DNA of 64,000 nt. It comes from Actinotalea subterranea (GTDB lineage: Bacteria; Actinomycetota; Actinomycetes; Actinomycetales; Cellulomonadaceae). This document shows positions 1-64,000 of this stretch, in pieces (within the stretch, counting starts at the first letter, position 1; each line of letters begins with the position of its first letter). The DNA lies in the NCBI RefSeq assembly GCF_008364845.1, contig NZ_VTTP01000003.1, positions 434,001-498,000 of the forward strand, in the 5' to 3' direction. The position numbers and the translations under genes are program-made. The notes beneath the pieces were generated by a model. That model was not told the DNA's origin. It saw nothing but the letters and a program-made list of their open reading frames with translations, and searched no databases.

Positions 1-1629
1 CTCGGCGAGCACGCCGCTGTGCTGACGCGCCTGGTCGCGTGTGGCCCGGGGCATCGCGATGGTCTGCAGGAGCGGCCCGATGTTCGCGAGCTCGGTGTCC
101 GAGAGCACGCGGGCCGCGGACTCGACGGCCCGCTCGGCGCCGACGTGCAGGGCGAGCACGGCGAGCAGCTGGCTGACGTCCATGCGGCGCGCGAGCTCGG
201 AGGACGCGACGTCGCCCTGCTCCCAGCCGGTGAGCAGCGCGACCGGCCCGGTGGTGCGGGGTGCGCCGGTGGCCGCGTCGTCGGGCTGCGCCGCGTCGTC
301 GACGTGGAGGCTGCTGTCCGTGCGGAGCGCGCCCTCGGCGGCGTCGGCGCTCGCGGTCGGCTCGAGGTCGATGAGCACGACGTCGGACGTGAGGGCGCGG
401 TGCGCGAGGCCCGCCTGGTGGGCGATCCGCAGCTGCTCCCAGACGGCGTCGAGCACCTCGTCGGTGACCTGCTCCGCGGGGACGTCACGCAGGGGGACGG
501 CGCCGTGGGCGTGCTGCTGGACGAGGATCATCGAGTCCTCGGCCTCGGCGAGGGCGAGGAGCCGGGGCGTGCGCACCCCGGCGGACCATGCGGCGTACGC
601 GAGGAGCGCCGCGCGCTCGGCCGCCTGGCGCAGCGAGACGACGCCGCGCCCGTCGATCCCGCGCAGGCGCAGGGAACGCCAGAACCGGGCGAGCGTGCCG
701 ACGACCTGCCGGTCGCCGTCGAGCACGACGACGTCGAGCCGCTCGCCCTCGGTCGTGGTCATCGCGTAGACGCGGTTGTCGCCGTAGCGGGTGATCGCGA
801 CGGCGGCGAGGTCCATGGCGAGCGCCTCGTCGCCCTGGGGGTGGTCGGCGGCGACGTCGCGGACGCGGACGAGGCGTGCCGGGGCGAACCCGGTGCGGCG
901 GATGCCGTCGACGAGCGCGGAGCCGTAGGCGCGCTCGCTCTGGACGCCGGAGACGTACCGCACGGCCTGCCCGACGAGGCGGCCGAGCAGCACGGTCATG
1001 AGGGCGCCCGGGAGGGTGATGAGGCCGGTGATGAGCGCGACGCCGAGGCCCAGCCACAGGAGGTTCCACGACCAGCCGAGCGTGCGGCGGCGGCCGCGGC
1101 TGCCGGCGACGGTGAGGAGCGCCGCGGTGCCGGTGAGCAGCGCGGGGATGGTGACGAGCGACTCGCCGCGGCTGCGGTTCCACACGGTGAACGGCAGGCG
1201 CAGCTCGGGTACCGCGAGCTCGGTGAGGAGCCAGGCGGTCAGGAGCGCGACGAGGACCGCGACGACGGCGGCCGCGGCGGCCTCGACGGCGTGCCGCATC
1301 AGGCGGCGCCAGACGAGCTCGGACAGCACGGCGACCGGGGCGATGAACGTGATGATGCCCTCGAGGACCGCGGCGGGGATGAACACGATGCGCTGGACGA
1401 CGGTCTCGAAGCGCTCGACGTCCTCGGTCACGCCCGTGGTGGTCCCCTGGGCGTACACGGCGAGCGCGAGGACGGCGGCGATGCCGAGCGCGGAGAGCAC
1501 GACGCCGAGGAGGTCGGCGGGGTGGTGCACGCGGACCGCGGGCGTGTCCACGATCCGCACGCCGTGCTCGGTGTGGGGGCTGCCTCGTCGGCCGAGGCCG
1601 GACAGGCCTTGGCGGGGCAGGCTGGACAT
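1..1629 (-). CDS. flippase-like membrane protein with kinase-like domain (partial, C-terminus beyond window)
   Basis: The reading frame runs from an ATG at 1629 off the left edge, giving 543 residues without a stop. Hydrophobic segments lie around residues 40-60, 77-105, 112-140, 158-175 and 190-235. After about residue 270 comes a soluble stretch resembling a protein-kinase fold, with a catalytic-loop-like HRAL at 410-413 where active kinases have HRD. This layout matches long actinobacterial proteins whose C-terminal half is a lysylphosphatidylglycerol-synthase/AglD-type flippase module; that half would lie outside the window, so the family call is inference. The minus-strand hexamer TAGACT ends 7 bases before the ATG, suggesting a leaderless message and supporting this start. 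Real substrate unknown. Confidence 0.75.
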   Translation of the reverse strand, partial: MSSLPRQGLSGLGRRGSPHTEHGVRIVDTPAVRVHHPADLLGVVLSALGIAAVLALAVYAQGTTTGVTEDVERFETVVQRIVFIPAAVLEGIITFIAPVAVLSELVWRRLMRHAVEAAAAAVVAVLVALLTAWLLTELAVPELRLPFTVWNRSRGESLVTIPALLTGTAALLTVAGSRGRRRTLGWSWNLLWLGLGVALITGLITLPGALMTVLLGRLVGQAVRYVSGVQSERAYGSALVDGIRRTGFAPARLVRVRDVAADHPQGDEALAMDLAAVAITRYGDNRVYAMTTTEGERLDVVVLDGDRQVVGTLARFWRSLRLRGIDGRGVVSLRQAAERAALLAYAAWSAGVRTPRLLALAEAEDSMILVQQHAHGAVPLRDVPAEQVTDEVLDAVWEQLRIAHQAGLAHRALTSDVVLIDLEPTASADAAEGALRTDSSLHVDDAAQPDDAATGAPRTTGPVALLTGWEQGDVASSELARRMDVSQLLAVLALHVGAERAVESAARVLSDTELANIGPLLQTIAMPRATRDQARQHSGVLAE

Positions 1630-1636
1630 GGTCGCG

Positions 1637-1642
1637 AGTCTA
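1637..1642 (-). promoter_or_regulatory. -10 hexamer TAGACT of a leaderless promoter
   Basis: TAGACT on the minus strand lies 7 bases before the ATG at 1629, so the predicted transcript starts at or next to the start codon. No Shine-Dalgarno sequence is visible. Confidence 0.5.
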
Positions 1643-1734
1643 GGGCGGTGGGCCCGCCCGCCCGGGATGGTTTGTCCGCGTGTACCGGTCCGTCCGGGGG
1701 AATCCGGCCGTCGGCGTTCGTGGGCCGCGGTTCT

Positions 1735-1758
1735 CACACCGGCTCCCCCGCCGGTGTG
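1735..1758. promoter_or_regulatory. inverted repeat upstream of nirB promoter
   Basis: Perfect 8-base arms CACACCGG and CCGGTGTG are separated by 8 bases, about 58-80 bases before the TAGCGT hexamer. It could be an activator or repressor site for the nitrite operon; the binding protein is not identifiable from sequence. Confidence 0.4.
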
Positions 1759-1815
1759 CGGGAAAGGTTGCGCGCGCGTAATCACACGGCACCCGCCGTC
1801 GAAACACCGGGTTCC

Positions 1816-1821
1816 TAGCGT
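1816..1821 (+). promoter_or_regulatory. -10-like hexamer TAGCGT for nirB operon
   Basis: TAGCGT fits the TANNNT pattern seen at other starts in this window. If used, the nirB message has a leader of roughly 185 bases to the GTG at 2013, or about 35 bases to the alternative ATG at 1863. Confidence 0.35.
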
Positions 1822-2012
1822 CGACCTCCACGGCCCGTCCGGGTCGCGGCGGGAGGCCAGCCATGGGTGACGACCTGATCGACGGCGTGACAGAGCCGAA
1901 ACACACGGAGACCACCGGGGAAACCCGCGCTGCCTACCGTCGTGACCCCGAGGTCGATCCGGTGCCCGCTCCGGGCACCGGCGCCCTCGGCGCCCGGCAG
2001 GAGGGGGAACCG

Positions 2013-4625
2013 GTGACCAAGCACCTCGTGGTGGTCGGTGGCGGCATGGTCGCCCACCGGCTCGTCGAGGCGCTGCGGGACCGCGACCCCGCCGGGACCT
2101 GGCGCGTGACCGTCTACGCCGAGGAGCCCCGCGCGCCGTACGACAGGGTCGCGCTCACGAGCTACTTCTCCGGCCGCGACCCCGCCGACCTCGCGCTCGG
2201 CTCGCCCGAGCTGTGGGCCGACCCGCTCGTCGACCTGCACCGCGACACGCGCGTCACGGCCGTCGACCGGGCCGCGCGCACGGTCACGGCCCACCGCAAC
2301 GACACCGGCCACGTCACGACCGACCACTACGACGCGCTCGTGCTCGCGACCGGCTCGTCGGCCGCCGTGCCACCCATCGACGGCGCCGACCTGCCCGGCG
2401 TGTTCGTGTACCGGACGGTCGACGACGTCGCGGCCCTGCGCGGCTGGGTGCAGCAGCAGGCCGAGCGGTGGGCCCGGCCCGTCCGGGGCGCCGTCGTCGG
2501 CGGCGGTCTGCTCGGCCTCGAGGCGGCCGGCGCGCTCCAGGCCCTCGGCGCCGCGAGCACCGTGATCCAGTACGGCCCGCGCCTGATGCCGCTCCAGGTC
2601 GACGAGGGCGGCGGCGAGGCGCTGCGCCGGCTCATCAACGCCAAGGGTGTCGCCGTCCGGCTCAACACGTCGACGACCCGCATCCGCCCCGGCCGCGACG
2701 GGAACGCCCGGCGCATGGACTTCGCGGACGGCGGACGGCTCGACGTCGACGTCGTGGTCCTCGCGACCGGCGTGCGGCCCCGCGACGAGCTCGCCCGCGC
2801 CGCGGACCTGCCCGTCGGCGAGCGCGGCGGCGTCGTCGTCGACGAGGCGTGCCGCACCGCCGACCCGCACGTGTGGGCCGTCGGCGAGGTGGCGTGCATC
2901 GACGGCGCCTGCATCGGGCTCGTCGCACCCGGGTACGCGATGGCCGAGGTCGTCGTCGACCGGCTGCTCGGCGGCGCCGCCGTGTTCCCGGGCGCCGACA
3001 CGGCGACCAAGCTCAAGCTCTCCGGGGTCGACGTCGCGAGCTTCGGCGACGCGTTCGCGCACACCCCGGGCGCGCTCGAGCTCGTGCACGCCGACCCCGT
3101 CGCCGGCCTCTACACCAAGCTCGTGCTGTCCGACGACGCCGCGACCCTCCTCGGCGGCGTCCTCGTCGGCGACGCGTCCGCGTACGCGTCGCTGCGGCCC
3201 ATGCTCGGCCGACGGCTCGAGGGCGACCCCGGCGCCTACCTTCTGCCCGAGGGCGCGGGCGCCGTCGGACGACCCCAGACCACGCTGCCCGACGACGCCG
3301 CGGTCTGCTCGTGCAACAACGTCACCGCGGGCACGGTCCGCGCCGCCGTGACCGAGCACGGCTGCACCGACCTCGCCGGGGTCAAGGCGTGCACGCGTGC
3401 GGGGACGAGCTGCGGCTCCTGCCTGCCGCTCGTGAAGAAGCTCATGACGACCGAGCTCGAGCGTGCGGGCGTCACCGTGAGCACCGCCCTGTGCGAGCAC
3501 GTCGAGCTGTCCCGCGCGCAGCTCTTCGACGCCGTGCGCGTCACGGGGCTGCGCACGTTCAGCGAGATCCTCGCCAAGCACGGCCGGCCCGGCCTCGACC
3601 CCGCGGCGCGCGGCTGCGACATCTGCAAGCCCGTCGTCGCCTCGATCCTCGGGTCCCTCGGCGTCGGGCACGTCCTGGACGGCGAGACCGCGACGCTTCA
3701 GGACACCAACGACCACGTGATGGCGAACCTGCAGAAGGACGGCTCGTACTCCGTGGTCCCGCGCATGCCCGGCGGCGAGGTCACCCCGGAGGGGCTCATC
3801 GCGGTCGGCGAGGTCGCCCGGGACTTCGGGCTCTACACGAAGATCACCGGCGGGCAGCGCATCGACATGTTCGGCGCGCGCATCGAGCAGCTCCCGCACA
3901 TCTGGCGGCGGCTCGTGGACGCCGGGTTCGAGTCCGGGCACGCGTACGGCAAGTCGCTGCGCACCGTGAAGTCGTGCGTCGGGTCCACGTGGTGCCGGTT
4001 CGGCGTCCAGGACTCCACGGCGCTCGCCGTCGAGCTCGAGCTCCGCTACCGCGGGCTTCGCGCGCCGCACAAGTTCAAGCTCGGCGTCTCTGGCTGCGCA
4101 CGCGAGTGCGCGGAGGCGCGCGCCAAGGACGTCGGCATCATCGCGACCGACAAGGGGTGGAACGTCTACGTGGGCGGCAACGGCGGGTTCACGCCGCGGC
4201 ACGCCCAGCTGCTCGCCGAGGACCTCGACACCGCGACCCTGATCCGGACCGTCGACCGCTTCCTCATGTACTACGTGCGCACGGCCGACCGGCTCCAGCG
4301 CACCGCGCCGTGGATCGAGGAGGTCGAGGGCGGCCTCGACGGCGTCCGCGCCGTCGTGCTCGAGGACAGCCTCGGGATCGCCGCCGACCTCGACGCCGCG
4401 ATGGCCGCCCACGTCGAGGGGTACGCCGACGAGTGGGCGGCCACGCTCGCGGACCCGCACAAGCTCGCGCGGTTCGCGTCCTTCGTCAACGCGCCGACGA
4501 CGCCCGACCCGTCGCTCGCGTACGTCGCCGAGCGCGGGCAGGTACGCCCCGCGACGCCGGCCGAGCGGGCCGACGCGGCCAGGCCCGTGCTCGTCGCCGG
4601 GACGACCCTGGCGGTGCGGCGATGA
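2013..4625 (+). CDS. nirB: assimilatory nitrite reductase [NAD(P)H], large subunit
   Basis: Cytoplasmic enzyme reducing nitrite to ammonium with six electrons from NAD(P)H. From the GTG at 2013 it has 870 residues, the usual length. It opens with an FAD-binding GGG motif, continues with a pyridine-nucleotide oxidoreductase fold, then a BFD-like [2Fe-2S] domain (CSC at 432-434, later CTRAGTSCGSC) and a sirohaem/[4Fe-4S] domain with C655, C661, C695 and C699 in the classical C-X5-C...C-X3-C spacing. AGGAGGGGG at 1999-2007 lies 5 bases before the GTG. An in-frame ATG at 1863 has its own GGGAGG at 1851-1856 and would add 50 residues not expected in the family. The stop overlaps the nirD start. 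Confidence 0.95.
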   Translation: MTKHLVVVGGGMVAHRLVEALRDRDPAGTWRVTVYAEEPRAPYDRVALTSYFSGRDPADLALGSPELWADPLVDLHRDTRVTAVDRAARTVTAHRNDTGHVTTDHYDALVLATGSSAAVPPIDGADLPGVFVYRTVDDVAALRGWVQQQAERWARPVRGAVVGGGLLGLEAAGALQALGAASTVIQYGPRLMPLQVDEGGGEALRRLINAKGVAVRLNTSTTRIRPGRDGNARRMDFADGGRLDVDVVVLATGVRPRDELARAADLPVGERGGVVVDEACRTADPHVWAVGEVACIDGACIGLVAPGYAMAEVVVDRLLGGAAVFPGADTATKLKLSGVDVASFGDAFAHTPGALELVHADPVAGLYTKLVLSDDAATLLGGVLVGDASAYASLRPMLGRRLEGDPGAYLLPEGAGAVGRPQTTLPDDAAVCSCNNVTAGTVRAAVTEHGCTDLAGVKACTRAGTSCGSCLPLVKKLMTTELERAGVTVSTALCEHVELSRAQLFDAVRVTGLRTFSEILAKHGRPGLDPAARGCDICKPVVASILGSLGVGHVLDGETATLQDTNDHVMANLQKDGSYSVVPRMPGGEVTPEGLIAVGEVARDFGLYTKITGGQRIDMFGARIEQLPHIWRRLVDAGFESGHAYGKSLRTVKSCVGSTWCRFGVQDSTALAVELELRYRGLRAPHKFKLGVSGCARECAEARAKDVGIIATDKGWNVYVGGNGGFTPRHAQLLAEDLDTATLIRTVDRFLMYYVRTADRLQRTAPWIEEVEGGLDGVRAVVLEDSLGIAADLDAAMAAHVEGYADEWAATLADPHKLARFASFVNAPTTPDPSLAYVAERGQVRPATPAERADAARPVLVAGTTLAVRR

Positions 4626-4990
4626 CCGCGGCGACCTCCCGCACCTGGACGGCCGTGTGCCGGCTCGAGGACCTCGTGCCCGAGCGCGGGGCCGCAGCCC
4701 TCGTCGAGGGTGAGCAGGTCGCGCTCTTCCGGCTCCTCGACGACCGGGTCCTCGCCGTGCAGCAGCTCGACCCGTTCAGCGGCGCGTACGTCCTGGCGCG
4801 CGGCATCGTCGGGTCCCGGGGGACCGCGGCGACGGTCGCGTCGCCCATGTACAAGCAGGTGTTCGACCTCGCGACGGGCACGTGCCTCGACGCGGTCGGC
4901 CGCACGCCCGTGGACGGGCACGGCGCGGACCTGCGCACGTGGCCCGTGAGCGTCGTCGACGGCACCGTCCTCGTCGGGGGCCCGTCGTGA
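4622..4990 (+). CDS. nirD: nitrite reductase small subunit, Rieske-like fold
   Basis: Encodes 122 residues starting at an ATG that overlaps the nirB stop (ATGA), so translation is probably coupled. The sequence matches NirD: a small Rieske-fold subunit lacking the cysteine/histidine cluster ligands, with the typical VASPMYKQVFDLATGTCL stretch where a Rieske protein would bind iron-sulphur. It partners NirB in nitrite reduction. Its stop overlaps the GTG of the next gene, placing it in the nitrite-sirohaem operon. Confidence 0.93.
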   Translation: MTAATSRTWTAVCRLEDLVPERGAAALVEGEQVALFRLLDDRVLAVQQLDPFSGAYVLARGIVGSRGTAATVASPMYKQVFDLATGTCLDAVGRTPVDGHGADLRTWPVSVVDGTVLVGGPS

Positions 4991-6225
4991 CGACGCTCCT
5001 GGGGATCGAGCTCGACGGGCGTCGCGTCGTCGTCGCCGGCGGCGGGCCCGTCGCGGCCCGCCGGGTGCGCAGCATGCGCCTCGCGGGCGCGGACGTGCTG
5101 GTCGTGGCCCCGCAGCTGTGCGAGGAGCTCGCAGAGCTCGCCGAGGACCGGGTCATCCGCTGGCGGTGCGGCGAGGTGCGCGAGGGCGACCTCGACGGCG
5201 CGTGGCTCGTCCACACCGCGACCGGCGACCGCGCGGTGGACGCCGCCGTCGCGGCGTGGTCGCAGGAGCGGCGCACCTGGTGCGTCGCGGCGGGCGACGT
5301 CGCGACCGGCACCGCGCGCACGCCCACGACGACGCAGACGGGCGAGGTGCTCGTCGGCGTCGTGTCGACGGGTGCGGCCGACCCCGTCCGCAGCCGCACG
5401 GTCCGTGACCAGCTCGCCGAGGTGCTCCGGTCCGGGGGAGCGGACCTGCGGGCCCGGCGAGGCGGGTCCGCCTCGACACCGGCCGGACGCATGGGCCGCG
5501 TCGTCCTCGTGGGCGGCGGTCCCGGGGACGTGGACCTGCTGACCCTGCGGGGCAGGCGCGCGCTCGCGGAGGCCGACGTGGTCGTCACGGACCGCTTGGG
5601 CCCCCTCGGGGTGCTCGACGAGCTCGCCGCGGGCGTCGAGGTGGTCCACGTCGGCAAGACGCCCGGGCACCACCCGGTGCCGCAGCACGAGATCGAGCGG
5701 ATCCTCGTCGAGCGGGCGCAGCGCGGGCAGGTGGTCGTGCGGCTCAAGGGCGGGGACCCGTTCGTCTTCGGCCGCGGCGGCGAAGAGGTCGTCGCGTGCC
5801 ACGAGGCCGGCGTGCCCGTCGAGGTCGTGCCGGGCGTGAGCAGCGCGATGTCCGTGCCGGCGCTCGCGGGCATCCCCCTGACCCACCGCGGGATCACGAC
5901 GTCGTTCCACGTGCTCTCGGGCCACGAGGGCCTGACGCCCGCGGCGCGGCAGGTGCTGCACGACGGCGCGACGCTCGTCGTCCTCATGGGCGTCTCGATG
6001 CTGCCCGCGATGGTCGCCGAGGCGCTCGCGGACGGCGTGGACCCCGCGCTCCCGGTCGCGATCGTCGAGAACGGCTCGACCCCGCGGCAGCGTGTCACCC
6101 GCGCGCCCCTGGCCGAGGTCGTCGCGCGCGCCGAGGCCGTCGGCGTGCGCGCCCCCGCCGTGATCGTGCTGGGCCGCGTGGCCGCCGAGGGGCTCCTGGA
6201 CCGGGCGGCGGACCCCGATGGCTGA
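4987..6225 (+). CDS. cysG: sirohaem synthase: precorrin-2 dehydrogenase / uroporphyrinogen-III C-methyltransferase fusion
   Basis: A 412-residue fusion starting at GTG 4987, which overlaps the nirD stop. Residues 1 to about 150 form an NAD-binding precorrin-2 dehydrogenase-like domain (VVVAGGGPVAARRV). From about 165 on it is an SAM-dependent uroporphyrinogen-III methyltransferase, with GGGPGDVDLLTL near its start and the family motif RLKGGDPFVFGRGGEE. It converts uroporphyrinogen III to precorrin-2 and probably to sirohydrochlorin, the precursor of the NirB cofactor. The middle domain of enterobacterial CysG that chelates iron is not obvious; the separate chelatase at 7333 probably supplies that step. 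The symbol is by analogy. Confidence 0.88.
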   Translation: MTTLLGIELDGRRVVVAGGGPVAARRVRSMRLAGADVLVVAPQLCEELAELAEDRVIRWRCGEVREGDLDGAWLVHTATGDRAVDAAVAAWSQERRTWCVAAGDVATGTARTPTTTQTGEVLVGVVSTGAADPVRSRTVRDQLAEVLRSGGADLRARRGGSASTPAGRMGRVVLVGGGPGDVDLLTLRGRRALAEADVVVTDRLGPLGVLDELAAGVEVVHVGKTPGHHPVPQHEIERILVERAQRGQVVVRLKGGDPFVFGRGGEEVVACHEAGVPVEVVPGVSSAMSVPALAGIPLTHRGITTSFHVLSGHEGLTPAARQVLHDGATLVVLMGVSMLPAMVAEALADGVDPALPVAIVENGSTPRQRVTRAPLAEVVARAEAVGVRAPAVIVLGRVAAEGLLDRAADPDG

Positions 6226-7336
6226 GCCGATCAGCCAGACGATGGCCGGGTGCGTCGTGCTCGTGACGGCCGACCGCCGCTCGGGCGAGCTGGGTGCCGC
6301 CCTCGCCCGCCGGGGCGCGACCGTCCGCCACGCGCCGGCGATGAGCATGGTGCCCCACACCGACGACGCCGCCCTCGCCCAGGGCACGCGCGAGGTCATC
6401 GCTCAGCCGCCCGACGTCGTCGTCGTCACCACCGGCATCGGGTTCCGGGGCTGGACCGAGGCGGCCGACGCCGTCGGGCTCCTCGACGCGCTGCTCGACG
6501 TGCTCGGCCGCGCCCGCATCGTCGCGCGGGGACCCAAGGCCCGCGGGGCGATCCAGGCCGCGGGCCTCCAGGCCGACTGGGTCGCGGAGTCCGAGACGTC
6601 CGCCGAGATCGCCGAGGTCCTCCTCGGCGAGGGCGTCGCGGGGATGCGCATCGCCGTGCAGCACCACGGTGCGGGCGCGGACGGGCTCGACGCCGCGTTC
6701 GCCGCCGCCGGCGCGCACGTGCAGAGCCTCGTCGTGTACCGCTGGGGCCCGCCGCCCGACCCGGCCGCGCTCGCGGCGTCGGTGCGGTCCGCGGCCGACG
6801 GGGAGGTCGACGTGGTCGTGTTCACGTCCGCACCGGGCGCCGCCGCGTGGCTCGCCGCCGCCGACGACGCGGACGTCCGCGCCCCGTTGCGCCGCCGGTT
6901 CACCGACGGCGGGCTCCTCGCCGCCGCCGTCGGGCCCGTGACGGCGAAGCCGCTCGTCGAGGCCGGGATCACGCCCCTGATCCCCGACCGCGGACGCCTC
7001 GGCTCGCTCGTCCGCGCGCTCGTCGCGCACTACGACGACCAGCGCACACGCGCGCTCGCGACCGTCGCCGGGCCGCTCCAGGTGCACCGCGGGGCCGCCG
7101 TCCTCGACGGCCGCGTGCTCGCGCTCTCCCCGACGGGCCTCGAGGTCCTGCGGCTCCTGGCCGACGCGGGCGGTGGCGTCGTCGGGCGCGGCGAGGTCCT
7201 GGCGGCGCTCCCGGGCGACTCGCGTGACCCGCACGCCGCCGAGGTCGCCGTCGCCCGCCTGCGCGAGGCGACGTCACGCGACCTCATCCGCACCGTCGTC
7301 AAGCGCGGCTACCGGCTCGAGACGGTGCCCCGGTGA
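6218..7336 (+). CDS. uroporphyrinogen-III synthase fused to winged-helix DNA-binding domain
   Basis: A 372-residue protein overlapping the previous gene by 8 bases. Residues 1 to about 270 resemble HemD, which closes and flips hydroxymethylbilane to uroporphyrinogen III: weakly conserved, but with the two-lobed pattern and a VVFTSAPGAAAWL segment. From about 285 to the end there is an OmpR/PhoB-type winged helix (HRGAAVLDGRVLALSPTGLE, then a recognition helix and the VVKRGYRLE wing). This fusion is known in Actinobacteria. The domain may make the operon self-regulated by a tetrapyrrole, but that is inference. A second, unfused HemD is encoded at 27477-28547. Confidence 0.85.
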   Translation: MAEPISQTMAGCVVLVTADRRSGELGAALARRGATVRHAPAMSMVPHTDDAALAQGTREVIAQPPDVVVVTTGIGFRGWTEAADAVGLLDALLDVLGRARIVARGPKARGAIQAAGLQADWVAESETSAEIAEVLLGEGVAGMRIAVQHHGAGADGLDAAFAAAGAHVQSLVVYRWGPPPDPAALAASVRSAADGEVDVVVFTSAPGAAAWLAAADDADVRAPLRRRFTDGGLLAAAVGPVTAKPLVEAGITPLIPDRGRLGSLVRALVAHYDDQRTRALATVAGPLQVHRGAAVLDGRVLALSPTGLEVLRLLADAGGGVVGRGEVLAALPGDSRDPHAAEVAVARLREATSRDLIRTVVKRGYRLETVPR

Positions 7337-8142
7337 GCGCGCCGCGCCCCGTGCTCGTCGGGTGCTCCCACGGCACCGCGGACCCCGCGGGACGGGCGAC
7401 GATCCACGCGCTGCTCGCCGACGTCGCGCGGGCGCGGCCGGACGTCGACGTGCGCGAGGCGTTCGTCGACGTCCAGGAGCCGCGCGTCGCGACGGTCGTG
7501 GCCGACGCGCTGGGTGACCGGACCGTGGACGCGCCGTCCGTGGTCGTCGTGCCGCTCCTCCTGTCCGGCGGCTTCCACGTGCACGTCGACATCGCGCAGG
7601 CCGTCGGGGGGACCCGTGCGGTCGCGGCCGCACCCCTCGGGCCCGACCCGCGCCTCGTCGAGCTGCTCGACGCGCGGCTCGCGCAGGCCGGCGCCGTCGA
7701 CGCCGACGCCGTGGTCCTCGCCGCGGCGGGCTCGAGCGACGCGCGCTCCGTGGCGCAGGTCGAGGAGGTGGTGCGCCTGCTCGCCGCGCGCAGGGACGGC
7801 CCGGTCACCGTCGGCTACGGCTCGGCCGCGCACCCCCGCGTGCCCGACGCCGTCGCCGCCGCCCGCGCGGAGGCCGCCCGGCGTGCGGCCGTCACCGGGA
7901 CGCGCTGGAGCGGGCGGGTCGTGATCGCGTCCTACCTGCTCGCGCCCGGCTACTTCCACGACCGGCTCCAGGAGGCCGGAGCCGACCTCGTGACGGCGCC
8001 GCTCGGCCCGGACCCGCGGCTCGCGCGCGTGGTGCGGGCCCGCTACGACGAGGCCCTGCGCGGCCACGGCGTGCAGGGCGAGACCCCGCGTGCGCGCGTG
8101 CCGCGAGCGTCCCGCGTGCCCGCGCCGCTCGGCGGGCGGTGA
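7333..8142 (+). CDS. sirohydrochlorin chelatase, CbiX/SirB type
   Basis: A 269-residue protein starting at GTG 7333, which overlaps the stop of the previous gene. It has two related halves: the first opens with VLVGCSHGTADPAG, carrying the metal-site histidine of the CbiX family, and has LLLSGGFHVHVDI; the second has VIASYLLAPGYFHDRL. These are the histidines expected in class II chelatases. Directly behind nirBD and the precorrin-2 enzyme, it most likely inserts ferrous iron into sirohydrochlorin to make sirohaem for NirB, not cobalt for cobalamin. It closes the operon; the C-terminal 25 residues are Arg/Pro rich and not conserved. Confidence 0.85.
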   Translation: MSAPRPVLVGCSHGTADPAGRATIHALLADVARARPDVDVREAFVDVQEPRVATVVADALGDRTVDAPSVVVVPLLLSGGFHVHVDIAQAVGGTRAVAAAPLGPDPRLVELLDARLAQAGAVDADAVVLAAAGSSDARSVAQVEEVVRLLAARRDGPVTVGYGSAAHPRVPDAVAAARAEAARRAAVTGTRWSGRVVIASYLLAPGYFHDRLQEAGADLVTAPLGPDPRLARVVRARYDEALRGHGVQGETPRARVPRASRVPAPLGGR

Positions 8143-8190
8143 GGGCTCCGGCGCGTCACGGGCGGGCAAGCAGTTGGTCGCCGCCGACCC

Positions 8191-8219
8191 TTGGCCATGT
8201 CGGGGACGAGGACTAGAAT
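8191..8219 (+). promoter_or_regulatory. promoter of Phd/RelE toxin-antitoxin pair
   Basis: TTGGCC (8191-8196) and TAGAAT (8214-8219) are 17 bases apart; the ATG at 8228 follows 8 bases after the -10, predicting a leaderless message. GACTAG and CTGGTC, an imperfect inverted repeat with a 4-base spacer, straddle the -10 and could be the autoregulatory operator. Confidence 0.6.
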
Positions 8220-8227
8220 CCTGGTCT

Positions 8228-8488
8228 ATGAGCCAGACCTCCCTGACGGACGCGAAGGCACACCTCTCTGCCTACGCCCAGGACGTCGTGAGCACGCACG
8301 AGCGGCTCTCCATCACGCGCAACGGACGCCGTGAGCTCGTGCTGGTCGCCGCGGACGACCTCGACGCACTCGAGGAGACGCTCGACATCCTCGCGAACCA
8401 GCACCTGATGTCGCAGATGCAGCAGGCGAAGGCGGACCTGGACGCCGGGCTGGGCGTCGAGCTCGACGCGCTGCCACCTCGCGAGTGA
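8228..8488 (+). CDS. type II antitoxin, Phd/YefM family
   Basis: An 86-residue protein starting at ATG 8228. The first 55 residues fit the Phd/YefM DNA-binding fold (SLTDAKAHLSAYAQDVVSTHERLSITRNGR, then an ELVLVAADDLDALEETL segment). The C-terminal 30 residues are the part that would wrap the toxin. It neutralises the toxin encoded by the overlapping next gene and should repress its own promoter, aided by the toxin. The stop overlaps the GTG of the toxin gene. Confidence 0.85.
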   Translation: MSQTSLTDAKAHLSAYAQDVVSTHERLSITRNGRRELVLVAADDLDALEETLDILANQHLMSQMQQAKADLDAGLGVELDALPPRE

Positions 8489-8754
8489 GCTACCGCATCC
8501 TCTGGTCGCCGACCGCCCGACGCGCCCTCGCCCAGGGTCTTCCCGAAGCTGTGGCTGCGGCCGCCTTCGAGTTCGCTCGCGGGCCGCTCGCGGCGAACCC
8601 GCACAGGGTCGGCAAGCGGCTCCGCCCACCGCTGGACGACAGGTTCTCGGCCCGGCGCGGCGAGTACCGAGTCCTGTACCTCATCGACGATGAGAGCGGG
8701 ACGGTGTCGGTGCTGACGGTCGAGCACCGCCGCGACGCCTACCGGACCCACTGA
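8485..8754 (+). CDS. type II toxin, RelE/ParE family
   Basis: An 89-residue protein starting at GTG 8485, with a 4-base overlap with the antitoxin. The opening SYRILWSPTARRALAQGLP, a conserved central region with RVGKRLRPPLDDRFSARRGEYRVLYLID, and a C-terminal VLTVEHRRDAYR are typical of RelE/YoeB-like mRNA interferases, with the basic and Tyr/His residues of the C-terminal strand present. It would cleave mRNA at the ribosome when free of antitoxin; the target is inferred from family. Its stop codon lies inside a hairpin that also covers the stop of the convergent gene. Confidence 0.85.
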   Translation: MSYRILWSPTARRALAQGLPEAVAAAAFEFARGPLAANPHRVGKRLRPPLDDRFSARRGEYRVLYLIDDESGTVSVLTVEHRRDAYRTH

Positions 8755-8767
8755 AGCCGCCGCTTCA
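8752..8767. terminator. short bidirectional hairpin between convergent genes
   Basis: TGAAGC and GCTTCA flank a 4-base CGCC loop. The left arm begins with the toxin TGA and the right arm ends with the reverse-complement stop of the diguanylate cyclase gene. No T-run follows, so termination strength is uncertain. Confidence 0.4.
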
Positions 8768-10258
8768 GGCTCGGCGGCGGTCGTCCTCGGGGAGCACCTC
8801 GTCCTCGCCGCGTGCGGTTCGCCGGGCGCGCTTGGTGCGGTACATCGCGGCGTCCGCCTCGGCGAACAGCGCGGCCGGGTTGTGGTGACCGTCGGTCGCG
8901 AGTGCCGCGCCGATGCTGGCCCCGACCGTGACGACGACCTCGCCCAGCTGCACGGGCCGGCTCACGGCCGCCTCGAGGCGGGCGACGATCGAGCCGACCT
9001 CCGCCTCGCCGCGCGCCTCCGTGAGGATGGCGCAGAACTCGTCGCCGCCCAGGCGAGCGAGGTGGTCGTGCGCGCGCAGGCACCCGGCGAGCCGGCGCGC
9101 GACGACCACCAGGAGGTCGTCGCCCGTCGCGTGGCCGTAGGAGTCGTTGACGGCCTTGAAGTGGTCCAGGTCGATGAACAGGACGGCGACGGCCGCACCC
9201 GGTGCGGCTTCCGGGAGGACCGCGGTCAGCCGGCGCATGAGCTCGGCGCGGTTCGGCAGGCCCGTGAGGTCGTCGTGCGCGGCGGCGTGCGCGAGCGCCT
9301 CGTGGTGCAGCAGGCGCTCGGTGACGTCGCGCTGGTCGACGACGAGGCCCTCGACGAGCGGGTCCTCGAGCAGGTTGTGGACGGTCCACTCGTACCAGCG
9401 GCGCTCGTGGCTCGCGAGGACGACGAGGACGTCGAGGCTCGTGCGGGCCTCGCGCCCCTCGGCGACGACCGTGTCGAGGCGCTCGCGGACCACCCCAACC
9501 TGCTCCGGGTCGACGAGGTCGAGCAGACGCCTCCCGAGGAGCGCCTGGGGCTGGTAGCCCATGCTGCGCTCGACGGCGGGGCTCACGTAGCTCAGAAGCC
9601 CCGCGGCGTCGCTCACCGCGAGCACGTCGGTCGAAGAGTCCATGAGCGCCCGCATGCGGGCCTCCGTGCGTGCCAGGGTCCGCTCCGAGCGTTCGCGTGC
9701 CGCGACCGAGGTGCCCACCTTGGCGATGCCCATGACTGCGAGCACGAGGATCCAGAGCGCGACGAGGTGGCTCACGACCGGGTCGACGACGGTGGGCACC
9801 CAGCCGAGGTGCACGCCCACCTGGCCGGCGACGGTGAACGCCGTCACGCACGCGGCGGCCACGCGCCACACCTGGCTGCCGGACCGCTGCACGTGCACGA
9901 CCGCCACGAAGACACCGGACGCGGGGACGACCATGCTCCAGCCCGCGATCCAGCCGTAGGCGGCGAACAGGCCGAACGCGATGATCAGGCGCGGCAGGGG
10001 GCGGGTGTCGAGCCGCCCGTCGCCAAGGCGCGACTGCACGGTCTGGGAGCCGCTGAGGAAGATCAGCGGGAGGAGCGGGGCGAGCACCCACGGCGAGCCC
10101 GTGACGAGGTCGCGGTCGGCGAGCCAGCGCAGCACCGGGAAGCCGCCGACCACGCTGACCGCCGTCGCCAGGGCGACGACGGTCCGCCGCGGCACGGAGA
10201 TGGTCGCGGGGTCGTCGTCGGGCGCCTGCTGCGCAGGGCGCCGGTGCCGCGTCGTCAT
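8765..10258 (-). CDS. membrane-anchored PAS-GGDEF diguanylate cyclase
   Basis: A 497-residue protein from ATG 10258. The N-terminal 185 residues hold about five hydrophobic segments (roughly 27-47, 57-70, 90-121, 133-150, 162-182). A coiled linker (185-205) leads to a PAS domain (about 205-315, ending in the usual VDQRDVTER) and a GGDEF domain from about 322. The signature GGDEF is at 404-408, and RxxD at 395-398 lies five residues before it, the position of the product-inhibition site, so the enzyme should be active and feedback-controlled. It makes cyclic di-GMP from GTP at the membrane. No EAL or HD-GYP domain is present. Monocistronic, with the convergent TA pair downstream. Confidence 0.92.
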   Translation of the reverse strand: MTTRHRRPAQQAPDDDPATISVPRRTVVALATAVSVVGGFPVLRWLADRDLVTGSPWVLAPLLPLIFLSGSQTVQSRLGDGRLDTRPLPRLIIAFGLFAAYGWIAGWSMVVPASGVFVAVVHVQRSGSQVWRVAAACVTAFTVAGQVGVHLGWVPTVVDPVVSHLVALWILVLAVMGIAKVGTSVAARERSERTLARTEARMRALMDSSTDVLAVSDAAGLLSYVSPAVERSMGYQPQALLGRRLLDLVDPEQVGVVRERLDTVVAEGREARTSLDVLVVLASHERRWYEWTVHNLLEDPLVEGLVVDQRDVTERLLHHEALAHAAAHDDLTGLPNRAELMRRLTAVLPEAAPGAAVAVLFIDLDHFKAVNDSYGHATGDDLLVVVARRLAGCLRAHDHLARLGGDEFCAILTEARGEAEVGSIVARLEAAVSRPVQLGEVVVTVGASIGAALATDGHHNPAALFAEADAAMYRTKRARRTARGEDEVLPEDDRRRA

Positions 10259-10348
10259 GTGTCCTCGAGCCGGTGTACTCGTCTGGTGCTCTTCCCCTCA
10301 TCATCGACCGCTCCGAGTCGATGATGAGGCGCCGGACGCGAGCAGGGC

Positions 10349-11137
10349 TCAGGACAGGCCGAGCGCCTCGAGCCAGCCCTCCGGCAGCGCCTGGTACCCG
10401 ACGAAGGACACGACGTCGAGGGCGGTGTGCGCGACGACGAGCGGCATGACCCGCCGTCGCCGCACGTAGTAGATCGAGAACACGAGGCCCATGACGACGT
10501 TCCCGACCGCCATGCCGGGGCCCTGGTACAGGTGGTACGCACCGCGCAGCAGCGAGCTCGCCGCGACGACGGCCGGGACGGTCCAGCCGCGCTCGAGCAG
10601 GCGCTCGACGAGGTAGCCGACGGCCACGACCTCCTCGAGCAGTGCGTTCTGCAGCGCCGAGAGGACGAGCACGGGGACGGCCCACCAGTACGGGTCGAGG
10701 CCCGACGCCGAGATCTGCACGTTCAGGCCCAGCGTGCGGCCGAGCAGGTAGAAGCCGAGACCCGGGATGCCGATGACCGCGGCGAGCCCGACGCCGAGGC
10801 CCAGGTCCCGGCCGATCCGGCTGCCGTCGAGCCCGATGCGTCGCACGGCGCTGCGGCCGTGGTCCGAGAGCAGGTACAGGGCGAGCGCCACCGGGACCAG
10901 GGCGAACCCGATCCCGACGACCTGGTACGTCAGATCCAGGTAGGGGCGCTCGGACTGCGCCGGGTTGAGCGTCGCGCTCTGCTGCGCGAGCGGGACCTCG
11001 CGCGTGTACCGCTCGTACAGGCGCAGGATCGCGTAGAGCGCCGACTTGCCGAGGGACAGCCCGAGGACGATCCAGATCTCCGCGCCCAGGCGGCGACGCG
11101 ACGCGGGGGTCGCAACGGCAGGGGCGTCGTCGTGCAC
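10349..11137 (-). CDS. CPBP-family intramembrane protease-like protein
   Basis: A 262-residue, largely hydrophobic protein starting at GTG 11137. The C-terminal half has the CPBP (ABI/CAAX protease) motifs: paired glutamates in ALLEEVVAVGYL, a histidine in LLRGAYHLYQG, and a final VVAHTALDVV with His and Asp. These would form the metal-binding active site in the membrane. Family members cleave prenylated or other membrane proteins or protect against bacteriocins; the substrate here cannot be told. TAGGTT on the minus strand sits 6 bases before the GTG, consistent with a leaderless message. It is divergent from the ABC exporter at 11297. Confidence 0.85.
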   Translation of the reverse strand: MHDDAPAVATPASRRRLGAEIWIVLGLSLGKSALYAILRLYERYTREVPLAQQSATLNPAQSERPYLDLTYQVVGIGFALVPVALALYLLSDHGRSAVRRIGLDGSRIGRDLGLGVGLAAVIGIPGLGFYLLGRTLGLNVQISASGLDPYWWAVPVLVLSALQNALLEEVVAVGYLVERLLERGWTVPAVVAASSLLRGAYHLYQGPGMAVGNVVMGLVFSIYYVRRRRVMPLVVAHTALDVVSFVGYQALPEGWLEALGLS

Positions 11138-11143
11138 GGGGTC

Positions 11144-11149
11144 AACCTA
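11144..11149 (-). promoter_or_regulatory. -10 hexamer TAGGTT of a leaderless promoter
   Basis: TAGGTT on the minus strand is 6 bases before the GTG at 11137 of the CPBP protein gene. No ribosome binding site is visible. Confidence 0.45.
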
Positions 11150-11296
11150 CGGGACGGTGCTGTGGGCCGCGCCGGCGGGCACGCGCCGTGGCGACCGGGC
11201 CGCGAGACGTGCGGCTCAGGCACCCGTCTGCGTGGCAGGGTGTGCGACGAGCCGGCCCCACGACCAGGTGCCGCGACGCACGCCCGAGGGGAGCCC

Positions 11297-12220
11297 ATGG
11301 ACGCGACCGACCAGGCCGTCGTCGTGCAGGCGACGGGGGTGACCCGACGCTTCGGGTCGACCGTCGCGCTCGACGACGTGAGCCTCACCGTCCGGCAGGG
11401 CGAGCTCGTGGGCCTGCTCGGCCCCAACGGCGCGGGCAAGACGACGCTCCTGAGCCTCGTGACCGGGCTCCGCCGGCCCGACTCGGGCGAGGTCCGGCTG
11501 TTCGGCGGGGACCCGCGCCGGCCCGAGAACCGCGCCCAGCTCGGCACGACCCCCCAGGAGACCGGCCTCCCCGCGACGCTGACCGTCGGGGAGGTCATCG
11601 ACTTCGTGGGCGGCCACTACCCGGCACCCATGACGCGGGCCGAGGTGCTCGAGCGCTTCGGCCTGACGGACCTCGCGCGGCGGCAGACCGGTGGCCTCTC
11701 GGGCGGGCAGAAGCGCCGGCTCGCGGTCGCGCTCGCGATGGTCGGGCGGCCGCGCCTCGTGCTCCTCGACGAGCCGACGACGGGCCTCGACGTCGAGGGC
11801 CGCAACGTCCTGTGGCAGGCGCTGCGCGACTACCACGCCGACGGCGCGACGGTCCTCCTGACGAGCCACTACCTCCAGGAGATCGAGGCGCTCGCGGAGC
11901 GGGTCGTGGTGATCGACCGCGGGACCGTCCTGGCGGACGACACGCTCGCGGCCGTGATCGCGCGCGTGGCGATGCGCCGCGTCACCGTGACCCTGCCGGG
12001 GGCGCAGGCCGCGAGCGTGCGGGCGCTGCCCGGCGTCGTCGGCGTCGAGCAGGCCGAGCCCGGGGCGCCGTTCCAGCTCCTCGTGGCCGACGCCGACGAG
12101 CTCGTGCGTGCCCTGGTGCGGTCCGACCTCACCTTCCACGACCTCGAGGTGCGCAGCGCCTCGCTCGAGGAGGCGTTCCTCGCCCTGACCGAACGCTCCG
12201 CGACGGAGGCGACCCGATGA
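11297..12220 (+). CDS. ABC transporter ATP-binding protein (ABC-2 exporter)
   Basis: A 307-residue ATPase from ATG 11297. Walker A is GPNGAGKTT, the signature is LSGGQKRRLA, Walker B is LVLLDEPTTGLD and the switch histidine is in LLTSHYLQE. The C-terminal 80 residues form the extra domain typical of drug or antibiotic exporters of the DrrA/CcmA class. It energises the permease encoded by the overlapping next gene (ATGA). The substrate is unknown; relatives export antibiotics, lipids or polysaccharides. Confidence 0.92.
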   Translation: MDATDQAVVVQATGVTRRFGSTVALDDVSLTVRQGELVGLLGPNGAGKTTLLSLVTGLRRPDSGEVRLFGGDPRRPENRAQLGTTPQETGLPATLTVGEVIDFVGGHYPAPMTRAEVLERFGLTDLARRQTGGLSGGQKRRLAVALAMVGRPRLVLLDEPTTGLDVEGRNVLWQALRDYHADGATVLLTSHYLQEIEALAERVVVIDRGTVLADDTLAAVIARVAMRRVTVTLPGAQAASVRALPGVVGVEQAEPGAPFQLLVADADELVRALVRSDLTFHDLEVRSASLEEAFLALTERSATEATR

Positions 12221-12969
12221 CCACCCTCCAGCTCGCTGTGCTGCACACCCGGTACCAGATCCTCGAGACCGTCCGGGTGCCCATCGCGGTGATCGGGAAC
12301 ATGATGTTCCCGGCGCTCGCGATGTTCTTCTTCGTCGTCCCGCAGCCCGAGGTCGCGGGCGACCCGACCGCCGCGACGGCCGCCGTCGGGCAGCTCGCGA
12401 TGTTCGCCGTCATGTCCACGTGCATGTTCACGTTCGGCGTCGGCGCGGCCGAGGACCGTGCGCTGCCCTTTGACCCCTACGTCCGCACGCTGCCCGCCGG
12501 GCCCGCGCCGCGCATGATCGGCCGGATGCTCACGGGCGGGTTCTTCGCCCTGCTAGGGCTGATCCCGCTGCTGCTCATCGGCTGGCTCTTCACCGACGCG
12601 ACAGTGACCGGCACCCAGTTCCTCGCGGCGGCCGGCGTGATCATCGCGGTCGCGCTGCCGTTCCTCGGGCTCGGCATCGGCATCGGCTACTCGATGAGCG
12701 CCAAGGCCGCGATCGCCGTCGTGCAGGTGATCCTCTTCCCCATGGCGTTCGCGGGCGGCCTGTTCATGCCGCCCGAGATCTTCCCCGGCTGGCTGGACGC
12801 GTTCTCGCAGGCCCTGCCGAGCCGCGCCGGCCGCGACCTGCTCGTGCAGGCCGTGACGGACCAGACGGCGGGCGCCTACGCCGTCCCCGTGCTGCTCGGC
12901 TGGGGCGTGCTCTTCACGGCGTTCGCGCTGTGGGCCTACCGCCGCGACGAGGGCCGCCGCTTCCGCTGA
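12217..12969 (+). CDS. ABC-2 type transporter permease
   Basis: A 250-residue integral membrane protein starting at ATG 12217, overlapping the ATPase stop. About six hydrophobic segments are visible, and the stretch LFPMAFAGGLFMPPEIFPGWLDAFSQALPSR is characteristic of ABC-2 permeases. It forms the membrane channel of the exporter with the preceding ATPase. A promoter for the next operon begins within 30 bases of its stop. Confidence 0.9.
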   Translation: MTTLQLAVLHTRYQILETVRVPIAVIGNMMFPALAMFFFVVPQPEVAGDPTAATAAVGQLAMFAVMSTCMFTFGVGAAEDRALPFDPYVRTLPAGPAPRMIGRMLTGGFFALLGLIPLLLIGWLFTDATVTGTQFLAAAGVIIAVALPFLGLGIGIGYSMSAKAAIAVVQVILFPMAFAGGLFMPPEIFPGWLDAFSQALPSRAGRDLLVQAVTDQTAGAYAVPVLLGWGVLFTAFALWAYRRDEGRRFR

Positions 12970-12998
12970 GCGTCGACCGCCGCACCGTGCCGTCTCGG

Positions 12999-13116
12999 TA
13001 GACTGGCCTCACCCAGGCCTCGCGCGGAGCGGCGGTGGGTCTCAACCACAAGCAGATCGGCGAGGTCGCACCATGTCCTGTCGCGCCACGTCGCAGCCCT
13101 GCGGGAGCCCGCGCCG
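12999..13116 (+). promoter_or_regulatory. prfC promoter and approximately 105-base leader
   Basis: TAGACT (12999-13004) is a good -10, giving a leader of about 105 bases before the prfC ATG, unusually long for this window. The leader has a small hairpin (GTGG, seven-base loop, CCAC, near 13035-13049), and a GTG at 13035 preceded by GGAG opens a frame in a different phase that runs past the prfC start. I recognise no known riboswitch or attenuator. There is no clear Shine-Dalgarno just before the ATG apart from GGGAG at 13103. Confidence 0.35.
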
Positions 13117-14721
13117 ATGAGCACCGACCCGGCCGAGCTCAGCGGGCCCACGCTCACCCCTGCCGACGGCGCACCGCGTCGCAGCATCGCGGTCATCTCG
13201 CACCCCGACGCGGGCAAGTCGACCCTCACGGAGGCGCTCGCCCTGCACGCGCGTGCCATCACGGAGGCGGGTGCCGTCCACGGCAAGGGCAACCGCGCCG
13301 GCGTCGTGTCCGACTGGCTCGAGATGGAGCAGAAGCGCGGCATCTCCATCACCTCGGCCGCGCTCCAGTTCGAGTTCGACGGCGTGGTCGTCAACCTGCT
13401 CGACACCCCGGGGCACGCCGACTTCTCGGAGGACACGTACCGCGTCCTGACGGCCGTGGACGCCGCGGTCATGCTGCTCGACGCGGCGAAGGGCCTCGAG
13501 CCGCAGACGCTCAAGCTCTTCGAGGTGTGCCGCAGGCGCGGCGTCCCCGTCATCACCTTCATCAACAAGTGGGACCGGCCGGGGCACGCGGCCCTCGAGC
13601 TCGTGGACGAGCTCGAGCAGCGCATCCACCTCCACGCGACCCCGGTGACGTGGCCCGTCGGCGAGGCCGGCGCCTTCCGCGGGCTCATCGACGCCAGGCA
13701 CGACGACGTCGTGGTGTACCGCCGCGCGCCGGGCGGGGCGACGCTCGCCGAGGAGCACCGCCTCACAGCGGCCGAGGCCGCCGCGCAGCACCCCGACGAG
13801 GTGGCCGACGCCGTCGACTCGATGGCGCTCCTGGGGCGTTACGACCCGGTGACCTTCCAGGCCGGGACCACGACCCCCCTGCTGTTCGGTGCCGCGCTCA
13901 CCAACATCGGCGTGCGACAGCTCCTCGAGGTCGTCACCACGATCGCACCGCCGCCGGGTGCCCGGCCCGACGTGCGCGGGGAGCTGCGGCCCGTCGACGC
14001 GCCGTTCAGCGGCGCCGTGTTCAAGATGCAGGCCGGCATGGACCCCAGGCACCGCGACCACGTCGCGTTCCTGCGCGTGAACTCCGGGGTGTTCCGCCGC
14101 GGCTCCGTCTACGTGCACGCGCAGAGCGGGCGGCCCTTCGCCACCAAGTACGCGGCGACGGTGTTCGGTCGCACGCGTGAGACCGTCGACGACGCCTTCC
14201 CGGGCGACATCGTCGGGCTCGGCAACGCCACGTCCCTGCGGGTCGGCGACACGCTCTTCGACCCGCAGGGTCCGCCCGTCGAGTTCCCCCCGCTGCCCGC
14301 GTTCGCGCCCGAGCACTTCATCGCGGCGCGGGCCGCCGACCCGGGCCGGTCGAAGCAGTTCCGCAAGGGCATCTCCCAGCTCGAGCAGGAGGGCGTGGTC
14401 CAGGTCCTCGTCTCCGAGGCGCGCGGCGACGGCCAGCCGATCCTCGCCGCGGTGGGCCCCCTCCAGTTCGAGGTCGCCTCGTTCCGCATGGAGCAGGAGT
14501 TCAACGCACCCATCCGGACGGAGTCCCTCGGCTACTCGCTCGCACGCCTCGCGAGCGACAGCGACGCCGAGCTGCTCGCCGGCGCCAGCGGGGTCGAGCT
14601 CGCCCAGCGCTCCGACGGCGTCAGGCTCGCCCTGTTCCGCGACGTGTGGCGGCTGCGCAGCCTCCAGCGGGACCGGACGGGCCTCGAGCTCGCGCCGCTG
14701 CCGGCAGACGCCACGACGTGA
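13117..14721 (+). CDS. prfC: peptide chain release factor 3
   Basis: A 534-residue GTPase of the elongation-factor class. P-loop HPDAGKSTLTEAL, G2/G3 region with EMEQKRGISIT and DTPGHADFSEDTYR, and G4 NKWD are all present, in the order and spacing of RF3. It removes RF1 and RF2 from the ribosome after peptide release. RF3 is patchily distributed in bacteria, so its presence is a useful marker. The gene stands alone, with its own promoter and a strong hairpin directly after the stop. Confidence 0.95.
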   Translation: MSTDPAELSGPTLTPADGAPRRSIAVISHPDAGKSTLTEALALHARAITEAGAVHGKGNRAGVVSDWLEMEQKRGISITSAALQFEFDGVVVNLLDTPGHADFSEDTYRVLTAVDAAVMLLDAAKGLEPQTLKLFEVCRRRGVPVITFINKWDRPGHAALELVDELEQRIHLHATPVTWPVGEAGAFRGLIDARHDDVVVYRRAPGGATLAEEHRLTAAEAAAQHPDEVADAVDSMALLGRYDPVTFQAGTTTPLLFGAALTNIGVRQLLEVVTTIAPPPGARPDVRGELRPVDAPFSGAVFKMQAGMDPRHRDHVAFLRVNSGVFRRGSVYVHAQSGRPFATKYAATVFGRTRETVDDAFPGDIVGLGNATSLRVGDTLFDPQGPPVEFPPLPAFAPEHFIAARAADPGRSKQFRKGISQLEQEGVVQVLVSEARGDGQPILAAVGPLQFEVASFRMEQEFNAPIRTESLGYSLARLASDSDAELLAGASGVELAQRSDGVRLALFRDVWRLRSLQRDRTGLELAPLPADATT

Positions 14722-14760
14722 GACGCCGCGGGTCCCCCGGCCAGGGAGACCCGCGGCGTC
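14722..14760. terminator. strong bidirectional terminator hairpin between prfC and copA
   Basis: Perfect 13-base arms (14722-14734 and 14748-14760, beginning GACGCCGCGG and ending CCGCGGCGTC) enclose a 13-base loop. It starts one base after the prfC stop and ends 15 bases before the copA stop, so it serves both convergent genes. No T-run is seen. Confidence 0.75.
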
Positions 14761-14775
14761 CGTCGTGCGGAGCGT

Positions 14776-17481
14776 CTACGCGAAGCGGCGCAGCCGCAGC
14801 GAGTTCGTCACCACGAGCACCGAGCTGAACGCCATCGCGGCACCCGCGATCATCGGGTTGAGCAGCCCGAGCGCCGCGAGCGGGATGGCCGCGACGTTGT
14901 AGGCGAACGCCCAGAACAGGTTCTGCTTGATGATCCGCAGCGTCTTGCGGGAGAGCCGCACGGCCTGACCCGCGGACCGCAGGTCACCACGCACGAGCGT
15001 GAGGTCCGCCGCCTGCATCGCGACGTCCGTGCCCGTGCCCATCGCGAGCCCGAGGTCCGCCTGCGCGAGCGCGGCGGCGTCGTTGACCCCGTCGCCGACC
15101 ATCGCGACCACGCGGCCCGCGGCCTGGAGCTCCTGGACTGCCGACACCTTGTCCGCGGGCAGGACCTCGGCGACGACCTCCTCGATGCCGACCTCCGCGG
15201 CGACGGCGTGCGCCGCCCCCGCGTTGTCCCCCGTGAGGAGCACGGGTCGCATGCCCAGTGCGCGCAGCTCGGCGATCGCCTCGACGGACGTCGCCTTGAC
15301 CGGGTCACGCAGCACGAGGACGCCCTGCGCGACCCCGTTCCACGCGGCCATGACAGCCGTGGCGCCGTCGGCCTCGGCCGCACGGAACGGCCCGTCGAGC
15401 GCGGACGTGTCGACGTCCTGCTCGCGCAGCCAGGTCGGCCGTCCCACCAGGACGCGGCGGCCCAGGCCGACGCCGCTGTGCGCGGTCCGCACGATGCCGG
15501 TGACGCCGCGGCCGGCCTCGTTGGCGAAGTCGGTCACCTCGTCGTCGCCGATCACGACGCCGTCCGCGCCGACCTGCGGGTCGGTGGCCGTGGCGGCGTC
15601 CGTGGTCGCGGACGCGGGCTCCGGCGCGCCGCCGCTGGTCAGGGTGTCCCGCGCGGCCGACGCGATGGCGCGTGCGATCGGGTGCTCGCTGCGACCCTCG
15701 ACGGCGCCGGCGAACCGCAGGACCTCCTCGGTGTGCACGCCCTCGGCGGGCAGCACGTCGACGAGGCGCATCCGGCCCTCCGTGACGGTGCCCGTCTTGT
15801 CGAGCACCACGGTGTCGACGCGGCGCGTGGACTCGAGGATCTCCGGGCCCTTGATGAGGATGCCGAGCTGCGCGCCACGACCGGTCCCGACGAGCAGGGC
15901 CGTCGGCGTCGCGAGGCCGAGCGCGCACGGGCAGGCGATGATCAGGACCGCGACGGCGGCCGTGAACGCGGCCTGCGCGCCGCCGCCGGTCAGCAGCCAC
16001 ACCGCGAGGGTGCCGAGGGCGAGCACGATGACGACGGGCACGAACACCGCCGAGATGCGGTCCGCGAGCCGCTGCACGGGCGCCTTGCCCGTCTGGGCCT
16101 GCGTCACGAGCCGGCCGATCTGCGCGAGCATCGTCTCCTCGCCCACGCGCGTCGCGCGCACCACGAGGTACCCGGACGTGTTGACCGTGGCGCCCGTGAC
16201 CTGGGACCCGGGCTCGACGTCGACCGGCACGGGCTCGCCCGTGAGGAGCGACGTGTCGACCGCGCTCGTGCCCTCGAGGACCACGCCGTCGGTCGCGACC
16301 TTCTCGCCGGGGCGGACCGCGAACAGGTCGCCGACGTCGAGCGAGTCCACCGGGATGCGGCGTTCGGTGCGGCGCCCGTCGGGCCCCGCCTCGAGCAGTG
16401 CGACGTCGGTGGCCCCCAGGGACAGGAGCGTGCGGAGCGCGTCACCGGCGCGGCGGCGCGAGCGGTGCTCCGCGTAGCGGCCGGCGAGCAGGAAGGTCGT
16501 GACGACCGCGGCGACCTCCCAGTAGAGCTCGGGCAGCACCACCTCTGCGCCCGCCATGCCCGCCATGCCCTCGGAGCCCGCACGCGGGAAGAGCGCGGGC
16601 TCCATCCGCATGCCGATCTCACCGGCGCCGCCCAGCAGCACGGCCCACAGGGACCAGGCCGAGGCCGCGATGATGCCGAGCGAGACGAGCGTGTCCATCG
16701 TCGACGCCCCGTGGCGGGCGGCCCGCGCGGCCGCGCGGTGGAACGGCCACGCGGCCCAGGTGACGACCGGCAGGGCGAAGGCCGTGACGACCCACTGCCA
16801 GCCCGCGAACTGCAGGGGCGGGATCATCGACAGGAGCAGCACGGGCACGCTGAGCAGGGCCGCGACGACGAGCCTGCGGCGCAGGTCCGCGCCCCGGTCG
16901 ACCTCGGGTGCCGAGGTGTCCTCGTCCTCGTCCATGACATGGCCCTCGGCCATGGAGTGGCCGGACAGGGCGTGCTCGACGTCGCTCATCGGGGAGCCCT
17001 GCCCGCCGTGCTCGCTCTGCTCGTCGTGCTCAGCCCGCTCCGTGTGGTGGCCGGCCGCGCGCGTCGGCCGCGGCTTCACGGCCGCGCTGTTGCGGAGCAC
17101 CTTCGCGGTGTACCCGGCGGACTCGACGGCCTTGATCAGGGCCTGCGTGTCGACGTCCCCGGACAGCTCGACGCGCGCCTGCTCGGTCGCGAGGTTCACC
17201 GTCGCGGTCGCGCCCTCGACGCGGTTGATCTTCTTCTCGACGCGGGCCACGCACGAGGCGCACGTCATGCCGCCGACGGCGAGGTCGATCACCGCGACGG
17301 GGCCGGCGGTCTGGGCCAGGGGCCCGGCGTCGGCCGGGGCCGCGGCGCCAGGGGCCGCCGTGCCCTGTGCGGTGGCGGTGCCCTGTGCGGTGGCGGTGCC
17401 CTGCGCCGTGGTGGGGCCGGAGGGTGTCGGGGTGCTCGTGGGTGGCGTGGCTCCCGCGGTGGCGGGCTGGTCGTGGGTCAT
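14776..17481 (-). CDS. copA: copper-translocating P1B-type ATPase
   Basis: A 901-residue copper exporter. An Ala/Thr/Pro/Gly-rich tail (1-60) with an exact six-residue repeat TAQGTA precedes one heavy-metal-associated domain with MTCASC at 72-77. A second low-complexity, His-rich linker follows (about 135-190). Then come eight expected membrane spans, the CPC metal site at 517-519, the phosphorylated D561 in DKTGTVTEG, SEHPIARA and the hinge GDGVNDAAALAQADLGLAMG. It pumps monovalent copper out of the cytosol. It is last in the csoR-copZ-copA order, 93 bases after copZ. Confidence 0.94.
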   Translation of the reverse strand: MTHDQPATAGATPPTSTPTPSGPTTAQGTATAQGTATAQGTAAPGAAAPADAGPLAQTAGPVAVIDLAVGGMTCASCVARVEKKINRVEGATATVNLATEQARVELSGDVDTQALIKAVESAGYTAKVLRNSAAVKPRPTRAAGHHTERAEHDEQSEHGGQGSPMSDVEHALSGHSMAEGHVMDEDEDTSAPEVDRGADLRRRLVVAALLSVPVLLLSMIPPLQFAGWQWVVTAFALPVVTWAAWPFHRAAARAARHGASTMDTLVSLGIIAASAWSLWAVLLGGAGEIGMRMEPALFPRAGSEGMAGMAGAEVVLPELYWEVAAVVTTFLLAGRYAEHRSRRRAGDALRTLLSLGATDVALLEAGPDGRRTERRIPVDSLDVGDLFAVRPGEKVATDGVVLEGTSAVDTSLLTGEPVPVDVEPGSQVTGATVNTSGYLVVRATRVGEETMLAQIGRLVTQAQTGKAPVQRLADRISAVFVPVVIVLALGTLAVWLLTGGGAQAAFTAAVAVLIIACPCALGLATPTALLVGTGRGAQLGILIKGPEILESTRRVDTVVLDKTGTVTEGRMRLVDVLPAEGVHTEEVLRFAGAVEGRSEHPIARAIASAARDTLTSGGAPEPASATTDAATATDPQVGADGVVIGDDEVTDFANEAGRGVTGIVRTAHSGVGLGRRVLVGRPTWLREQDVDTSALDGPFRAAEADGATAVMAAWNGVAQGVLVLRDPVKATSVEAIAELRALGMRPVLLTGDNAGAAHAVAAEVGIEEVVAEVLPADKVSAVQELQAAGRVVAMVGDGVNDAAALAQADLGLAMGTGTDVAMQAADLTLVRGDLRSAGQAVRLSRKTLRIIKQNLFWAFAYNVAAIPLAALGLLNPMIAGAAMAFSSVLVVTNSLRLRRFA
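17364..17412 (-). repeat. 18-base tandem repeat inside copA
   Basis: About three copies of an 18-base unit containing GTGCCCTGTGCGGTGGC encode the TAQGTA repeats in the N-terminal tail of the copper ATPase. The last copy is slightly diverged. In-frame and probably variable in length among strains. Confidence 0.6.
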
Positions 17482-17574
17482 GCGATCACGTCCGTGGGTC
17501 GGTCGGAGCGGTGGGTCGGCGGTGTCCGCCGCGCTCGGGCGCCTCTGCGGCAGCCGGGCGGGCGGGCGTCGTCG

Positions 17575-17811
17575 TCAGAGGAGGGAGCGCGGCGGGGCGA
17601 TGGTGTAGCCCGCCTCGGCGATCGCGTCCTGGACGGCCTCGTCGGCCAGCGGCTCGGTCGAGGTGATGGTGACCTGCGAGGTCGCTCCGGAGACGAGGTC
17701 GACGTGCACGTCGGTCACGCCCGGGAGGGCGCGCAGCTCCTCGTCGACGGAGCGGACGCAGTGCCCACACGTCATGCCCTGGACGCCGATGCTCACGGTC
17801 TGGGTGCTCAT
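17575..17811 (-). CDS. copZ: copper chaperone, heavy-metal-associated domain protein
   Basis: A 78-residue single HMA domain starting at ATG 17811 with AGGAAGG about 7 bases upstream; an in-frame ATG at 17841 would place that site inside the gene, so the shorter start is preferred. The metal motif MTCGHC is in the usual position (about 13-18), where the His replaces the Ala-Ser of the ATPase domain. It carries copper in the cytosol to CopA and may load CsoR. Confidence 0.9.
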   Translation of the reverse strand: MSTQTVSIGVQGMTCGHCVRSVDEELRALPGVTDVHVDLVSGATSQVTITSTEPLADEAVQDAIAEAGYTIAPPRSLL

Positions 17812-17904
17812 GGTCGTGCCTTCCTGTCGGGTGGTGGTCACGTGCTGGTCGTTCTGGTCGTTCGCGAACAGGTGCCGGCGGGTGAGCCGGGCGGTGCGGC
17901 CGTC

Positions 17905-18186
17905 TCAGCTGCGCACGAGGCGGGCGATGGCGTCGGAGGCCTCGCGGACCTTGGCCTGCCCCGCCTCGTCGGACTCACGCGCCGCGTCGACGACGCAGTG
18001 GCCGAGGTGGTCCTCGAGGAGCCCGAGGCTCACGGCCTCGAGCGCCTTCGTCACCGCGGCGACCTGCGTGAGGATGTCGATGCAGTAGGTGTCCTCGTCC
18101 ACCATGCGCGCGATCCCGCGCACCTGCCCCTCCACGCGGCGCAGCCGCTTGAGGTAGTCGTCCTTGGTGCCGCTGTAGCCGGCCAT
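17905..18186 (-). CDS. csoR: copper-sensing transcriptional repressor, CsoR family
   Basis: A 93-residue all-helical protein with the C-H-C copper site C35, H60, C64 in the spacing of copper-type CsoR (not the RcnR or FrmR pattern). It starts at ATG 18186 with GGGAG about 6 bases upstream. It binds its operator without copper and releases it on copper binding. It is first in the csoR-copZ-copA order, and a palindrome of CsoR type lies 35 bases upstream. Confidence 0.93.
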   Translation of the reverse strand: MAGYSGTKDDYLKRLRRVEGQVRGIARMVDEDTYCIDILTQVAAVTKALEAVSLGLLEDHLGHCVVDAARESDEAGQAKVREASDAIARLVRS

Positions 18187-18220
18187 CTGTCTCTCCCGTC
18201 GTCCGCGTACGTCAACACGG

Positions 18221-18235
18221 TACCCCGGTAGGGTA
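18221..18235. promoter_or_regulatory. CsoR-type operator
   Basis: TACCC, five bases, GGGTA. CsoR operators are GC-rich palindromes of the TACC...GGTA kind, and the position directly before csoR fits autoregulation. On the minus strand TTGACG lies just downstream (18208-18213), a possible -35. Confidence 0.6.
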
Positions 18236-18304
18236 TTCCGCGCCAGAGGCGGGGCCGCGCCGGCGCAATGGAGCGTGGAGCCCCGCCGGGGCCCCGTGCA
18301 CGCC

Positions 18305-19369
18305 TCAGGCGGAGGGCTCGCCCCGGCCGTCGGGCCTCGGACGGTCGTGCGCGGCCACGTCGGCGTCGGCGGCCGGGGCGGGTGTCGTTCGCGACGGGGT
18401 GACCACCATGCGCCAGAACGCGATCGGGCTGAGCACCACCACCGCGGCGAGGCCGCCGAGCATCATCGCGACCGTGACGCGCAGCGCCCACAGCCACGCC
18501 ACCGCTGCCGTGTCGACCGTCGCGGTGTACGCGGCCAGGGCGAAGATCCCGGCGACGCCGCGCGGCAGGTCTATGTCCATGCCGAAGCTGATGACCGCGT
18601 ACGGGATGCCGAAGGTCGCCATCCCGAGGAGGCACACCCCGACGGCGACCATGAGCGCGCGGAACGACAGCGGCACCGCCTCGCCCTCGCCGAGCGGGCC
18701 GCGGGGCAGGAACGGGTGCGACCGGCCCGCGCGCACGGCGAACCGCAGCGCCGCGACACCGAGCGCGGCGAGGGTGCCGAGGATGATCAGGCAGCCGACG
18801 GCCAGTGCCACGAGCATCGGGAACGCGGCCAGGGTCGCCCAGTCGTCGTCCGCCGGGGTGGCCATGAGGAGCGCCAAGAGCGCGACGTCGCACGCCGCGA
18901 CCGCGAGGAACCACCGGACGAGCCGTGCGGCGACGTCGGCGGGGACCGACGGCTTGAGCAGCGGGGACGAGCTGGGCCGTGTCCACTCGAGCAGGCGCTG
19001 GTGCTCGGACATCTCCCCGGGGGGCAGACGCCGGGACCGCCGCGCGGCGTCCACCGCGTGCGCGACCATCCCCGGCAGCGTCACCACGCCGAGCGAGACG
19101 AGCAGCGCCGTCTCCTCCGGCTCGCCGGCCGGGTAGCGTGCCCCGGCAGCCATCCCGCCGCCGAGGATCACCACGAGCACGGCGAGCGGCTGGAGCCACG
19201 TGAGCACCCAGGCGACGGGCGAGCTGCGCGGTCCGCGGGGGGCCGACGTCGGGCGACCGTCGTCGGCCCTGAGGTCTTGGTTCGGCGAGGCGCCCTGCGC
19301 CGACCACGCCCGACCCCGGTCCCGACGTCGCGTGTCACCGCGCCGGCGACGGATCCCTGCTCTGCCCAC
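18305..19369 (-). CDS. polytopic membrane protein, unknown function
   Basis: Taken from GTG 19369 the protein has 354 residues; longer starts would overlap the dksA-like gene on the other strand. A basic N-terminus of about 60 residues precedes roughly seven hydrophobic segments (among them WLQPLAVLVVILGGGMAAG, LVSLGVVTLPGMVAHAV, a long LAVAACDVALLALL stretch and LMVAVGVCLLGMATFG). The C-terminal 35 residues are polar and disordered-looking. I recognise no family. TAGCGT on the minus strand lies 8 bases before the GTG, a leaderless arrangement that supports this start. Confidence 0.7.
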   Translation of the reverse strand: MGRAGIRRRRGDTRRRDRGRAWSAQGASPNQDLRADDGRPTSAPRGPRSSPVAWVLTWLQPLAVLVVILGGGMAAGARYPAGEPEETALLVSLGVVTLPGMVAHAVDAARRSRRLPPGEMSEHQRLLEWTRPSSSPLLKPSVPADVAARLVRWFLAVAACDVALLALLMATPADDDWATLAAFPMLVALAVGCLIILGTLAALGVAALRFAVRAGRSHPFLPRGPLGEGEAVPLSFRALMVAVGVCLLGMATFGIPYAVISFGMDIDLPRGVAGIFALAAYTATVDTAAVAWLWALRVTVAMMLGGLAAVVVLSPIAFWRMVVTPSRTTPAPAADADVAAHDRPRPDGRGEPSA

Positions 19370-19377
19370 GGTCGCGA

Positions 19378-19383
19378 ACGCTA
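19378..19383 (-). promoter_or_regulatory. -10 hexamer TAGCGT of a leaderless promoter
   Basis: TAGCGT on the minus strand, 8 bases before the GTG at 19369 of the membrane protein gene. Confidence 0.4.
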
Positions 19384-19442
19384 TCGCGCACGGGCGCCCC
19401 GGCGTGGCCCGTCGTGTGCGTACGGTGGCCTGGGAGGCGACG

Positions 19443-19796
19443 ATGCCGCAGTGGTCGCAGGACGACGCACGACGCACGCTCGACGCGCGGCGTGAGGAGG
19501 CGGTGCGCCGCGTCGCGGCCCTGACCGGAAGGTTCGAGGAGGTCGTCGACGCCTCCGCGGGCTCCAACGCGGACGACGAGCACGACCCGGAGGGCGCGAC
19601 GATCGCCTTCGAGCGCTCGCAGCTCGACGCGCTCGTGCGGCAGGCGCAGTCCGAGGTCGAGGAGGTGGACGCGGCGCTCGCGCGCGTCGACGCCGGCGTC
19701 TACGGCGTGTGCGAGCGGTGCGGCCGGCAGATCCCCGTCGAGCGACTGGAGGCGCGCCCCGTCGCCCGCACGTGCGTGAGCTGCGCGGGCCGCTGA
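19443..19796 (+). CDS. TraR/DksA-family zinc-finger protein
   Basis: A 117-residue protein starting at ATG 19443 with GGGAGG 7-8 bases upstream. Residues 1-75 form an acidic helical hairpin; the C-terminus carries a four-cysteine zinc finger, CERCGRQIPVERLEA followed by CVSCAGR. Proteins of this type bind in the RNA polymerase secondary channel or act as general regulators; actinobacterial members are often stress related. TACGGT near 19420 may be its -10. It is divergent from the membrane protein gene. Confidence 0.85.
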   Translation: MPQWSQDDARRTLDARREEAVRRVAALTGRFEEVVDASAGSNADDEHDPEGATIAFERSQLDALVRQAQSEVEEVDAALARVDAGVYGVCERCGRQIPVERLEARPVARTCVSCAGR

Positions 19797-19870
19797 CCGG
19801 ACCTGGTCGTGCCCTCGCCGCGGGCGGGCCGACCGGTCGCGCACCGCCGGACCGCCGCACCGCTGCACGG

Positions 19871-21181
19871 TCACCCCTCGGTCCCGGACCAGCGGTCCAG
19901 GAGCCCGCTGAGCGCGTCGTACGGCATCGCGGCCGGGAGGTCCTGCCCATCGCGGTAGGCGGTGGCCGCGCGTACGCCCTGGGTGAGTGCGGTCCGTACG
20001 AGCGCCGAGCCCGTGCTGACGCGCCGCACCCCCAGGTCGCGCAGGCGTGCGAGGGGGAGCTGGCTGAGCAGGTTGAGGGGGACGTCACCCAGGGCCTCGA
20101 CCTGCGCGGCGATCTCGCGCTCGTCCCTCAGGCCCGGGACGAACACGCCGTCGGCGCCCGCCTCGACGTAGGCCGCGGCCCGTCGCGCGGTGTCGTGCCT
20201 GTCGACGCCGAGCCAGTGGGTGTCGATGCGTGCGTTGACGAAGAGCTCGGGTGCCACCCGCTTCACGGCCTCGACGAGCGCGGCCTGGGTGCCGACGTCG
20301 GCCAGCCCGCCGTCCCGGCCGTCCTCGAGGTTGATCCCGGCGACGCCCATGGTGGTCAGCTCGGCAGCGAGCTCGGCGACGTCACCGCCGAACCCCGCCT
20401 CGACGTCCACGCTGACCGGGACCGGGAGGCGTGCGAGGCGCCGCGCGAGCGCGAGTGTCTCGGCGCGGGTCGCCCCGGCACCGTCCGGCAGGCCGTGGGC
20501 TGCGGCGACCCCGAGGCTCGTCGTCCCGATCGCGGCGAACCCTGCCTCGACGAGGACGAGCGCGGACCCGACGTCCCACGCGTTGGGCAGCAGGAGGGGC
20601 TCGGGGCCGGCGTGGAGTCGTGCGAAGGTGCGTGCCCCGTCGACGAGGGCGTGCGCGTGCTCGACGCCCGGGCAGGCGTGACGGCCGGACCCGAACGGGA
20701 GGCCCGTCAGGTCGACGAGCACCTCGTCGCCGCCGGGCGTCACCCGCCGGGTCGTCGGCACCGCCGGGTCGTCGCCCCGGACGGCCGCGCGGGTCGCTGC
20801 GCAGGCCTGCACGAGAAGGCCGATCCGCGCGGCGGTGACCTCGTCCCACCTTCCGCCCGCCGCGGCGACGAGTCGGCCGACGGCCTCGTCCGACCCGGGG
20901 GTGACCGGGGTGTGCGGGTGGTAGCACGCAGCCACCGTCTCGACGTCGCGGGTCACGTCCCGGGGCAGCCCGAGCGCCTCGGCGAGCGTGGCCACCGGGT
21001 GGCCCGGCCGGCGCAGCACCTCGGGCGGCACGGCGGCGAGGAGCTGGGTGGTCAGCGCCCGCCGTCGTCGTCGTTCCTCGCCCTCGCTGAAGCGCACCAC
21101 GTGCGAGCGGAGCCAGGCGACCCCCGTGGCGCCGTGGGGCGCGGCCGGGACCGGGTACCGCTCGTCGTCGAGGATGTCCAT
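19871..21181 (-). CDS. fusion of a shortened P450-like domain and an isocitrate lyase/PEP mutase domain
   Basis: A 436-residue protein from ATG 21181. Residues about 190-436 belong to the isocitrate lyase/phosphoenolpyruvate mutase superfamily (LLLPNAWDVGSALVLVEAGF, SVDVEAGFG, GINLEDGRDGG). Residues 1 to about 185 read like a cytochrome P450 with its middle removed: a helix-C-like segment (GEERRRRRALTTQL), a PVATLAEALGLPRDVT segment, and FGSGRHACPG at 163-172 that exactly matches the P450 haem-cysteine consensus (C170). The I-helix is missing. Whether haem is bound is unknown. The gene is divergent from an ArsR-type regulator and shares a 9-base-arm palindrome with it. The lyase part alone could cleave a C-C or P-C bond of a small acid. 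Confidence 0.75.
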   Translation of the reverse strand: MDILDDERYPVPAAPHGATGVAWLRSHVVRFSEGEERRRRRALTTQLLAAVPPEVLRRPGHPVATLAEALGLPRDVTRDVETVAACYHPHTPVTPGSDEAVGRLVAAAGGRWDEVTAARIGLLVQACAATRAAVRGDDPAVPTTRRVTPGGDEVLVDLTGLPFGSGRHACPGVEHAHALVDGARTFARLHAGPEPLLLPNAWDVGSALVLVEAGFAAIGTTSLGVAAAHGLPDGAGATRAETLALARRLARLPVPVSVDVEAGFGGDVAELAAELTTMGVAGINLEDGRDGGLADVGTQAALVEAVKRVAPELFVNARIDTHWLGVDRHDTARRAAAYVEAGADGVFVPGLRDEREIAAQVEALGDVPLNLLSQLPLARLRDLGVRRVSTGSALVRTALTQGVRAATAYRDGQDLPAAMPYDALSGLLDRWSGTEG

Positions 21182-21201
21182 GCGCCCACCCTGGGGCACG
21201 G

Positions 21202-21225
21202 ACGGTTCGGTGGTCGCCGAACCGT
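21202..21225. promoter_or_regulatory. operator palindrome between fusion enzyme and ArsR regulator
   Basis: Perfect 9-base arms ACGGTTCGG (21202-21210) and CCGAACCGT (21217-21225) with a 6-base spacer sit in the 64-base gap between divergent genes. It is the obvious binding site for the ArsR-type protein encoded at 21246, which would control both promoters. Confidence 0.75.
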
Positions 21226-21245
21226 TGCGGGCGCAGACTGGGCGG

Positions 21246-21935
21246 GTGTCCGCCGAAGCTCTCGCCGCCGTCGCCGGCGCCCTGGCCGACCCGACCCGTG
21301 CCCGCATGCTCACGGCGCTCATGGACGGGCGGGCCTGGACGGCCACGGAGCTGAGCCGGGCGGGCGGGGTCGCGGCGTCGACGGCCAGCGAGCACCTGAC
21401 CAGGCTGGTCGGCGCCGGGCTCCTCGTCGAGCACCGCCAGGGGCGGCACCGGTACCTGCGGCTGGCGGACGAGCGCGTCGCGGAGATGCTCGAGTCCGTC
21501 GCGTCCCTGGGCGGTGCCGTGGCCGGACCCCCGGTCCGCAGCCTCCGGGCGTCGTCCACCGCGCACGCGCTGGCCCGCGGCCGCACCTGCTACGACCACC
21601 TGGCCGGCCGGCTCGGCGTGGCCGTCACCGAGGCGCTCGTCGCGCGGGGCCTGCTCGAGGAGACGATGGCGCTCACGGCCGCGGGCCGCGCGTGGCTCGA
21701 CGAGGCCCTGGGCGCACCGTTCACCCCCGGCCGGCGTCCGCTGACCAGGTCGTGCCTGGACTGGACCGAGCGCCGGCCGCACCTCGCGGGTGCAGCGGGC
21801 GCCCACGTGTGCGCGGCCTTCCTCGCGAACGGGTGGGTCCGCAGGGTGGGGACCGGCCGGGCCCTGCTCGTGACGCCGGACGGCGCGGCCGCGATGGGCC
21901 GGTTGCTCGGCGTCGCGCCCGAGGCGGTGACCTGA
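21246..21935 (+). CDS. ArsR-family winged-helix transcriptional regulator
   Basis: A 229-residue protein from GTG 21246. Residues 1-80 are an ArsR-type winged helix (ALADPTRARMLTALMDG, recognition helix region GGVAASTASEHLTRLVGAGLL, wing with HRQGRHRYLRL). The C-terminal 150 residues, starting about ARGRTCYDHLAGRLGVAV, form an extra domain seen in a subset of these regulators, with one Cys in GRTCYDH and others later. No classical metal-binding CxC is present, so the signal is probably not arsenic. It lies opposite the fusion enzyme gene and most likely controls it. Confidence 0.88.
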   Translation: MSAEALAAVAGALADPTRARMLTALMDGRAWTATELSRAGGVAASTASEHLTRLVGAGLLVEHRQGRHRYLRLADERVAEMLESVASLGGAVAGPPVRSLRASSTAHALARGRTCYDHLAGRLGVAVTEALVARGLLEETMALTAAGRAWLDEALGAPFTPGRRPLTRSCLDWTERRPHLAGAAGAHVCAAFLANGWVRRVGTGRALLVTPDGAAAMGRLLGVAPEAVT

Positions 21936-22086
21936 GCGGGCCGACCGGCGCCAGGGCGGGCGCGGTTCCCCGCGTGGTGCGCGCCCGTGCGGGCTACCGT
22001 GGCACGGCGCCGGAGCCGGGACCCGACGTCCGGCGGGCCTCGACGGCACCTGAGCAGCACCTCGGCAGCACCTCGACGGGAGACGC

Positions 22087-23445
22087 ATGCGGGACTGGGT
22101 CGAGCACGCGATGTGGTGGCACGTGTACCCCCTCGGCTTCGTGGGTGCGGAGAAGGACGCGCTGCCCGACGGCGCCGAGCCGGTCCACCGCCTCCCGCAC
22201 CTGACGGCGTGGCTCGACTACGTCGTCGACCTCGGCCTGTCGGGCGTCGCCCTGGGCCCGGTGTTCGCCTCCCACACGCACGGGTACGACACGGTCGACC
22301 ACCTGCGCATCGACCCGCGGCTCGGGACGGAGGCGGACCTCGTCGCGTTCCTCGACGCCGCGCACTCCCGCGGCCTGCGGGTCACGCTCGACGGCGTGTT
22401 CAACCACGTGGGCCGGGGCTTCCCGGCGTTCGCGGAGGTGCTGCGCCACGGCCCCGGCGGGCCGACGGAGGACTGGTTCCACCTCACCTGGCCCGACGGC
22501 GCGGGCCCCGGGACCGAGCCGGGCTACGTCGACTTCGAGGGCCACCACGCGCTCGTCGCGCTCAACCACGCGTCGCCGGCCGTGGCCGACCACGTCGTCA
22601 CCGTGATGAACCACTGGCTGGACCTCGGCGTCGACGGCTGGCGCCTCGACGCCGCGTACGCGACCCCGCCGGCCTTCTGGGCGCAGGTCCTGCCGCGCGT
22701 GCGCTCCGCGCACCCGGACGCGTACGTGTTCGGCGAGGTGCTGCACGGCGACTACGTGGCGGTCGTCGAGGAGGCCGGGTTCGACGCGGTCACGCAGTAC
22801 GAGCTGTGGAAGGCCGTGTGGAGCTCCCTCAACGACGGCAACTTCTTCGAGCTCGCCTGGGCCCTCGAGCGGCACAACGGGTTCCTCGAGCGCTTCGTCC
22901 CCGTGACGTTCGTCGGCAACCACGACGTGACACGCATCGCCAGCCGGCTCACGGACCCGCGGCATCTCACGCATGCGCTGACGCTCCTCTTCACGCTCGG
23001 CGGCACGCCCACCGTGTACGCGGGCGACGAGCAGGGCCTCCTGGGCGTCAAGGAGGACCGCGCCGGTGGGGACGACGCGATCCGGCCCGCCTTCCCGCCC
23101 CAGCCGGTCGAGCTCACGCAGACGCCGGGGCTCGCCGTGCTCCCGGGCGGCGGCTGGCCCGTCTACCACCGCCACCAGGAGCTCATCGCGTTGAGGCGAC
23201 GCCACCCGTGGCTGCACCGAGCCCGCTCCGAGACGCTGACCTGCACCAACACCGAGCTCGTCTACGCGGTGCGTGGCGACGGCGGGGTGCTCCTGGTCGC
23301 GCTCAACCTGGGCGACGGACCGGTCACGCTCGCGGTACCGGGCGCGCGCGGCGTCGAGGCAGGCACGGGCACGCTGCACGACGCCGGTGGCGGCGACGCA
23401 CGGGTCACCCTGGAGCCGCACGCGTCCGCCGTGCTGACCGTGTAG
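22087..23445 (+). CDS. alpha-amylase family (GH13) glycoside hydrolase
   Basis: A 452-residue enzyme starting at ATG 22087 with GGGAGA just upstream. All four GH13 regions are visible: DGVFNHVG, GWRLDAAY with the nucleophile D188, FGEVLHGD with the acid E217, and FVGNHDVTR with D280. The C-terminal 75 residues form the usual beta domain (GDGGVLLVALNLGD). There is no signal peptide, so it acts in the cytosol, probably on short alpha-glucans or alpha-glucosides; the exact specificity is not clear. The upstream stretch has three imperfect GCACCTC repeats. Confidence 0.9.
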   Translation: MRDWVEHAMWWHVYPLGFVGAEKDALPDGAEPVHRLPHLTAWLDYVVDLGLSGVALGPVFASHTHGYDTVDHLRIDPRLGTEADLVAFLDAAHSRGLRVTLDGVFNHVGRGFPAFAEVLRHGPGGPTEDWFHLTWPDGAGPGTEPGYVDFEGHHALVALNHASPAVADHVVTVMNHWLDLGVDGWRLDAAYATPPAFWAQVLPRVRSAHPDAYVFGEVLHGDYVAVVEEAGFDAVTQYELWKAVWSSLNDGNFFELAWALERHNGFLERFVPVTFVGNHDVTRIASRLTDPRHLTHALTLLFTLGGTPTVYAGDEQGLLGVKEDRAGGDDAIRPAFPPQPVELTQTPGLAVLPGGGWPVYHRHQELIALRRRHPWLHRARSETLTCTNTELVYAVRGDGGVLLVALNLGDGPVTLAVPGARGVEAGTGTLHDAGGGDARVTLEPHASAVLTV

Positions 23446-23472
23446 CAACGGCGCACCCCTGGGGCACCCACG

Positions 23473-23492
23473 CCGCCCCGCCCCGCCCCGCC
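23473..23492. repeat. (CGCCC)4 pentanucleotide repeat
   Basis: Four tandem CGCCC units lie in the 142-base gap between the GH13 gene and the acetyltransferase gene. No function is apparent. Confidence 0.6.
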
Positions 23493-23587
23493 CAGCGGCA
23501 CCCCCGCACCACCCGCCGCACGCCGCCGCGCCGTACCCCCGCGGTTTGGAGTGGACGCCAGATGCCCTTCGCCGCCACGCTCGGGGC

Positions 23588-24982
23588 ATGAGCACCGACA
23601 CCGTCCGGCAGCTTCCGGGCGGGCTCGTGCTGCGCGCGGCCCGACCCGCCGACCTCGAGCAGGTCGCCGCGCTCCTCGCCGAGCGCGGCGAGCCCGAGGA
23701 CGCGGTCGACCTGCGGCTCGCCGTCGAGGATCCCGCGCTCGGCTGGGACGCGTGCGGGGTCGTGGTGGACGGGGACCGCGTGGTCTCCACGGCGACGCTG
23801 CTCGACGAGACCGTGCGCGTCGGCGACGTGTGGCTCCCCGCCGGCCAGGTCGAGCTCGTGGCGACCGACACCGCGTACGAGGGTCGGGGCCTCGTGCGCG
23901 CGCTCATGGGCTGGGCGCACGACCGGTCCGCGGAGCGTGGCCACCTGCTCCAGGTGATGATCGGGATCCCGTACTTCTACCGGCTCTTCGGGTACGAGTA
24001 CGCGATCGACATCCCGCCCGCACGGTTCGTCGACCGGCCCTCAGCCGCCGTGACCGACGTGCCCGAGCTCACCGCCGTCGCGGACGACCCGGGGCTCGCC
24101 GCCGCCGCTGCCGTGGTCGAGGAGCTGACGGCAGCCGCCGGCGCGGCGCACGCGTCGACGTCCGAGCCCGCGCCGCCGACCGCCGGGCACGCGGACCCGC
24201 CGGGCGCCGAGCGCGGACCGGCGCAGCCCGTCCTGCGCAGGGCCGTCGCCGCCGACCTGCCCGCGCTCGCACGCCTCCAGGCGCGCGCGCAGTCCGGGTT
24301 CGACGTCGCGATGCCCCACCCCGAGGCACGGCAGCGCTGGCTGCTCGAGCACGAGGCGAGCGTCACCTGGGTGCTCGACGTCGCAGGCGAGGTCCTCGCC
24401 GCCGCCCGCACCTCGCCCCCGGGGTCGAGCGTGGTGGTCGCCGAGGCCGCGGCGCTCGACATGATCGGTGCCGAGGACCTCCTGGTGGGGCTCGCGCGCG
24501 AGTTCCCGGGCTCGACGTTGCGCGCCGTGCACCGCCCAGGCACCGCGACGGGTGACGCGTGGGAGGCGCGCATGCGGCCCGCCCCGGACCGTGCCGAGCA
24601 GTACTACGCGCGGATCCCCGCGCCCGAGGCCGTGCTCGACGCCCTGCGGCCCGTGCTGCACGCGCGCCTCGTCGAGTCGGGCGTCGCGCACGGTGGGCGC
24701 GACGTCGTCGTCTCGACGTTCGGCCGGCACTACCGCATGGCCGTGACCGACGCCGGGCTCGGACCCGTCCACGTCGGCGGTCCCATGCAGGACCCGGCGG
24801 AGCAGGGTGCGGTCGGTGTCGCGCCCGACCAGCTCCCGGCGCTGCTCCTGGGCCCGCTGGGCCTGCGCGGGCTCGGCCGGATCAGGCCCGACGTCTACGC
24901 GGGCCGCGCCGACGCCCCCCGCTACGAGGCCCTGTTCCCGCCGCTCACGGCCGACCTGCTGACGTACTACCTGCCTTGGTGA
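23588..24982 (+). CDS. GNAT-family N-acetyltransferase, Eis-like
   Basis: A 464-residue protein from ATG 23588. Residues 10-150 form a GNAT fold with the acetyl-CoA loop in ATDTAYEGRGLVRALMGWAHD and GYEYAIDI at its end. A Pro/Ala-rich linker (about 190-220) leads to a second acetyltransferase-like fold that lacks a clear CoA loop. Tandem-GNAT plus C-terminal extension recalls the Eis family, which acetylates aminoglycosides and protein amines; the C-terminal carboxylate there is catalytic, and here the chain ends LTYYLPW. Substrate unknown. It stands alone, converging on hemL. Confidence 0.8.
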   Translation: MSTDTVRQLPGGLVLRAARPADLEQVAALLAERGEPEDAVDLRLAVEDPALGWDACGVVVDGDRVVSTATLLDETVRVGDVWLPAGQVELVATDTAYEGRGLVRALMGWAHDRSAERGHLLQVMIGIPYFYRLFGYEYAIDIPPARFVDRPSAAVTDVPELTAVADDPGLAAAAAVVEELTAAAGAAHASTSEPAPPTAGHADPPGAERGPAQPVLRRAVAADLPALARLQARAQSGFDVAMPHPEARQRWLLEHEASVTWVLDVAGEVLAAARTSPPGSSVVVAEAAALDMIGAEDLLVGLAREFPGSTLRAVHRPGTATGDAWEARMRPAPDRAEQYYARIPAPEAVLDALRPVLHARLVESGVAHGGRDVVVSTFGRHYRMAVTDAGLGPVHVGGPMQDPAEQGAVGVAPDQLPALLLGPLGLRGLGRIRPDVYAGRADAPRYEALFPPLTADLLTYYLPW

Positions 24983-25069
24983 CCGAGGCCGCCCGGTGGG
25001 TGCACGCGGTGCGGTGACGCTGCGCGGCCCGGAGGGTGGGTGTGTCCGGCTGAGGGCGCCCGGCCACGG

Positions 25070-26461
25070 TCAGGCGGTGGCGGCCGCCGCGGCGCGCGCC
25101 GCGGCCGGCAGGGCGTCGAGGATGCGCCCGACGGCGGCGTCGTCGTGCGCGGCCGAGACGAACCAGGCCTCGTAGACCGAGGGCGGCAGCGAGACGCCCG
25201 CGTCCAGCATCGCGTGGAAGAACGCGGTGTAGCGGAACGCGTCCTGGGCCTGCGCCTGCGCGTAGTCCACGACGCCGTCCCGGGCCGCGGCCGCGCCGAA
25301 GAACGGCGAGAACAGGCTCCCGGCGTTCTGGACGCGGTGCGCGACGCCGGCCGAGTCCAGGGCGTCGTGGAGCGCGGTGCGCAGCGTCAGCGAGACCTCG
25401 TCGAGGCGGCGGTAGACCGCGTCGTCGGCGAGCCGCAGCGTCGCGAGCCCGGCGGCGACCGCGACCGGGTTCCCGGACAGCGTCCCGGCCTGGTAGACGG
25501 GGCCCACGGGCGCGAGCAGGTCCATGAGCGCGGCCGGGCCGCCGATCGCGGCGACGGGCATGCCGCCGCCGATCACCTTGCCGAACGTCACGAGGTCCGG
25601 CGCCCACGCCGGCGCACCCTGGCCGGCGCCGTCGTGCGTCGTGCCCGGGCCCGCTGCCGCGCCCGTGCCGACGTCGGACGGCGTGCCCGGGAAGCCCGCC
25701 TCTAGGCCCCACCAGCCGGACGGCCCCACGCGGAAGCCGGTGAGCACCTCGTCGAGGATCAGCAGGGCGCCGTGCGCGGCCGTGATGCGGCGCAGCGACG
25801 GGTTGAACCAGGGCAGCGACGGGACGACGCCCATGTTGGCGGGCTGCGCCTCCGTGATGACCGCGGCGATGCGGTCGCCGTGCTGCGCGAACGCCTGCTC
25901 GACGGCCGTGACGTCGTTGTACGGGAGCACGAGCGTCTCGGCTGCCGTCGCCTCGGTGACGCCCGCGGAGCCGGGCAGCCCGAGCGTCGCGACGCCCGAG
26001 CCGGCGGCCGCGAGGAGCCCGTCGGAGTGACCGTGGTAGCAGCCCGCGAACTTGATCACGAGGGGTCGCCCGGTCGCGCCGCGCGCGAGGCGCACCGCGG
26101 TCATCGTCGCCTCGGTCCCGGTCGAGACGAGCCGCACCCGCTCCGCGAACGGCACGCGGCGGCGCACCTCCTCCGCGAGCTCGACCTCGGCGACCGTGGG
26201 TGCCCCGAAGGACAGCCCGCGCGCGGCAGCCTCCTGCACGGCCGCGACGACCTCGGGGTGCGCGTGGCCGAGGATCGCCGGCCCCCAGGAGCACACGAGG
26301 TCGACGTACTCGCGGCCCTCGACGTCGGTGACGTAGGGACCGCGGGCGCTCGCGAGGAACCGCGGGTCGCCGCCCACCGAGCGGAACCCGCGCACGGGTG
26401 AGCTCACGCCGCCGGGCAGCGCCTGCAGCGCCCGCGCGTACGCCTCGTGGTTCGTCGTCAT
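25070..26461 (-). CDS. hemL: glutamate-1-semialdehyde 2,1-aminomutase
   Basis: A 463-residue PLP enzyme that converts glutamate-1-semialdehyde to 5-aminolevulinate, after HemA. The opening [13 protein letters not shown], the cofactor region with [13 protein letters not shown] and the Schiff-base lysine in [14 protein letters not shown] are all present. A low-complexity insertion of about 30 residues (rich in Gly, Ala, Thr, about residues 255-285) sits between the two last motifs, making it longer than the usual 430. Last gene of the leftward haem operon; its ATG overlaps the hemB stop. Confidence 0.94.
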
Positions 26462-27480
26462 CGCACGTCCTCCCGCAGCCAGCCCGCGAGCTCGAGGGCC
26501 CAGTAGGTCAGCACCGCGTCGGCGCCCGCCCGGCGGATGCTCAGCACGGACTCCTCGACGGCACGCCGCCGGTCGATCCACCCGTGCGCGGCGGCCGCCT
26601 CGACCATCGCGTACTCGCCGGACACCTGGTACGCCCACACGGGCACCTCGCTCGCGGCGGCGACGTCGGCCAGCACGTCGAGGTAGCTCATCGCGGGCTT
26701 GACCATGACCACGTCGGCGCCCTCGGCCACGTCGAGCAGCGCCTCGCGGACGCCCTCGCGCCGGTTCGCCGGGTCCAGCTGGTAGGTGCGTCGGTCGCCG
26801 ACGAGGGTCGACTCGACGGCGTCGCGGAACGGGCCGTAGAACGCGGACGCGTACTTGGCCGCGTACGCGAGGAGCGCGACGTCGTGGTGACCGGCGCCGT
26901 CGAGCGCGTCCCGGACGGCGGCGACCTGGCCGTCCATCATGCCGCTGAGGCCCAGCAGGTGGGCGCCCGCCTCGGCCTGGGCGAGGGCCATCGCGCGGTA
27001 CTGCTCGAGCGTCGCGTCGTTGTCCACGCGGCCGTGCGCGTCGAGCACGCCGCAGTGCCCGTGGTCCGTGAACTCGTCCAGGCACAGGTCAGCCTGAACG
27101 ACGACGGCGTCCCCGACCTCCGCGACGACGTCGGCGAGGGCCTGGTTGAGGATGCCGTCGGCCCGGCACGCGGCCGAGCCGGTCGCGTCGCGGGTGACCG
27201 GCACCCCGAAGAGCATGACGCCCCCCAGGCCTGCCTCGGCGGCCCGGACGACCTCGGCGCGCAGGCTGTCGCGGCTGTGCTGCACCTGGCCGGGCATCGA
27301 GCCGATCGGCAGCGGCTCGGTCGCCCCCTCGCGCACGAACAGAGGCAGCACGAGCTGGGCCGGCGCGAGCGTGGTCTGCGCCGCGAGCCGCCGCATCGCG
27401 GGCGTGCTGCGCAGGCGCCGGGGCCGGACGCGCGGGAAGGCCCCCGGGCTGTGCGGGGCCGGGCTGGGTGGGGGAGTCAC
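26458..27480 (-). CDS. hemB: delta-aminolevulinic acid dehydratase (porphobilinogen synthase)
   Basis: A 340-residue enzyme from GTG 27480 that condenses two 5-aminolevulinates to porphobilinogen. The metal-site segment [17 protein letters not shown] and the two active lysines ([16 protein letters not shown] and [11 protein letters not shown]) are present. The first 25 residues are Pro/Arg rich. Start and stop overlap its neighbours by 3-4 bases, indicating translational coupling with hemD and hemL. Confidence 0.96.
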
Positions 27481-28547
27481 GGGGCCTCCTCGTCGGGGAC
27501 TTCGGGGGCGTCAGTCGCGACGGGCGCGTCGGGATCGGCGGGCAGGTCTGGTGCCGCGGGCGCGTCGGGTGCCGCGGCCGGTGCGTCCGACGGCGCGGCG
27601 TCGAGGGTGCTCACGTGCGCGGGGCCGCCGAGCGCGTACCGCGCGAGGGCATCGACGAGCGCCTCCGCGGACGCGGCCTCGGGCACCACGTGCACGCGCA
27701 GGCCGTGGTCGAGGGCGGCGCGCTCGGTGCGCGGGCCGATGCAGCAGACCGCGGTGGTCGGCGGCGGGGGGCCGACGAGCTCGACGAGGTTCGTCACGGT
27801 GCTCGCGGAGCTGAGCAGGACGGCGTCGAACTGGCCCTCGCGCACCTCGGTGCGCAGGCCTGCGCCCGGGACCGGCCCGCTGAGCGTGTGGTACGCGACG
27901 ACCTCGTCGACCTGCCAGCCGAGCTCCCGCAGCCCGTCGGCGAGCGTGGCCTCCGCGAGGTCGGACTGCGGCAGCAGGATGCGTCCGGGCCTGCCCAGGC
28001 TCCCCGGGGTCCCGTCGTCCGCGCGCGGGAAGTCCGCGAGGAGCCCGCGCGCGGACCGCTCACCGCTCGGCATGAGCGCGGGCGCCACGCCGACCCGCTC
28101 GAGCGACCGCGCCGTGCCGGGCCCGACCGCCGCCACGCGCGTCTCGCCGACGAACGTCGCCAGCGCCGTGCCCGGCGTCTGCCGCCCGCGGTTCGCGAGC
28201 GTCGCGACACGGCCCGCCAGCGACATGACGGTCGTGCTGCTGGTGACGACGAGCCAGTCGTACTCGCCGCGCGCGAGGGCGGTGATCACGGAGTCGTACG
28301 ACGTGAGGTCGGTCGGCGGTGCGAACTCGATGAGCGGCACGACGACGGCCTCGCCGCCCTGCTCCTCGACGAGCGACGTCACGCGCTCACCCCACTCGCC
28401 GCCGCGCGGCACGAGCACGCGCCACCCGCGCAGCGGCCCGGGCGTGGCCCCGCTCGGCCGGGCCGTCTCGGGTGCGGCTCCACCGTCGGCTCCACCGTCG
28501 GCCGCGCCGGCGCCGACGGGCTCGTCGGGCCTGGTCGGGGGCGTCAT
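27477..28547 (-). CDS. hemD: uroporphyrinogen-III synthase (haem branch)
   Basis: A 356-residue protein starting at ATG 28547, overlapping the hemC stop. The core (about 40-300) shows the two-lobed HemD pattern: LRGWRVLVPRGGEWG, WLVVTSSTTV, AAVGPGTARSLERVGV and later LLSSASTVTNLVELVG. Both ends are Ala/Pro/Asp-rich low-complexity tails, the C-terminal one about 55 residues. It makes uroporphyrinogen III for haem. Unlike the copy at 6218, it has no DNA-binding domain. Confidence 0.9.
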   Translation of the reverse strand: MTPPTRPDEPVGAGAADGGADGGAAPETARPSGATPGPLRGWRVLVPRGGEWGERVTSLVEEQGGEAVVVPLIEFAPPTDLTSYDSVITALARGEYDWLVVTSSTTVMSLAGRVATLANRGRQTPGTALATFVGETRVAAVGPGTARSLERVGVAPALMPSGERSARGLLADFPRADDGTPGSLGRPGRILLPQSDLAEATLADGLRELGWQVDEVVAYHTLSGPVPGAGLRTEVREGQFDAVLLSSASTVTNLVELVGPPPPTTAVCCIGPRTERAALDHGLRVHVVPEAASAEALVDALARYALGGPAHVSTLDAAPSDAPAAAPDAPAAPDLPADPDAPVATDAPEVPDEEAP

Positions 28548-29656
28548 CGGGCGGGTCCGATCTCGGCGAGGTCGGCGGCTCCGTCGGCGAGGAGGCGTTC
28601 GGCGACCTGCTCGCCGAGGTCACGCGCGGCGGCGACCTGGGCGTCGCGCCCGTCGGGGAGCCGGACGGACGCCGAGCTGCGCAGCTGGACCGCGCCGTCG
28701 GGCCGGCAGACGACGGCGTCGAGCGTCAGGCGCCGGGGGGCGTGCCCCGCGTGGCCGCGTGGGTCGGCAGGGCCGCCGGCACCGTCGGTGAGCCGGCCGA
28801 GTGCTCCGACGGGTGCGGCGCAGCCGGCCTCGAGCGCGGTCAGCAGGGCGCGCTCCGCGGTGACCGCGAGGCGTGTGGGCAGGTGGTCGAGGCGTGCGAG
28901 GGCGTCCGCGAGGCGCGGGTCGCTCGCCAGGAGCTCGTCGCGGCACTCGACGGCGAGGGCGCCCTGGCCCGCGGCCGGCGCCATCACGGCGGGCTCGATG
29001 AGCTCGGTCGCGGCCGCGAGCCGGCCGAGCCGCGCGAGGCCCGCGGCCGCGAGCACGACGGCGTCGAGGTCGCCCGGGCCGTCGGCGCCGCTGCCGGGGA
29101 CGCGACCGAGGCGGGTCTCGACGTTCCCGCGGATGTCCAGCACCTCGAGGTCGTCGCGGAACGCGCGCAGCTGGGCGGCACGCCGCGGCGACCCCGTGCC
29201 GACCCGTGCCCCCGCGGGGAGGTCGGCGAGGAGCAGCCCGTCGCGCGCGCACAGCACGTCGCGCGGGTCCTGGCGCTCGGGCACGGCGGCGACCACGAGG
29301 CCCTCGGCGGGCAGTGTGGGCAGGTCCTTGAGCGAGTGCACGGCGAGGTGGCAGCGTCCGTCCAGCACGGCCTCGCGCAGGGCGGCGACGAACACGCCTG
29401 CCCCGCCGAGCGACGCGAGCGAACCGGTCAGGCGGTCGCCGTCGGTCCGGATGCGCACGAGTCCCACGTCGTCGGCTCCGAGCCCGGCGAGCGCGCGCAG
29501 GCTGTCCGCGACCATCCCGGTCTGCGTGAGCGCGAGCGTGCTGCCGCGCGTCCCCACGAGCACGCGCGCGCCGTCGGCGGGCACGGCGTCCTCCGCAGGC
29601 GCAGCGTCCTCGTGAGGCGCAGCGTCCTCGATCGGCACGGCGTCGTTCATCGGCAC
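28544..29656 (-). CDS. hemC: hydroxymethylbilane synthase (porphobilinogen deaminase)
   Basis: A 370-residue enzyme that polymerises four porphobilinogens. It has the N-terminal GTRGSTLALTQTGMV, HSLKDLPT, GTGSPRRAAQL and the cofactor cysteine in LEAGCAAPVG. The first 28 residues are an acidic, repetitive EDAAP tail absent from most homologues. GTG 29656 and ATG 29650 are both possible starts; AGGGGGA 7 bases before the GTG favours the former slightly. The gap of 69 bases to cpfC carries a small hairpin (GTCCCC/GGGGAC, 29686-29703). Confidence 0.95.
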   Translation of the reverse strand: MPMNDAVPIEDAAPHEDAAPAEDAVPADGARVLVGTRGSTLALTQTGMVADSLRALAGLGADDVGLVRIRTDGDRLTGSLASLGGAGVFVAALREAVLDGRCHLAVHSLKDLPTLPAEGLVVAAVPERQDPRDVLCARDGLLLADLPAGARVGTGSPRRAAQLRAFRDDLEVLDIRGNVETRLGRVPGSGADGPGDLDAVVLAAAGLARLGRLAAATELIEPAVMAPAAGQGALAVECRDELLASDPRLADALARLDHLPTRLAVTAERALLTALEAGCAAPVGALGRLTDGAGGPADPRGHAGHAPRRLTLDAVVCRPDGAVQLRSSASVRLPDGRDAQVAAARDLGEQVAERLLADGAADLAEIGPAR

Positions 29657-29725
29657 AGCGTCCCCCTGCCCCTGGTGCCGGTGCTGTCCCCGGGCGCGGG
29701 GACGGTGCTCATCGTGCCACCGCCG

Positions 29726-30946
29726 TCACGGTGCGATGCCAGCCACCGCAGGTCGTACCTCCCCGCGCATCGCCGGGTTGGTGCAGCAGCCGGGCCGGCA
29801 CACGTCGTACCAGGGGCCCAGGGACGTCAGGGCCGGTCGGGGTCGCGGCCCCTGCCCGGCGTCCGCGGGGTCACGGGCGAGGCGCTCCTCGACGAGGTCG
29901 ACGAGCCCGGTCACGAACGCGGGGTCGACGCCGGGGGTCGGCACGCGCTCGGCGTGCATCCCCGCGTCGCGGGCCGTGGTCAGCGCCTCCTCGTCGAGGT
30001 CCCACATGACCTCCATGTGGTCGGAGACGAACCCGAGGGGCACGATGACCACCGCGCGCACGCCCCGCTCGGCGAGCTCGGTGATGGCGTCGTTGATGTC
30101 GGGCTCGAGCCACGGCGTCGTCGGGGCGCCGCTGCGCGACTGGTAGACGAGCGACCAGGGGACGGCCGAGAGCTGCCCGGTCGCTCCGCCCGTGCCGACA
30201 TCGCTCGCCGTGCCGACGCTTGCCATGACCACGTCGGCGACGGCGCGGTGCTGGGCGCCGTACGCGCCGTCGGGCCCGAGGTCGGCGTCGGGCGGGCCGG
30301 AGGCGACGGCCGTCGACGTGGGGATCGAGTGCGTGGCGAACAGGACGTGCGCGTCGCGGGCGAGGTCGGCGTCGGCGCCGAGGGCCTCGTGCGCGCGGAC
30401 GAGCGCGGCACGCACCCCTTGGACGAAGGGCGTGACGAACCCGGGGTGGTCGAAGTACTGCCGCACCTTGTCGATGGTCATCTGACCGGTGAGCCCGGTC
30501 TCGGCGAGGGCGCCGGCGAGGTCCTCGCGGTACTGCCGGCACGACGAGTAGGACGAGTAGGCACTCGTGACGACCGCGAGGAGGCGGTCGTGGCCCGCGG
30601 CGTGGGCCTCGAGCAGCGCGTCGCGCAGGTACGGGTCCCAGTTCCGGTTGCCCCAGTACACGGGCAGGTCGAGGCCGCGGGACCCGAGCTCGGCGTCGAG
30701 CGCGGCGCGCAGGTCCCGGTTCTGGGCGTTGATCGGGCTCACGCCGCCGAACGCGCGGTAGTGGTGCGCGACCTCCTCGAGGCGCTCGTCGGGGATGCCG
30801 CGTCCGCGGGTGACGTTGCGCAGGAAGGGCAGGACGTCGTCCTGGCCCTCGGGGCCGCCGAACGAGACGAGCAGCACCGCGTCGTAGGGGGCGGGCGCCT
30901 GGGGGTCGCGGTCGGGCAGGGTCGACGGGTCGACGACGGCGGTCAT
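29726..30946 (-). CDS. cpfC: coproporphyrin III ferrochelatase
   Basis: A 406-residue enzyme from ATG 30946 that inserts Fe(II) into coproporphyrin III. VLLVSFGGPEGQDDV, the catalytic histidine in ATHSIPT (H206) and YQSRSG are present. C136 in SSCRQYRED and the C-terminal C383, C387 and C388 are candidate [2Fe-2S] ligands, as in mycobacterial ferrochelatase. A short Gly/Thr-rich insertion lies at about 255-265. The symbol hemH is also used. The start overlaps the chdC stop by 4 bases, so the last two steps of haem synthesis are translated together. Confidence 0.95.
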   Translation of the reverse strand: MTAVVDPSTLPDRDPQAPAPYDAVLLVSFGGPEGQDDVLPFLRNVTRGRGIPDERLEEVAHHYRAFGGVSPINAQNRDLRAALDAELGSRGLDLPVYWGNRNWDPYLRDALLEAHAAGHDRLLAVVTSAYSSYSSCRQYREDLAGALAETGLTGQMTIDKVRQYFDHPGFVTPFVQGVRAALVRAHEALGADADLARDAHVLFATHSIPTSTAVASGPPDADLGPDGAYGAQHRAVADVVMASVGTASDVGTGGATGQLSAVPWSLVYQSRSGAPTTPWLEPDINDAITELAERGVRAVVIVPLGFVSDHMEVMWDLDEEALTTARDAGMHAERVPTPGVDPAFVTGLVDLVEERLARDPADAGQGPRPRPALTSLGPWYDVCRPGCCTNPAMRGEVRPAVAGIAP

Positions 30947-31716
30947 CGCAGCACCTCCGCGACGTCGCCGGCGGGGATGCGCCGGCCGGTGAAGAACGGG
31001 ATCTCCTCGCGCACGTGGCGGCGTGCGTCGGTCTCGCGCAGGTGGCGCATGAGGTCCACGAGCTCGCCCAGGTCGTCCGCCTCGAGGCCGAGGAGCCACT
31101 CGTAGTCGCCGAGCGCGAACGAGGAGACGGTGTTCGACAGCACGTCGGGGTGCTCGCGACCCTTGCGGCCGTGCTCGCCGAGCATCGCGCGACGCTCCTC
31201 GGCGGGCAGCAGGTACCACTCGTACGAGCGGACGAACGGGTAGACGGTGAGCCACTCCCGCGGCGTCGTGCCCCGCATGTACGCGGGGGCGTGGTTCGCG
31301 CTGAACTCGGCCCCGCGGTGGACGCCGAGCGCGGACCACGTGGGTGTGAGCGGGGCGAGCTCGGCCGTGCGGCGCAGGCGACGCAGGGCGGCCTGGAGGT
31401 CCTCGGCACGGTCGCCGTGGAGCCAGATCATGAGGTCCGCGTTGGCGCGGAGGCCGGAGACGTCGTAGAGGCCGCGCAGCACCACGCCGTCGCCGAGCGC
31501 GTCGACCTCGTCCGCCAGGGCGGCGCCCGCGGCTGCGCCGCCGTGGGTCCGGTGGGGGCGGGCGAGCACCGCCCAGAGCGTCCAGGTGCCGGCGGTCTCG
31601 TCGGCGAGCGGTGCACCGTAGGCGTCCGCGGCGCCCGGTGCGGTGCCCGGGGTGCCCGGCGCTGCGGGCGTCCCGAGGGGTGCGGAGCTGGCATCGGTCG
31701 GGGGCACGGCGTTCAT
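30943..31716 (-). CDS. chdC: hydrogen peroxide-dependent haem synthase (coproheme decarboxylase)
   Basis: A 257-residue chlorite-dismutase-fold enzyme (formerly HemQ) that converts coproheme to haem b. The catalytic tyrosine is Y159 in WLTVYPFVRSYEWY, and the probable proximal ligand is H182 in AMLGEHGRKGRE. The first 40 residues are a low-complexity Pro/Ala tail. Its presence fixes the pathway as the coproporphyrin route of Actinobacteria. The ATG sits within the palindrome GTTCATGAAC. Confidence 0.95.
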   Translation of the reverse strand: MNAVPPTDASSAPLGTPAAPGTPGTAPGAADAYGAPLADETAGTWTLWAVLARPHRTHGGAAAGAALADEVDALGDGVVLRGLYDVSGLRANADLMIWLHGDRAEDLQAALRRLRRTAELAPLTPTWSALGVHRGAEFSANHAPAYMRGTTPREWLTVYPFVRSYEWYLLPAEERRAMLGEHGRKGREHPDVLSNTVSSFALGDYEWLLGLEADDLGELVDLMRHLRETDARRHVREEIPFFTGRRIPAGDVAEVLR

Positions 31717-31776
31717 GAACGCAGTCTGCGCGACCGGGAGCAGAATGCGGAAATCGTGCGCCCCGCACCCCGGAAA

Positions 31777-31789
31777 TGACAGATTGTCA
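31777..31789. promoter_or_regulatory. palindrome TGACA-GAT-TGTCA inside the haem operon
   Basis: A perfect 5-base-arm palindrome lies in the 138-base gap between cgoX and chdC, the largest gap in the operon and noticeably richer in A/T. Three CGGAAAT copies (31748, 31771, 31827) surround it. It may mark an internal promoter and operator for chdC-cpfC-hemC-hemD-hemB-hemL. Confidence 0.45.
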
Positions 31790-31854
31790 GAACGGGCGCC
31801 GGTCGGGGAATGCTCGTGGAGCCGCGCGGAAATGCCTCCCGGAGCCGGGCCTGC

Positions 31855-33345
31855 TCACCCCGCGAGGGGAGGGCGCGGCGACTCGAGGATCGCCTGCGCC
31901 GTCGCCTGCGCGTCCGCCACGACCGCGACGAGCCCGGTCCCCGCGAGCCATGCCCCGCACGCCCGCACGCCCGCACGGCCCAGCGCGTCCCGCACCGCGA
32001 CGACCCGGTCACGGTGCCCCGGCTGCGCGTACGGCAGCCCGCCCGGCCAGTCCCTGCGCGCGAACCCGACGACGTCCTGCGGGCGCAGCTCGACACCGAG
32101 CAGCCGCGCGGCGTCGGCCAGGGCGACGGCCTCGAGGTCCTCGTCGACGTCCTCCGGGAGGCGCCCGCCCGCCCGGCCGTAGGACAGCCGGACCACGTGA
32201 CGCCCGCCCGCCGTCTGTGCGAGCCAGGCCCACTTGGTCGTCGCGTGCGTGAGCGCCTTGGCCCGCACGCCCGGGACGCCTGCCGCGACGAGCACACCCG
32301 TGCCGCGCGGTGCCGCGTCGAGCACCGCCGCGTCCAGCACCAGCGTCGCGAGCACGACGCCCGTGTCGACCGGCGTCGCGAGGTCACGCACCTGCGGCAC
32401 CATGTGCGCCGCGAGCCGGGCGGCCGCCGGGCCGGGCACCGCGAGCACGACGGTCCCCGCGCCGACCGTCTCCCGCGCGCCGTCGTCGTCGCCGTCGCCG
32501 TCGCCGTCGACCGCGAGCCGCCAGCCCGCGCCGTCGCGCACGAGCCCCGCCACGGTGGCACCCGTACGGATACGCCCGCCGTGCGCCACGACGTCGTCCG
32601 CCAGGGCCGTGACCAGGCGGTTCATCCCGCCCCGGAGGCCCGCCACGGCCGACCCCGCGGGTGCGGCGGCCCGCACCCGGCCGACCGCCGCGCCGAGCGA
32701 GCCGTGCTCGCGGAGCAGGCCACGGACGGTCGGCAGGACGGCGTCGAGGTCGACGTCGTCGGGCTCCGCCGAGTGCACCCCGGTCACCACGGGCGCGACG
32801 AGCCGCTCGAGCACGCGCCGGCCGAAGCGTGCGCGCACGAGGTGGCCCAGGCTCACGGGGCCCCCGTCACCGAGGCCCACCGATGCGGGCAGCACGCGAT
32901 CGGCCGACGCCCGCAGCGCGCCGAGCACGCCGATCGCACGCCGCACGTCGGGCGACCACGGGGCGGAGGGGATGCCCAGCACGCCGGCGCGCGGGAGCGG
33001 CAGCGCGCCGTCGGGCAGCTGGACCCAGGCGCCGAACGGGGCGGGGACCACGACGTCGTCCGCGAGCCCGAGCTCGGTCACGAGGTCGAGGACGACCGGC
33101 GAGCGCGTCGCGAAGGACTCGGCGCCCGCGTCCAGGCGCAGGGCCGGGCGGTCGCCGGCGTCGACGTCGTGCACCGCGACGCAGCCACCCAGGCGGTCCG
33201 ACGCCTCCAGGACCAGCACGTCGACGCCCGCGTGGGCCAGCGCGCGCGCGGTCACGAGCCCCGCGACGCCACCCCCGACCACGACGACGTCCGCCCCCGC
33301 GGGAGCTGCGTGCCCGGCCCCGGCCGGAGCGCTCTCGGCTCCCAC
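31855..33345 (-). CDS. cgoX: coproporphyrinogen III oxidase (HemY/CgoX type)
   Basis: A 496-residue FAD flavoprotein from GTG 33345. It opens after 18 residues with the dinucleotide motif VVVGGGVAGLVTARALAHAG, followed by the GG doublet region DRLGGCV. The rest matches HemG/HemY protoporphyrinogen oxidase homologues, including GGMNRLVTALAD and the C-terminal FAD contact CGAWLAGTGLVAVVADA. In Actinobacteria this enzyme oxidises coproporphyrinogen III to coproporphyrin III. An Asp/Gly repeat GDGDGDDDG lies at about 276-284. One base separates it from hemE. Confidence 0.92.
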   Translation of the reverse strand: MGAESAPAGAGHAAPAGADVVVVGGGVAGLVTARALAHAGVDVLVLEASDRLGGCVAVHDVDAGDRPALRLDAGAESFATRSPVVLDLVTELGLADDVVVPAPFGAWVQLPDGALPLPRAGVLGIPSAPWSPDVRRAIGVLGALRASADRVLPASVGLGDGGPVSLGHLVRARFGRRVLERLVAPVVTGVHSAEPDDVDLDAVLPTVRGLLREHGSLGAAVGRVRAAAPAGSAVAGLRGGMNRLVTALADDVVAHGGRIRTGATVAGLVRDGAGWRLAVDGDGDGDDDGARETVGAGTVVLAVPGPAAARLAAHMVPQVRDLATPVDTGVVLATLVLDAAVLDAAPRGTGVLVAAGVPGVRAKALTHATTKWAWLAQTAGGRHVVRLSYGRAGGRLPEDVDEDLEAVALADAARLLGVELRPQDVVGFARRDWPGGLPYAQPGHRDRVVAVRDALGRAGVRACGAWLAGTGLVAVVADAQATAQAILESPRPPLAG

Positions 33346-33346
33346 G

Positions 33347-34441
33347 TCACTCCTCGCCGTGCGCGAGCCGGACGATGCGGGTCAGGACGTCCGGGTCCGT
33401 CGTCGGGGGGACGCCGTGGCCCAGGTTCAGCACGTGCGCGGGCGCCTGCGCGCCGCGGGCCAGGACGTCACGCACGTGCGCCTCGAGCACCGGCCACGGG
33501 GCGCCGAGCAGCGCCGGGTCGATGTTGCCCTGGAGCACCGTGGTCCCGCCGAGCCGCCGGTTGGCCTCGTCGAGGCCGATGCGGTGGTCGACGCCCACGA
33601 CGTCCGCACCGACGTCGCGCATGGCGCGCAGCAGCTCGCCCGTCCCCGTGCCGAAGTGCACGATCGGCACGCCCAGGTCCACCACGTGGGACAGCGCGCG
33701 CGACGACGCCGGCGCGACGTGCGCCTCGTAGTCGGCGAGCGACAGGGACCCCGCCCACGAGTCGAAGAGCTGCGCGGCGCTCGCCCCGGCGAGGACCTGG
33801 GCCCGCAGGAACGCGCCCGTGACGTCCGCAGCCCAGTCCATGAGCGCACGCCACGTCTCGGGCTCGCTGTGCATCAGGGTGCGTGCGCGCAGCTGGTCCT
33901 TGGACGGGCCGCCCTCGACGAGGTAGCTCGCGAGCGTGAACGGCGCACCGGCGAACCCGATGAGCGGCGTGCCGCCGAGCTGGGCGACCGTCCGCTCGAC
34001 CCCCTCGACGACGGGGGCCAGCGCGGCGGGGTCCAGCGGAGCGAGGCGAGCGACGTCCTGCGCGGTGCGCACGGGCTCGGCGAACACCGGACCCGTCCCG
34101 GGGACGATGTCCACGTCGACCCCCGCGAGGAGCAAGGGCACCACGATGTCGCTGAAGAAGATGCCGGCGTCGACCCCGTGCCTGCGCACCGGCTGGAGCG
34201 TGATCTCGCTCCCGAGCTCCGGGTCGAGGCACGACGCGAGCATCGTGACGCCGCGGCGCAGCTCGCGGTACTCCGGGAGCGACCGTCCCGCCTGGCGCAT
34301 GAACCAGACAGGCGTCCGGGCGTGTGCCGACGTGTGGGGTTCGTCACTCGTGACGCCCGGCCGTTCGCCGCGGAATGCGCGGACCAGCGGGGAATAAACG
34401 GTGCGGCCGTCGACCAGGGGATGCGTTGCGGGGAGCGTCAC
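33347..34441 (-). CDS. hemE: uroporphyrinogen decarboxylase
   Basis: A 364-residue enzyme from GTG 34441 that turns uroporphyrinogen III into coproporphyrinogen III. The signature [16 protein letters not shown], the substrate-binding [28 protein letters not shown] and the terminal LNLGHGVPP are present. A 20-residue insertion (about 25-43) precedes the signature. It is first in the leftward haem operon, with hemA on the other side of a 48-base gap. Confidence 0.96.
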
Positions 34442-34489
34442 CCTGCGATTGTGCCGAACATTCTTCGGCCTGGTTCAATCAGGCTCGTT
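34442..34489. promoter_or_regulatory. 48-base divergent promoter region, hemE / hemA
   Basis: Both haem transcripts must start here or within the genes. On the plus strand TTGTGC, 19 bases, TTCAAT ends 10 bases before the GTG at 34490, fitting a leaderless hemA message. On the minus strand TTGAAC overlaps the same bases. Shared promoter elements would tie ALA synthesis to the rest of the pathway. Confidence 0.45.
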
Positions 34490-35779
34490 GTGGTGCTCAT
34501 GACCCTTACGGCGAGTCACCGCGATCTGGACCTCGACGTCCTCGAGCAGCTCAGCTCGGGGGCCCACTCCGTGGCCAAGCAGGTCGTGTCGGACAGCCCA
34601 GCGATCACCGGTTGCGTCGTCCTGGCGACATGCAACCGGTTCGAGGTGTACCTCGAGACGACCCAGGCGGCCGGTGACGCGGCGGCCGTCGCGACCGAGG
34701 CCGTCGCACGTGCGAGCGGCCTCCCGCACGACGACGTGGTCGCGTCCCTCCAGCCCCGGACGGGCCCCGAGGTCGCCCGGCACCTGTTCGCCGTCGCCTC
34801 CGGGCTCGACTCGATGGTGCTCGGCGAGCGCGAGGTCGCCGGTCAGGTGCGGCGTGCGCTCGAGACCGCACGCCTCGACGGCACCACGAGCGCGACGCTC
34901 GAACGCCTCTTCCAGCGGGCCTCGCGCACGTCCCGCGCCGTCGGCTCGCGCACCCCCCTGGGCAGCACCGGACGCTCGGTCGTGGGCGTCGCGCTCGACA
35001 TCGCCGCGCACGACCTGCACGCCGTGGGCCTCGACCTCGCACACGCGTGCGTGCTGCTCATCGGCACCGGCTCCTACGCGGGCGCGACGCTCACGGCGCT
35101 GCGCGCACGCGGCGTGAGCCAGGTCTGCGTGCACTCGCCGTCCGGCCGCGCCGAGCAGTTCGCCGCCGACCGCGGGATCGAGGCCGTGCCGCCCGGCGGC
35201 CTCGGCGACCACCTCTCCCGCGCGGACATCGTCGTGTCCTGCAGCGGTGCGCTCGGACCCGTCGTCGACGCCCCGATGGTCACCGCCGCACGCGCCCGGC
35301 ACCGCGGGCCCGCCGGCGCGCCGCGGCCCATGCTCCTCGTCGACCTCGCGCTGCGGCACGACATCGACCCGACCGTGGCGCACGTGCCCGGCGTGCGGCT
35401 CATCGACCTCGCGACCGTCCAGGCGCACTCGCCCCACACGGTCTCGCCCGCCGTCGACGCCGGGCTCCTCATCGTCGAGGAGAGCGCGCAGGCGTTCGAG
35501 GACGCGCTCGCCGAGCAGGCCGTCGTGCCCGCCGTCGTCGCGCTGCGCAGCCACGTCGAGCAGGTGCTCGGTGCGGAGGTCACGCGCCTGCGCGCCCGCG
35601 GTGCCGACGACGCGACCGTCGAGCAGGTCGAGCGGTCCCTGCGCCGGTTCGCCGCCGCGATGCTGCACGGCCCCACGGTGCGGGCCCGGGCGAGCGCCCA
35701 CGGCGGCCACCCCGAGGAGTACCGGGCCGCGGTCGAGATGCTGTTCGGCATCGACGTCCCGCGGCCGCCCGCGCCCTGA
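34490..35779 (+). CDS. hemA: glutamyl-tRNA reductase
   Basis: A 429-residue enzyme reducing glutamyl-tRNA to glutamate-1-semialdehyde, the committed step. TASHRDLDLDVLEQL near the start and the catalytic cysteine in VVLATCNRFEVYLE, the SGLDSMVLGEREVAGQVR segment and an NADPH-binding region (LLIGTGSYAGATLTAL) are typical. Start is ambiguous among GTG 34490, GTG 34493 and ATG 34499; the first matches the family length best. There is no Shine-Dalgarno. It faces away from hemE. Confidence 0.93.
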   Translation: MVLMTLTASHRDLDLDVLEQLSSGAHSVAKQVVSDSPAITGCVVLATCNRFEVYLETTQAAGDAAAVATEAVARASGLPHDDVVASLQPRTGPEVARHLFAVASGLDSMVLGEREVAGQVRRALETARLDGTTSATLERLFQRASRTSRAVGSRTPLGSTGRSVVGVALDIAAHDLHAVGLDLAHACVLLIGTGSYAGATLTALRARGVSQVCVHSPSGRAEQFAADRGIEAVPPGGLGDHLSRADIVVSCSGALGPVVDAPMVTAARARHRGPAGAPRPMLLVDLALRHDIDPTVAHVPGVRLIDLATVQAHSPHTVSPAVDAGLLIVEESAQAFEDALAEQAVVPAVVALRSHVEQVLGAEVTRLRARGADDATVEQVERSLRRFAAAMLHGPTVRARASAHGGHPEEYRAAVEMLFGIDVPRPPAP

Positions 35780-35795
35780 CCCGCCGAGCGCGGGC
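35767..35795. terminator. possible bidirectional terminator between hemA and mmsA
   Basis: GCCCGCG and CGCGGGC, 7-base arms with a 15-base loop, span the hemA stop and the space before the convergent mmsA stop. The stem is short. Confidence 0.3.
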
Positions 35796-35796
35796 C

Positions 35797-37287
35797 TCAG
35801 CTGTGCGTCGGGAAGCCCAGGTCCACGCCGCCGTGGCCGGGGTCGAGCCACCGTGACGTCACGACCTTGCCGCGCGTGAAGAAGTGGACGCCCTCGGCGC
35901 CGTGCGCGTGGGAGTCGCCGAACAGCGACTGCTTCCAGCCGCCGAACGAGTAGTAGGCCATCGGCACGGGGATCGGCACGTTGACGCCGACCATGCCGAC
36001 CTCGACCTCGTACTCGAACCGCCGGGCCGCGCCGCCGTCGTTCGTGAAGATCGCCGTGCCGTTGCCGTACGGGTTCGCGTTGATGAGGCCGAGCCCCTCG
36101 TCGTAGGAGCCGACGCGCACCACGGACAGCACGGGGCCGAAGATCTCGTCCGTGTAGACGGACATGCCCGGCGTGACCCGGTCGAAGAGCGTGGGGCCCA
36201 GCCAGAACCCGTCCGGCGACCCGTCGGGCTGCACGTCACGGCCGTCGACGACGAGCTCGGCGCCCGCGTCGACCCCGGCCGCGACGTAGCCCGCGACGCG
36301 GTCGCGGTGCTCGCGCGTGACGAGCGGGCCCATGTCGCAGCCGCGCCTGCCGTCCCCGGTGCGCAGGCGCGCGACCCGCTCGGCGATCTTCGCGACGAGC
36401 GCGTCCGCCACCGGCTCGACCGCGACGACGGCGGAGATCGCCATGCAACGCTCGCCCGCGGACCCGAACCCGGCGTTGACCGCGGCGTCCGCGGCGAGGT
36501 CCAGGTCGGCGTCGGGCAGCACGAGCATGTGGTTCTTGGCCCCGCCGAGCGCCTGAACGCGCTTGCCGTGCGCCGTCGCCGTCTCGTACACGTGCCGCGC
36601 GACGGGCGTGGACCCGACGAACGAGACGGCGCGCACGTCGGGGTGGCGCAGCAGGTGGTCCACGGCCTCGCGGTCCCCGTGGAGGACGGTGAGCACGCCG
36701 TCGGGCAGCCCGGCCTCCTTCCACAGCTGAGCCATGAGGTCCGGCGCCGACGGGTCCTTCTCGCTGGGCTTGAGCACCACGGCGTTGCCCGCGGCGATCG
36801 CGACGGGCACGAACCACAGGGGCACCATCGCCGGGAAGTTGAAGGGCGAGACCACGGCGACGACGCCGAGGGGCTGCCGCACCGAGTGCACGTCGACTCC
36901 CGACGAGACACCCTCCGAGTGCGAGCCCTTGAGCAGGTGCGGCATGCCGCACGCGAACTCGACGACCTCGAGCCCGCGCGTGACCTCCCCGAGCGCGTCG
37001 GACAGGACCTTGCCGTGCTCCGCGGTGATCAGCGCCGCGACGTCCTCGGCGCGCTCCGCGAGGAGCTGGCGGAACGCGAACAGGACCCGCGCCCGCTGGG
37101 TCAGAGAGGCCCGCCGCCACCCGGCGCTCGCGGCGACCGCGCTCGCGACGGCCTGGTCGACGACGGCGCCGTCCGCCAGGTCCAGCGCGGCGGTGACCTC
37201 GCCCGTGGCCGGGTCGTGCACCGGCGACGTGCGAGCCGCCGTGCCGGACCAGTGCGTGCCGTCGATCCAGTGCGTGATGCGCTCCAT
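35797..37287 (-). CDS. mmsA: CoA-acylating methylmalonate-semialdehyde dehydrogenase
   Basis: A 496-residue aldehyde dehydrogenase from ATG 37287. The catalytic cysteine is in FGSAGERCMAISAV, the NAD-site residues in SFVGSTPVARHVYETA, and the C-terminal IPVPMAYYSFGGWKQSLFGDSHAHG is characteristic of MmsA, which converts methylmalonate semialdehyde to propionyl-CoA in valine and inositol breakdown. No valine or inositol genes adjoin it. The minus-strand hexamer GATACT ends 7 bases before the ATG (leaderless pattern). It is divergent from the LuxR-type regulator, which may control it; that is only positional evidence. Confidence 0.92.
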   Translation of the reverse strand: MERITHWIDGTHWSGTAARTSPVHDPATGEVTAALDLADGAVVDQAVASAVAASAGWRRASLTQRARVLFAFRQLLAERAEDVAALITAEHGKVLSDALGEVTRGLEVVEFACGMPHLLKGSHSEGVSSGVDVHSVRQPLGVVAVVSPFNFPAMVPLWFVPVAIAAGNAVVLKPSEKDPSAPDLMAQLWKEAGLPDGVLTVLHGDREAVDHLLRHPDVRAVSFVGSTPVARHVYETATAHGKRVQALGGAKNHMLVLPDADLDLAADAAVNAGFGSAGERCMAISAVVAVEPVADALVAKIAERVARLRTGDGRRGCDMGPLVTREHRDRVAGYVAAGVDAGAELVVDGRDVQPDGSPDGFWLGPTLFDRVTPGMSVYTDEIFGPVLSVVRVGSYDEGLGLINANPYGNGTAIFTNDGGAARRFEYEVEVGMVGVNVPIPVPMAYYSFGGWKQSLFGDSHAHGAEGVHFFTRGKVVTSRWLDPGHGGVDLGFPTHS

Positions 37288-37294
37288 GGCGAGC

Positions 37295-37300
37295 AGTATC
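37295..37300 (-). promoter_or_regulatory. -10 hexamer GATACT of a leaderless promoter
   Basis: GATACT on the minus strand is 7 bases before the mmsA ATG at 37287. Confidence 0.45.
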
Positions 37301-37452
37301 GACTGCGACCCCCGGGATGCGCGATGGGATCCGCAGATCTGCTCACCTCGCAGACACACGTGGGAGGACTCTGGGCCGAGCCGGGCCTGTGCCGTGCACG
37401 GCTTCACCCGCCCGGCCGTGGTGCCACGCGCGGGCCCGTGCGACGTTCGACC

Positions 37453-37458
37453 TAGGCT
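37453..37458 (+). promoter_or_regulatory. -10 hexamer TAGGCT of a leaderless promoter
   Basis: TAGGCT lies 5 bases before an in-frame GTG (37464) and 8 bases before the ATG (37467) of the LuxR-type regulator gene. No ribosome binding site is seen. Confidence 0.45.
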
Positions 37459-37466
37459 GGCCGGTG

Positions 37467-40085
37467 ATGAGCACCGCGACGAGCCCGCCCGGACCGGCGG
37501 GCGGCATCCTGGGCGCACCGCGCCTCCCGTCGTGGCTCGTGGCCCGGCCGAGGCTCGTGGCGGCGCTCGACGTCGACGTGCCGCTCACCGTCGTCCGCGC
37601 GCCCGCGGGCGGCGGCAAGTCGGTGCTCCTCGCGGAGTGGGCCCGGACCTCCTCCGCGAGGGTGCGCGGCATCTGGGTCGACGTCGACGTCGACGGCGGG
37701 ACCGCGCGCACGGCGTTCTGGGTGCAGGTCGTCGAGCTGCTCCAGGACGCGGGCCTCGTCGGCCCCGAGCACGTCCTCGCGCTCGGTGTGGACGCGCTCC
37801 GTGAGACGTCGGACGCGCGGGGGCTCCTGCGACGCGGGCTCACGCAGCTCGGCCCGCTCGTCCTCGTCGTCGACGGCGCCGACGGGCTCGACGCCGAGAC
37901 CGCCGACGACCTCGTCGAGCTCGCCGCGACCGTGCCGGCCCTCCGGGTGGTCGTCGCGGTGCGGGGCGGGCGCGCGTTCGACCCGGCCCAGGCGCGGCTC
38001 CGGCTCGACGTCGAGGTCCTGGCGGAGGAGGCGCTGGCCCTGACCGTCGCCGAGACGGCCACGATGCTCGGGGCCGACCCGGACGAGGCGCGCACCGTGC
38101 ACCGTGCGACGGGTGGGTTGCCCCTGGCCACCCGTGTGGTGCACCTCGAGCGTGAGGGCGCGGGCGGGGCCGACCCCACCGTCGCGCTCGAGCGCCTCGT
38201 GCAGCAGGCGACCGCGTCGCTCGACCCGGCGACCGAGCGGCTCGTGCGCCTCACCGCCGTCGCCGACTCGTTGACGCCCGCGCTCGCCGAGCAGCTCACG
38301 GGCGACGGGGACGCGGCCGCGCGCCTTGAGGACGTCGCCGCGCACGGCCTCGGGACCTGGTCCCACGGACGCGACGGGCTCGAGCTCCGGTACACGACGG
38401 TGGTGCGACAGGTGCTGCGGCAGTCGCTGCGCGCCACCGACCCGGTGCGCTACGCCGAGCTCCGGCGAGGGGTCGCGGCGTGGTGCGACACCCACCGGCG
38501 CCCGCTCGAGGGGCTCGCGGCCGCGGTGGACGCGGACGACCTCGACCTCGTGAGCGGCATCATCGCGCGGCACTGGTACGACCTGCTCAGCCTGCACGCC
38601 GGGCAGGTGCGCCCGGTGCTCACCGTGATCCCCGTGCACCGCCTGCGCCGCTACCCGTTCATCCTCTTCTACCTGGCGATCGCGGAGAACGCCGACCGGC
38701 ACCGTCGCCGGCAGGCCGTCACCCTGTTCGGCCTCGCGGTCGCCGCCGCGCGGATCCACCCGTCACGCGTGCCGCCGGCGGACAAGGTGCGGCTCCGGAT
38801 GGTCGAGCTCGTCGCCCTGCGGCTCACCGGTCAGCGCCGCCCGCTGCTGCACGCGGCGCACACGGTCGCCCAGCTCGTGGCCGACCTGCCGCTCGTGGAC
38901 CGCGGCGAGCTCCTCCCGATCCTGCCGACGGTCCACGCGCAGACGGGCATCGCCTTCCTCTACACGGGCCACGCGGAGGAGGCCGTCGCGCAGTTCCAGC
39001 AGGGCCTCAGCGCCGCGTCGGGGCCGACGGCGGGACTGCACAACCTCGCCTGCCTCGCGGGCACGCACGCCCTCATGGGGGACGTCCGACGAGCCCGTGA
39101 CCTCGTCGAGGAAGCCCGCCGCCGGAGCTGGCCGGACGGCTGGCCCGACGGGTACATGGGATCGATGTACCGGCTCGCCGAGGCGGTCCTGGCGGTCGAG
39201 GAGCTCGACGCCGGTGGTGCCCAGAACCATCTGGACGCGCTCGCCCCGCACCTCGAGACCATCGAGCACTGGCCCCTTCTCACGTACGTCCAGGCCACCG
39301 TGGACCTCGTCGCGGGCCGACCGGCCGCGGCGCTCGAGCGGTTCGACGCCACGCTGCGCCTGCACCGGGAACGCCGCTCGTCGACGGCCCTCAACGGGCG
39401 CCACCTCGATGCGACCCGGATGCTGCTGCTCGTGGCCACGGGCCGCGCGCACGACGCCGTCAACGCGGCACCCGCGGGGGCGGCCGACCCGGTGGTCGCG
39501 CTCGCCCTCGCGCGCGCACAGCTCGTCGCCGGGATGCCGGAGAAGGCGCTCGCGGGGCTCGCGCGCGTCGGCGGCCGCCTCGGTGCCGGCGTGCGGGCCC
39601 GGGCCGACCACTCCGTCCTCGAGGCCGCGGTGCTCGCGGAGCTGGGCCGCGACGCCGACGCGGCGCAGGTGCTCGCGCGGGCTGCGGCGACGCTCGAGGT
39701 GAACGGCCTGCGTCTGCCCCTCCTCCTCGTGCGTGCCCGTGACCGGGTCGCGCTCCTACGCGTCGCGTCCGAGCACGGGCTCGAGGCCGCGACCCGGCTC
39801 CTCACCGAGGGCGAGCTGCCCGACCTCGTGCCCGACGGCCTCGGGCTCCCCCTGCTGACGCCGCGCGAGAAGGTCGTGCTCGAGGCCCTGACACGGACCG
39901 GCTCCGCGAGCGAGATCGCGGCGGAGCTCCAGGTCTCGACGCACACCGTCAAGTCTCAGCTCCGCACCCTCTACCGCAAGCTCGGCGCGACGTCCCGCGA
40001 GTCCGCTCTCGCCACCGCGCGACGCGTCGGCGGGCTCGGCACCCCCGGCGCGGACCTGGTCGGCCCGACGGAGCCCGGGCCGTGA
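37467..40085 (+). CDS. LuxR-family ATP-binding regulator of MalT/LAL type
   Basis: An 872-residue regulator from ATG 37467 (GTG 37464 also possible). A STAND-type ATPase comes first, with the P-loop APAGGGKS at 45-52 and a Walker B-like LVLVVDGADGL near 130. A long helical repeat region (about 340-780) resembles the TPR-like sensor of MalT. A LuxR helix-turn-helix (about 805-862, LLTPREKVVLEALTRTGSASEIAAELQVSTHTV) ends the chain. Such proteins activate genes when bound to ATP and a small inducer. Its stop overlaps the MFS gene by 4 bases, so the transporter is the most likely target or partner. Confidence 0.9.
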   Translation: MSTATSPPGPAGGILGAPRLPSWLVARPRLVAALDVDVPLTVVRAPAGGGKSVLLAEWARTSSARVRGIWVDVDVDGGTARTAFWVQVVELLQDAGLVGPEHVLALGVDALRETSDARGLLRRGLTQLGPLVLVVDGADGLDAETADDLVELAATVPALRVVVAVRGGRAFDPAQARLRLDVEVLAEEALALTVAETATMLGADPDEARTVHRATGGLPLATRVVHLEREGAGGADPTVALERLVQQATASLDPATERLVRLTAVADSLTPALAEQLTGDGDAAARLEDVAAHGLGTWSHGRDGLELRYTTVVRQVLRQSLRATDPVRYAELRRGVAAWCDTHRRPLEGLAAAVDADDLDLVSGIIARHWYDLLSLHAGQVRPVLTVIPVHRLRRYPFILFYLAIAENADRHRRRQAVTLFGLAVAAARIHPSRVPPADKVRLRMVELVALRLTGQRRPLLHAAHTVAQLVADLPLVDRGELLPILPTVHAQTGIAFLYTGHAEEAVAQFQQGLSAASGPTAGLHNLACLAGTHALMGDVRRARDLVEEARRRSWPDGWPDGYMGSMYRLAEAVLAVEELDAGGAQNHLDALAPHLETIEHWPLLTYVQATVDLVAGRPAAALERFDATLRLHRERRSSTALNGRHLDATRMLLLVATGRAHDAVNAAPAGAADPVVALALARAQLVAGMPEKALAGLARVGGRLGAGVRARADHSVLEAAVLAELGRDADAAQVLARAAATLEVNGLRLPLLLVRARDRVALLRVASEHGLEAATRLLTEGELPDLVPDGLGLPLLTPREKVVLEALTRTGSASEIAAELQVSTHTVKSQLRTLYRKLGATSRESALATARRVGGLGTPGADLVGPTEPGP

Positions 40086-41326
40086 CGCTCTCGACAGCCA
40101 CGCCCGTCCGGCTGCGCCGGTTCGTCCCCGCGGTCTCGGCCGTCACCCTCGCCCTCAGCGCCACATACGCGGCCGTCCTCGTCGTGCTCCTGCCGGCGCA
40201 GGTCGCGGCGCTCGACCCCGACGCCAAGGCCACCAACCTCGCGATCGTGACCACGGTGTCGTTCGCGCTGACCGTCGCGGCCCAGCCGCTCATCGGCGCG
40301 CGCAGCGACCGGACGGGCGGGCGGCTGGGCCGGCGCGCCCCCTGGATGCTCGGCTGCGCGGTCGTCGCGGCCGTGCTCCTGGTCACCCTGGGCGCGGTGC
40401 ACACGCTGGCCGCGCTCGCCGTCGTGTGGGCCCTCGCGCAGTTCGCCCTCAACGGGGTCGACATCGCCGCCTCGGCGGCGGTCCCCGACCAGGTGCCCGT
40501 CGCGCGGCGCGGGTCCGTGTTCGCCGTGCTCGGCTTCGTCGCGGTGCTGGGGGCTGCCCTCGGCGTCGTCGCGGCGGGCGAGGCGACCGACGCTCGAGGC
40601 CCGTACGCGAGCCTGGCGGTGGCGGTCGTCGTCGTCGCCGGTCTCTACGTGCTGCTCGACCGGGACCGGCCGGTCGTCGCGCCCGCGGTGCCCGCGGGCC
40701 GGGCCCGGTGGGCCGGTGTCCGGGAGGCGGCGGCCACGATGAGCCGGACGCCAGTGTTCGCGCGTGGGCTCGCCGCCCGGCTCCTCTTCGGCCTCGCCTA
40801 CCAGCTCGTCTACGCGTTCCAGCTCTACGTGCTCGTGGACCACGTGGGCGTGCCCGAGGACCAGGCGCAGGCGGTGCTCGTGCGGCTCACCGTCGGGGTG
40901 CTCGTCGCGATCCTCGTCGGGGCGGTGGTCGCCGGCTGGTGGAGCGACCGGGTGCGCGACCGCCGCCCGTTCATGGCGGGAGCCTCCGCGCTCCTCGCGG
41001 TCGCCCTCGTCGTCCCCGTCGTGGTGCCGACGGTCGCGGGGATGGCGGTCTTCGCCGTGCTCAAGGGCCTCGCGTTCGGCGCCTTCGCGGCCTGCGGGAC
41101 GGCTCTCGCGACCGAGGCGATGCCGCACGGCGGCGCGACGGCGGGGCGTGACCTCGGCGTGTACAACGTGGCGACCAACGTGCCCCAGACCGTGGCCCCG
41201 GCGCTCGCGGCGGCGCTCGTCGGGAGCGCCGGGGGCTACCCGGCGCTGTTCGCGGTCGCGGCCGTGGTCGCGGTCCTCGCGCTGTGGGTCAGCGCGCGCA
41301 TCCCCGCGCCGGCGCCCGAGGCCTGA
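40082..41326 (+). CDS. MFS transporter
   Basis: A 414-residue membrane protein from GTG 40082, overlapping the stop of the LuxR-type regulator. About twelve hydrophobic segments fit the major facilitator superfamily, and the loop 2-3 motif appears as GARSDRTGGRLGRRAP. The first half has ALNGVDIAASAAVPDQVP, a pattern of sugar-type or GPH-like carriers, but the substrate is uncertain. Co-transcription with a MalT-type regulator suggests that the substrate or a derivative is the inducer. Confidence 0.88.
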   Translation: MTLSTATPVRLRRFVPAVSAVTLALSATYAAVLVVLLPAQVAALDPDAKATNLAIVTTVSFALTVAAQPLIGARSDRTGGRLGRRAPWMLGCAVVAAVLLVTLGAVHTLAALAVVWALAQFALNGVDIAASAAVPDQVPVARRGSVFAVLGFVAVLGAALGVVAAGEATDARGPYASLAVAVVVVAGLYVLLDRDRPVVAPAVPAGRARWAGVREAAATMSRTPVFARGLAARLLFGLAYQLVYAFQLYVLVDHVGVPEDQAQAVLVRLTVGVLVAILVGAVVAGWWSDRVRDRRPFMAGASALLAVALVVPVVVPTVAGMAVFAVLKGLAFGAFAACGTALATEAMPHGGATAGRDLGVYNVATNVPQTVAPALAAALVGSAGGYPALFAVAAVVAVLALWVSARIPAPAPEA

Positions 41327-41708
41327 GGGGCGGGCTGCGTCGAGGCCCCAAGGTGGTCGACGTCGGTTCGTCGCCCGGTCTCGAAGCCCCTCCCTGCAGC
41401 TGCCAACGCCCGAACGCGCGCCCGGACGCGACGTCGTCCCACCGCACGGCCGGCGGCATGACCGGGAGTTGATCGTTGCCGCGCGTAGCGTCCAGCGGGC
41501 GGAGTGCTCGCCTGTCGCGCTCGTCTCCAGCCTCGAGGATCAGGACCACGGTCTCCAGCATTCGGGCTTGGGTGTCGAACCCCAGGCGCAGCTCTCGGTG
41601 GGGCGGGCCGTCTTCGTCGATGGGCTCGATCCACAGCGCCGACGTGGCCGCCTGGACAGCGTCCTCCGGCGAGACGCCGTGCTTGAGCGCGCTGCGATGG
41701 ACCTTCAC
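41289..41708 (-). CDS. toxin of a type II pair, 3' end possibly frameshifted
   Basis: The 139-residue frame begins with MKVHRSALKHGVSPEDAVQAAT and LGFDTQARMLETVVLIL, which I recognise from small actinobacterial toxins of about 90 residues paired with ribbon-helix-helix antitoxins. In those the hydrophobic strand continues with an LVIHAM-like segment and a YLDLL-like end. Here, after GDE (about residue 63), the sequence turns basic and runs on 75 unrelated residues until it overlaps the end of the MFS gene. A frame disruption near 41510-41520 is likely; the toxin may be inactive. The antitoxin gene directly precedes it with a 4-base overlap. Confidence 0.6.
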   Translation of the reverse strand: MKVHRSALKHGVSPEDAVQAATSALWIEPIDEDGPPHRELRLGFDTQARMLETVVLILEAGDERDRRALRPLDATRGNDQLPVMPPAVRWDDVASGRAFGRWQLQGGASRPGDEPTSTTLGPRRSPPLRPRAPARGCAR

Positions 41709-41947
41709 GCGGCGAAGTGGGCGAGTGCGGCCCGGATCGCCTCGGACCTACTCATCTCGTTCTTGGCGGCGGCCGCGTCCAGGGCGTCGAGCTCCTCAGC
41801 GGTCAGCCGGACCGCCACGACCTGCATTGGTTCAGCCCCCCGGCCTGGACGTCCGCGGCCTCGACGCTTGAGGGTGTCGACGTCGTAGCCGGACTCGGCC
41901 TCATCCGCCCACTTCTGGATCTGCTCTTCGCTCACTGCCACCGGCAT
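41705..41947 (-). CDS. ribbon-helix-helix antitoxin
   Basis: An 80-residue protein with a basic centre (LKRRGRGRPGRGAEP) and a C-terminal ribbon-helix-helix (VVAVRLTAEELDALDAAAAKNEMSRSEAIRAALAHF), typical of CopG/Arc-like antitoxins. The -10-like TACGAT (41948-41953, minus) abuts the ATG at 41947, which would leave that ATG outside the transcript; GTG 41941, six bases after the hexamer, fits the leaderless pattern of this window better. Coupled to the toxin frame by a 4-base overlap. Confidence 0.75.
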   Translation of the reverse strand: MPVAVSEEQIQKWADEAESGYDVDTLKRRGRGRPGRGAEPMQVVAVRLTAEELDALDAAAAKNEMSRSEAIRAALAHFAA

Positions 41948-42181
41948 ATCGTATGACGAAAACGGGTCGGTCGCTAGAGGCGTGGCCCTGCTCGCGTACC
42001 GGTGCCGCCCTGCAGGCCGAAGGTCGAACTGCTCGTGCTCGGCAGGAGCGGTGCAGCCTCAGGTTCCCGACGCCAAGGTGGAACGAGGCCCCAGCGCGAC
42101 GGCGCACCGGGCCCGCGCCGTCGATCGGCGCGGGCCCGGTGTCTCATGCGGGGTCGGGCGACGCCTGGCCGCCCGGGGACG
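41948..42181. other. intergenic, antitoxin promoter and surface-protein 3' end
   Basis: This 234-base stretch holds the antitoxin promoter at its left end. A GGCCCGCGCC...GGCGCGGGCC inverted repeat near 42110-42139, between the antitoxin promoter and the surface-protein stop, is the likely terminator for the latter. No gene is supported here. Confidence 0.4.
42110..42139. terminator. hairpin downstream of the surface-protein gene
   Basis: GGGCCCGCGCCG and CGGCGCGGGCCC type arms flank a short loop about 45 bases after the surface-protein stop (reading leftward). A GC-rich factor-independent terminator is likely. Confidence 0.5.
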
Positions 42182-44428
42182 TCAGGCCTGTGCCTGGCGG
42201 CGTCGCGCCACGACGGTCGCGGTCGCACCGACGAGCACGAGCGCGAGCGCCCCGAGCGCCGGTCCGGCGAGCGACGCGCCGGTCGTGGCCAGGCCCGCGG
42301 ACCCGCCCGCGGCGGGGGTGGCCGGGGCGACGTACGTCACCACGACCTGCGCGGTCGTGACGTTCCCGAGGGTGTCGGTGACGCGGTAGGTCACCGGCGT
42401 CGGGTCACCCGTGAAGCCGCTCTCGGGAGTGAAGGTGATCGCACCCGTCGTGGCGGAGACCGTCCACACCCCCTCGCCGGGGACCGTGAGCGTCGTGACC
42501 TGCGCGCCCGACGTGGGGTCGACGAGGCGCACCGACGTCGGGTCGAGCGTGCCGTGGTCGTTGCCCAGCGGGTCCACCGTCACGCTGCTGCCCCGCGGGT
42601 TGCCGTCCCGCCGGTCGTCGCGGGCCTGCGGCAGGTACGTCACCGTGACCTCCGCCGTGGCGTGCAGGCCGTTGGCGTCCGTGACCCGGTAGGTGACCGG
42701 TGTCGGGTCCACGAGGAGGCCGCGCTCGGGTGCGAAGGTCACCGATCCGGTGGCCGGGTCGACGGTCCAGACGCCCTCACCGGGGACGACGAGCCGCGTC
42801 GTCCAGCCCGTGCCGTCACGCAGGACGACGGTGCCCGGGCCGACGCCCGCGGAGTCGTTGCCGACGACCGGGACGGTGACGACCTCGCCGGCGGCGTTGC
42901 CGAGGTCGGCGTCGTCCTGGGCCGACGGTGGCGTGGCAACGGTCACGGTTGCCGTGTCCGTGTTGTCCTCGGGCGCTCCGCGGTCCGTCACCGTCGCGGT
43001 GTTCGCGAGGACGGTGCCGGCCGCGTCGGTGACCTCCTGCTCGTAGGTCACTGTGAGCCGCTCGCCCACGTCGAGGCCGCGGGCGCCGTCCACCGGCCCG
43101 CCGTAGGGCGCGTAGGGGCGGGAGCACGTGAGCGTGGCGGGCATGACGTCACCGGCGTCGGCGTCGCACGTGACCGGCCCGCGCTCGAGCGTCCCGTTCG
43201 CGCCGCCGGAGGTGGTGACCCCCGTCAGGACGGCCGACGAGGCACCCGGCAGGGTGTCGGTCAGCGTGACGAGGTCGCCGCGCGTCATCGCCTCGGGTCC
43301 GTTGTTCGTCACGGTGACCGTCCAGGTCACGGTCGAGCCCGGGAGCGCGACGTCCGGTGCGGCACCTGCCGGGTCCACCGTCGCCGACTTCTCCACCGCG
43401 AGGTCGTACGCGCACGGGACCCACGCGAGCTCGACGTACCCGTCCTGGCCCGCGCCGACGCCCGTCTCGCGGCCGAAGGGGGCCGACGTCACGTCGGTCG
43501 CGCCCGCGGCGACGAAGCTCGAGCCGCCTCCGCCGCCGGCACCGGCGACGTCGAGGATCCCGTTGTCGCTGTTCTTGATGAGCGTGGACGCGCCGCCGCC
43601 ACCGCCGAAGTAGCCGCCGCCACCGCCGCCCGCGGCGTCGAAGTTCGGGTCCGGGGCGCCCGCGCCGCCGGAGCGGCCCGACCCGGCCTCGCCGTCGAGC
43701 GTCGGGTCGGTGCTGTGCGCGCCGCCCGCGCCCGGCGCCGTCGCCGTGCCGCCCTGGCCGCCGCCCGGAACGAGGCCGTCGTCGTCGCGACCGTCCGTGC
43801 CCGCGTCACCCGCAGCGGCGCCGACGCCCGTGGGGAGGCCGGCGTCGCCGCCGAACCCGTCGTCGGTCGTCGAGTGGCCGCCGCCGCTGCCTCCGCCGCC
43901 GCCCGCGAGGACGGCGAGGTCCGCCTCGTCGGTGCCACCGAGGTGCAGGCTGCTCCAGCCGCCGCCGCCCGCACCCGCGTGGTCGTCGGCCGCGCTGCCG
44001 CCCGCGCCGCCACCGTTCAGGCCGCCCGCGCCGCCGGTGTTGCCCGCGTGCGACCGGCCACCGCCGCCGGCGGTCGCGCTCCACGGGGTGCCCGGGAGCA
44101 CGGAGAACGTCGCGGTCACGAGCGCACCGGCGCCGTTCGAGCCGACGCCGCCCGCGCCGTCGGCGGACCGCCCGCCTGCGCCGCCAACGACGGTGGCGGT
44201 AACGGCGCAGACGCCGTCGGGTGTGACCCCGCTCAGGGGGCTGCCGACGCCCACGATGGTGACGCCAGGTGCGGGCGCGGGCGCGGCGAAGGCGGCGGGG
44301 GCCGCGATCCCGGTGCCGAGAGCCGCCAGGGTCAGGACGCCCGCGGCCGTCGCGCCGCGTCGGACGCCCTCGCGTCGCTTCCGTCGCTCGGGGGTGACCC
44401 GGGGTGCGGGTCGGTACTGCTGGTCCAC
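42182..44428 (-). CDS. sortase-anchored surface protein with glycine-rich head and CshA-like repeats
   Basis: A 748-residue exported protein from GTG 44428 with GGAGG 6 bases upstream. A signal peptide (about 20-47, ending AAPAAFAA) leads to a Gly-rich domain (about 60-300) with many GGAGG and GGGG runs. Next is a DUF11-type beta domain (about 310-470, VTNNGPEAMTRGDLVTLTDTLPG), then two CshA-type fibril repeats of about 80 residues (each with VPGEGVWTV... and DPTPVTYRVTD). The end is LATTG, a hydrophobic helix and RRRQ: a sorting signal of the LAxTG class handled by class E sortases. It is probably wall-anchored and may act as an adhesin or fibril. No sortase gene is in the window. Confidence 0.85.
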   Translation of the reverse strand: MDQQYRPAPRVTPERRKRREGVRRGATAAGVLTLAALGTGIAAPAAFAAPAPAPGVTIVGVGSPLSGVTPDGVCAVTATVVGGAGGRSADGAGGVGSNGAGALVTATFSVLPGTPWSATAGGGGRSHAGNTGGAGGLNGGGAGGSAADDHAGAGGGGWSSLHLGGTDEADLAVLAGGGGGSGGGHSTTDDGFGGDAGLPTGVGAAAGDAGTDGRDDDGLVPGGGQGGTATAPGAGGAHSTDPTLDGEAGSGRSGGAGAPDPNFDAAGGGGGGYFGGGGGASTLIKNSDNGILDVAGAGGGGGSSFVAAGATDVTSAPFGRETGVGAGQDGYVELAWVPCAYDLAVEKSATVDPAGAAPDVALPGSTVTWTVTVTNNGPEAMTRGDLVTLTDTLPGASSAVLTGVTTSGGANGTLERGPVTCDADAGDVMPATLTCSRPYAPYGGPVDGARGLDVGERLTVTYEQEVTDAAGTVLANTATVTDRGAPEDNTDTATVTVATPPSAQDDADLGNAAGEVVTVPVVGNDSAGVGPGTVVLRDGTGWTTRLVVPGEGVWTVDPATGSVTFAPERGLLVDPTPVTYRVTDANGLHATAEVTVTYLPQARDDRRDGNPRGSSVTVDPLGNDHGTLDPTSVRLVDPTSGAQVTTLTVPGEGVWTVSATTGAITFTPESGFTGDPTPVTYRVTDTLGNVTTAQVVVTYVAPATPAAGGSAGLATTGASLAGPALGALALVLVGATATVVARRRQAQA

Positions 44429-44753
44429 GTTGTTCCTCCAGGATGCCGGGTGGGGGTGCCGCAGTCCGCCCCGGAGGGCTCGCGCGGCGCCTGCAGAGGC
44501 CGCGCGGAGGGTCCTCCCCCGCGCCTCGTGCGCTCTGCTCGGGCCTGCGACAGCGTGGAGGTGACGCTGCGTCACATCCCGGCGGCGGCGGAGATTTCAC
44601 ACCGGGCTTCACACCCGCGCCGCGCGCAATGTCCGGTTCGCCCGGTTCGGCACGCCCGAATGGATGATGTCCGGCCGGTGGTGATCCGTGCCGGTACCTG
44701 CCGCGTGGTCGCGCTGCCATACTCGGTCGCGCGACGCAGACGAGGGGAAGCCG
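44429..44753. other. intergenic between surface protein and RDD protein genes
   Basis: These 325 bases separate divergent genes. Visible are the ribosome binding site of the surface-protein gene, two TTCACACC copies 12 bases apart (44596, 44608), two CCGGTTCG copies near 44632-44646, and CATACT near 44720, which may be the -10 of the RDD gene, followed by GAGGGGAAG before its ATG. I see no gene. Confidence 0.45.
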
Positions 44754-45857
44754 ATGAGCGACGACCAGCAGCCCGACCGGCCCCGCGCCGCAGATCCGCA
44801 GCTCCCCACGTGGCAGCCCCAGCCGGTCCAGCCGCAGGCGGTCCAGCCTCCCGCCGGGTACGGCCAGGCGGCCCCGGCCGCGCCGGCACGTCCGTACACC
44901 CAGGCGCCCGCGCAGCCGAGCCCGTACACCCAGGCGCCCGCGCAGCCGAGCCCGTACGGCCAGCCCTCCGCGCCGCCGAGCCCGTACGGCCAGGCCGCTC
45001 CGACTCCCACTCCGCAGCAGAACCCCTACGGTCAGCAGCCCGCGTCGGCGGCCTACGGTGCGAGCCCGTACACCCAGGTGCCCACGGCCCCGGGCGGGTA
45101 CGGGGCGCCGTCGGCCCAGGTCCCTCCCGTGCCGACGTCGCCTTACGCACCCACCCCGACGTACGCACCCACTCCGACGTACGCGCCGACCCCCGCGTAC
45201 GTGCAGGACGCCTACGGCCAGCCGACGCGGGCGCAGACGCCGCTCGCACCGCAGGCCGACAGCCCGAGCCGCTTCAGCTCCTACTCGACCGGTGCCGCGC
45301 ACCCGTCGGGCGGCGCGGGATACGGCGGGGGCGGGTACGGCGCGGGCGGCTTCGCGGCGGGATACGCCGCGGGTGGTTACTCGCAGCCGGCGTACGGCTA
45401 CGGAGGGCGCGCCGACTACGCGTCGTGGGGCGCCCGCGTCGGCGCGTTCCTGATCGACATGGTCCCCGTGATCGTGTTCTTCACGATCTCCGCGTTCGGC
45501 TCCGCCGTCTTCACCACGCCGGGGTACGACGCGTACGGCTACCCGACCGCGCAGCCCACCGGCGGCAGCCTGGCCGTGGGCCTCGGTGGCTACGCCATCG
45601 CCCTCGGCTTCCAGATCTGGAACCGCTACATCCGGCAGGGCCGCACCGGTCAGTCGCTGGGCAAGCAGGCGCTGGGCATCCGGCTCGTCAGGGAGGACAC
45701 CATGGCGCCCCCCGGAGCGGCCATGGCCTTCGGTCGCGAGTTCGCCCACAACATCGACAGCATGATCCTGTACATCGGGTACCTGTGGCCCCTGTGGGAC
45801 CCCAAGAGCCAGACGCTCGCGGACAAGATCTGCTCGACGATCGTCGTCAAAGCCTGA
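44754..45857 (+). CDS. RDD-family membrane protein with repetitive Pro/Gln/Tyr N-terminus
   Basis: A 367-residue protein from ATG 44754. The first 220 residues are low complexity, rich in Pro, Tyr, Gln, Ala and Gly, with exact repeats such as PYTQAPAQPS and YAPTPT; they probably form a disordered cytoplasmic tail. The C-terminal 145 residues are an RDD domain with two to three membrane spans (ASWGARVGAFLIDMVPVIVFF, then GYAIALGFQIWNRYIRQGRTGQSLGKQALGIRLV). RDD proteins are of poorly known function; some carry ions or small solutes. Confidence 0.88.
   Translation: MSDDQQPDRPRAADPQLPTWQPQPVQPQAVQPPAGYGQAAPAAPARPYTQAPAQPSPYTQAPAQPSPYGQPSAPPSPYGQAAPTPTPQQNPYGQQPASAAYGASPYTQVPTAPGGYGAPSAQVPPVPTSPYAPTPTYAPTPTYAPTPAYVQDAYGQPTRAQTPLAPQADSPSRFSSYSTGAAHPSGGAGYGGGGYGAGGFAAGYAAGGYSQPAYGYGGRADYASWGARVGAFLIDMVPVIVFFTISAFGSAVFTTPGYDAYGYPTAQPTGGSLAVGLGGYAIALGFQIWNRYIRQGRTGQSLGKQALGIRLVREDTMAPPGAAMAFGREFAHNIDSMILYIGYLWPLWDPKSQTLADKICSTIVVKA
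44892..44950 (+). repeat. two exact 30-base tandem repeats in the RDD gene
   Basis: Two adjacent copies of a 30-base unit (starting CCCGTACACCCAGG) encode PYTQAPAQPS twice; a third, diverged copy follows. A separate 18-base repeat near 45145-45200 encodes YAPTPT. Confidence 0.7.
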
Positions 45858-45864
45858 CCGACGA

Positions 45865-45884
45865 ATCAGATTCCCTGATACCGT
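45865..45884 (+). promoter_or_regulatory. promoter/operator of Phd-PIN toxin-antitoxin pair
   Basis: ATCAG and CTGAT (45865-45879, 5-base spacer) form a palindrome overlapping TACCGT (45879-45884), which lies 6 bases before the ATG. The arrangement fits autorepression. Confidence 0.5.
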
Positions 45885-45890
45885 GGGGGG

Positions 45891-46148
45891 ATGCGCACCC
45901 TCACGGCCACCCATGCCTCGCGCGGGTTCTCCGACCTGCTCGACGCGGTCGAGCACGGTGAGACGATCCGCATCACGCGGGCGGGCCATGTCGTCGCCGA
46001 GCTCCGTCCGGTGGTCCCCGCGACAGGGCGGTCCCTGCGTGACGCCCTGAGCCGCGTCCCCGCGCTGGATGACGCGTTCGACGACGACGTCGCCGCGGCG
46101 GCATCGCTCCTGCGCGCCGACGAGAGCGACCCGTGGGCCGGCGACTGA
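45891..46148 (+). CDS. type II antitoxin, Phd/YefM family
   Basis: An 85-residue protein. The first 50 residues are a typical Phd/YefM fold (TATHASRGFSDLLDAVEHGETIRITRAGHVVAEL) and the acidic C-terminus (FDDDVAAAASLLRADESDPWAGD) is the toxin-binding part. It overlaps the toxin gene by 16 bases. Though often called VapB by partner, its fold is Phd-like. Confidence 0.87.
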   Translation: MRTLTATHASRGFSDLLDAVEHGETIRITRAGHVVAELRPVVPATGRSLRDALSRVPALDDAFDDDVAAAASLLRADESDPWAGD

Positions 46149-46537
46149 TCCTGGACACCACCACGCTCATCGCGTACGAGCGTGGTCGGTTCGACACCAC
46201 CGCCCTCGACGAGGACGACCTCGCCATCGCGGCCGTGACCGTTGCGGAGTTCCGCACCGGGGTCGAGCTCGCCGACACCGCGCAGCGTGCGGCCGATCGC
46301 GCGCGTGTCCTCGCGGCGATCACCGACACCCTGACGGTGCTGGACTACACCGAGCGGACGGCCGTCGAGCACGCCCGGCTGCTGGCGCACGTGCGACGCC
46401 GCGGCACACCGCGCGGAGCGCACGACCTGATCATCGCGGCCCATGCGGCCCAGGAGGATCGCATCGTGCTGTCGCTCGACGCGAACGCACGGTTCGGTGA
46501 CCTGCCGGGCGTCCGGGCCGACAGCCCTCTCGGGTAG
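46133..46537 (+). CDS. PIN-domain ribonuclease toxin (VapC type)
   Basis: A 134-residue PIN protein from GTG 46133. The acidic quartet is visible: D in LILDTTTLI, E in VAEFRTG, D in GAHDLIIAA and D in LSLDANARF. Members cleave tRNA, rRNA or mRNA with Mg2+; the target here is unknown. It forms a pair with the preceding antitoxin. Confidence 0.88.
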   Translation: MGRRLILDTTTLIAYERGRFDTTALDEDDLAIAAVTVAEFRTGVELADTAQRAADRARVLAAITDTLTVLDYTERTAVEHARLLAHVRRRGTPRGAHDLIIAAHAAQEDRIVLSLDANARFGDLPGVRADSPLG

Positions 46538-46559
46538 GCGGCACCCGCAGCGCGGGCGG

Positions 46560-48074
46560 TCAGTCGTCGAGGAACCGCACCAGCTCGGCCGCCGCGCCCG
46601 TGTAGGACCCGGGTGTCATCGCCGCGAGGCGCTGCGCCACGTCGTCGGGCAGACCCAGGCCGGCCACGAACGCCCGCAGGTCCTCGCCCGTGATCCGGCG
46701 ACCCCGGGTCAGCTCCTTGAGGCGCTCGTACGGCTCGTCCATGCCCGGGACGCCCGCGACACCGGCCGCGCGCATCGCGGACTGCACGGCTTCGCCGAGG
46801 ACCTCCCAGTTCGCGTCGAGGTCCCGTGCCATCGCGGCCGCGTCGACGTCGAGCCCCGCGAGCCCGCGCCGCACGTTGTCGATCGCGAGCAGCGAGTGGC
46901 CGAACGCGGGCCCGATGTTGCGCTGCGTCGTCGAGTCCGTGAGGTCACGCTGGAGGCGCGACGTCACGAGGGTCGACGCGAGCGTGTCGAGCAGCGCGCT
47001 CGAGAGCTCGAGGTTGGCCTCGGCGTTCTCGAACCGGATGGGGTTGACCTTGTGCGGCATCGTCGAGGAGCCGACGGTGCCCTGACCGCGCACCTGCGCG
47101 AAGTAGCCGAGCGAGATGTACGTCCACATGTCCGTCGCGACGTTGTGGAGGATCCGGTTGAAGCGCGCGACGTCGGAGTACAGCTCGGCCTGCCAGTCGT
47201 GCGACTCGATCTGGGTCGTCAGCGGGTTCCAGGTGAGGCCGAGGTGCTCGACGAACGTGCGTGACACCGTCACCCAGTCGGCCGTCGGCACCGCGGCGAG
47301 GTGCGCGCCGTACGTGCCCGTCGCGCCGTTGAGCTTGCCGAGGTACTCGGCGCCCTCGATGCGGCGAAGCTGGCGCCGGAGGCGGTGCGCGAGGACCGCG
47401 AGCTCCTTGCCGAGCGTCGTCGGGGTCGCCGGCTGACCGTGCGTGCGCGCGAGCATCGGCACGGCCGCGTGCTCCGTGGCGAGCGCGGCGAGGTCCGCGA
47501 CCAGCCCTCGCGCTGCGGGCAGCCACACGTCGCGCACCGCGCCCTGGACCATCAGGGCGTAGGCCAGGTTGTTGATGTCCTCGCTGGTGCAGGCGAAGTG
47601 GACGAGCTCGGTGACACCCGGGAGCACGGTGTCCTCCCCGAGAACGCCCGGCGCGGCCGCGAGACGGGCCTTGAGCAGGTACTCCACGGCCTTGACGTCG
47701 TGCACCGTGATCTTCTCCGTCGCCGCGAGCTCGGCGACCGTGGAGGCGTCGAACGTCGCGACGACGTCCCGCAGGTGGTCACGCTCCTCGCTCGACAGCG
47801 TCGGGGCGCCGGGGATCACGTGGTGCGACGTCAGGTGGATGAGCCACTCGACCTCGACGTGCACGCGCTCGCGGTTGAGCGCGGCCTCCGACAGGTGGTC
47901 GACGAGCGGCGAGACTGCAGCCCGGTAGCGCCCGTCGAGCGGGCCGAGCGCGATGGGCGGGTTCGCGTCGGCGAGACGGCGACGGCTGGGCCGCACGACG
48001 GCGGTCGCGTCGGTGGTCTCGGTGCCGGCAGGCTCGGCGGCGTCGTGCGGGGCGTCAGGACCGGTCTGCGGCAT
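46560..48074 (-). CDS. purB: adenylosuccinate lyase
   Basis: A 504-residue enzyme from ATG 48074 with GGAAGGA upstream. It belongs to the fumarase/aspartase superfamily, with the signature GSSTMPHKVNPIRFENAEAN, the base region TSEDINNLAYAL and ARTHGQPATPTTLGKE. It releases fumarate from SAICAR and adenylosuccinate in purine synthesis. The N-terminal 37 residues are a polar extension before the conserved NPPIALGPLDGRYR. It is monocistronic and converges on the PIN toxin gene. Confidence 0.95.
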   Translation of the reverse strand: MPQTGPDAPHDAAEPAGTETTDATAVVRPSRRRLADANPPIALGPLDGRYRAAVSPLVDHLSEAALNRERVHVEVEWLIHLTSHHVIPGAPTLSSEERDHLRDVVATFDASTVAELAATEKITVHDVKAVEYLLKARLAAAPGVLGEDTVLPGVTELVHFACTSEDINNLAYALMVQGAVRDVWLPAARGLVADLAALATEHAAVPMLARTHGQPATPTTLGKELAVLAHRLRRQLRRIEGAEYLGKLNGATGTYGAHLAAVPTADWVTVSRTFVEHLGLTWNPLTTQIESHDWQAELYSDVARFNRILHNVATDMWTYISLGYFAQVRGQGTVGSSTMPHKVNPIRFENAEANLELSSALLDTLASTLVTSRLQRDLTDSTTQRNIGPAFGHSLLAIDNVRRGLAGLDVDAAAMARDLDANWEVLGEAVQSAMRAAGVAGVPGMDEPYERLKELTRGRRITGEDLRAFVAGLGLPDDVAQRLAAMTPGSYTGAAAELVRFLDD

Positions 48075-48319
48075 GGGGCAATCCTTCCACGGGGCGCCGC
48101 CGGGGCGGGTCCTGCGCTCACGCCCGGCCGGGCCGTGGACGGCGCCCTCACGCGTCTGGGTCGTCACGAGCCGTTCACAGGAGTCAGCCGTGCGGCGGAT
48201 GCGCGCCCTCCTGCACCGATGGTTCGGTGTCCGTGGGCAGTCGTCGATGACCGCCCGAACGGCCATGACAGGCGGAGAACGACGGCCTGGCGGCCGGCGT
48301 TCGAGATGGGGGGCATCTC

Positions 48320-49669
48320 ATGAGACGGCACACTCTCGGCGCGGCGATAGCCGCGGCAGCGCTCGCCCTGGGGATGGGGGCGTCGCCGGCGCAAGCAGCG
48401 TCGCCCTACGACTCCGCGACGCAGAGCAGTCTGCGAAACCTCGTGAGCGCGGTGCAGTGGTGGTCCGCGTTCGACAACAACGACCGGTTCGAGGGACTCA
48501 CCGTGCCCGCCCTGGCCGGCTGGGGCTGGCAACCGACCGGCACCACGTACACGGAGATCGTGATCGAGGGCGACGGTGAGTCCTGGCGCGCGACCGCGCA
48601 GGACACCCATGCCGGGTCGACCGAGTACACCTACACCTCGACCGCCGCGGTCAACGGTGTCACGCCCGGTTCCGTGCGGGCCTCGTCGCCGCAGCCCGCG
48701 GCCGTGCCAGCGGCGCCCGGAGCATCTGTGATCGACGTGGGGCTGGCGATCGACATCGATGCGCTCGCCACAGCGTTGATGAGTGGTGCGGTCACCACTC
48801 AGATGGTCTGCGAAGCCGCGGTGGTCTACCCGGGTACCCACACCGCTGGGTCGTCGGTCCCCGACCACGTCCTCGCGTGCGAGTCCGCAGCCGCCGCGTC
48901 GAACGCCACGTGGCGGTCGGTCCTGGCGGCGATGCTCAAGGCCGGTGGCCGCGTGGCGCTGCAGCAGCTCGCGCTGGACTTCGTGGGCGCTGGGACGGAG
49001 CCTGCCAGCCCGCCGGAGTGGGTGGGCAACCCCGAGGCGCCGCGGACCCCGCCGCCGGTGCCGACGGGGTTGCCCAACAACATCTGGAGGGTGGTGCCCA
49101 AGGCGGACCGTCTGACCGCGCCCGAGCTCACGCCGGAAGAGAAGCAGGTCGTCGTCACCCAGTGCCTGGCGTTGGCGGCGCGTGCCGGCATCGACGGAAT
49201 GCAGCGGTGCAACGGCGACACGCCCATCTTCCTCAGTGGTCGGTCCGACACCCCCGAGCCGACGCAGCACGACTTCGAGGCGATCCGTGCGAACCCGATG
49301 TGGCTCGTGCTGAACCGCCAGCAGCCGCCCAACGACCGTGCGTGGCTCCAGAACCATCCCTCCTGTGCCGGACGCGTGCGGGACGTCCGGGACTGCGACG
49401 AGTTCCCGTTCGCCTCGACCAAGCAAGGGGGCGAGCGCGCTGAACCGCCGGTGAGCCTGCGAGTGCTTGACGCAAGTCAGAACCGATCTCAGGGACGGAA
49501 GCTCCTCAGCTTCTTCCAGGACCCGCGGTGCAATGTCGGTGCGGGTGATGAGTTCTGGGCCGTGCCGCTTCCCGAGCGTCCTGGCCTCCCACGAGCGGAG
49601 CAGCTTCCCACGCTCGGCTGGTGCGACGACGATGTAGTGGTCGTGCCCGAAGGAAGCGCTGAGCCCTGA
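48320..49669 (+). CDS. secreted NucA/NucB-type deoxyribonuclease, candidate toxin
   Basis: A 449-residue protein with a clear signal peptide (MRRHTLGAAIAAAALALGMG, cleavage after AQA near 27). The middle (about 30-230) is unrecognised. The C-terminal 130 residues end in a NucA/NucB DNase pattern: CAGRVRDVRDCDEFPFASTKQGG (C359, D360, E361) and a final CDDD near 434. Such domains cut DNA with a metal ion. The next gene, an SUKH/SMI1 protein, begins on the last base of this stop, an arrangement of toxin-immunity pairs. The gene uses a few more A/T-ending codons than its neighbours, hinting at transfer. It could instead be an ordinary scavenging nuclease. Confidence 0.78.
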   Translation: MRRHTLGAAIAAAALALGMGASPAQAASPYDSATQSSLRNLVSAVQWWSAFDNNDRFEGLTVPALAGWGWQPTGTTYTEIVIEGDGESWRATAQDTHAGSTEYTYTSTAAVNGVTPGSVRASSPQPAAVPAAPGASVIDVGLAIDIDALATALMSGAVTTQMVCEAAVVYPGTHTAGSSVPDHVLACESAAAASNATWRSVLAAMLKAGGRVALQQLALDFVGAGTEPASPPEWVGNPEAPRTPPPVPTGLPNNIWRVVPKADRLTAPELTPEEKQVVVTQCLALAARAGIDGMQRCNGDTPIFLSGRSDTPEPTQHDFEAIRANPMWLVLNRQQPPNDRAWLQNHPSCAGRVRDVRDCDEFPFASTKQGGERAEPPVSLRVLDASQNRSQGRKLLSFFQDPRCNVGAGDEFWAVPLPERPGLPRAEQLPTLGWCDDDVVVVPEGSAEP

Positions 49670-50316
49670 TGAGCGGGGAGGAGATCGTCGCGGCCCTGGC
49701 TGGGTGGGTCGAGCGCATCGGGGCCCTGGGTGCGGCGGCGGCTCCGCGGATGCGCCCGGGCCTGGCGCCCGAGCAGATCGAGGAGATCGCCACCCGGCAT
49801 GGGTTCACTCTGAGCGAGGAGATCGCCGCGATCTGGGCGTGGCACGACGGCGAGCAGGGCAGGGGCGACTGGGGTGACCCGCGCCTGGAGGGACGCGGTC
49901 TGACGCCCAGAGGAGGCTTCTTCGACCTGGATACGACCCTGCACCGGGGGTTGGCCGGGTGGCACGCGACCTGTGGGGATGACGACGAGCTTGCTGACCC
50001 TGACGTGAGCGATGAGGTGAAGGCAGGCATCTGGCGCCGCGAGTGGGTCATCCTCGAGATCGGGCAGCTCCCGTTGGTGCTGGTGACGTCCGAGGACGGG
50101 ACGACGGACACGTTCCGCTACGACCCGCAGTCGGGCACCGCGTGGGTGGCGCACTCGACGCTGCCGGAGCGGATCGCCTGGTGGCACCGCTACCTCGATC
50201 TGGGTGCCTGGCAGGTCATGCCTGATGGGACGTGGGGCGGCGAAAACGACCGGCTCCCTCGGGTCGACCGCACCGCGCCCGTCGACGAGCAGATCCGCAT
50301 GACCGAGGTGACGTAG
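49669..50316 (+). CDS. SMI1/KNR4 (SUKH) family protein, candidate immunity protein
   Basis: A 215-residue cytosolic protein from ATG 49669, overlapping the nuclease stop by one base. It shows the SUKH pattern: PGLAPEQIEEIATRHGFTLSEEIAAIWAWHDGEQG near 40-75, a WVILEIGQLPLVLV strand and a later SGTAWVAHST. SUKH proteins are common immunity partners of nuclease toxins in polymorphic toxin systems, so the probable job is to block the preceding DNase. That role is inference from family and position. Confidence 0.8.
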   Translation: MSGEEIVAALAGWVERIGALGAAAAPRMRPGLAPEQIEEIATRHGFTLSEEIAAIWAWHDGEQGRGDWGDPRLEGRGLTPRGGFFDLDTTLHRGLAGWHATCGDDDELADPDVSDEVKAGIWRREWVILEIGQLPLVLVTSEDGTTDTFRYDPQSGTAWVAHSTLPERIAWWHRYLDLGAWQVMPDGTWGGENDRLPRVDRTAPVDEQIRMTEVT

Positions 50317-50328
50317 CGTCCGCTCCAG

Positions 50329-50721
50329 TCAGCCGCTGACCTCAGGCGAGATCCACGACGGGAGGTTCGGGTTCCGCGGCGCGAACACGACGCGGAAGGT
50401 CGGCGCGGGTGACGTCTGGTCCGTGGGCAGCGCGATGCGGGTGAGGCCGAGGCGCGAGGCGGGTCGCCGGTCCAGCGTCTCCCAGGTCCCGTCGGCGCAG
50501 CGGCGCTGAAGGCTCACGGCGCCCGGGAGCGACGTGCGCAGGAGGAGCTCCGCCCCTTCCTGGCGCAGCGACGTCGCCCGTGAACGCTCCCGGTCCTTGC
50601 GGCTCACAGCGCCGACGGGGGCCGCGACGCCGACGGACGGGCTCATGCCGCCGCCGGAGCTCATCGGCACGGAGACGGCCTTGAAGGCGCGTTCGCTCGG
50701 CTCGCTCACGGGGGCCTCCAC
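50329..50721 (-). CDS. hypothetical protein
   Basis: A 130-residue frame from GTG 50721 with high GC3. Residues 55-125 look like a beta domain (ELLLRTSLPGAVSLQRRCADGTWETL, then TFRVVFAPRNPNLPSW); the first 50 are polar. I recognise no family, and see no signal peptide, membrane span or Shine-Dalgarno. It converges on the SUKH gene with a gap of 12 bases. Confidence 0.6.
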   Translation of the reverse strand: MEAPVSEPSERAFKAVSVPMSSGGGMSPSVGVAAPVGAVSRKDRERSRATSLRQEGAELLLRTSLPGAVSLQRRCADGTWETLDRRPASRLGLTRIALPTDQTSPAPTFRVVFAPRNPNLPSWISPEVSG

Positions 50722-50844
50722 GTCGGTGTGGTCAGGCTGGTGCGGTCGCCACGTGCGTGCCGACGATGCCGGCGACCGCAGCTCCGAGCCTAGGGTGCCC
50801 CGCCTCGCCCGGCAGCGGAACGGGGGAACCGGCTCAGGCGTGGC

Positions 50845-51828
50845 TCAGTGGCTCACGACGGCGTCCGGTGCGGGTGTGAGCGTCGCACCGCGCCGAGCCG
50901 ACTCCGCGAGCGCCACGCCCGCGAGGACGACGGCGCCACCGACCAGCTGGACGGCCGTCATCGACTCGCCGAGCACGAGCCACGCGGCCGCAGCCGCCGC
51001 GACAGGCTCGAGCATCCCGAGCACACCCGTGCGCGCCGCGCCGAGCCGGGCGACGCCCACCAGGATGAGCAGGTACGGGACGGCCGTGCCGAGCACGACG
51101 ATCCAGGCCACGAGCACCCACAGCGGCAGGTGCGCGCCGTCGAGCGCACCGGGCAGCGCGACGTCGTCGGCCAGGACCGACGCATCGAACGTCCACAGGG
51201 GCTGGAGCACGATCCAGAACAGGGCCGCGAACACCATCGACCACGCCTGGGTGGACAGCGGGTCCCGCGCGCGGACGAGGCGGTCACCGAGCAGGTAGTA
51301 GGTCGCGAGCGCGACGGCGGCACCCCCGGCGGCGAGCAGGCCGAGGGTGTCGAGCTCGATGCCGTCGCCCACCTGGGCCACGAGGACGAGCCCGCCGAGG
51401 CATGCGGCGAGGGCCCACCAGACGCGTGCCTTGACCTGCTCGCGCAGCACGAACCGTGCCCAGAGCGCGACGAGCACGGGGGCCGTGTACTCGACGAGGA
51501 GCGCGAGGCCCACGGGCAGCCGCGAGATCGCCACGAAGTACAGCCACTGGACCATCGCCATGCCGACGACGCCGAGCACGGCGATGCCCACGAGCTGCCG
51601 TCCCCGCGGCAGGGGCAGCCGCCGGCTCACGACGAGCACGGCTGCCACGAGGACGACCGCCGAGCCGATCGACCGCAGCTCGACGAGGCGCGTCGGGCTC
51701 AGTCCTGCCTGCATGGCCAGCTTCGACACGGTCCCGTTGACGGCGAAGAGCAGGGAGCCGACGACGACGGCCGTGACGCCCACGCCCACGTGCCGGGCAC
51801 CCAGGGCTGGCACCTGCGTTGTCGTCAC
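50845..51828 (-). CDS. EamA/DMT-family transporter
   Basis: A 327-residue protein from GTG 51828 with about ten hydrophobic segments in two EamA repeats (VGSLLFAVNGTVSKLAM... and GTAVPYLLILVGVARLGAARTGVLGMLEPVAAA...). Such permeases export amino acids or other metabolites; the substrate is unknown. TAGGCT on the minus strand lies 6 bases before the GTG, predicting a leaderless message. It is divergent from the alpha-galactosidase gene. Confidence 0.88.
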   Translation of the reverse strand: MTTTQVPALGARHVGVGVTAVVVGSLLFAVNGTVSKLAMQAGLSPTRLVELRSIGSAVVLVAAVLVVSRRLPLPRGRQLVGIAVLGVVGMAMVQWLYFVAISRLPVGLALLVEYTAPVLVALWARFVLREQVKARVWWALAACLGGLVLVAQVGDGIELDTLGLLAAGGAAVALATYYLLGDRLVRARDPLSTQAWSMVFAALFWIVLQPLWTFDASVLADDVALPGALDGAHLPLWVLVAWIVVLGTAVPYLLILVGVARLGAARTGVLGMLEPVAAAAAAWLVLGESMTAVQLVGGAVVLAGVALAESARRGATLTPAPDAVVSH

Positions 51829-51834
51829 GGCGCG

Positions 51835-51840
51835 AGCCTA
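51835..51840 (-). promoter_or_regulatory. -10 hexamer TAGGCT of a leaderless promoter
   Basis: TAGGCT (minus) is 6 bases before the EamA GTG at 51828. Confidence 0.5.
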
Positions 51841-51886
51841 GGGGGTACCCGCCGACGCGCGACGGGCCGGCCTGCGAGGTGCTGAC

Positions 51887-51892
51887 TAGGCT
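51887..51892 (+). promoter_or_regulatory. -10 hexamer TAGGCT of a leaderless promoter
   Basis: TAGGCT is 8 bases before the GTG at 51901 of the alpha-galactosidase gene, in the 72-base divergent gap. Confidence 0.45.
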
Positions 51893-51900
51893 CGGGAGCC

Positions 51901-54087
51901 GTGCCGACGACGCCCGGCCGCAACGACGCGGCGACCCGTTCCCTCGTCCACCTCCGTGCCTCCGGGGTGAGCCTCGTGCTCGACACCGCCGGGCCCGCCG
52001 TGCCGCGCGTCGTGCACTGGGGGGCCGATCTGGGCGTCCTCGACGACGCCCAGCTGCGCTCGCTCGCGCGCGCGAACGTCCCGCCGTGGTCCAACACCAT
52101 GGACGACCCGGCGCCGGTCGCCCTCCTGCCGGAGGCGTCGACGGGCTGGTCCGGCCGGCCGGGGCTGAGCGCGCACCGCGACGGCACGCACTGGTCGACG
52201 CGCCTCGTCGTCGACTCGGTGACGGTGCGTGCCGACGACCCGCCGGACGGGGGCGGCGAGGTGGTGGTCCAGGCGGCCGACGACGTCGCGCACGTGGGCG
52301 TGACCCTCACCATCGCGCTCACCTCGCAGGGCCTCGTCCGCACGCGCGCGGCGGTGACGAGCACGGCGCCCGCGGCCGACGACGCGCGGCTCCCCGCCCT
52401 GACGCTGGACGACCTCGTCGTCGCGCTGCCCGTCCCCGCCGAGGCGACCGAGCTGCACGACCTCGCCGGGCGGTGGTCGCGCGAACGCGCCCCGCAGCGG
52501 CGCGCGTTCGTGGTGGGCGAGCACCTGCGGGACAGCCGCCGGGGGCGTACGGGCCCCGATGCCGCCACGGTCCTCGTCGCGGGCGCACCCGGGTTCGGGT
52601 TCCGCGCGGGCGAGGTGTGGGGCGTGCACGTCGCGTTCAGCGGCAACCACCGCACCTACGCGGAGCACGTGAGCACGGGCGAACGGCTCCTCGGCGGCGG
52701 GGAGCTGCTGCTGCCCGGCGAGGTGCGGCTGGGCCCGGGCGAGACGTACACGGGGCCGTGGGTCTACGGGTCGTACGGCGTCGGGATGGACGCCTTGGCC
52801 GGGCGCCTCCACCGGTGGTTGCGTGATCGGCCGCACCACCCGACGGGTCCCCGGCGCGTCGTGATGAACACCTGGGAGGCCGTGTACTTCGACCACGACC
52901 TCGCACGGCTAACGGAGCTCGCCGACCGGGGTGCGGAGGTCGGCGTCGAACGGTACGTCCTGGACGACGGCTGGTTCCGTGGACGGCGGTCCGACGACGC
53001 CGGGCTGGGTGACTGGACCGTCGACGAGACCGTGTGGCCCCGGGGCCTGCACCCCCTCGTCGACCACGTGCGCGGCCTCGGCATGGAGTTCGGGCTGTGG
53101 TTCGAGCCCGAGATGGTCAACCCGGACTCCGACCTCGCGCGCGAGCACCCCGAGTGGGTCATGCAGACCGGGGACCGGATGCCGCCCGAGGCGCGCCACC
53201 AGCAGGTGCTCGACCTCACGCACCCCGGTGCGTACGGGCACGTGCGCGACCAGGTGCTCGCCCTCGTGCGCGAGTACCGGCTCGACTACCTCAAGTGGGA
53301 CCACAACCGCGACCTGGTCGACGCGGGCTCCACCCGGACGGGTGCGGCCGGGGTGCACGGCCAGACGCTCGCCCTGTACCGGCTGCTCGACGAGATCCGC
53401 GCGGCTGCGCCCGGTCTTGAGATCGAGTCGTGCTCGTCGGGAGGGGCGCGTGTCGACCTCGAGATCCTCGAGCGCACCGACCGGGTGTGGGCGAGCGACT
53501 GCATCGACGCCCTCGAGCGCCAGATGATCCAGCGGTGGACGGCGCAGCTGCTGCCGCCCGAGCTCGTCGGCTCGCACGTCGGGTCCCCGCGCTCGCACAC
53601 GACGGGGCGTGCCCACACGCTGGCGTTCAGGGCGGGCACGGCCCTGTTCGGCCACTTCGGTGTGGAGTGGGACCTGACGCGCGCGTCGGAGCAGGAGCGC
53701 GCCGAGCTCGCGGCGTGGGTCGCGACCTACAAGGAGCACCGGGCGCTGCTGCAGCGGGGGACGGTCGTGCGGGGCGACCACCCCGACCCGGCGCTGTGGG
53801 TGCACGGCGTGGTCGCGCCGGAGGGGGACGAGGCGCTGTTCGCGCTCGTCGCCGTCGACCGTTCCGCGACGTGGCCGCCCGGGCGGGTCCGGCTGCCCGG
53901 GCTGGACCCGGACCGCGTGTACCGGGTCGCACCCGCGGGGCCGGGCGCGGCGCTCGCGGACCTGCCGTCGCGGCCCGAGTGGTGGGCGCACGGCTGCGAG
54001 GCGACGGGTCGCGTGCTCGGTGAGGTCGGCGTCCAGGCGCCGCCGCTGCTGCCGGAGTCGCTCGTGCTGCTGCACGTCACGTCGTAG
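51901..54087 (+). CDS. alpha-galactosidase, GH36 family
   Basis: A 728-residue enzyme from GTG 51901. An N-terminal beta-supersandwich (about 1-310) precedes the TIM barrel, which has MNTWEAVYFD, YVLDDGWF, the nucleophile D467 in YLKWDHNR and the acid/base D533 in SDCIDALERQ. The C-terminal 80 residues are a beta domain. It has no signal peptide and should hydrolyse short alpha-galactosides such as melibiose or raffinose inside the cell. No galactose transporter or regulator adjoins it. Confidence 0.93.
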   Translation: MPTTPGRNDAATRSLVHLRASGVSLVLDTAGPAVPRVVHWGADLGVLDDAQLRSLARANVPPWSNTMDDPAPVALLPEASTGWSGRPGLSAHRDGTHWSTRLVVDSVTVRADDPPDGGGEVVVQAADDVAHVGVTLTIALTSQGLVRTRAAVTSTAPAADDARLPALTLDDLVVALPVPAEATELHDLAGRWSRERAPQRRAFVVGEHLRDSRRGRTGPDAATVLVAGAPGFGFRAGEVWGVHVAFSGNHRTYAEHVSTGERLLGGGELLLPGEVRLGPGETYTGPWVYGSYGVGMDALAGRLHRWLRDRPHHPTGPRRVVMNTWEAVYFDHDLARLTELADRGAEVGVERYVLDDGWFRGRRSDDAGLGDWTVDETVWPRGLHPLVDHVRGLGMEFGLWFEPEMVNPDSDLAREHPEWVMQTGDRMPPEARHQQVLDLTHPGAYGHVRDQVLALVREYRLDYLKWDHNRDLVDAGSTRTGAAGVHGQTLALYRLLDEIRAAAPGLEIESCSSGGARVDLEILERTDRVWASDCIDALERQMIQRWTAQLLPPELVGSHVGSPRSHTTGRAHTLAFRAGTALFGHFGVEWDLTRASEQERAELAAWVATYKEHRALLQRGTVVRGDHPDPALWVHGVVAPEGDEALFALVAVDRSATWPPGRVRLPGLDPDRVYRVAPAGPGAALADLPSRPEWWAHGCEATGRVLGEVGVQAPPLLPESLVLLHVTS

Positions 54088-54107
54088 CGGGCCGCTGCCG
54101 GTCGCGC

Positions 54108-54194
54108 CGTCCACAGACCGTTCCGGCGGGCTGGTCCGTCCACAGGGTGCCCGTGCGGGCCCGTCCGTCCACAGGTCGGCGGGCCCCGGCCGGA
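54108..54194. repeat. three CGTCCACAG repeats at exact 29-base spacing
   Basis: CGTCCACAG starts at 54108, 54137 and 54166, a strict 29-base period. The first eight or nine bases are exact; the rest of each unit is GC-rich and only loosely alike. They lie just after the alpha-galactosidase stop and before the TAGCGT hexamer of the next operon. Confidence 0.6.
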
Positions 54195-54214
54195 CCGGCG
54201 CGAACGCTGCGACC

Positions 54215-54220
54215 TAGCGT
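54215..54220 (+). promoter_or_regulatory. -10-like hexamer TAGCGT upstream of the helical-protein gene
   Basis: TAGCGT lies 40 bases before the ATG at 54261; GGTGGAGG provides a ribosome binding site near 54247-54254. Confidence 0.35.
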
Positions 54221-54260
54221 CCCCGACGACGGACACGGGTACGCAAGGTGGAGGTAGCGG

Positions 54261-54692
54261 ATGAGTGGCAGCTGGTTGGACCCCGGACCCGGCCCGCACG
54301 CGACGGGCGACGCGATGATCGCGCTCGGCGACGTCCAGCGCGGGCTCGAGTCGGCTGACACCCAGCTCCGGGCGGCCCTGGCCCTCGACTGGGTCTCGGC
54401 CGCGGCCGACGGCTACCGCGTCGAGCTGACCGACGTGCAGGGAGAGATCGGCCGGCTCGGCGTCCACCTGGGATCCGCGCGCTCGACGGTCGTGCAGCAC
54501 CTGAGGGCCGCCGACTCCGCACACGCCGCCGCCGAGGCCGCACAGCTCACCGCCGTGGAGCGCCTGCCCGTCTGGCAGGGCGTGGGCCACGCGCCGGCGC
54601 CCGTCTACGGGCCACCTGTGCCGCGGCCGGCGCACGCGTCCGCAGGGGTACCCGCCCCGACGTCGGGCGGCGACCGTCGGGGACCGGTGTGA
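54261..54692 (+). CDS. WXG100-like helical protein
   Basis: A 143-residue protein from ATG 54261. Residues 15-100 are predicted helical and Ala-rich with a central LALDWVSAAADGYRVELTDVQ, the W-x-S/A-Y pattern seen in WXG100-type ESX substrates and related N-terminal domains. The last 40 residues are Pro-rich. It has no signal peptide. Its stop overlaps the GTG of the hydrolase gene, so it may be a secretion partner of that protein; this is inference, and no ESX secretion gene is in the window. Confidence 0.65.
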   Translation: MSGSWLDPGPGPHATGDAMIALGDVQRGLESADTQLRAALALDWVSAAADGYRVELTDVQGEIGRLGVHLGSARSTVVQHLRAADSAHAAAEAAQLTAVERLPVWQGVGHAPAPVYGPPVPRPAHASAGVPAPTSGGDRRGPV

Positions 54693-56344
54693 ACGCGCCG
54701 GCCGCGATCCTGGGCGGCGTGCGGACCGGGACCGGGTCCGACGAGGCCGGTGACCCGGCGCTGCTGCCGGGCGTCGCCGTGATGGGCGGTGCCGGCGGGA
54801 CCGCTGCGCACCTCGCGGACCTCGAGGCGACCGCGGTGGGGCTCGACGCCGCCGCGGACGCGCTCGACGCCGCCGCGTCCGCCGTCGCACGGGTCGTCGT
54901 GCTGGTGGACTCCACGACCCGGTGGTCCCCCGGCACGGCGGCGCGGGCGCGCGCCGACCTCGCCCCGCTCGTCTCGGCCTGGTCAGGGGTCGCCGCACGC
55001 GCCGCGCAGGCGCGCTCGGCGGCGGCCCGGCTGCGGAGCACGGCAGGCGTCTACCGTGACACTGACTCGCTCGTCGCGGCCGTCGTACGGAACGGCCTGG
55101 CGACCGTGGGAGGTGCGCTCGGCGACGCCGGGCCGATCGGCTGGATCACCGCAGGTGCCCTCGTCGTGGCCGGCGCCCTCCAGGCTGGTCTGTCCCTGGT
55201 CACCGTACGGACGCTGCGCTACTCGCCCGGTCTCGCGGGCGTGGCTCTGCGCGCGCTCGGCTCGGCGGAGAACCGGGCCGCGCCCGGGGCGCTCGGCATG
55301 GTGGCGCGGACCGTCGGCGGCCCGGGCCTCCTGCCGCAGGGGCTCGGGTTTCCGTCGGCACGCACCGTCGAGATCCTCATGCCGGGTGCCGCCGGCTTCA
55401 TCCGTGGGATGGCTCCCTGGCCGTACATCGGCGGGGCCCGGCTCGCCGTTCCCCAGGCCGCCGGGACCCTGCTCGTCGCGTCCAAGGGCGCGACCCTGCT
55501 GTTCGGGACACCACGCCCGGGCCTCGTCGTCGCGCCGGTGATCACAGGGCCGCGGCCGCCGGGACGCCCGAGCGAGAGCCTCGAGCCGCCCGCCCCACGG
55601 AACGTCTCGGACGTGCTCGACCAGATCTGGGCCCTCTCGCCCCTCGAGCGGGAGGTGGGACCGCCGCCGGGTGAGGCCGGGTCTGTCGGGGTCCAGCAGC
55701 TCGACCACGCGGACGGCACACGGAGCTGGGTCGTCACCGTGCCGGGCACGCAGGACTGGTCGCCCATCGCGGGCAGCAACCCCGTGGACCTCACGACCAA
55801 CCTGGAGGTGGCCGCGGGCGTGCGCGACGACGCGTCCGAGGTCGTCCGGCAGGCCATGGACCAGGCCGGCATCGCACCGGGTGAGCCCGTGCTCCTCGCC
55901 GGGCACAGCCAGGGCGGGATGATCGCGATGGGGCTCGCCGAGGAGCCCGAGATGCTCGCGCGGTACTCGATCGAGGCCGTCGTGACGGCCGGTGCGCCGA
56001 TCACCTCGGGGGAGCTGCCGCCACAGGTCCAGGCTCTGAACATCGAGCACGTCCAGGACTACGTGCCCACCGCCGACTCGGGTGAGGGCCGGGACCAGCC
56101 CAACCGCACGACCGTCGTCGTCGACCTCACGAAGTCCGCGTCACCGGAGAACCGCGCGGCGGCGGGCTCGCCCTCCACCGCGCACGGCCCCGAGGTGTAC
56201 TCGCGCACCGCGGAGGAGATCGAAGACCTTGACGACCTGTCGGTGCGAGCCGCCCAGGAGGCGATCCGCGGCGTCCTCGGCGACGGCACCGCGCAGGCCA
56301 CCCTGCACCGCTACGTGGGCATGCGGGTGGAGGAGTGCCGGTGA
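54689..56344 (+). CDS. helical N-terminal domain fused to alpha/beta hydrolase
   Basis: A 551-residue protein from GTG 54689. Residues about 45-125 are an Ala-rich helical domain like those of LXG/WXG exported proteins; about 150-275 is moderately hydrophobic (GPIGWITAGALVVAGALQAGLSLVTV). From about 305 it is an alpha/beta hydrolase with the nucleophile S407 in LAGHSQGGMIA, a D in DYVPTADSGEG and a possible catalytic H in STAHGPEVYS. A lipase or esterase activity is likely; the substrate is unknown. Its position with a WXG-like partner and small membrane proteins suggests an exported enzyme. Confidence 0.78.
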   Translation: MNAPAAILGGVRTGTGSDEAGDPALLPGVAVMGGAGGTAAHLADLEATAVGLDAAADALDAAASAVARVVVLVDSTTRWSPGTAARARADLAPLVSAWSGVAARAAQARSAAARLRSTAGVYRDTDSLVAAVVRNGLATVGGALGDAGPIGWITAGALVVAGALQAGLSLVTVRTLRYSPGLAGVALRALGSAENRAAPGALGMVARTVGGPGLLPQGLGFPSARTVEILMPGAAGFIRGMAPWPYIGGARLAVPQAAGTLLVASKGATLLFGTPRPGLVVAPVITGPRPPGRPSESLEPPAPRNVSDVLDQIWALSPLEREVGPPPGEAGSVGVQQLDHADGTRSWVVTVPGTQDWSPIAGSNPVDLTTNLEVAAGVRDDASEVVRQAMDQAGIAPGEPVLLAGHSQGGMIAMGLAEEPEMLARYSIEAVVTAGAPITSGELPPQVQALNIEHVQDYVPTADSGEGRDQPNRTTVVVDLTKSASPENRAAAGSPSTAHGPEVYSRTAEEIEDLDDLSVRAAQEAIRGVLGDGTAQATLHRYVGMRVEECR

Positions 56345-56526
56345 GGTGGACCGAGGAGTTCCACGGGTTGACCTGCAAAGTCCGCGAACCCGGCGCGCCG
56401 CCAGCAGTAGGGTCACGGGCGCCAGGCCAGAGCTGAGCAGGGGGCCAACGATGACAGCTGAGATCGACTTCGCCTGTACTGCGCGACGGCGCAGGGGTGC
56501 CGTCGCGGTCACAGCGGGGGTGTCCG
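56345..56526. other. gap between hydrolase and membrane protein genes
   Basis: This 182-base stretch contains TTGACC at 56368, a possible -35 without a clear -10, and the 27-codon frame noted at 56451. Base composition is less GC-rich than the neighbours. No other gene is supported. Confidence 0.3.
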
Positions 56527-56534
56527 ATGGCTGA
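56451..56534 (+). CDS. possible 27-residue small protein or leader peptide
   Basis: ATG 56451 has AGGGGG about 6 bases upstream and encodes 27 residues (MTAEIDFACTARRRRGAVAV onward) ending 8 bases inside the next gene. The basic RRRR and short length fit a leader peptide coupled to the membrane protein gene, or chance. Not supported by any family. Confidence 0.3.
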   Translation: MTAEIDFACTARRRRGAVAVTAGVSDG

Positions 56535-57084
56535 GCGGGGGTCTCGTCGTGGGCGACGTGGGTGCCTGGTCGGTGTCGGCGTCCGCGTCGGTGTCGTCTT
56601 CGTCTTCGTCTTCCTGGCCCTGCTGCTCGGGCTGAGCGCCGCCGGCGTCCCTGTGCAACCGCCGGGCGCGCCCGTGATGATGCGGGGCGGAACGCAGGAT
56701 CGCATCAACTTCGGGCTCGTCTCGGTGTTCCGTGTGAGCGGGACCGGCGACGCCCCTGTGGCAGCCCTCGGCGTCTCGGCGTTCGGCGGCAGCCGCAGTG
56801 CCGAGCTGGAGCGCTGGGAGTCGATCGTCGTGCCGTGGTGGGGTCAGCTCACCGCCGTGTCGTTGGAGCCGTTCTCAGGCGACCCCTTGCAGCCGGGGCC
56901 GCGCGGATCGGCGACGCTGATCTACACGCCACCGTGGTGGACGGCTCTCGTGCTGGTGCTGGGAGTCGGGGCATGGGTGCGTCGTCCGGCGCGGTCTCGG
57001 CGAACCGACGCGGCGGTCCCCGGCCTTGAGGCGGACGCTCCGTCGGTCGTCCCGCCCGCGTTCGAGGCGAGGGCCCATGACTGA
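56527..57084 (+). CDS. small membrane protein, unknown function
   Basis: A 185-residue protein from ATG 56527. A basic N-terminus is followed by a long membrane span (about 13-38, VGVVFVFVFLALLLGLSAAG), an extracytoplasmic segment of about 100 residues, and a second span (about 138-157, WWTALVLVLGVGAWV) with a polar tail. I recognise no family. It overlaps the next gene by 8 bases. With its neighbour it follows the hydrolase gene and could guard the membrane against that enzyme; this is only a positional guess. Confidence 0.7.
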   Translation: MAERGSRRGRRGCLVGVGVRVGVVFVFVFLALLLGLSAAGVPVQPPGAPVMMRGGTQDRINFGLVSVFRVSGTGDAPVAALGVSAFGGSRSAELERWESIVVPWWGQLTAVSLEPFSGDPLQPGPRGSATLIYTPPWWTALVLVLGVGAWVRRPARSRRTDAAVPGLEADAPSVVPPAFEARAHD

Positions 57085-57724
57085 CACGGACGCCGTGACA
57101 GGTCCACCTGCCCGTCGGTGGCGCTGGGGTTGGCGCGGAGCTCTTGTCGGTGGCGTCCTTGTGATCGGCGCAGCCGCGGGCGGGTGGACGTGGCTGTGCG
57201 CGCACCAGGCCGCGCAGGCGGCCCAGGCCCGCCTCGACGCGGCCGAGGTGAGTGCTTGGGAAGACCGCCAAGCCCTCGAGGGAGTCCTCACGGAGACGGC
57301 CCTTGCGGTCGGCCTGACCGTGGAGAGCGAAGCCGACCCGTACGTGCGAGCGGTCCAGTGCGGGCGCAACGACGGGCGAACGGGCTTCGCCTACCTCCTA
57401 CCCGCTGTCCAAGCGCCACCCGTGGACGACGCCGCCGCCATGCTCGGGGCGATCGAGGAGTACTGGCAGTCGTTGGGCTACACGACGAACGAGGGCGAGT
57501 ACCTCGGCTCGTCTGCGATACGAGCAGTCACCGCGACCGGAGCGCAGATGCGTGCGGTGGCCGGCCCAGCGGGCACGGGCATCGCCGGAGAGACCAGCTG
57601 CGCACTGACCGACGGTCGCCCGGCTCCTGAACCCCGCGCCGCCGCGTCGTGCGCGTGGGGGAGGTCCGGTACGTCCTCGCTCAGTCCTTCTTGCGGGCCC
57701 CGGGGATCGCGACGCTCAGGATAA
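57077..57724 (+). CDS. membrane-anchored protein, unknown function
   Basis: A 215-residue protein from ATG 57077. A membrane span (about 17-40, WRGALVGGVLVIGAAAGGWTWLC) and a coiled segment (45-75) precede a probable extracytoplasmic domain (about 80-180, with two Cys, C95 region and SCALTDG, that may pair). The last 25 residues are Ser/Arg/Gly rich and lie across the end of the convergent holin-like gene (44-base overlap), so the natural C-terminus may be shorter or the frame disturbed. No family recognised. Confidence 0.65.
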   Translation: MTDTDAVTGPPARRWRWGWRGALVGGVLVIGAAAGGWTWLCAHQAAQAAQARLDAAEVSAWEDRQALEGVLTETALAVGLTVESEADPYVRAVQCGRNDGRTGFAYLLPAVQAPPVDDAAAMLGAIEEYWQSLGYTTNEGEYLGSSAIRAVTATGAQMRAVAGPAGTGIAGETSCALTDGRPAPEPRAAASCAWGRSGTSSLSPSCGPRGSRRSG

Positions 57725-58067
57725 AGCTCACGATCGAGATGATCAGGGCGCCGAGGACGGCGGTGCCGAACCCGTCGACGCGCAGCCCGTAGTCGGTCTG
57801 CTCCGAGAGCCAGCCCGTGAGCATGAGCATGAGCGCGTTCACGACGAGCGTGAACAGGCCCAGCGTCAAGATGTAGAGCGGGAACGAGATCGCCTTGACG
57901 ATCGGCTTGACGACGGCGTTGACCACACCGAACACGAGGCCCACGACGAGGTAGACAAGGACGGTCGTCCCGGTGTCCTCACCGCCCACCACCCCGAGGC
58001 CGTCGAGCATCTGGGTCGCCAGCCAGATCGCGGCAGCGTTGATGATCACACGCAGCAGGAAGCTCAT
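57681..58067 (-). CDS. phage holin family 4-like membrane protein
   Basis: A 128-residue protein from ATG 58067 with about four membrane spans (LLRVIINAAAIWLATQML, VLVYLVVGLVFGVVNAVVKPIV, ILTLGLFTLVVNALMLMLTGWL, LGALIISIVSFILSVAIPG). It belongs to the group of chromosomal YvlD/holin-4 superfamily proteins, not linked to a prophage here. Exact role unknown; possibly membrane stress. Confidence 0.85.
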   Translation of the reverse strand: MSFLLRVIINAAAIWLATQMLDGLGVVGGEDTGTTVLVYLVVGLVFGVVNAVVKPIVKAISFPLYILTLGLFTLVVNALMLMLTGWLSEQTDYGLRVDGFGTAVLGALIISIVSFILSVAIPGARKKD

Positions 58068-58123
58068 GTCCGCATGCTTCCATGCCGCGCCGACGTGCGG
58101 GAGCGCGATGGCATGCTGAGCCG

Positions 58124-59191
58124 GTGACGTCTACCCCGGTCGCTGCGCGCGACGCCGTGCAGCAGCTGCCCGCCTACGTCCCCGGCGCGCGGGCCGGCAC
58201 CGACGGACGGACGCACAAGCTCTCCTCCAACGAGAACCCGTACCCGCCCCTCGCCTCCGTGCAGCGGGCGATCGAGGCGGCAGCCGGCGACGTCAACCGG
58301 TACCCGGACATGTTCGCGACCGACCTCACGCACGCTCTCGGCGCGAAGCACGGCGTCGACCCGTCCGGCGTCGTCGCAGGCAATGGCTCCGTGGCCGTCC
58401 TCGGCCACGCCCTCCAGGCGTACTGCGACGCAGGCGACGAGGTCGTCTACGCGTGGCGCTCCTTCGAGGCGTACCCGATCCTCGTCCGCCTCCAGGGTGC
58501 GGTCCCCGTCGAGGTCCCCGTGACCCCCGAGGGCCGCCACGACCTGCCCGCCATGGCGGCGGCCGTCACCGAGCGCACCCGGGTGGTCCTCGTCTGCTCG
58601 CCCAACAACCCGACGGGCCCCGCCGTCCGCCACGGCGAGCTCGTCGAGCTGCTCGCCGCCGTCCCGGAGCGCGTGCTCGTCGTCCTCGACGAGGCCTACA
58701 CCGAGTTCGTGCGCGACGCGGACCCCATCGACAGCGCGCGCATCCTGGCCGACCACCCGAACGTCCTCCTCCTGCGCACCTTCTCCAAGGCCTACGGGCT
58801 CGCGGGGCTCCGCGTGGGCTACGCCGTCGGGCACCCGGACGTCGTCCGGCCCGTGCGGACGGCGTCGACCCCCTTCGGCGTGAACCACCTCGCGCAGGTC
58901 GCCGCGCTCGCGTCCCTCGACGCCGAGGCTGAGCTGCGCGCACGCGTCGACTCCGTCGTCGAGGAACGTCGTCGGCTCGTCGCCGGCCTGCGCGCGCAGG
59001 GCTGGTCGGTCCCCGACAGCCAGGGCAACTTCGTGTGGCTCGCCACCGGGGAGCGGACCGTGGACCTCGCGGCCGACGCCGTGCGCAACGGCGTGCTCGT
59101 GCGCCCGTTCCTCGGCGAGGGCATCCGCATCAGCGTCGGGAGCCCCGAGGCGAACGACGCGGTCCTCGCGCTCGCGGCGACCTGGCGCTGA
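58124..59191 (+). CDS. hisC: histidinol-phosphate aminotransferase
   Basis: A 355-residue PLP enzyme from GTG 58124. Visible are KLSSNENPYPPL, the cofactor stretch CSPNNPTGPAV, DEAYTEFV and the Schiff-base lysine in FSKAYGLAGLRVGYAVG. It converts imidazole acetol phosphate to histidinol phosphate; lone copies of this class sometimes act as phenylalanine or general aromatic aminotransferases. No other his gene adjoins it. CATGCT, 6 bases before the GTG, may be a weak -10 of a leaderless transcript. Confidence 0.88.
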   Translation: MTSTPVAARDAVQQLPAYVPGARAGTDGRTHKLSSNENPYPPLASVQRAIEAAAGDVNRYPDMFATDLTHALGAKHGVDPSGVVAGNGSVAVLGHALQAYCDAGDEVVYAWRSFEAYPILVRLQGAVPVEVPVTPEGRHDLPAMAAAVTERTRVVLVCSPNNPTGPAVRHGELVELLAAVPERVLVVLDEAYTEFVRDADPIDSARILADHPNVLLLRTFSKAYGLAGLRVGYAVGHPDVVRPVRTASTPFGVNHLAQVAALASLDAEAELRARVDSVVEERRRLVAGLRAQGWSVPDSQGNFVWLATGERTVDLAADAVRNGVLVRPFLGEGIRISVGSPEANDAVLALAATWR

Positions 59192-59280
59192 GGCCCAGGG
59201 CCCACCCTCAAGCCGCCGGGGCCGCCGTGGCCCCCGCCGGGGCGCCAGGCCCCGCGTTGGAGGGTCGGGACAACGCCGCG
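59192..59280. terminator. GC-rich palindromic stretch after hisC
   Basis: ACCCTC and GAGGGT near 59206 and 59264 bracket nested GGCC/GGGGCC inverted repeats. It probably folds into a compound hairpin ending hisC transcription. The precise stem is not certain. Confidence 0.4.
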
Positions 59281-59314
59281 CGGGGCAGCTTTGTGGCCGT
59301 CGCACAGGCCGAAC

Positions 59315-59343
59315 CTACGCGTCCGTAGCCTACGCTGACGTAA
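59315..59343. promoter_or_regulatory. tandem palindrome upstream of the 2-oxoacid dehydrogenase operon
   Basis: CTACG-4-CGTAG (59315-59328) is followed, 15 bases on, by CTACG-4-CGTAA (59330-59343). The pair lies about 53-80 bases before the E1alpha GTG and looks like two adjacent dimer sites of one repressor. The regulator is not in the window. Confidence 0.6.
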
Positions 59344-59395
59344 GTTCGCGGGCCCTGCCCCGAGCGCTCCTGGCCGTCACCCGGAAGGACCCTGC

Positions 59396-60523
59396 GTGAA
59401 CGAGCCCGACCTCGTCCAGCTCCTCACCCCGACCGGGGAGCGGCTGGACCACCCGGACTACAGCCCGCGCGTCGCGCACCTCGACCCCGAGGCCCTGCGC
59501 GGCCTGTACCGAGACATGGTGCTCGCGCGGCGCTTCGACACCGAGGCCACGGCGCTCCAGCGCCAGGGCGAGCTCGGTCTCTTCCCCCCGGCCCTCGGCC
59601 AGGAGGCCGCGCAGGTCGGCTCCGGCCGCGCCCTCGCGCCGCAGGACTACGCGTTCCCCTCCTACCGCGAGCACGGCGTCGCGCACACCCGCGGTGTCGA
59701 CCTCGTCGACGTGCTGCGCCAGTTCCGCGGCATCGACCACGGTGGCTGGGACCCGCGCGCGCACAACTTCCACCTCTACACGCTCGTCATCGGCTCGCAC
59801 ACGCTGCACGCCACGGGCTACGCGATGGGCGTCCAGCGCGACGGCGCCGTCGGCACGGGCGACCCCGCGCGGGACACCGCCGTGATCGCCTACTTCGGCG
59901 ACGGCGCGACCTCCCAGGGCGACACCAACGAGGCGTTCGTGTTCGCCGCCGTCAACAACGCACCCCTCGTGCTGTTCTGCCAGAACAACCAGTGGGCCAT
60001 CTCGGAGTCGACCGACAAGCAGTCGCGCGTCCCGATCGTCGAGCGCGGCAAGGGGTTCGGCGTCCCGAGCGTCCGCGTCGACGGCAACGACGTCCTCGCC
60101 TGCTACGCGGTCACGTCGGAGGCGCTCGAGCGCGCACGGTCCGGCAACGGCCCCACCTTCATCGAGGCGTACACGTACCGCATGGGCGCGCACACCACGT
60201 CCGACGACCCGACGCGCTACCGCTCCGCCGCCGAGGAGGAGGCGTGGCGCCGTCGGGACCCGATCGACCGCCTGCGGCTGCACCTCGAGGCGACCGGCGA
60301 GCTCGGCCAGGACTTCCTCGACGAGCTCGCCGCCGCCGGGGACGCCCTGGGCGTCCGCCTGCGTGCGGAGGTCAAGGCCATGCAGGCCCCGGCGACGAGC
60401 ACGATGTTCGAGCACGTGTACGCGGGCGCGCACTCCGTCGTCGAGGCGGAGCGTGCCTGGTTCGAGGAGTACGAGGCATCGTTCACCGACGCACCGGCGA
60501 GCACCGCGGGGGCCACCCGATGA
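59396..60523 (+). CDS. 2-oxoacid dehydrogenase E1 component, alpha subunit
   Basis: A 375-residue thiamine-diphosphate subunit from GTG 59396. The diphosphate-binding motif is GDGATSQGDTNEAFVFAAVNN, and the phosphorylation-loop-like RMGAHTTSDDPTRYR is present. It pairs with the E1beta gene downstream (overlap ATGA) to decarboxylate a 2-oxo acid. A branched-chain or pyruvate substrate cannot be decided from sequence; the subunit layout is found in both PdhAB and BkdAB. Confidence 0.92.
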   Translation: MNEPDLVQLLTPTGERLDHPDYSPRVAHLDPEALRGLYRDMVLARRFDTEATALQRQGELGLFPPALGQEAAQVGSGRALAPQDYAFPSYREHGVAHTRGVDLVDVLRQFRGIDHGGWDPRAHNFHLYTLVIGSHTLHATGYAMGVQRDGAVGTGDPARDTAVIAYFGDGATSQGDTNEAFVFAAVNNAPLVLFCQNNQWAISESTDKQSRVPIVERGKGFGVPSVRVDGNDVLACYAVTSEALERARSGNGPTFIEAYTYRMGAHTTSDDPTRYRSAAEEEAWRRRDPIDRLRLHLEATGELGQDFLDELAAAGDALGVRLRAEVKAMQAPATSTMFEHVYAGAHSVVEAERAWFEEYEASFTDAPASTAGATR

Positions 60524-61593
60524 GCACAGCGACCACCACGGCTGCGGCCGGCACCTCGACGGGCTCGCACGCCGCGCCTGCGACGGGGCCGAGCACGTCC
60601 ACCGTCCAGCGCCTCACGCTCGCCAAGGCCATCAACGTCGGCCTTCGGGCCTCGCTCGAGCAGGACCCCAAGGTCATGCTCATGGGCGAGGACATCGGGC
60701 AGCTCGGCGGCGTCTTCCGCGTCACCGACGGCCTGCAGAAGGACTTCGGCCCCGACCGTGTCGTCGACACGCCCCTGGCCGAGTCCGGCATCGTCGGCAC
60801 CGCGATCGGCCTCGCCCTGCGCGGCTACCGCCCCGTCTGCGAGATCCAGTTCGACGGGTTCATCTTCCCCGCGTTCGACCAGATCACCACGCAGCTCGCC
60901 AAGATGCACTACCGCTCGCGCGGCCGCCTGTCGCTGCCCGTCGTCATCCGCGTGCCCTACGGCGGCGGCATCGGCGCGGTCGAGCACCACAGCGAGTCGC
61001 CCGAGGTGCTCTTCGCGCACACCGCCGGCCTGCGCGTGGTCTCCCCGGCCACCCCGGCCGACGCGTTCACGATGATCCAGGAGGCCATCGCCTCACCGGA
61101 CCCCGTCCTCTTCTTCGAGCCCAAGGGCCGCTACTGGGACAAGGGCGACGTCGACCTCAGCCACGCGTACGGCACGTCCGACGCCGCGGGCCTCGACCAC
61201 GCCCGCATCGCCCGGCCCGGGACCGACCTCACGCTCGTCGCCTACGGGCCCACGGTCGCGACCGCCCTGCGCGCCGCCGACGCCGCGGCCGCCGACGGGA
61301 CGAGCATCGAGGTCGTCGACCTGCGGACCATCTCACCCCTGGACACCGACACCGTCGCCGAGTCGGTGCGCCGGACCGGACGGTGCGTCGTCGTGCACGA
61401 GGCGCCCGTGCTCTACGGGACCGGTGCCGAGGTCGCGGCCCGCATCAGCGAGGCGTGCTTCTTCCACCTCGAGGCCCCCGTGCTGCGCGTCGGCGGCTTC
61501 CACAGCCCCTACCCGGTCGCACGGCTCGAGCACGAGTACCTGCCGAGCCTCGACCGCGTGCTCGACGCCGTGGACCGCGCGCTCGCGGTCTGA
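60520..61593 (+). CDS. 2-oxoacid dehydrogenase E1 component, beta subunit
   Basis: A 357-residue protein from ATG 60520, with an Ala/Thr-rich tail of 30 residues before the conserved LTLAKAINVGLRASL. GEDIGQLGGVFRVTDGL, DTPLAESGIVGTAIGLAL and QIT TQLAKMHYRS-type contacts of the beta subunit are present, with the C-terminal lobe beginning TDLTLVAYGP. With the preceding alpha subunit it forms the E1 heterotetramer. Start and stop overlaps show operon coupling to the alpha gene; 42 bases separate it from E2. Confidence 0.93.
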   Translation: MSTATTTAAAGTSTGSHAAPATGPSTSTVQRLTLAKAINVGLRASLEQDPKVMLMGEDIGQLGGVFRVTDGLQKDFGPDRVVDTPLAESGIVGTAIGLALRGYRPVCEIQFDGFIFPAFDQITTQLAKMHYRSRGRLSLPVVIRVPYGGGIGAVEHHSESPEVLFAHTAGLRVVSPATPADAFTMIQEAIASPDPVLFFEPKGRYWDKGDVDLSHAYGTSDAAGLDHARIARPGTDLTLVAYGPTVATALRAADAAAADGTSIEVVDLRTISPLDTDTVAESVRRTGRCVVVHEAPVLYGTGAEVAARISEACFFHLEAPVLRVGGFHSPYPVARLEHEYLPSLDRVLDAVDRALAV

Positions 61594-61635
61594 CAGCACC
61601 CCGAAGCCCCATCACCGTCCCACCCGAGGAGCACC

Positions 61636-63135
61636 GTGCCCAGGTACGAGCAGTTCCGGCTTCCCGACGCCGGAGAGGGCCTGACCGAGGCTGAGATCGT
61701 CGAGTGGCACGTCGCCGTCGGCGACACCGTGCAGATCAACCAGACGATCGTCGAGATCGAGACGGCCAAGTCGCTCGTCGAGCTGCCCTGCCCGTACGAG
61801 GGCGTCGTCACCGCGCTGCTCGCGGAGCCGGGCACGACCGTCGAGGTCGGCACCCCGATCATCACCGTCGACACCGACCCGACGGGTGCGTCCGGCGCAA
61901 GCGAGGCGACGCCGGAGCCCGCCACGGCCGCTGCGGCACCCGCCGCGGACGGTCAGGCGGACTCGGGTGCGAGCGGCGCGGTCCTCGTGGGCTACGGCGT
62001 CACGGGCCACAGCGCCGCGCGCCGTCCCCGTCGAGCGGTCGAGGCCGCGGGCGCGGCTCCCGCCGGTCCGACGACGACCACCTCTGCGCCCGTCGCCGTG
62101 CCCGCCGCCACGGCAGCGGTCGTCGACCGACCGGGCACGCCGTCGGCCCCGTCCGCGGCATCCCCTGCCGCCACCGCTCCGGTCGCGACGGCTCCCGCCG
62201 CCGCTGGCCCGGCGGCCACGAGGGGGGCGAGCCCGGTGCTCGCCAAGCCTCCCGTGCGCAAGCTCGCCAAGGACCTCGGCGTGGACCTCGCGACCGTCCG
62301 GCCGACCGGCCCCGGCGGCATCGTGACGCGTGAGGACGTGCTGGCCACGTCGTCGGGCAACCAGGCCGAGACCCTCGCCACGTACGCGGGCGACGACCAG
62401 CCGTGGCTCGCGTCGGGCACGGTCACGCAAGACGGCCGCGTGACGCGCGTGCCCGTGCGGTCGGTGCGCAAGCGCACCGCGGAGGCCATGGTCGCGAGCG
62501 CCTTCACGGCCCCGCACGTCTCGGTGTTCCACACGGTCGACGTGACCAAGACGATGCGCCTGGTCGCGCGCCTGCGCGAGGACCGGGAGTTCGCGGACGT
62601 GCGCGTCACGCCCCTGCTCATCGCCGCGAAGGCGCTCCTGCTCGCGGTGCGCAGGCACCCGGAGGTCAACGCGTCGTGGATCGACGAGACCCAGGAGATC
62701 GTCTACAAGCACTACGTGAACCTCGGCATCGCGGCCCAGACGCCGCGCGGCCTCATCGTGCCCAACGTCAAGGACGCGCACCGGATGAGCCTGCACGACC
62801 TCGCGGTCGCGCTCGCGGACCTCACGGCGACGGCGCGCTCGGGCCGGACCACGCCGACGGCCATGTCGGACGGCACCATCACGATCACCAACGTCGGGGT
62901 CTTCGGCATCGACACGGGCACGCCCATCCTCAACCCGGGTGAGTCCGCGATCCTCGCGTTCGGGGCGATCCGCCAGCAGCCGTGGGTCCACAAGGGCAAG
63001 ATCAAGATCCGCCACGTGACGCAGCTCGCGCTGTCGTTCGACCACCGGCTGGTCGACGGCGGCCTGGGCTCACGCTTCCTGGCCGACGTCGCCGCGGTGC
63101 TCGAGGAGCCCGGTCAGGGACTCGTCTTGGGCTGA
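61636..63135 (+). CDS. dihydrolipoamide acyltransferase (E2) of a 2-oxoacid dehydrogenase complex
   Basis: A 499-residue protein from GTG 61636. One lipoyl domain (1-80) carries the lipoylated lysine in [10 protein letters not shown] (residue about 43). A Pro/Ala/Thr-rich linker is followed by the E1/E3-binding domain (about 200-240, [22 protein letters not shown]) and the catalytic acyltransferase domain with [11 protein letters not shown] near the C-terminus. It moves the acyl group to CoA. E3 is not encoded here. A 19-base tandem repeat lies across the stop. Confidence 0.94.
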
Positions 63136-63167
63136 CGCCACGAGCGGGGGCTGACGCCGCGAGCGGG
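63130..63167. repeat. 19-base tandem duplication across the E2 stop
   Basis: Two copies (63130-63148 and 63149-63167) differ at one base. The first includes the E2 stop codon, the second lies in the short gap before the convergent gene. Confidence 0.6.
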
Positions 63168-63185
63168 GCACCACCGGCACGCCCG

Positions 63186-64000
63186 TCACCAGTTCTTGGT
63201 CTGGCCCCCGCCGAGGTCGCCCTCTTCCTCCTGACGTTGCCGCTCGGCCTCCGCCTCGGCCTCGGAGTTGCGCTGGTCGAGCTCCTGCTGGCGGCGCTCC
63301 TCCTCGGCGTCGGAGTCGCCCTGGTCGGGGTTCTCCTCGGGCTCGGCCTGCTGCTCCGCCTGCTCCTGCTTGTCCTCGAGTCGCTGCTCGGACTCCTGCT
63401 CCTGCTGCTGCTCCTCCTCGGACTGCTCCTCGTCCTCGCACTCCCCGCGGGTCGCGAGCGCGGTCTCGTAGTCGAGGGCCGCCCATGAGGCGTAGCTCTT
63501 GGCCTCCTCGCGGAGCTCCTCCGACGTCGAGTCGCCCCACGGCGACCCGATCGGGTACGGCGTTCCCGCGGCCTCGTGCGCCGCGGCCTCGGCGGCCCAG
63601 TCGAGTCGGAGCTGGGACTCCTCCATCTCCCCGTCGCCCATGAGCTCGTAGGTGACGGCGAGGTTGATCGCGACGAGGCAGCGCTGCTCGGGGTCGTCGG
63701 GCACCGCCTCGAGCGCGTCTTCGAGGAGGAACACGCCGAGCTCGGGGTCGCCGTCGGCGGTGAACGTGGTGCCGAGGTTGTAGGGGGCCTTCCAGCGTTC
63801 GGTCACGTTCGTCCACTTGAGCCACAGGAAGCCGAGGGTCGCGCCGCCGTAGCCGCCGTCGCGGTACTGCGCCTGCGCGGTGCCGGCGACCGCGTTGAGG
63901 AGCGCCACGTGGGCACCGAAGACGAAGACGCCGAGCCAGACGGGCAGCGCCGCCCACACGAGGAGCCGGCGCCGACGCCGCCGCTGCTGCTCGGGGGTGC
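63186..64000 (-). CDS. TPR-like membrane protein with acidic coiled tail (partial, N-terminus beyond window)
   Basis: The frame enters from the right edge and stops at 63186; at least 271 residues are visible. After a basic stretch there is one membrane span (LLVWAALPVWLGVFVFGAHVALL), then about 110 residues resembling tetratricopeptide repeats (YNLGTTFTADGDPELGVFLLEDAL and INLAVTYELMGDGEMEES). The last 90 residues are a highly charged Glu/Gln/Asp coiled coil. A GTG at 63959 would be an internal start. Such proteins often sit in MoxR/DUF58/VWA operons, but those genes would lie outside the window. Confidence 0.7.
   Translation of the reverse strand, partial: TPEQQRRRRRRLLVWAALPVWLGVFVFGAHVALLNAVAGTAQAQYRDGGYGGATLGFLWLKWTNVTERWKAPYNLGTTFTADGDPELGVFLLEDALEAVPDDPEQRCLVAINLAVTYELMGDGEMEESQLRLDWAAEAAAHEAAGTPYPIGSPWGDSTSEELREEAKSYASWAALDYETALATRGECEDEEQSEEEQQQEQESEQRLEDKQEQAEQQAEPEENPDQGDSDAEEERRQQELDQRNSEAEAEAERQRQEEEGDLGGGQTKNW

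Follow-up and report, generated by a model that had tools for sequence, protein, structure and literature searches.

The window, a stretch of 64,000 nucleotides from Actinotalea subterranea, carries on its reverse strand a gene whose product joins a reduced P450-like domain to a PEP mutase/isocitrate lyase-type domain, and divergent from it lies the gene of an ArsR/SmtB-type regulator with an operator-like palindrome between the two (Table 1). The 436-codon frame is not a product of chance, as the same two domains are fused in a Streptomonospora alba protein that is 62% identical to the window protein from end to end, and the joining of a P450-like module to a lyase that an earlier note had read from the letters of this DNA is borne out. 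Just downstream of the fused gene and on the opposite strand is a frame for a short DksA/TraR-like protein with a four-cysteine end (19442-19796), and an ordinary copper-efflux locus, with a copper-type P-type ATPase, a small CopZ-like protein and a CsoR-like regulator adjoining one another, occupies positions 14776-18186 (all named by eye).

Table 1. Features of the fused gene and its surroundings, with positions counted in the window unless an accession is given
Feature	Position	Strand	Basis
Fused gene, 436 aa: reduced P450-like domain and PEP mutase/isocitrate lyase-type domain	19871..21181	-	ORF translation; full-length Streptomonospora alba homologue
Reduced P450-like domain, residues 1-185	20627..21181	-	Family profile against PDB; realigned structure model
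Helix C, residues 35-49; R41 retained; usual His is Arg37 in the window protein	21035..21079	-	Alignment and model
I-helix, residues 114-134; family-specific Gln125; Ala129 replacing catalytic Thr	20780..20842	-	Alignment and model
Haem-cysteine loop FGSGRHACPG, Cys170	20666..20695	-	Translation; Cys in 100/101 family rows
PF13714 PEP_mutase domain, residues 186-407	19961..20626	-	Pfam; nearest solved relative DFA0005, 2ze3; conservation over 72 rows
Operator-like palindrome, 9+6+9 inverted repeat, ACGGTTCGG-TGGTCG-CCGAACCGT	21202..21225	.	Shuffle test; cross-locus comparison
Divergent ArsR/SmtB-type regulator, 229 aa	21246..21935	+	PF12840 and PF01022 above cut-off; NF033788
Embleya relatives	NZ_CP108785.1 2061409-2061981; NZ_CP108777.1 2159702-2160286		

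The C-terminal half had been described as a complete lyase/mutase domain and so it proved, with PF13714 matched almost end to end (profile positions 1-237 of 240) at 225.8 bits against a cut-off of 31.5 (E 7.7e-67), the nearest solved relative being DFA0005 (2ze3, 3.6e-32). Seven residues, S222, D233, D259, E261, E286, N316 and R318, which from knowledge of the superfamily we take to be metal and substrate positions, are each kept in all 72 lyase domains compared; the same 72 of 73 rows were used for the lyase tree, L161 (121 aa) being too short. The cysteine of the KKCGH-type loop of the carboxyphosphonate/methylisocitrate group is catalytic, and a stretch of this type is absent from the lyase domain in the alignments. 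A methylisocitrate or isocitrate lyase proper was considered and rejected, given the absent loop and a prpB score of 61.1 bits against an equivalog cut-off of 354.4. The domain would be expected to cleave or decarboxylate a small oxo or hydroxy acid with the help of a metal.

For the N-terminal half direct searches returned little; residues 1-185 had no Pfam match even at E values up to 10 when the window protein was scanned alone, and a search of the PDB with this domain alone found P450s only at E 0.55 or worse, with a designed repeat protein ranked top. As these direct searches are weak the case for P450 ancestry rests on the family. Longer relatives exist in other actinomycetes, and three of ten scanned family proteins pass the PF00067 cut-off (L037 at 4.3e-20, L043 at 4.8e-20 and L042 at 2.5e-9), a further two match below it and five, which include more reduced members, have no P450 match. 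A profile of 13 family rows (A1, window included) matches P450 structures in the PDB over most of its length, with CYP164A2 at 2.1e-16.

A structure model of the window domain (191 residues, from a two-row alignment) has a mean pLDDT of 69.6 and a pTM of 0.69, with a single long helix at residues 114-134 and with the cysteine loop among its least confident parts (pLDDT below 50 at 153-170). With this model Foldseek alone gave no E value below 0.27 and mixed in non-P450 rows, and since this is not significant the chain of sequence comparisons is the main evidence for P450 descent. When the model was realigned to Foldseek's candidates all 50 listed entries were P450s, over model residues 15-191 and with Z scores of 6.8-8.9, values which, being under about 13, can reflect a common arrangement in helical models; CalO2, GcoA, PbdA and the fatty-acid decarboxylases among these entries are P450s whose titles do not say so. 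The outcome that the earlier note had named as fatal to its P450 assignment, no similarity to P450 folds, did not occur in this realignment. A full-length model from a two-row alignment was poor (mean pLDDT 54). With the family profile and the three members above the PF00067 cut-off behind it the claimed ancestry holds and the N-terminal half is, on these comparisons, a P450 descendant.

Alignment of 101 family rows with 16 ordinary P450s as the reference reveals what has been kept and what has been lost. The window domain retains helix C, the core from helix E to helix I, the I-helix itself, the arginine strand that in ordinary P450s follows the K-helix, the cysteine loop and helix L; it has lost the F/G region, most of the meander, the K-helix together with ExxR, and all that precedes helix B. 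The arginine-rich helix-C-like segment pointed out previously was confirmed and the FGSGRHACPG loop with Cys170 was found as described, which agrees with the FxxGx[HR]xCxG pattern. The statement that the I-helix is lacking was wrong, as residues 119-134 (RIGLLVQACAATRAAV) align without a gap with the I-helix of ordinary P450s and fall in the long helix of the model. 

The haem-cysteine is kept in 100 of the 101 family rows, the miss being L062 which is without the cysteine region, and in all 13 fused proteins, and its conservation in homologues of the fusion was a point on which the earlier note had let its reading depend. ExxR, present in all 16 ordinary P450s, survives in 76 family rows; the other 25 have lost it or carry a changed version, and in four rows, every one of them fused, both ExxR columns are empty. 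Those 25 rows retain the helix-C His in 24, Arg41 in 24, Arg146 in all 25, and His/Arg168 and Cys170 in 24 each (one gapped row accounts for the last two); by analogy with P450cam we take these five positions to be contacts to the haem propionates and iron. The window protein alone has Arg at the helix-C His, which is found in the other 100 family rows and in 16 of 16 ordinary P450s. Within the I-helix Gln125, found in 100 of 101 family rows and in none of the 16 ordinary P450s, occupies the first Gly/Ala position of AGx[DE]T, Ala129 stands at the position of the catalytic Thr in 84, and Thr130, beside the lost Thr, is kept in 93. The window motif reads QACAAT in place of the oxygen-activating AGx[DE]T and, as ExxR is missing too, the family is not filed as functional P450s; it may work as a P450-derived partner domain in which the haem ligand has been retained.

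The earlier note called the association with a lyase unexpected, yet at 72 of 101 distinct loci the P450-like gene either adjoins the lyase gene or is fused to it. The P450-like part alone sufficed to find all but a few of the 101, and four (the window, G008, Streptomonospora alba and a Streptomyces plasmid) came from searches with the fused protein in full or with its P450 part. The lyase is the separate next gene on the same strand in 59 loci, with gaps between profile matches of -3 to 172 nt, and is fused to the P450-like gene in 13, fusion being judged by stop-to-stop frames in genome sequences that are either drafts or complete. There is no lyase in the available flank at 28 loci, and some members may therefore act alone. 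At the one locus left, G008 from the window's genus, the lyase is beside an ArsR gene and the P450-like gene is some 2.5 kb off. Control loci with ordinary P450s or activators (2.6-4.3 kb) have the lyase or this ArsR in none of 51 cases. 

Some individual loci have features of their own. In G008 (L021 3903-7919) the lyase has its own head-to-head ArsR gene, and the P450-like gene that stands apart contains an insert of low complexity, rich in Ser and Ala, and lies beside a gene named by eye as RidA-like. In G142 (L060 5090-6358, reverse strand) the P450-like protein ends in a tail resembling a lyase C-terminus, PAGLPSYTDVQALVT, with no lyase found nearby, which looks like a deletion that took the lyase out of the pair. 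A Pfam scan of ten proteins, covering neighbours other than ArsR and lyase, identified a DUF998 protein of membrane type immediately upstream of the P450-like gene at three Streptomycetaceae loci (L135 1886-2602, L144 3914-4633 and L160 1978-2664) and a BTAD-type regulator downstream at two, so that linkage to ArsR is not universal.

Fusion appears to have arisen repeatedly, as the fusion label changes five times on the lyase tree (two changes forced by starred branches) and five times on the P450 tree (four forced), both trees being quick searches with several long branches; the L137 fusion, amid unfused close relatives, could be recent or erroneous. The window, Streptomonospora alba and G935 form one clade on both trees (99 and 96, both starred), which on the P450 tree is nested in a larger clade (97, starred) whose seven P450-like proteins, unfused ones among them, are all strongly reduced. 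To judge from these genomes the P450-like protein and the lyase are long-standing partners that have been fused several times. Given such repeated partnership and fusion in related genomes, the P450 part probably still serves a function and is unlikely to be a mere relic. 

A strong member of the family (E about 1e-30 or better) occurs in at least 102 of 297 Streptomycetaceae genomes, as counted from the match listing, of which 85 were examined and 17 lower-ranked ones left out, and a member occurs in at least 9 of 297 genomes of the window's order, the window's own included; these counts are lower bounds as eight candidates were scored per genome. A phylum-wide sample, with six candidates scored per genome, gave a member in at least 3 of 396 genomes, two of them already in the set. 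A scan of genome contigs added one locus, L029, and no member was found in a scan of viral contigs. The plasmid scan with the window domain returned P450-like relatives, about 50% identical, in two plasmid-listed Embleya records (Table 1). Taken on sequence comparison, the fusion, the P450 ancestry and the recurring cassette can be regarded as established.

The ArsR gene and the palindrome had been put forward as signs of a dedicated regulation and this claim holds, with both features confirmed. The window's regulator scores 63.9 bits against the NF033788 cut-off of 55, and that of Streptomonospora alba falls under it (37.5). By itself the 24-bp palindrome has a shuffle p of 0.025, its strong support coming from comparison across loci: TTCGG-N6-CCGAA, with at most one mismatch, is present within the 200 bases that precede the match to the P450-like profile at 70 of 101 loci, 40 of them exact and often 36-54 bases ahead of the match, whereas the background rate elsewhere in the same loci predicts about 0.57 loci with a site, although shared descent inflates the count. 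Distant lineages have it (the window, Streptomonospora alba, G076, G381, G935 and G721), and at 31 of the 101 loci there is no palindrome at up to one mismatch. Allowing up to one mismatch, the window's genome has a single copy of the extended form GGTTCGG-N6-CCGAACC, as would suit a private regulator, and in the window the shorter core recurs once more by chance if one mismatch is admitted. An ArsR gene is head-to-head in 23 of 101 loci, many of which have flanks of only 1.5 kb. The palindrome is also found at loci where no ArsR gene was seen nearby, and it is absent from 4 of 25 loci with ArsR, among them group f19 of the window's order, which we guess to be Microbacteriaceae-like. The ArsR regulator would be predicted to bind the palindrome.

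We would give a probability of about one half to the reading that this is a conserved cassette in which a reduced, haem-binding P450 domain, no longer a monooxygenase, is the cis partner of the lyase. The actinomycete cassette pairs members of a small and divergent family of P450s with an enzyme of the PEP mutase/isocitrate lyase type, their genes usually adjoining and several times fused; TTCGG-N6-CCGAA recurs as its operator, and some loci, that of the window among them, add a divergently transcribed gene for an ArsR-type regulator. In the window clade all that is left of the P450 part is helix C, the helical core from E to I, the strand with the propionate-type arginine, the cysteine loop and helix L. 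On this reading the reduced part would still bind haem through Cys170, against which may be set the Arg at the helix-C His of the window protein and the missing ExxR. The P450 domain would no longer be an ordinary O2-activating monooxygenase, as there is no ExxR, no acid-Thr pair and no F/G lid, and would instead serve the lyase as a haem-dependent cis partner that docks, stabilises or senses a ligand, the lyase's own reaction being a metal-dependent one at C-C bonds, with a small 2-oxo or 2-hydroxy acid as substrate.

A somewhat unlikely alternative is a bifunctional catabolic or biosynthetic enzyme, in which the P450 part oxidises, perhaps as a peroxygenase, the lyase cleaves the product and fusion channels the intermediate. 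Repeated fusion of adjoining genes fits consecutive steps, and the ExxR of 76 members and the widely kept Thr130 also count in its favour, but the Ala at the catalytic Thr position and the near-invariant Gln in the oxygen groove speak against oxidation, and in the window clade ExxR, the K-helix and the F/G lid have all gone. On a more specific proposal, which we consider improbable, those same two changes, the distal Gln and the loss of the catalytic Thr, would let the domain bind a ligand instead of oxidising a substrate, the P450 fold having been rebuilt as a haem-thiolate sensor of O2, NO, CO or a metabolite that gates the fused C-C lyase. If this were true an enzyme would be under the control, in cis, of a haem sensor descended from a P450, and the cassette concerned occurs in about a third of the sampled streptomycete genomes.

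It would likewise seem doubtful that the domain is a haem-free scaffold or allosteric activator, the P450 fold having been reused to stabilise a partner enzyme, for which the P450-derived glycosyltransferase activators such as EryCII and DesVIII are a precedent (excerpts of PMC3391682). Among the NCBIfam models the long member L058 does score best with the activator model TIGR04515, at 123.9 bits against a cut-off of 343, and no match is listed for window-type members; many sub-cut-off streptomycete matches score 180-200 bits, so this match indicates no specific link. The heme-loop cysteine is in none of six over-cut-off TIGR04515 activators and is kept almost throughout the P450-like family, as are the haem-contact arginines. 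These loops were read directly because the motif pattern misses some ordinary P450s, for example the only one found in the window's genome (L196, G000:C4:42296-42856), whose loop reads WGIGRHVCPG. In a tree with the six activators the P450-like family is a separate clade (100, starred), although six more of the 12 best loci, five of them over the cut-off, were unmatched by the profile at 1e-5 and omitted, which could bias the chosen activators towards ones more like the P450-like family. Membership of TIGR04515 is rejected given the kept Cys170, the scores under the cut-off and the separate clade. 

That the P450 part is an evolutionary fossil, decaying while stuck to a working lyase, is most improbable: the graded loss of P450 elements across the family would suit it, but the haem-contact positions are selectively kept, identity to the two nearest fused relatives is similar in both parts (65% against 68% in the lyase for G935, 61% against 64% for Streptomonospora alba), and so is dN/dS (0.17-0.50 in the P450 part and 0.16-0.47 in the lyase part, over nine chosen pairs by a simple counting method, values that are rough in GC-rich genes and saturated for distant pairs but nonetheless alike). 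Of the three options of the earlier note the fossil is thus made unlikely, with purifying selection like that on the lyase domain, and the haem sensor and the scaffold are both still candidates.

Coming back to a cassette with a haem-binding cis partner, no paper on the fusion or cassette was listed in the set of PMC papers to which the search by fusion, lyase family and partner wording was limited. An excerpt of a large survey of Streptomyces P450s states that pseudo-P450s, with one signature motif only, and P450 fragments were omitted (PMC7369989); the 25 members without ExxR would, going by that excerpt, count as pseudo-P450s in such a survey or escape detection. They nonetheless sit in a coherent family under selection, with its usual enzyme partner and a shared operator. 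The family runs from near-complete to half-size proteins and so displays which parts of a P450 are dispensable whilst the haem-cysteine stays, making the abilities of a minimal haem-thiolate core directly testable. For this subfamily of lyases a functional link has been gained.

Each part of the cassette has known counterparts. With bacterial P450s (PF00067; CYP164A2, CYP107 types and P450BioI) the family shares the helix C arginine, the I-helix, the propionate-type arginine, the FxxGx[HR]xCxG loop and helix L, but the window domain is about half their length, has no F/G region and has Gln in the oxygen groove and Ala for the catalytic Thr, and its clade is without ExxR or K-helix. The lyase shares its PF13714-type domain and the conserved acidic, Ser and Arg positions with the ICL/PEPM superfamily (DFA0005 2ze3, 4mg4 and 4lsb); it differs in being fused to or encoded beside a P450-like protein and in its loop, which is short and has none of the KKCGH-type sequence seen in the methylisocitrate lyase group. 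The N-terminal winged helix, the divergent gene and the palindromic site are those of ArsR/SmtB regulators (NF033788), whereas the length of 229 aa, with a long C-terminal region bearing CYDH and CLDWTER motifs (seen by eye), sets the window regulator apart. Finally, the glycosyltransferase activators (EryCII, DesVIII; TIGR04515) are also a reduced P450 fold tied to a non-P450 partner enzyme. According to the excerpts of PMC3391682, EryCII is without the F helices and some portions of G and H and retains J, K and K', and the cysteine is lost in activators of its kind. The activators thus have the K-helix without the cysteine, and the present family, which keeps the cysteine and in the window clade has dispensed with the K-helix, is their mirror image.
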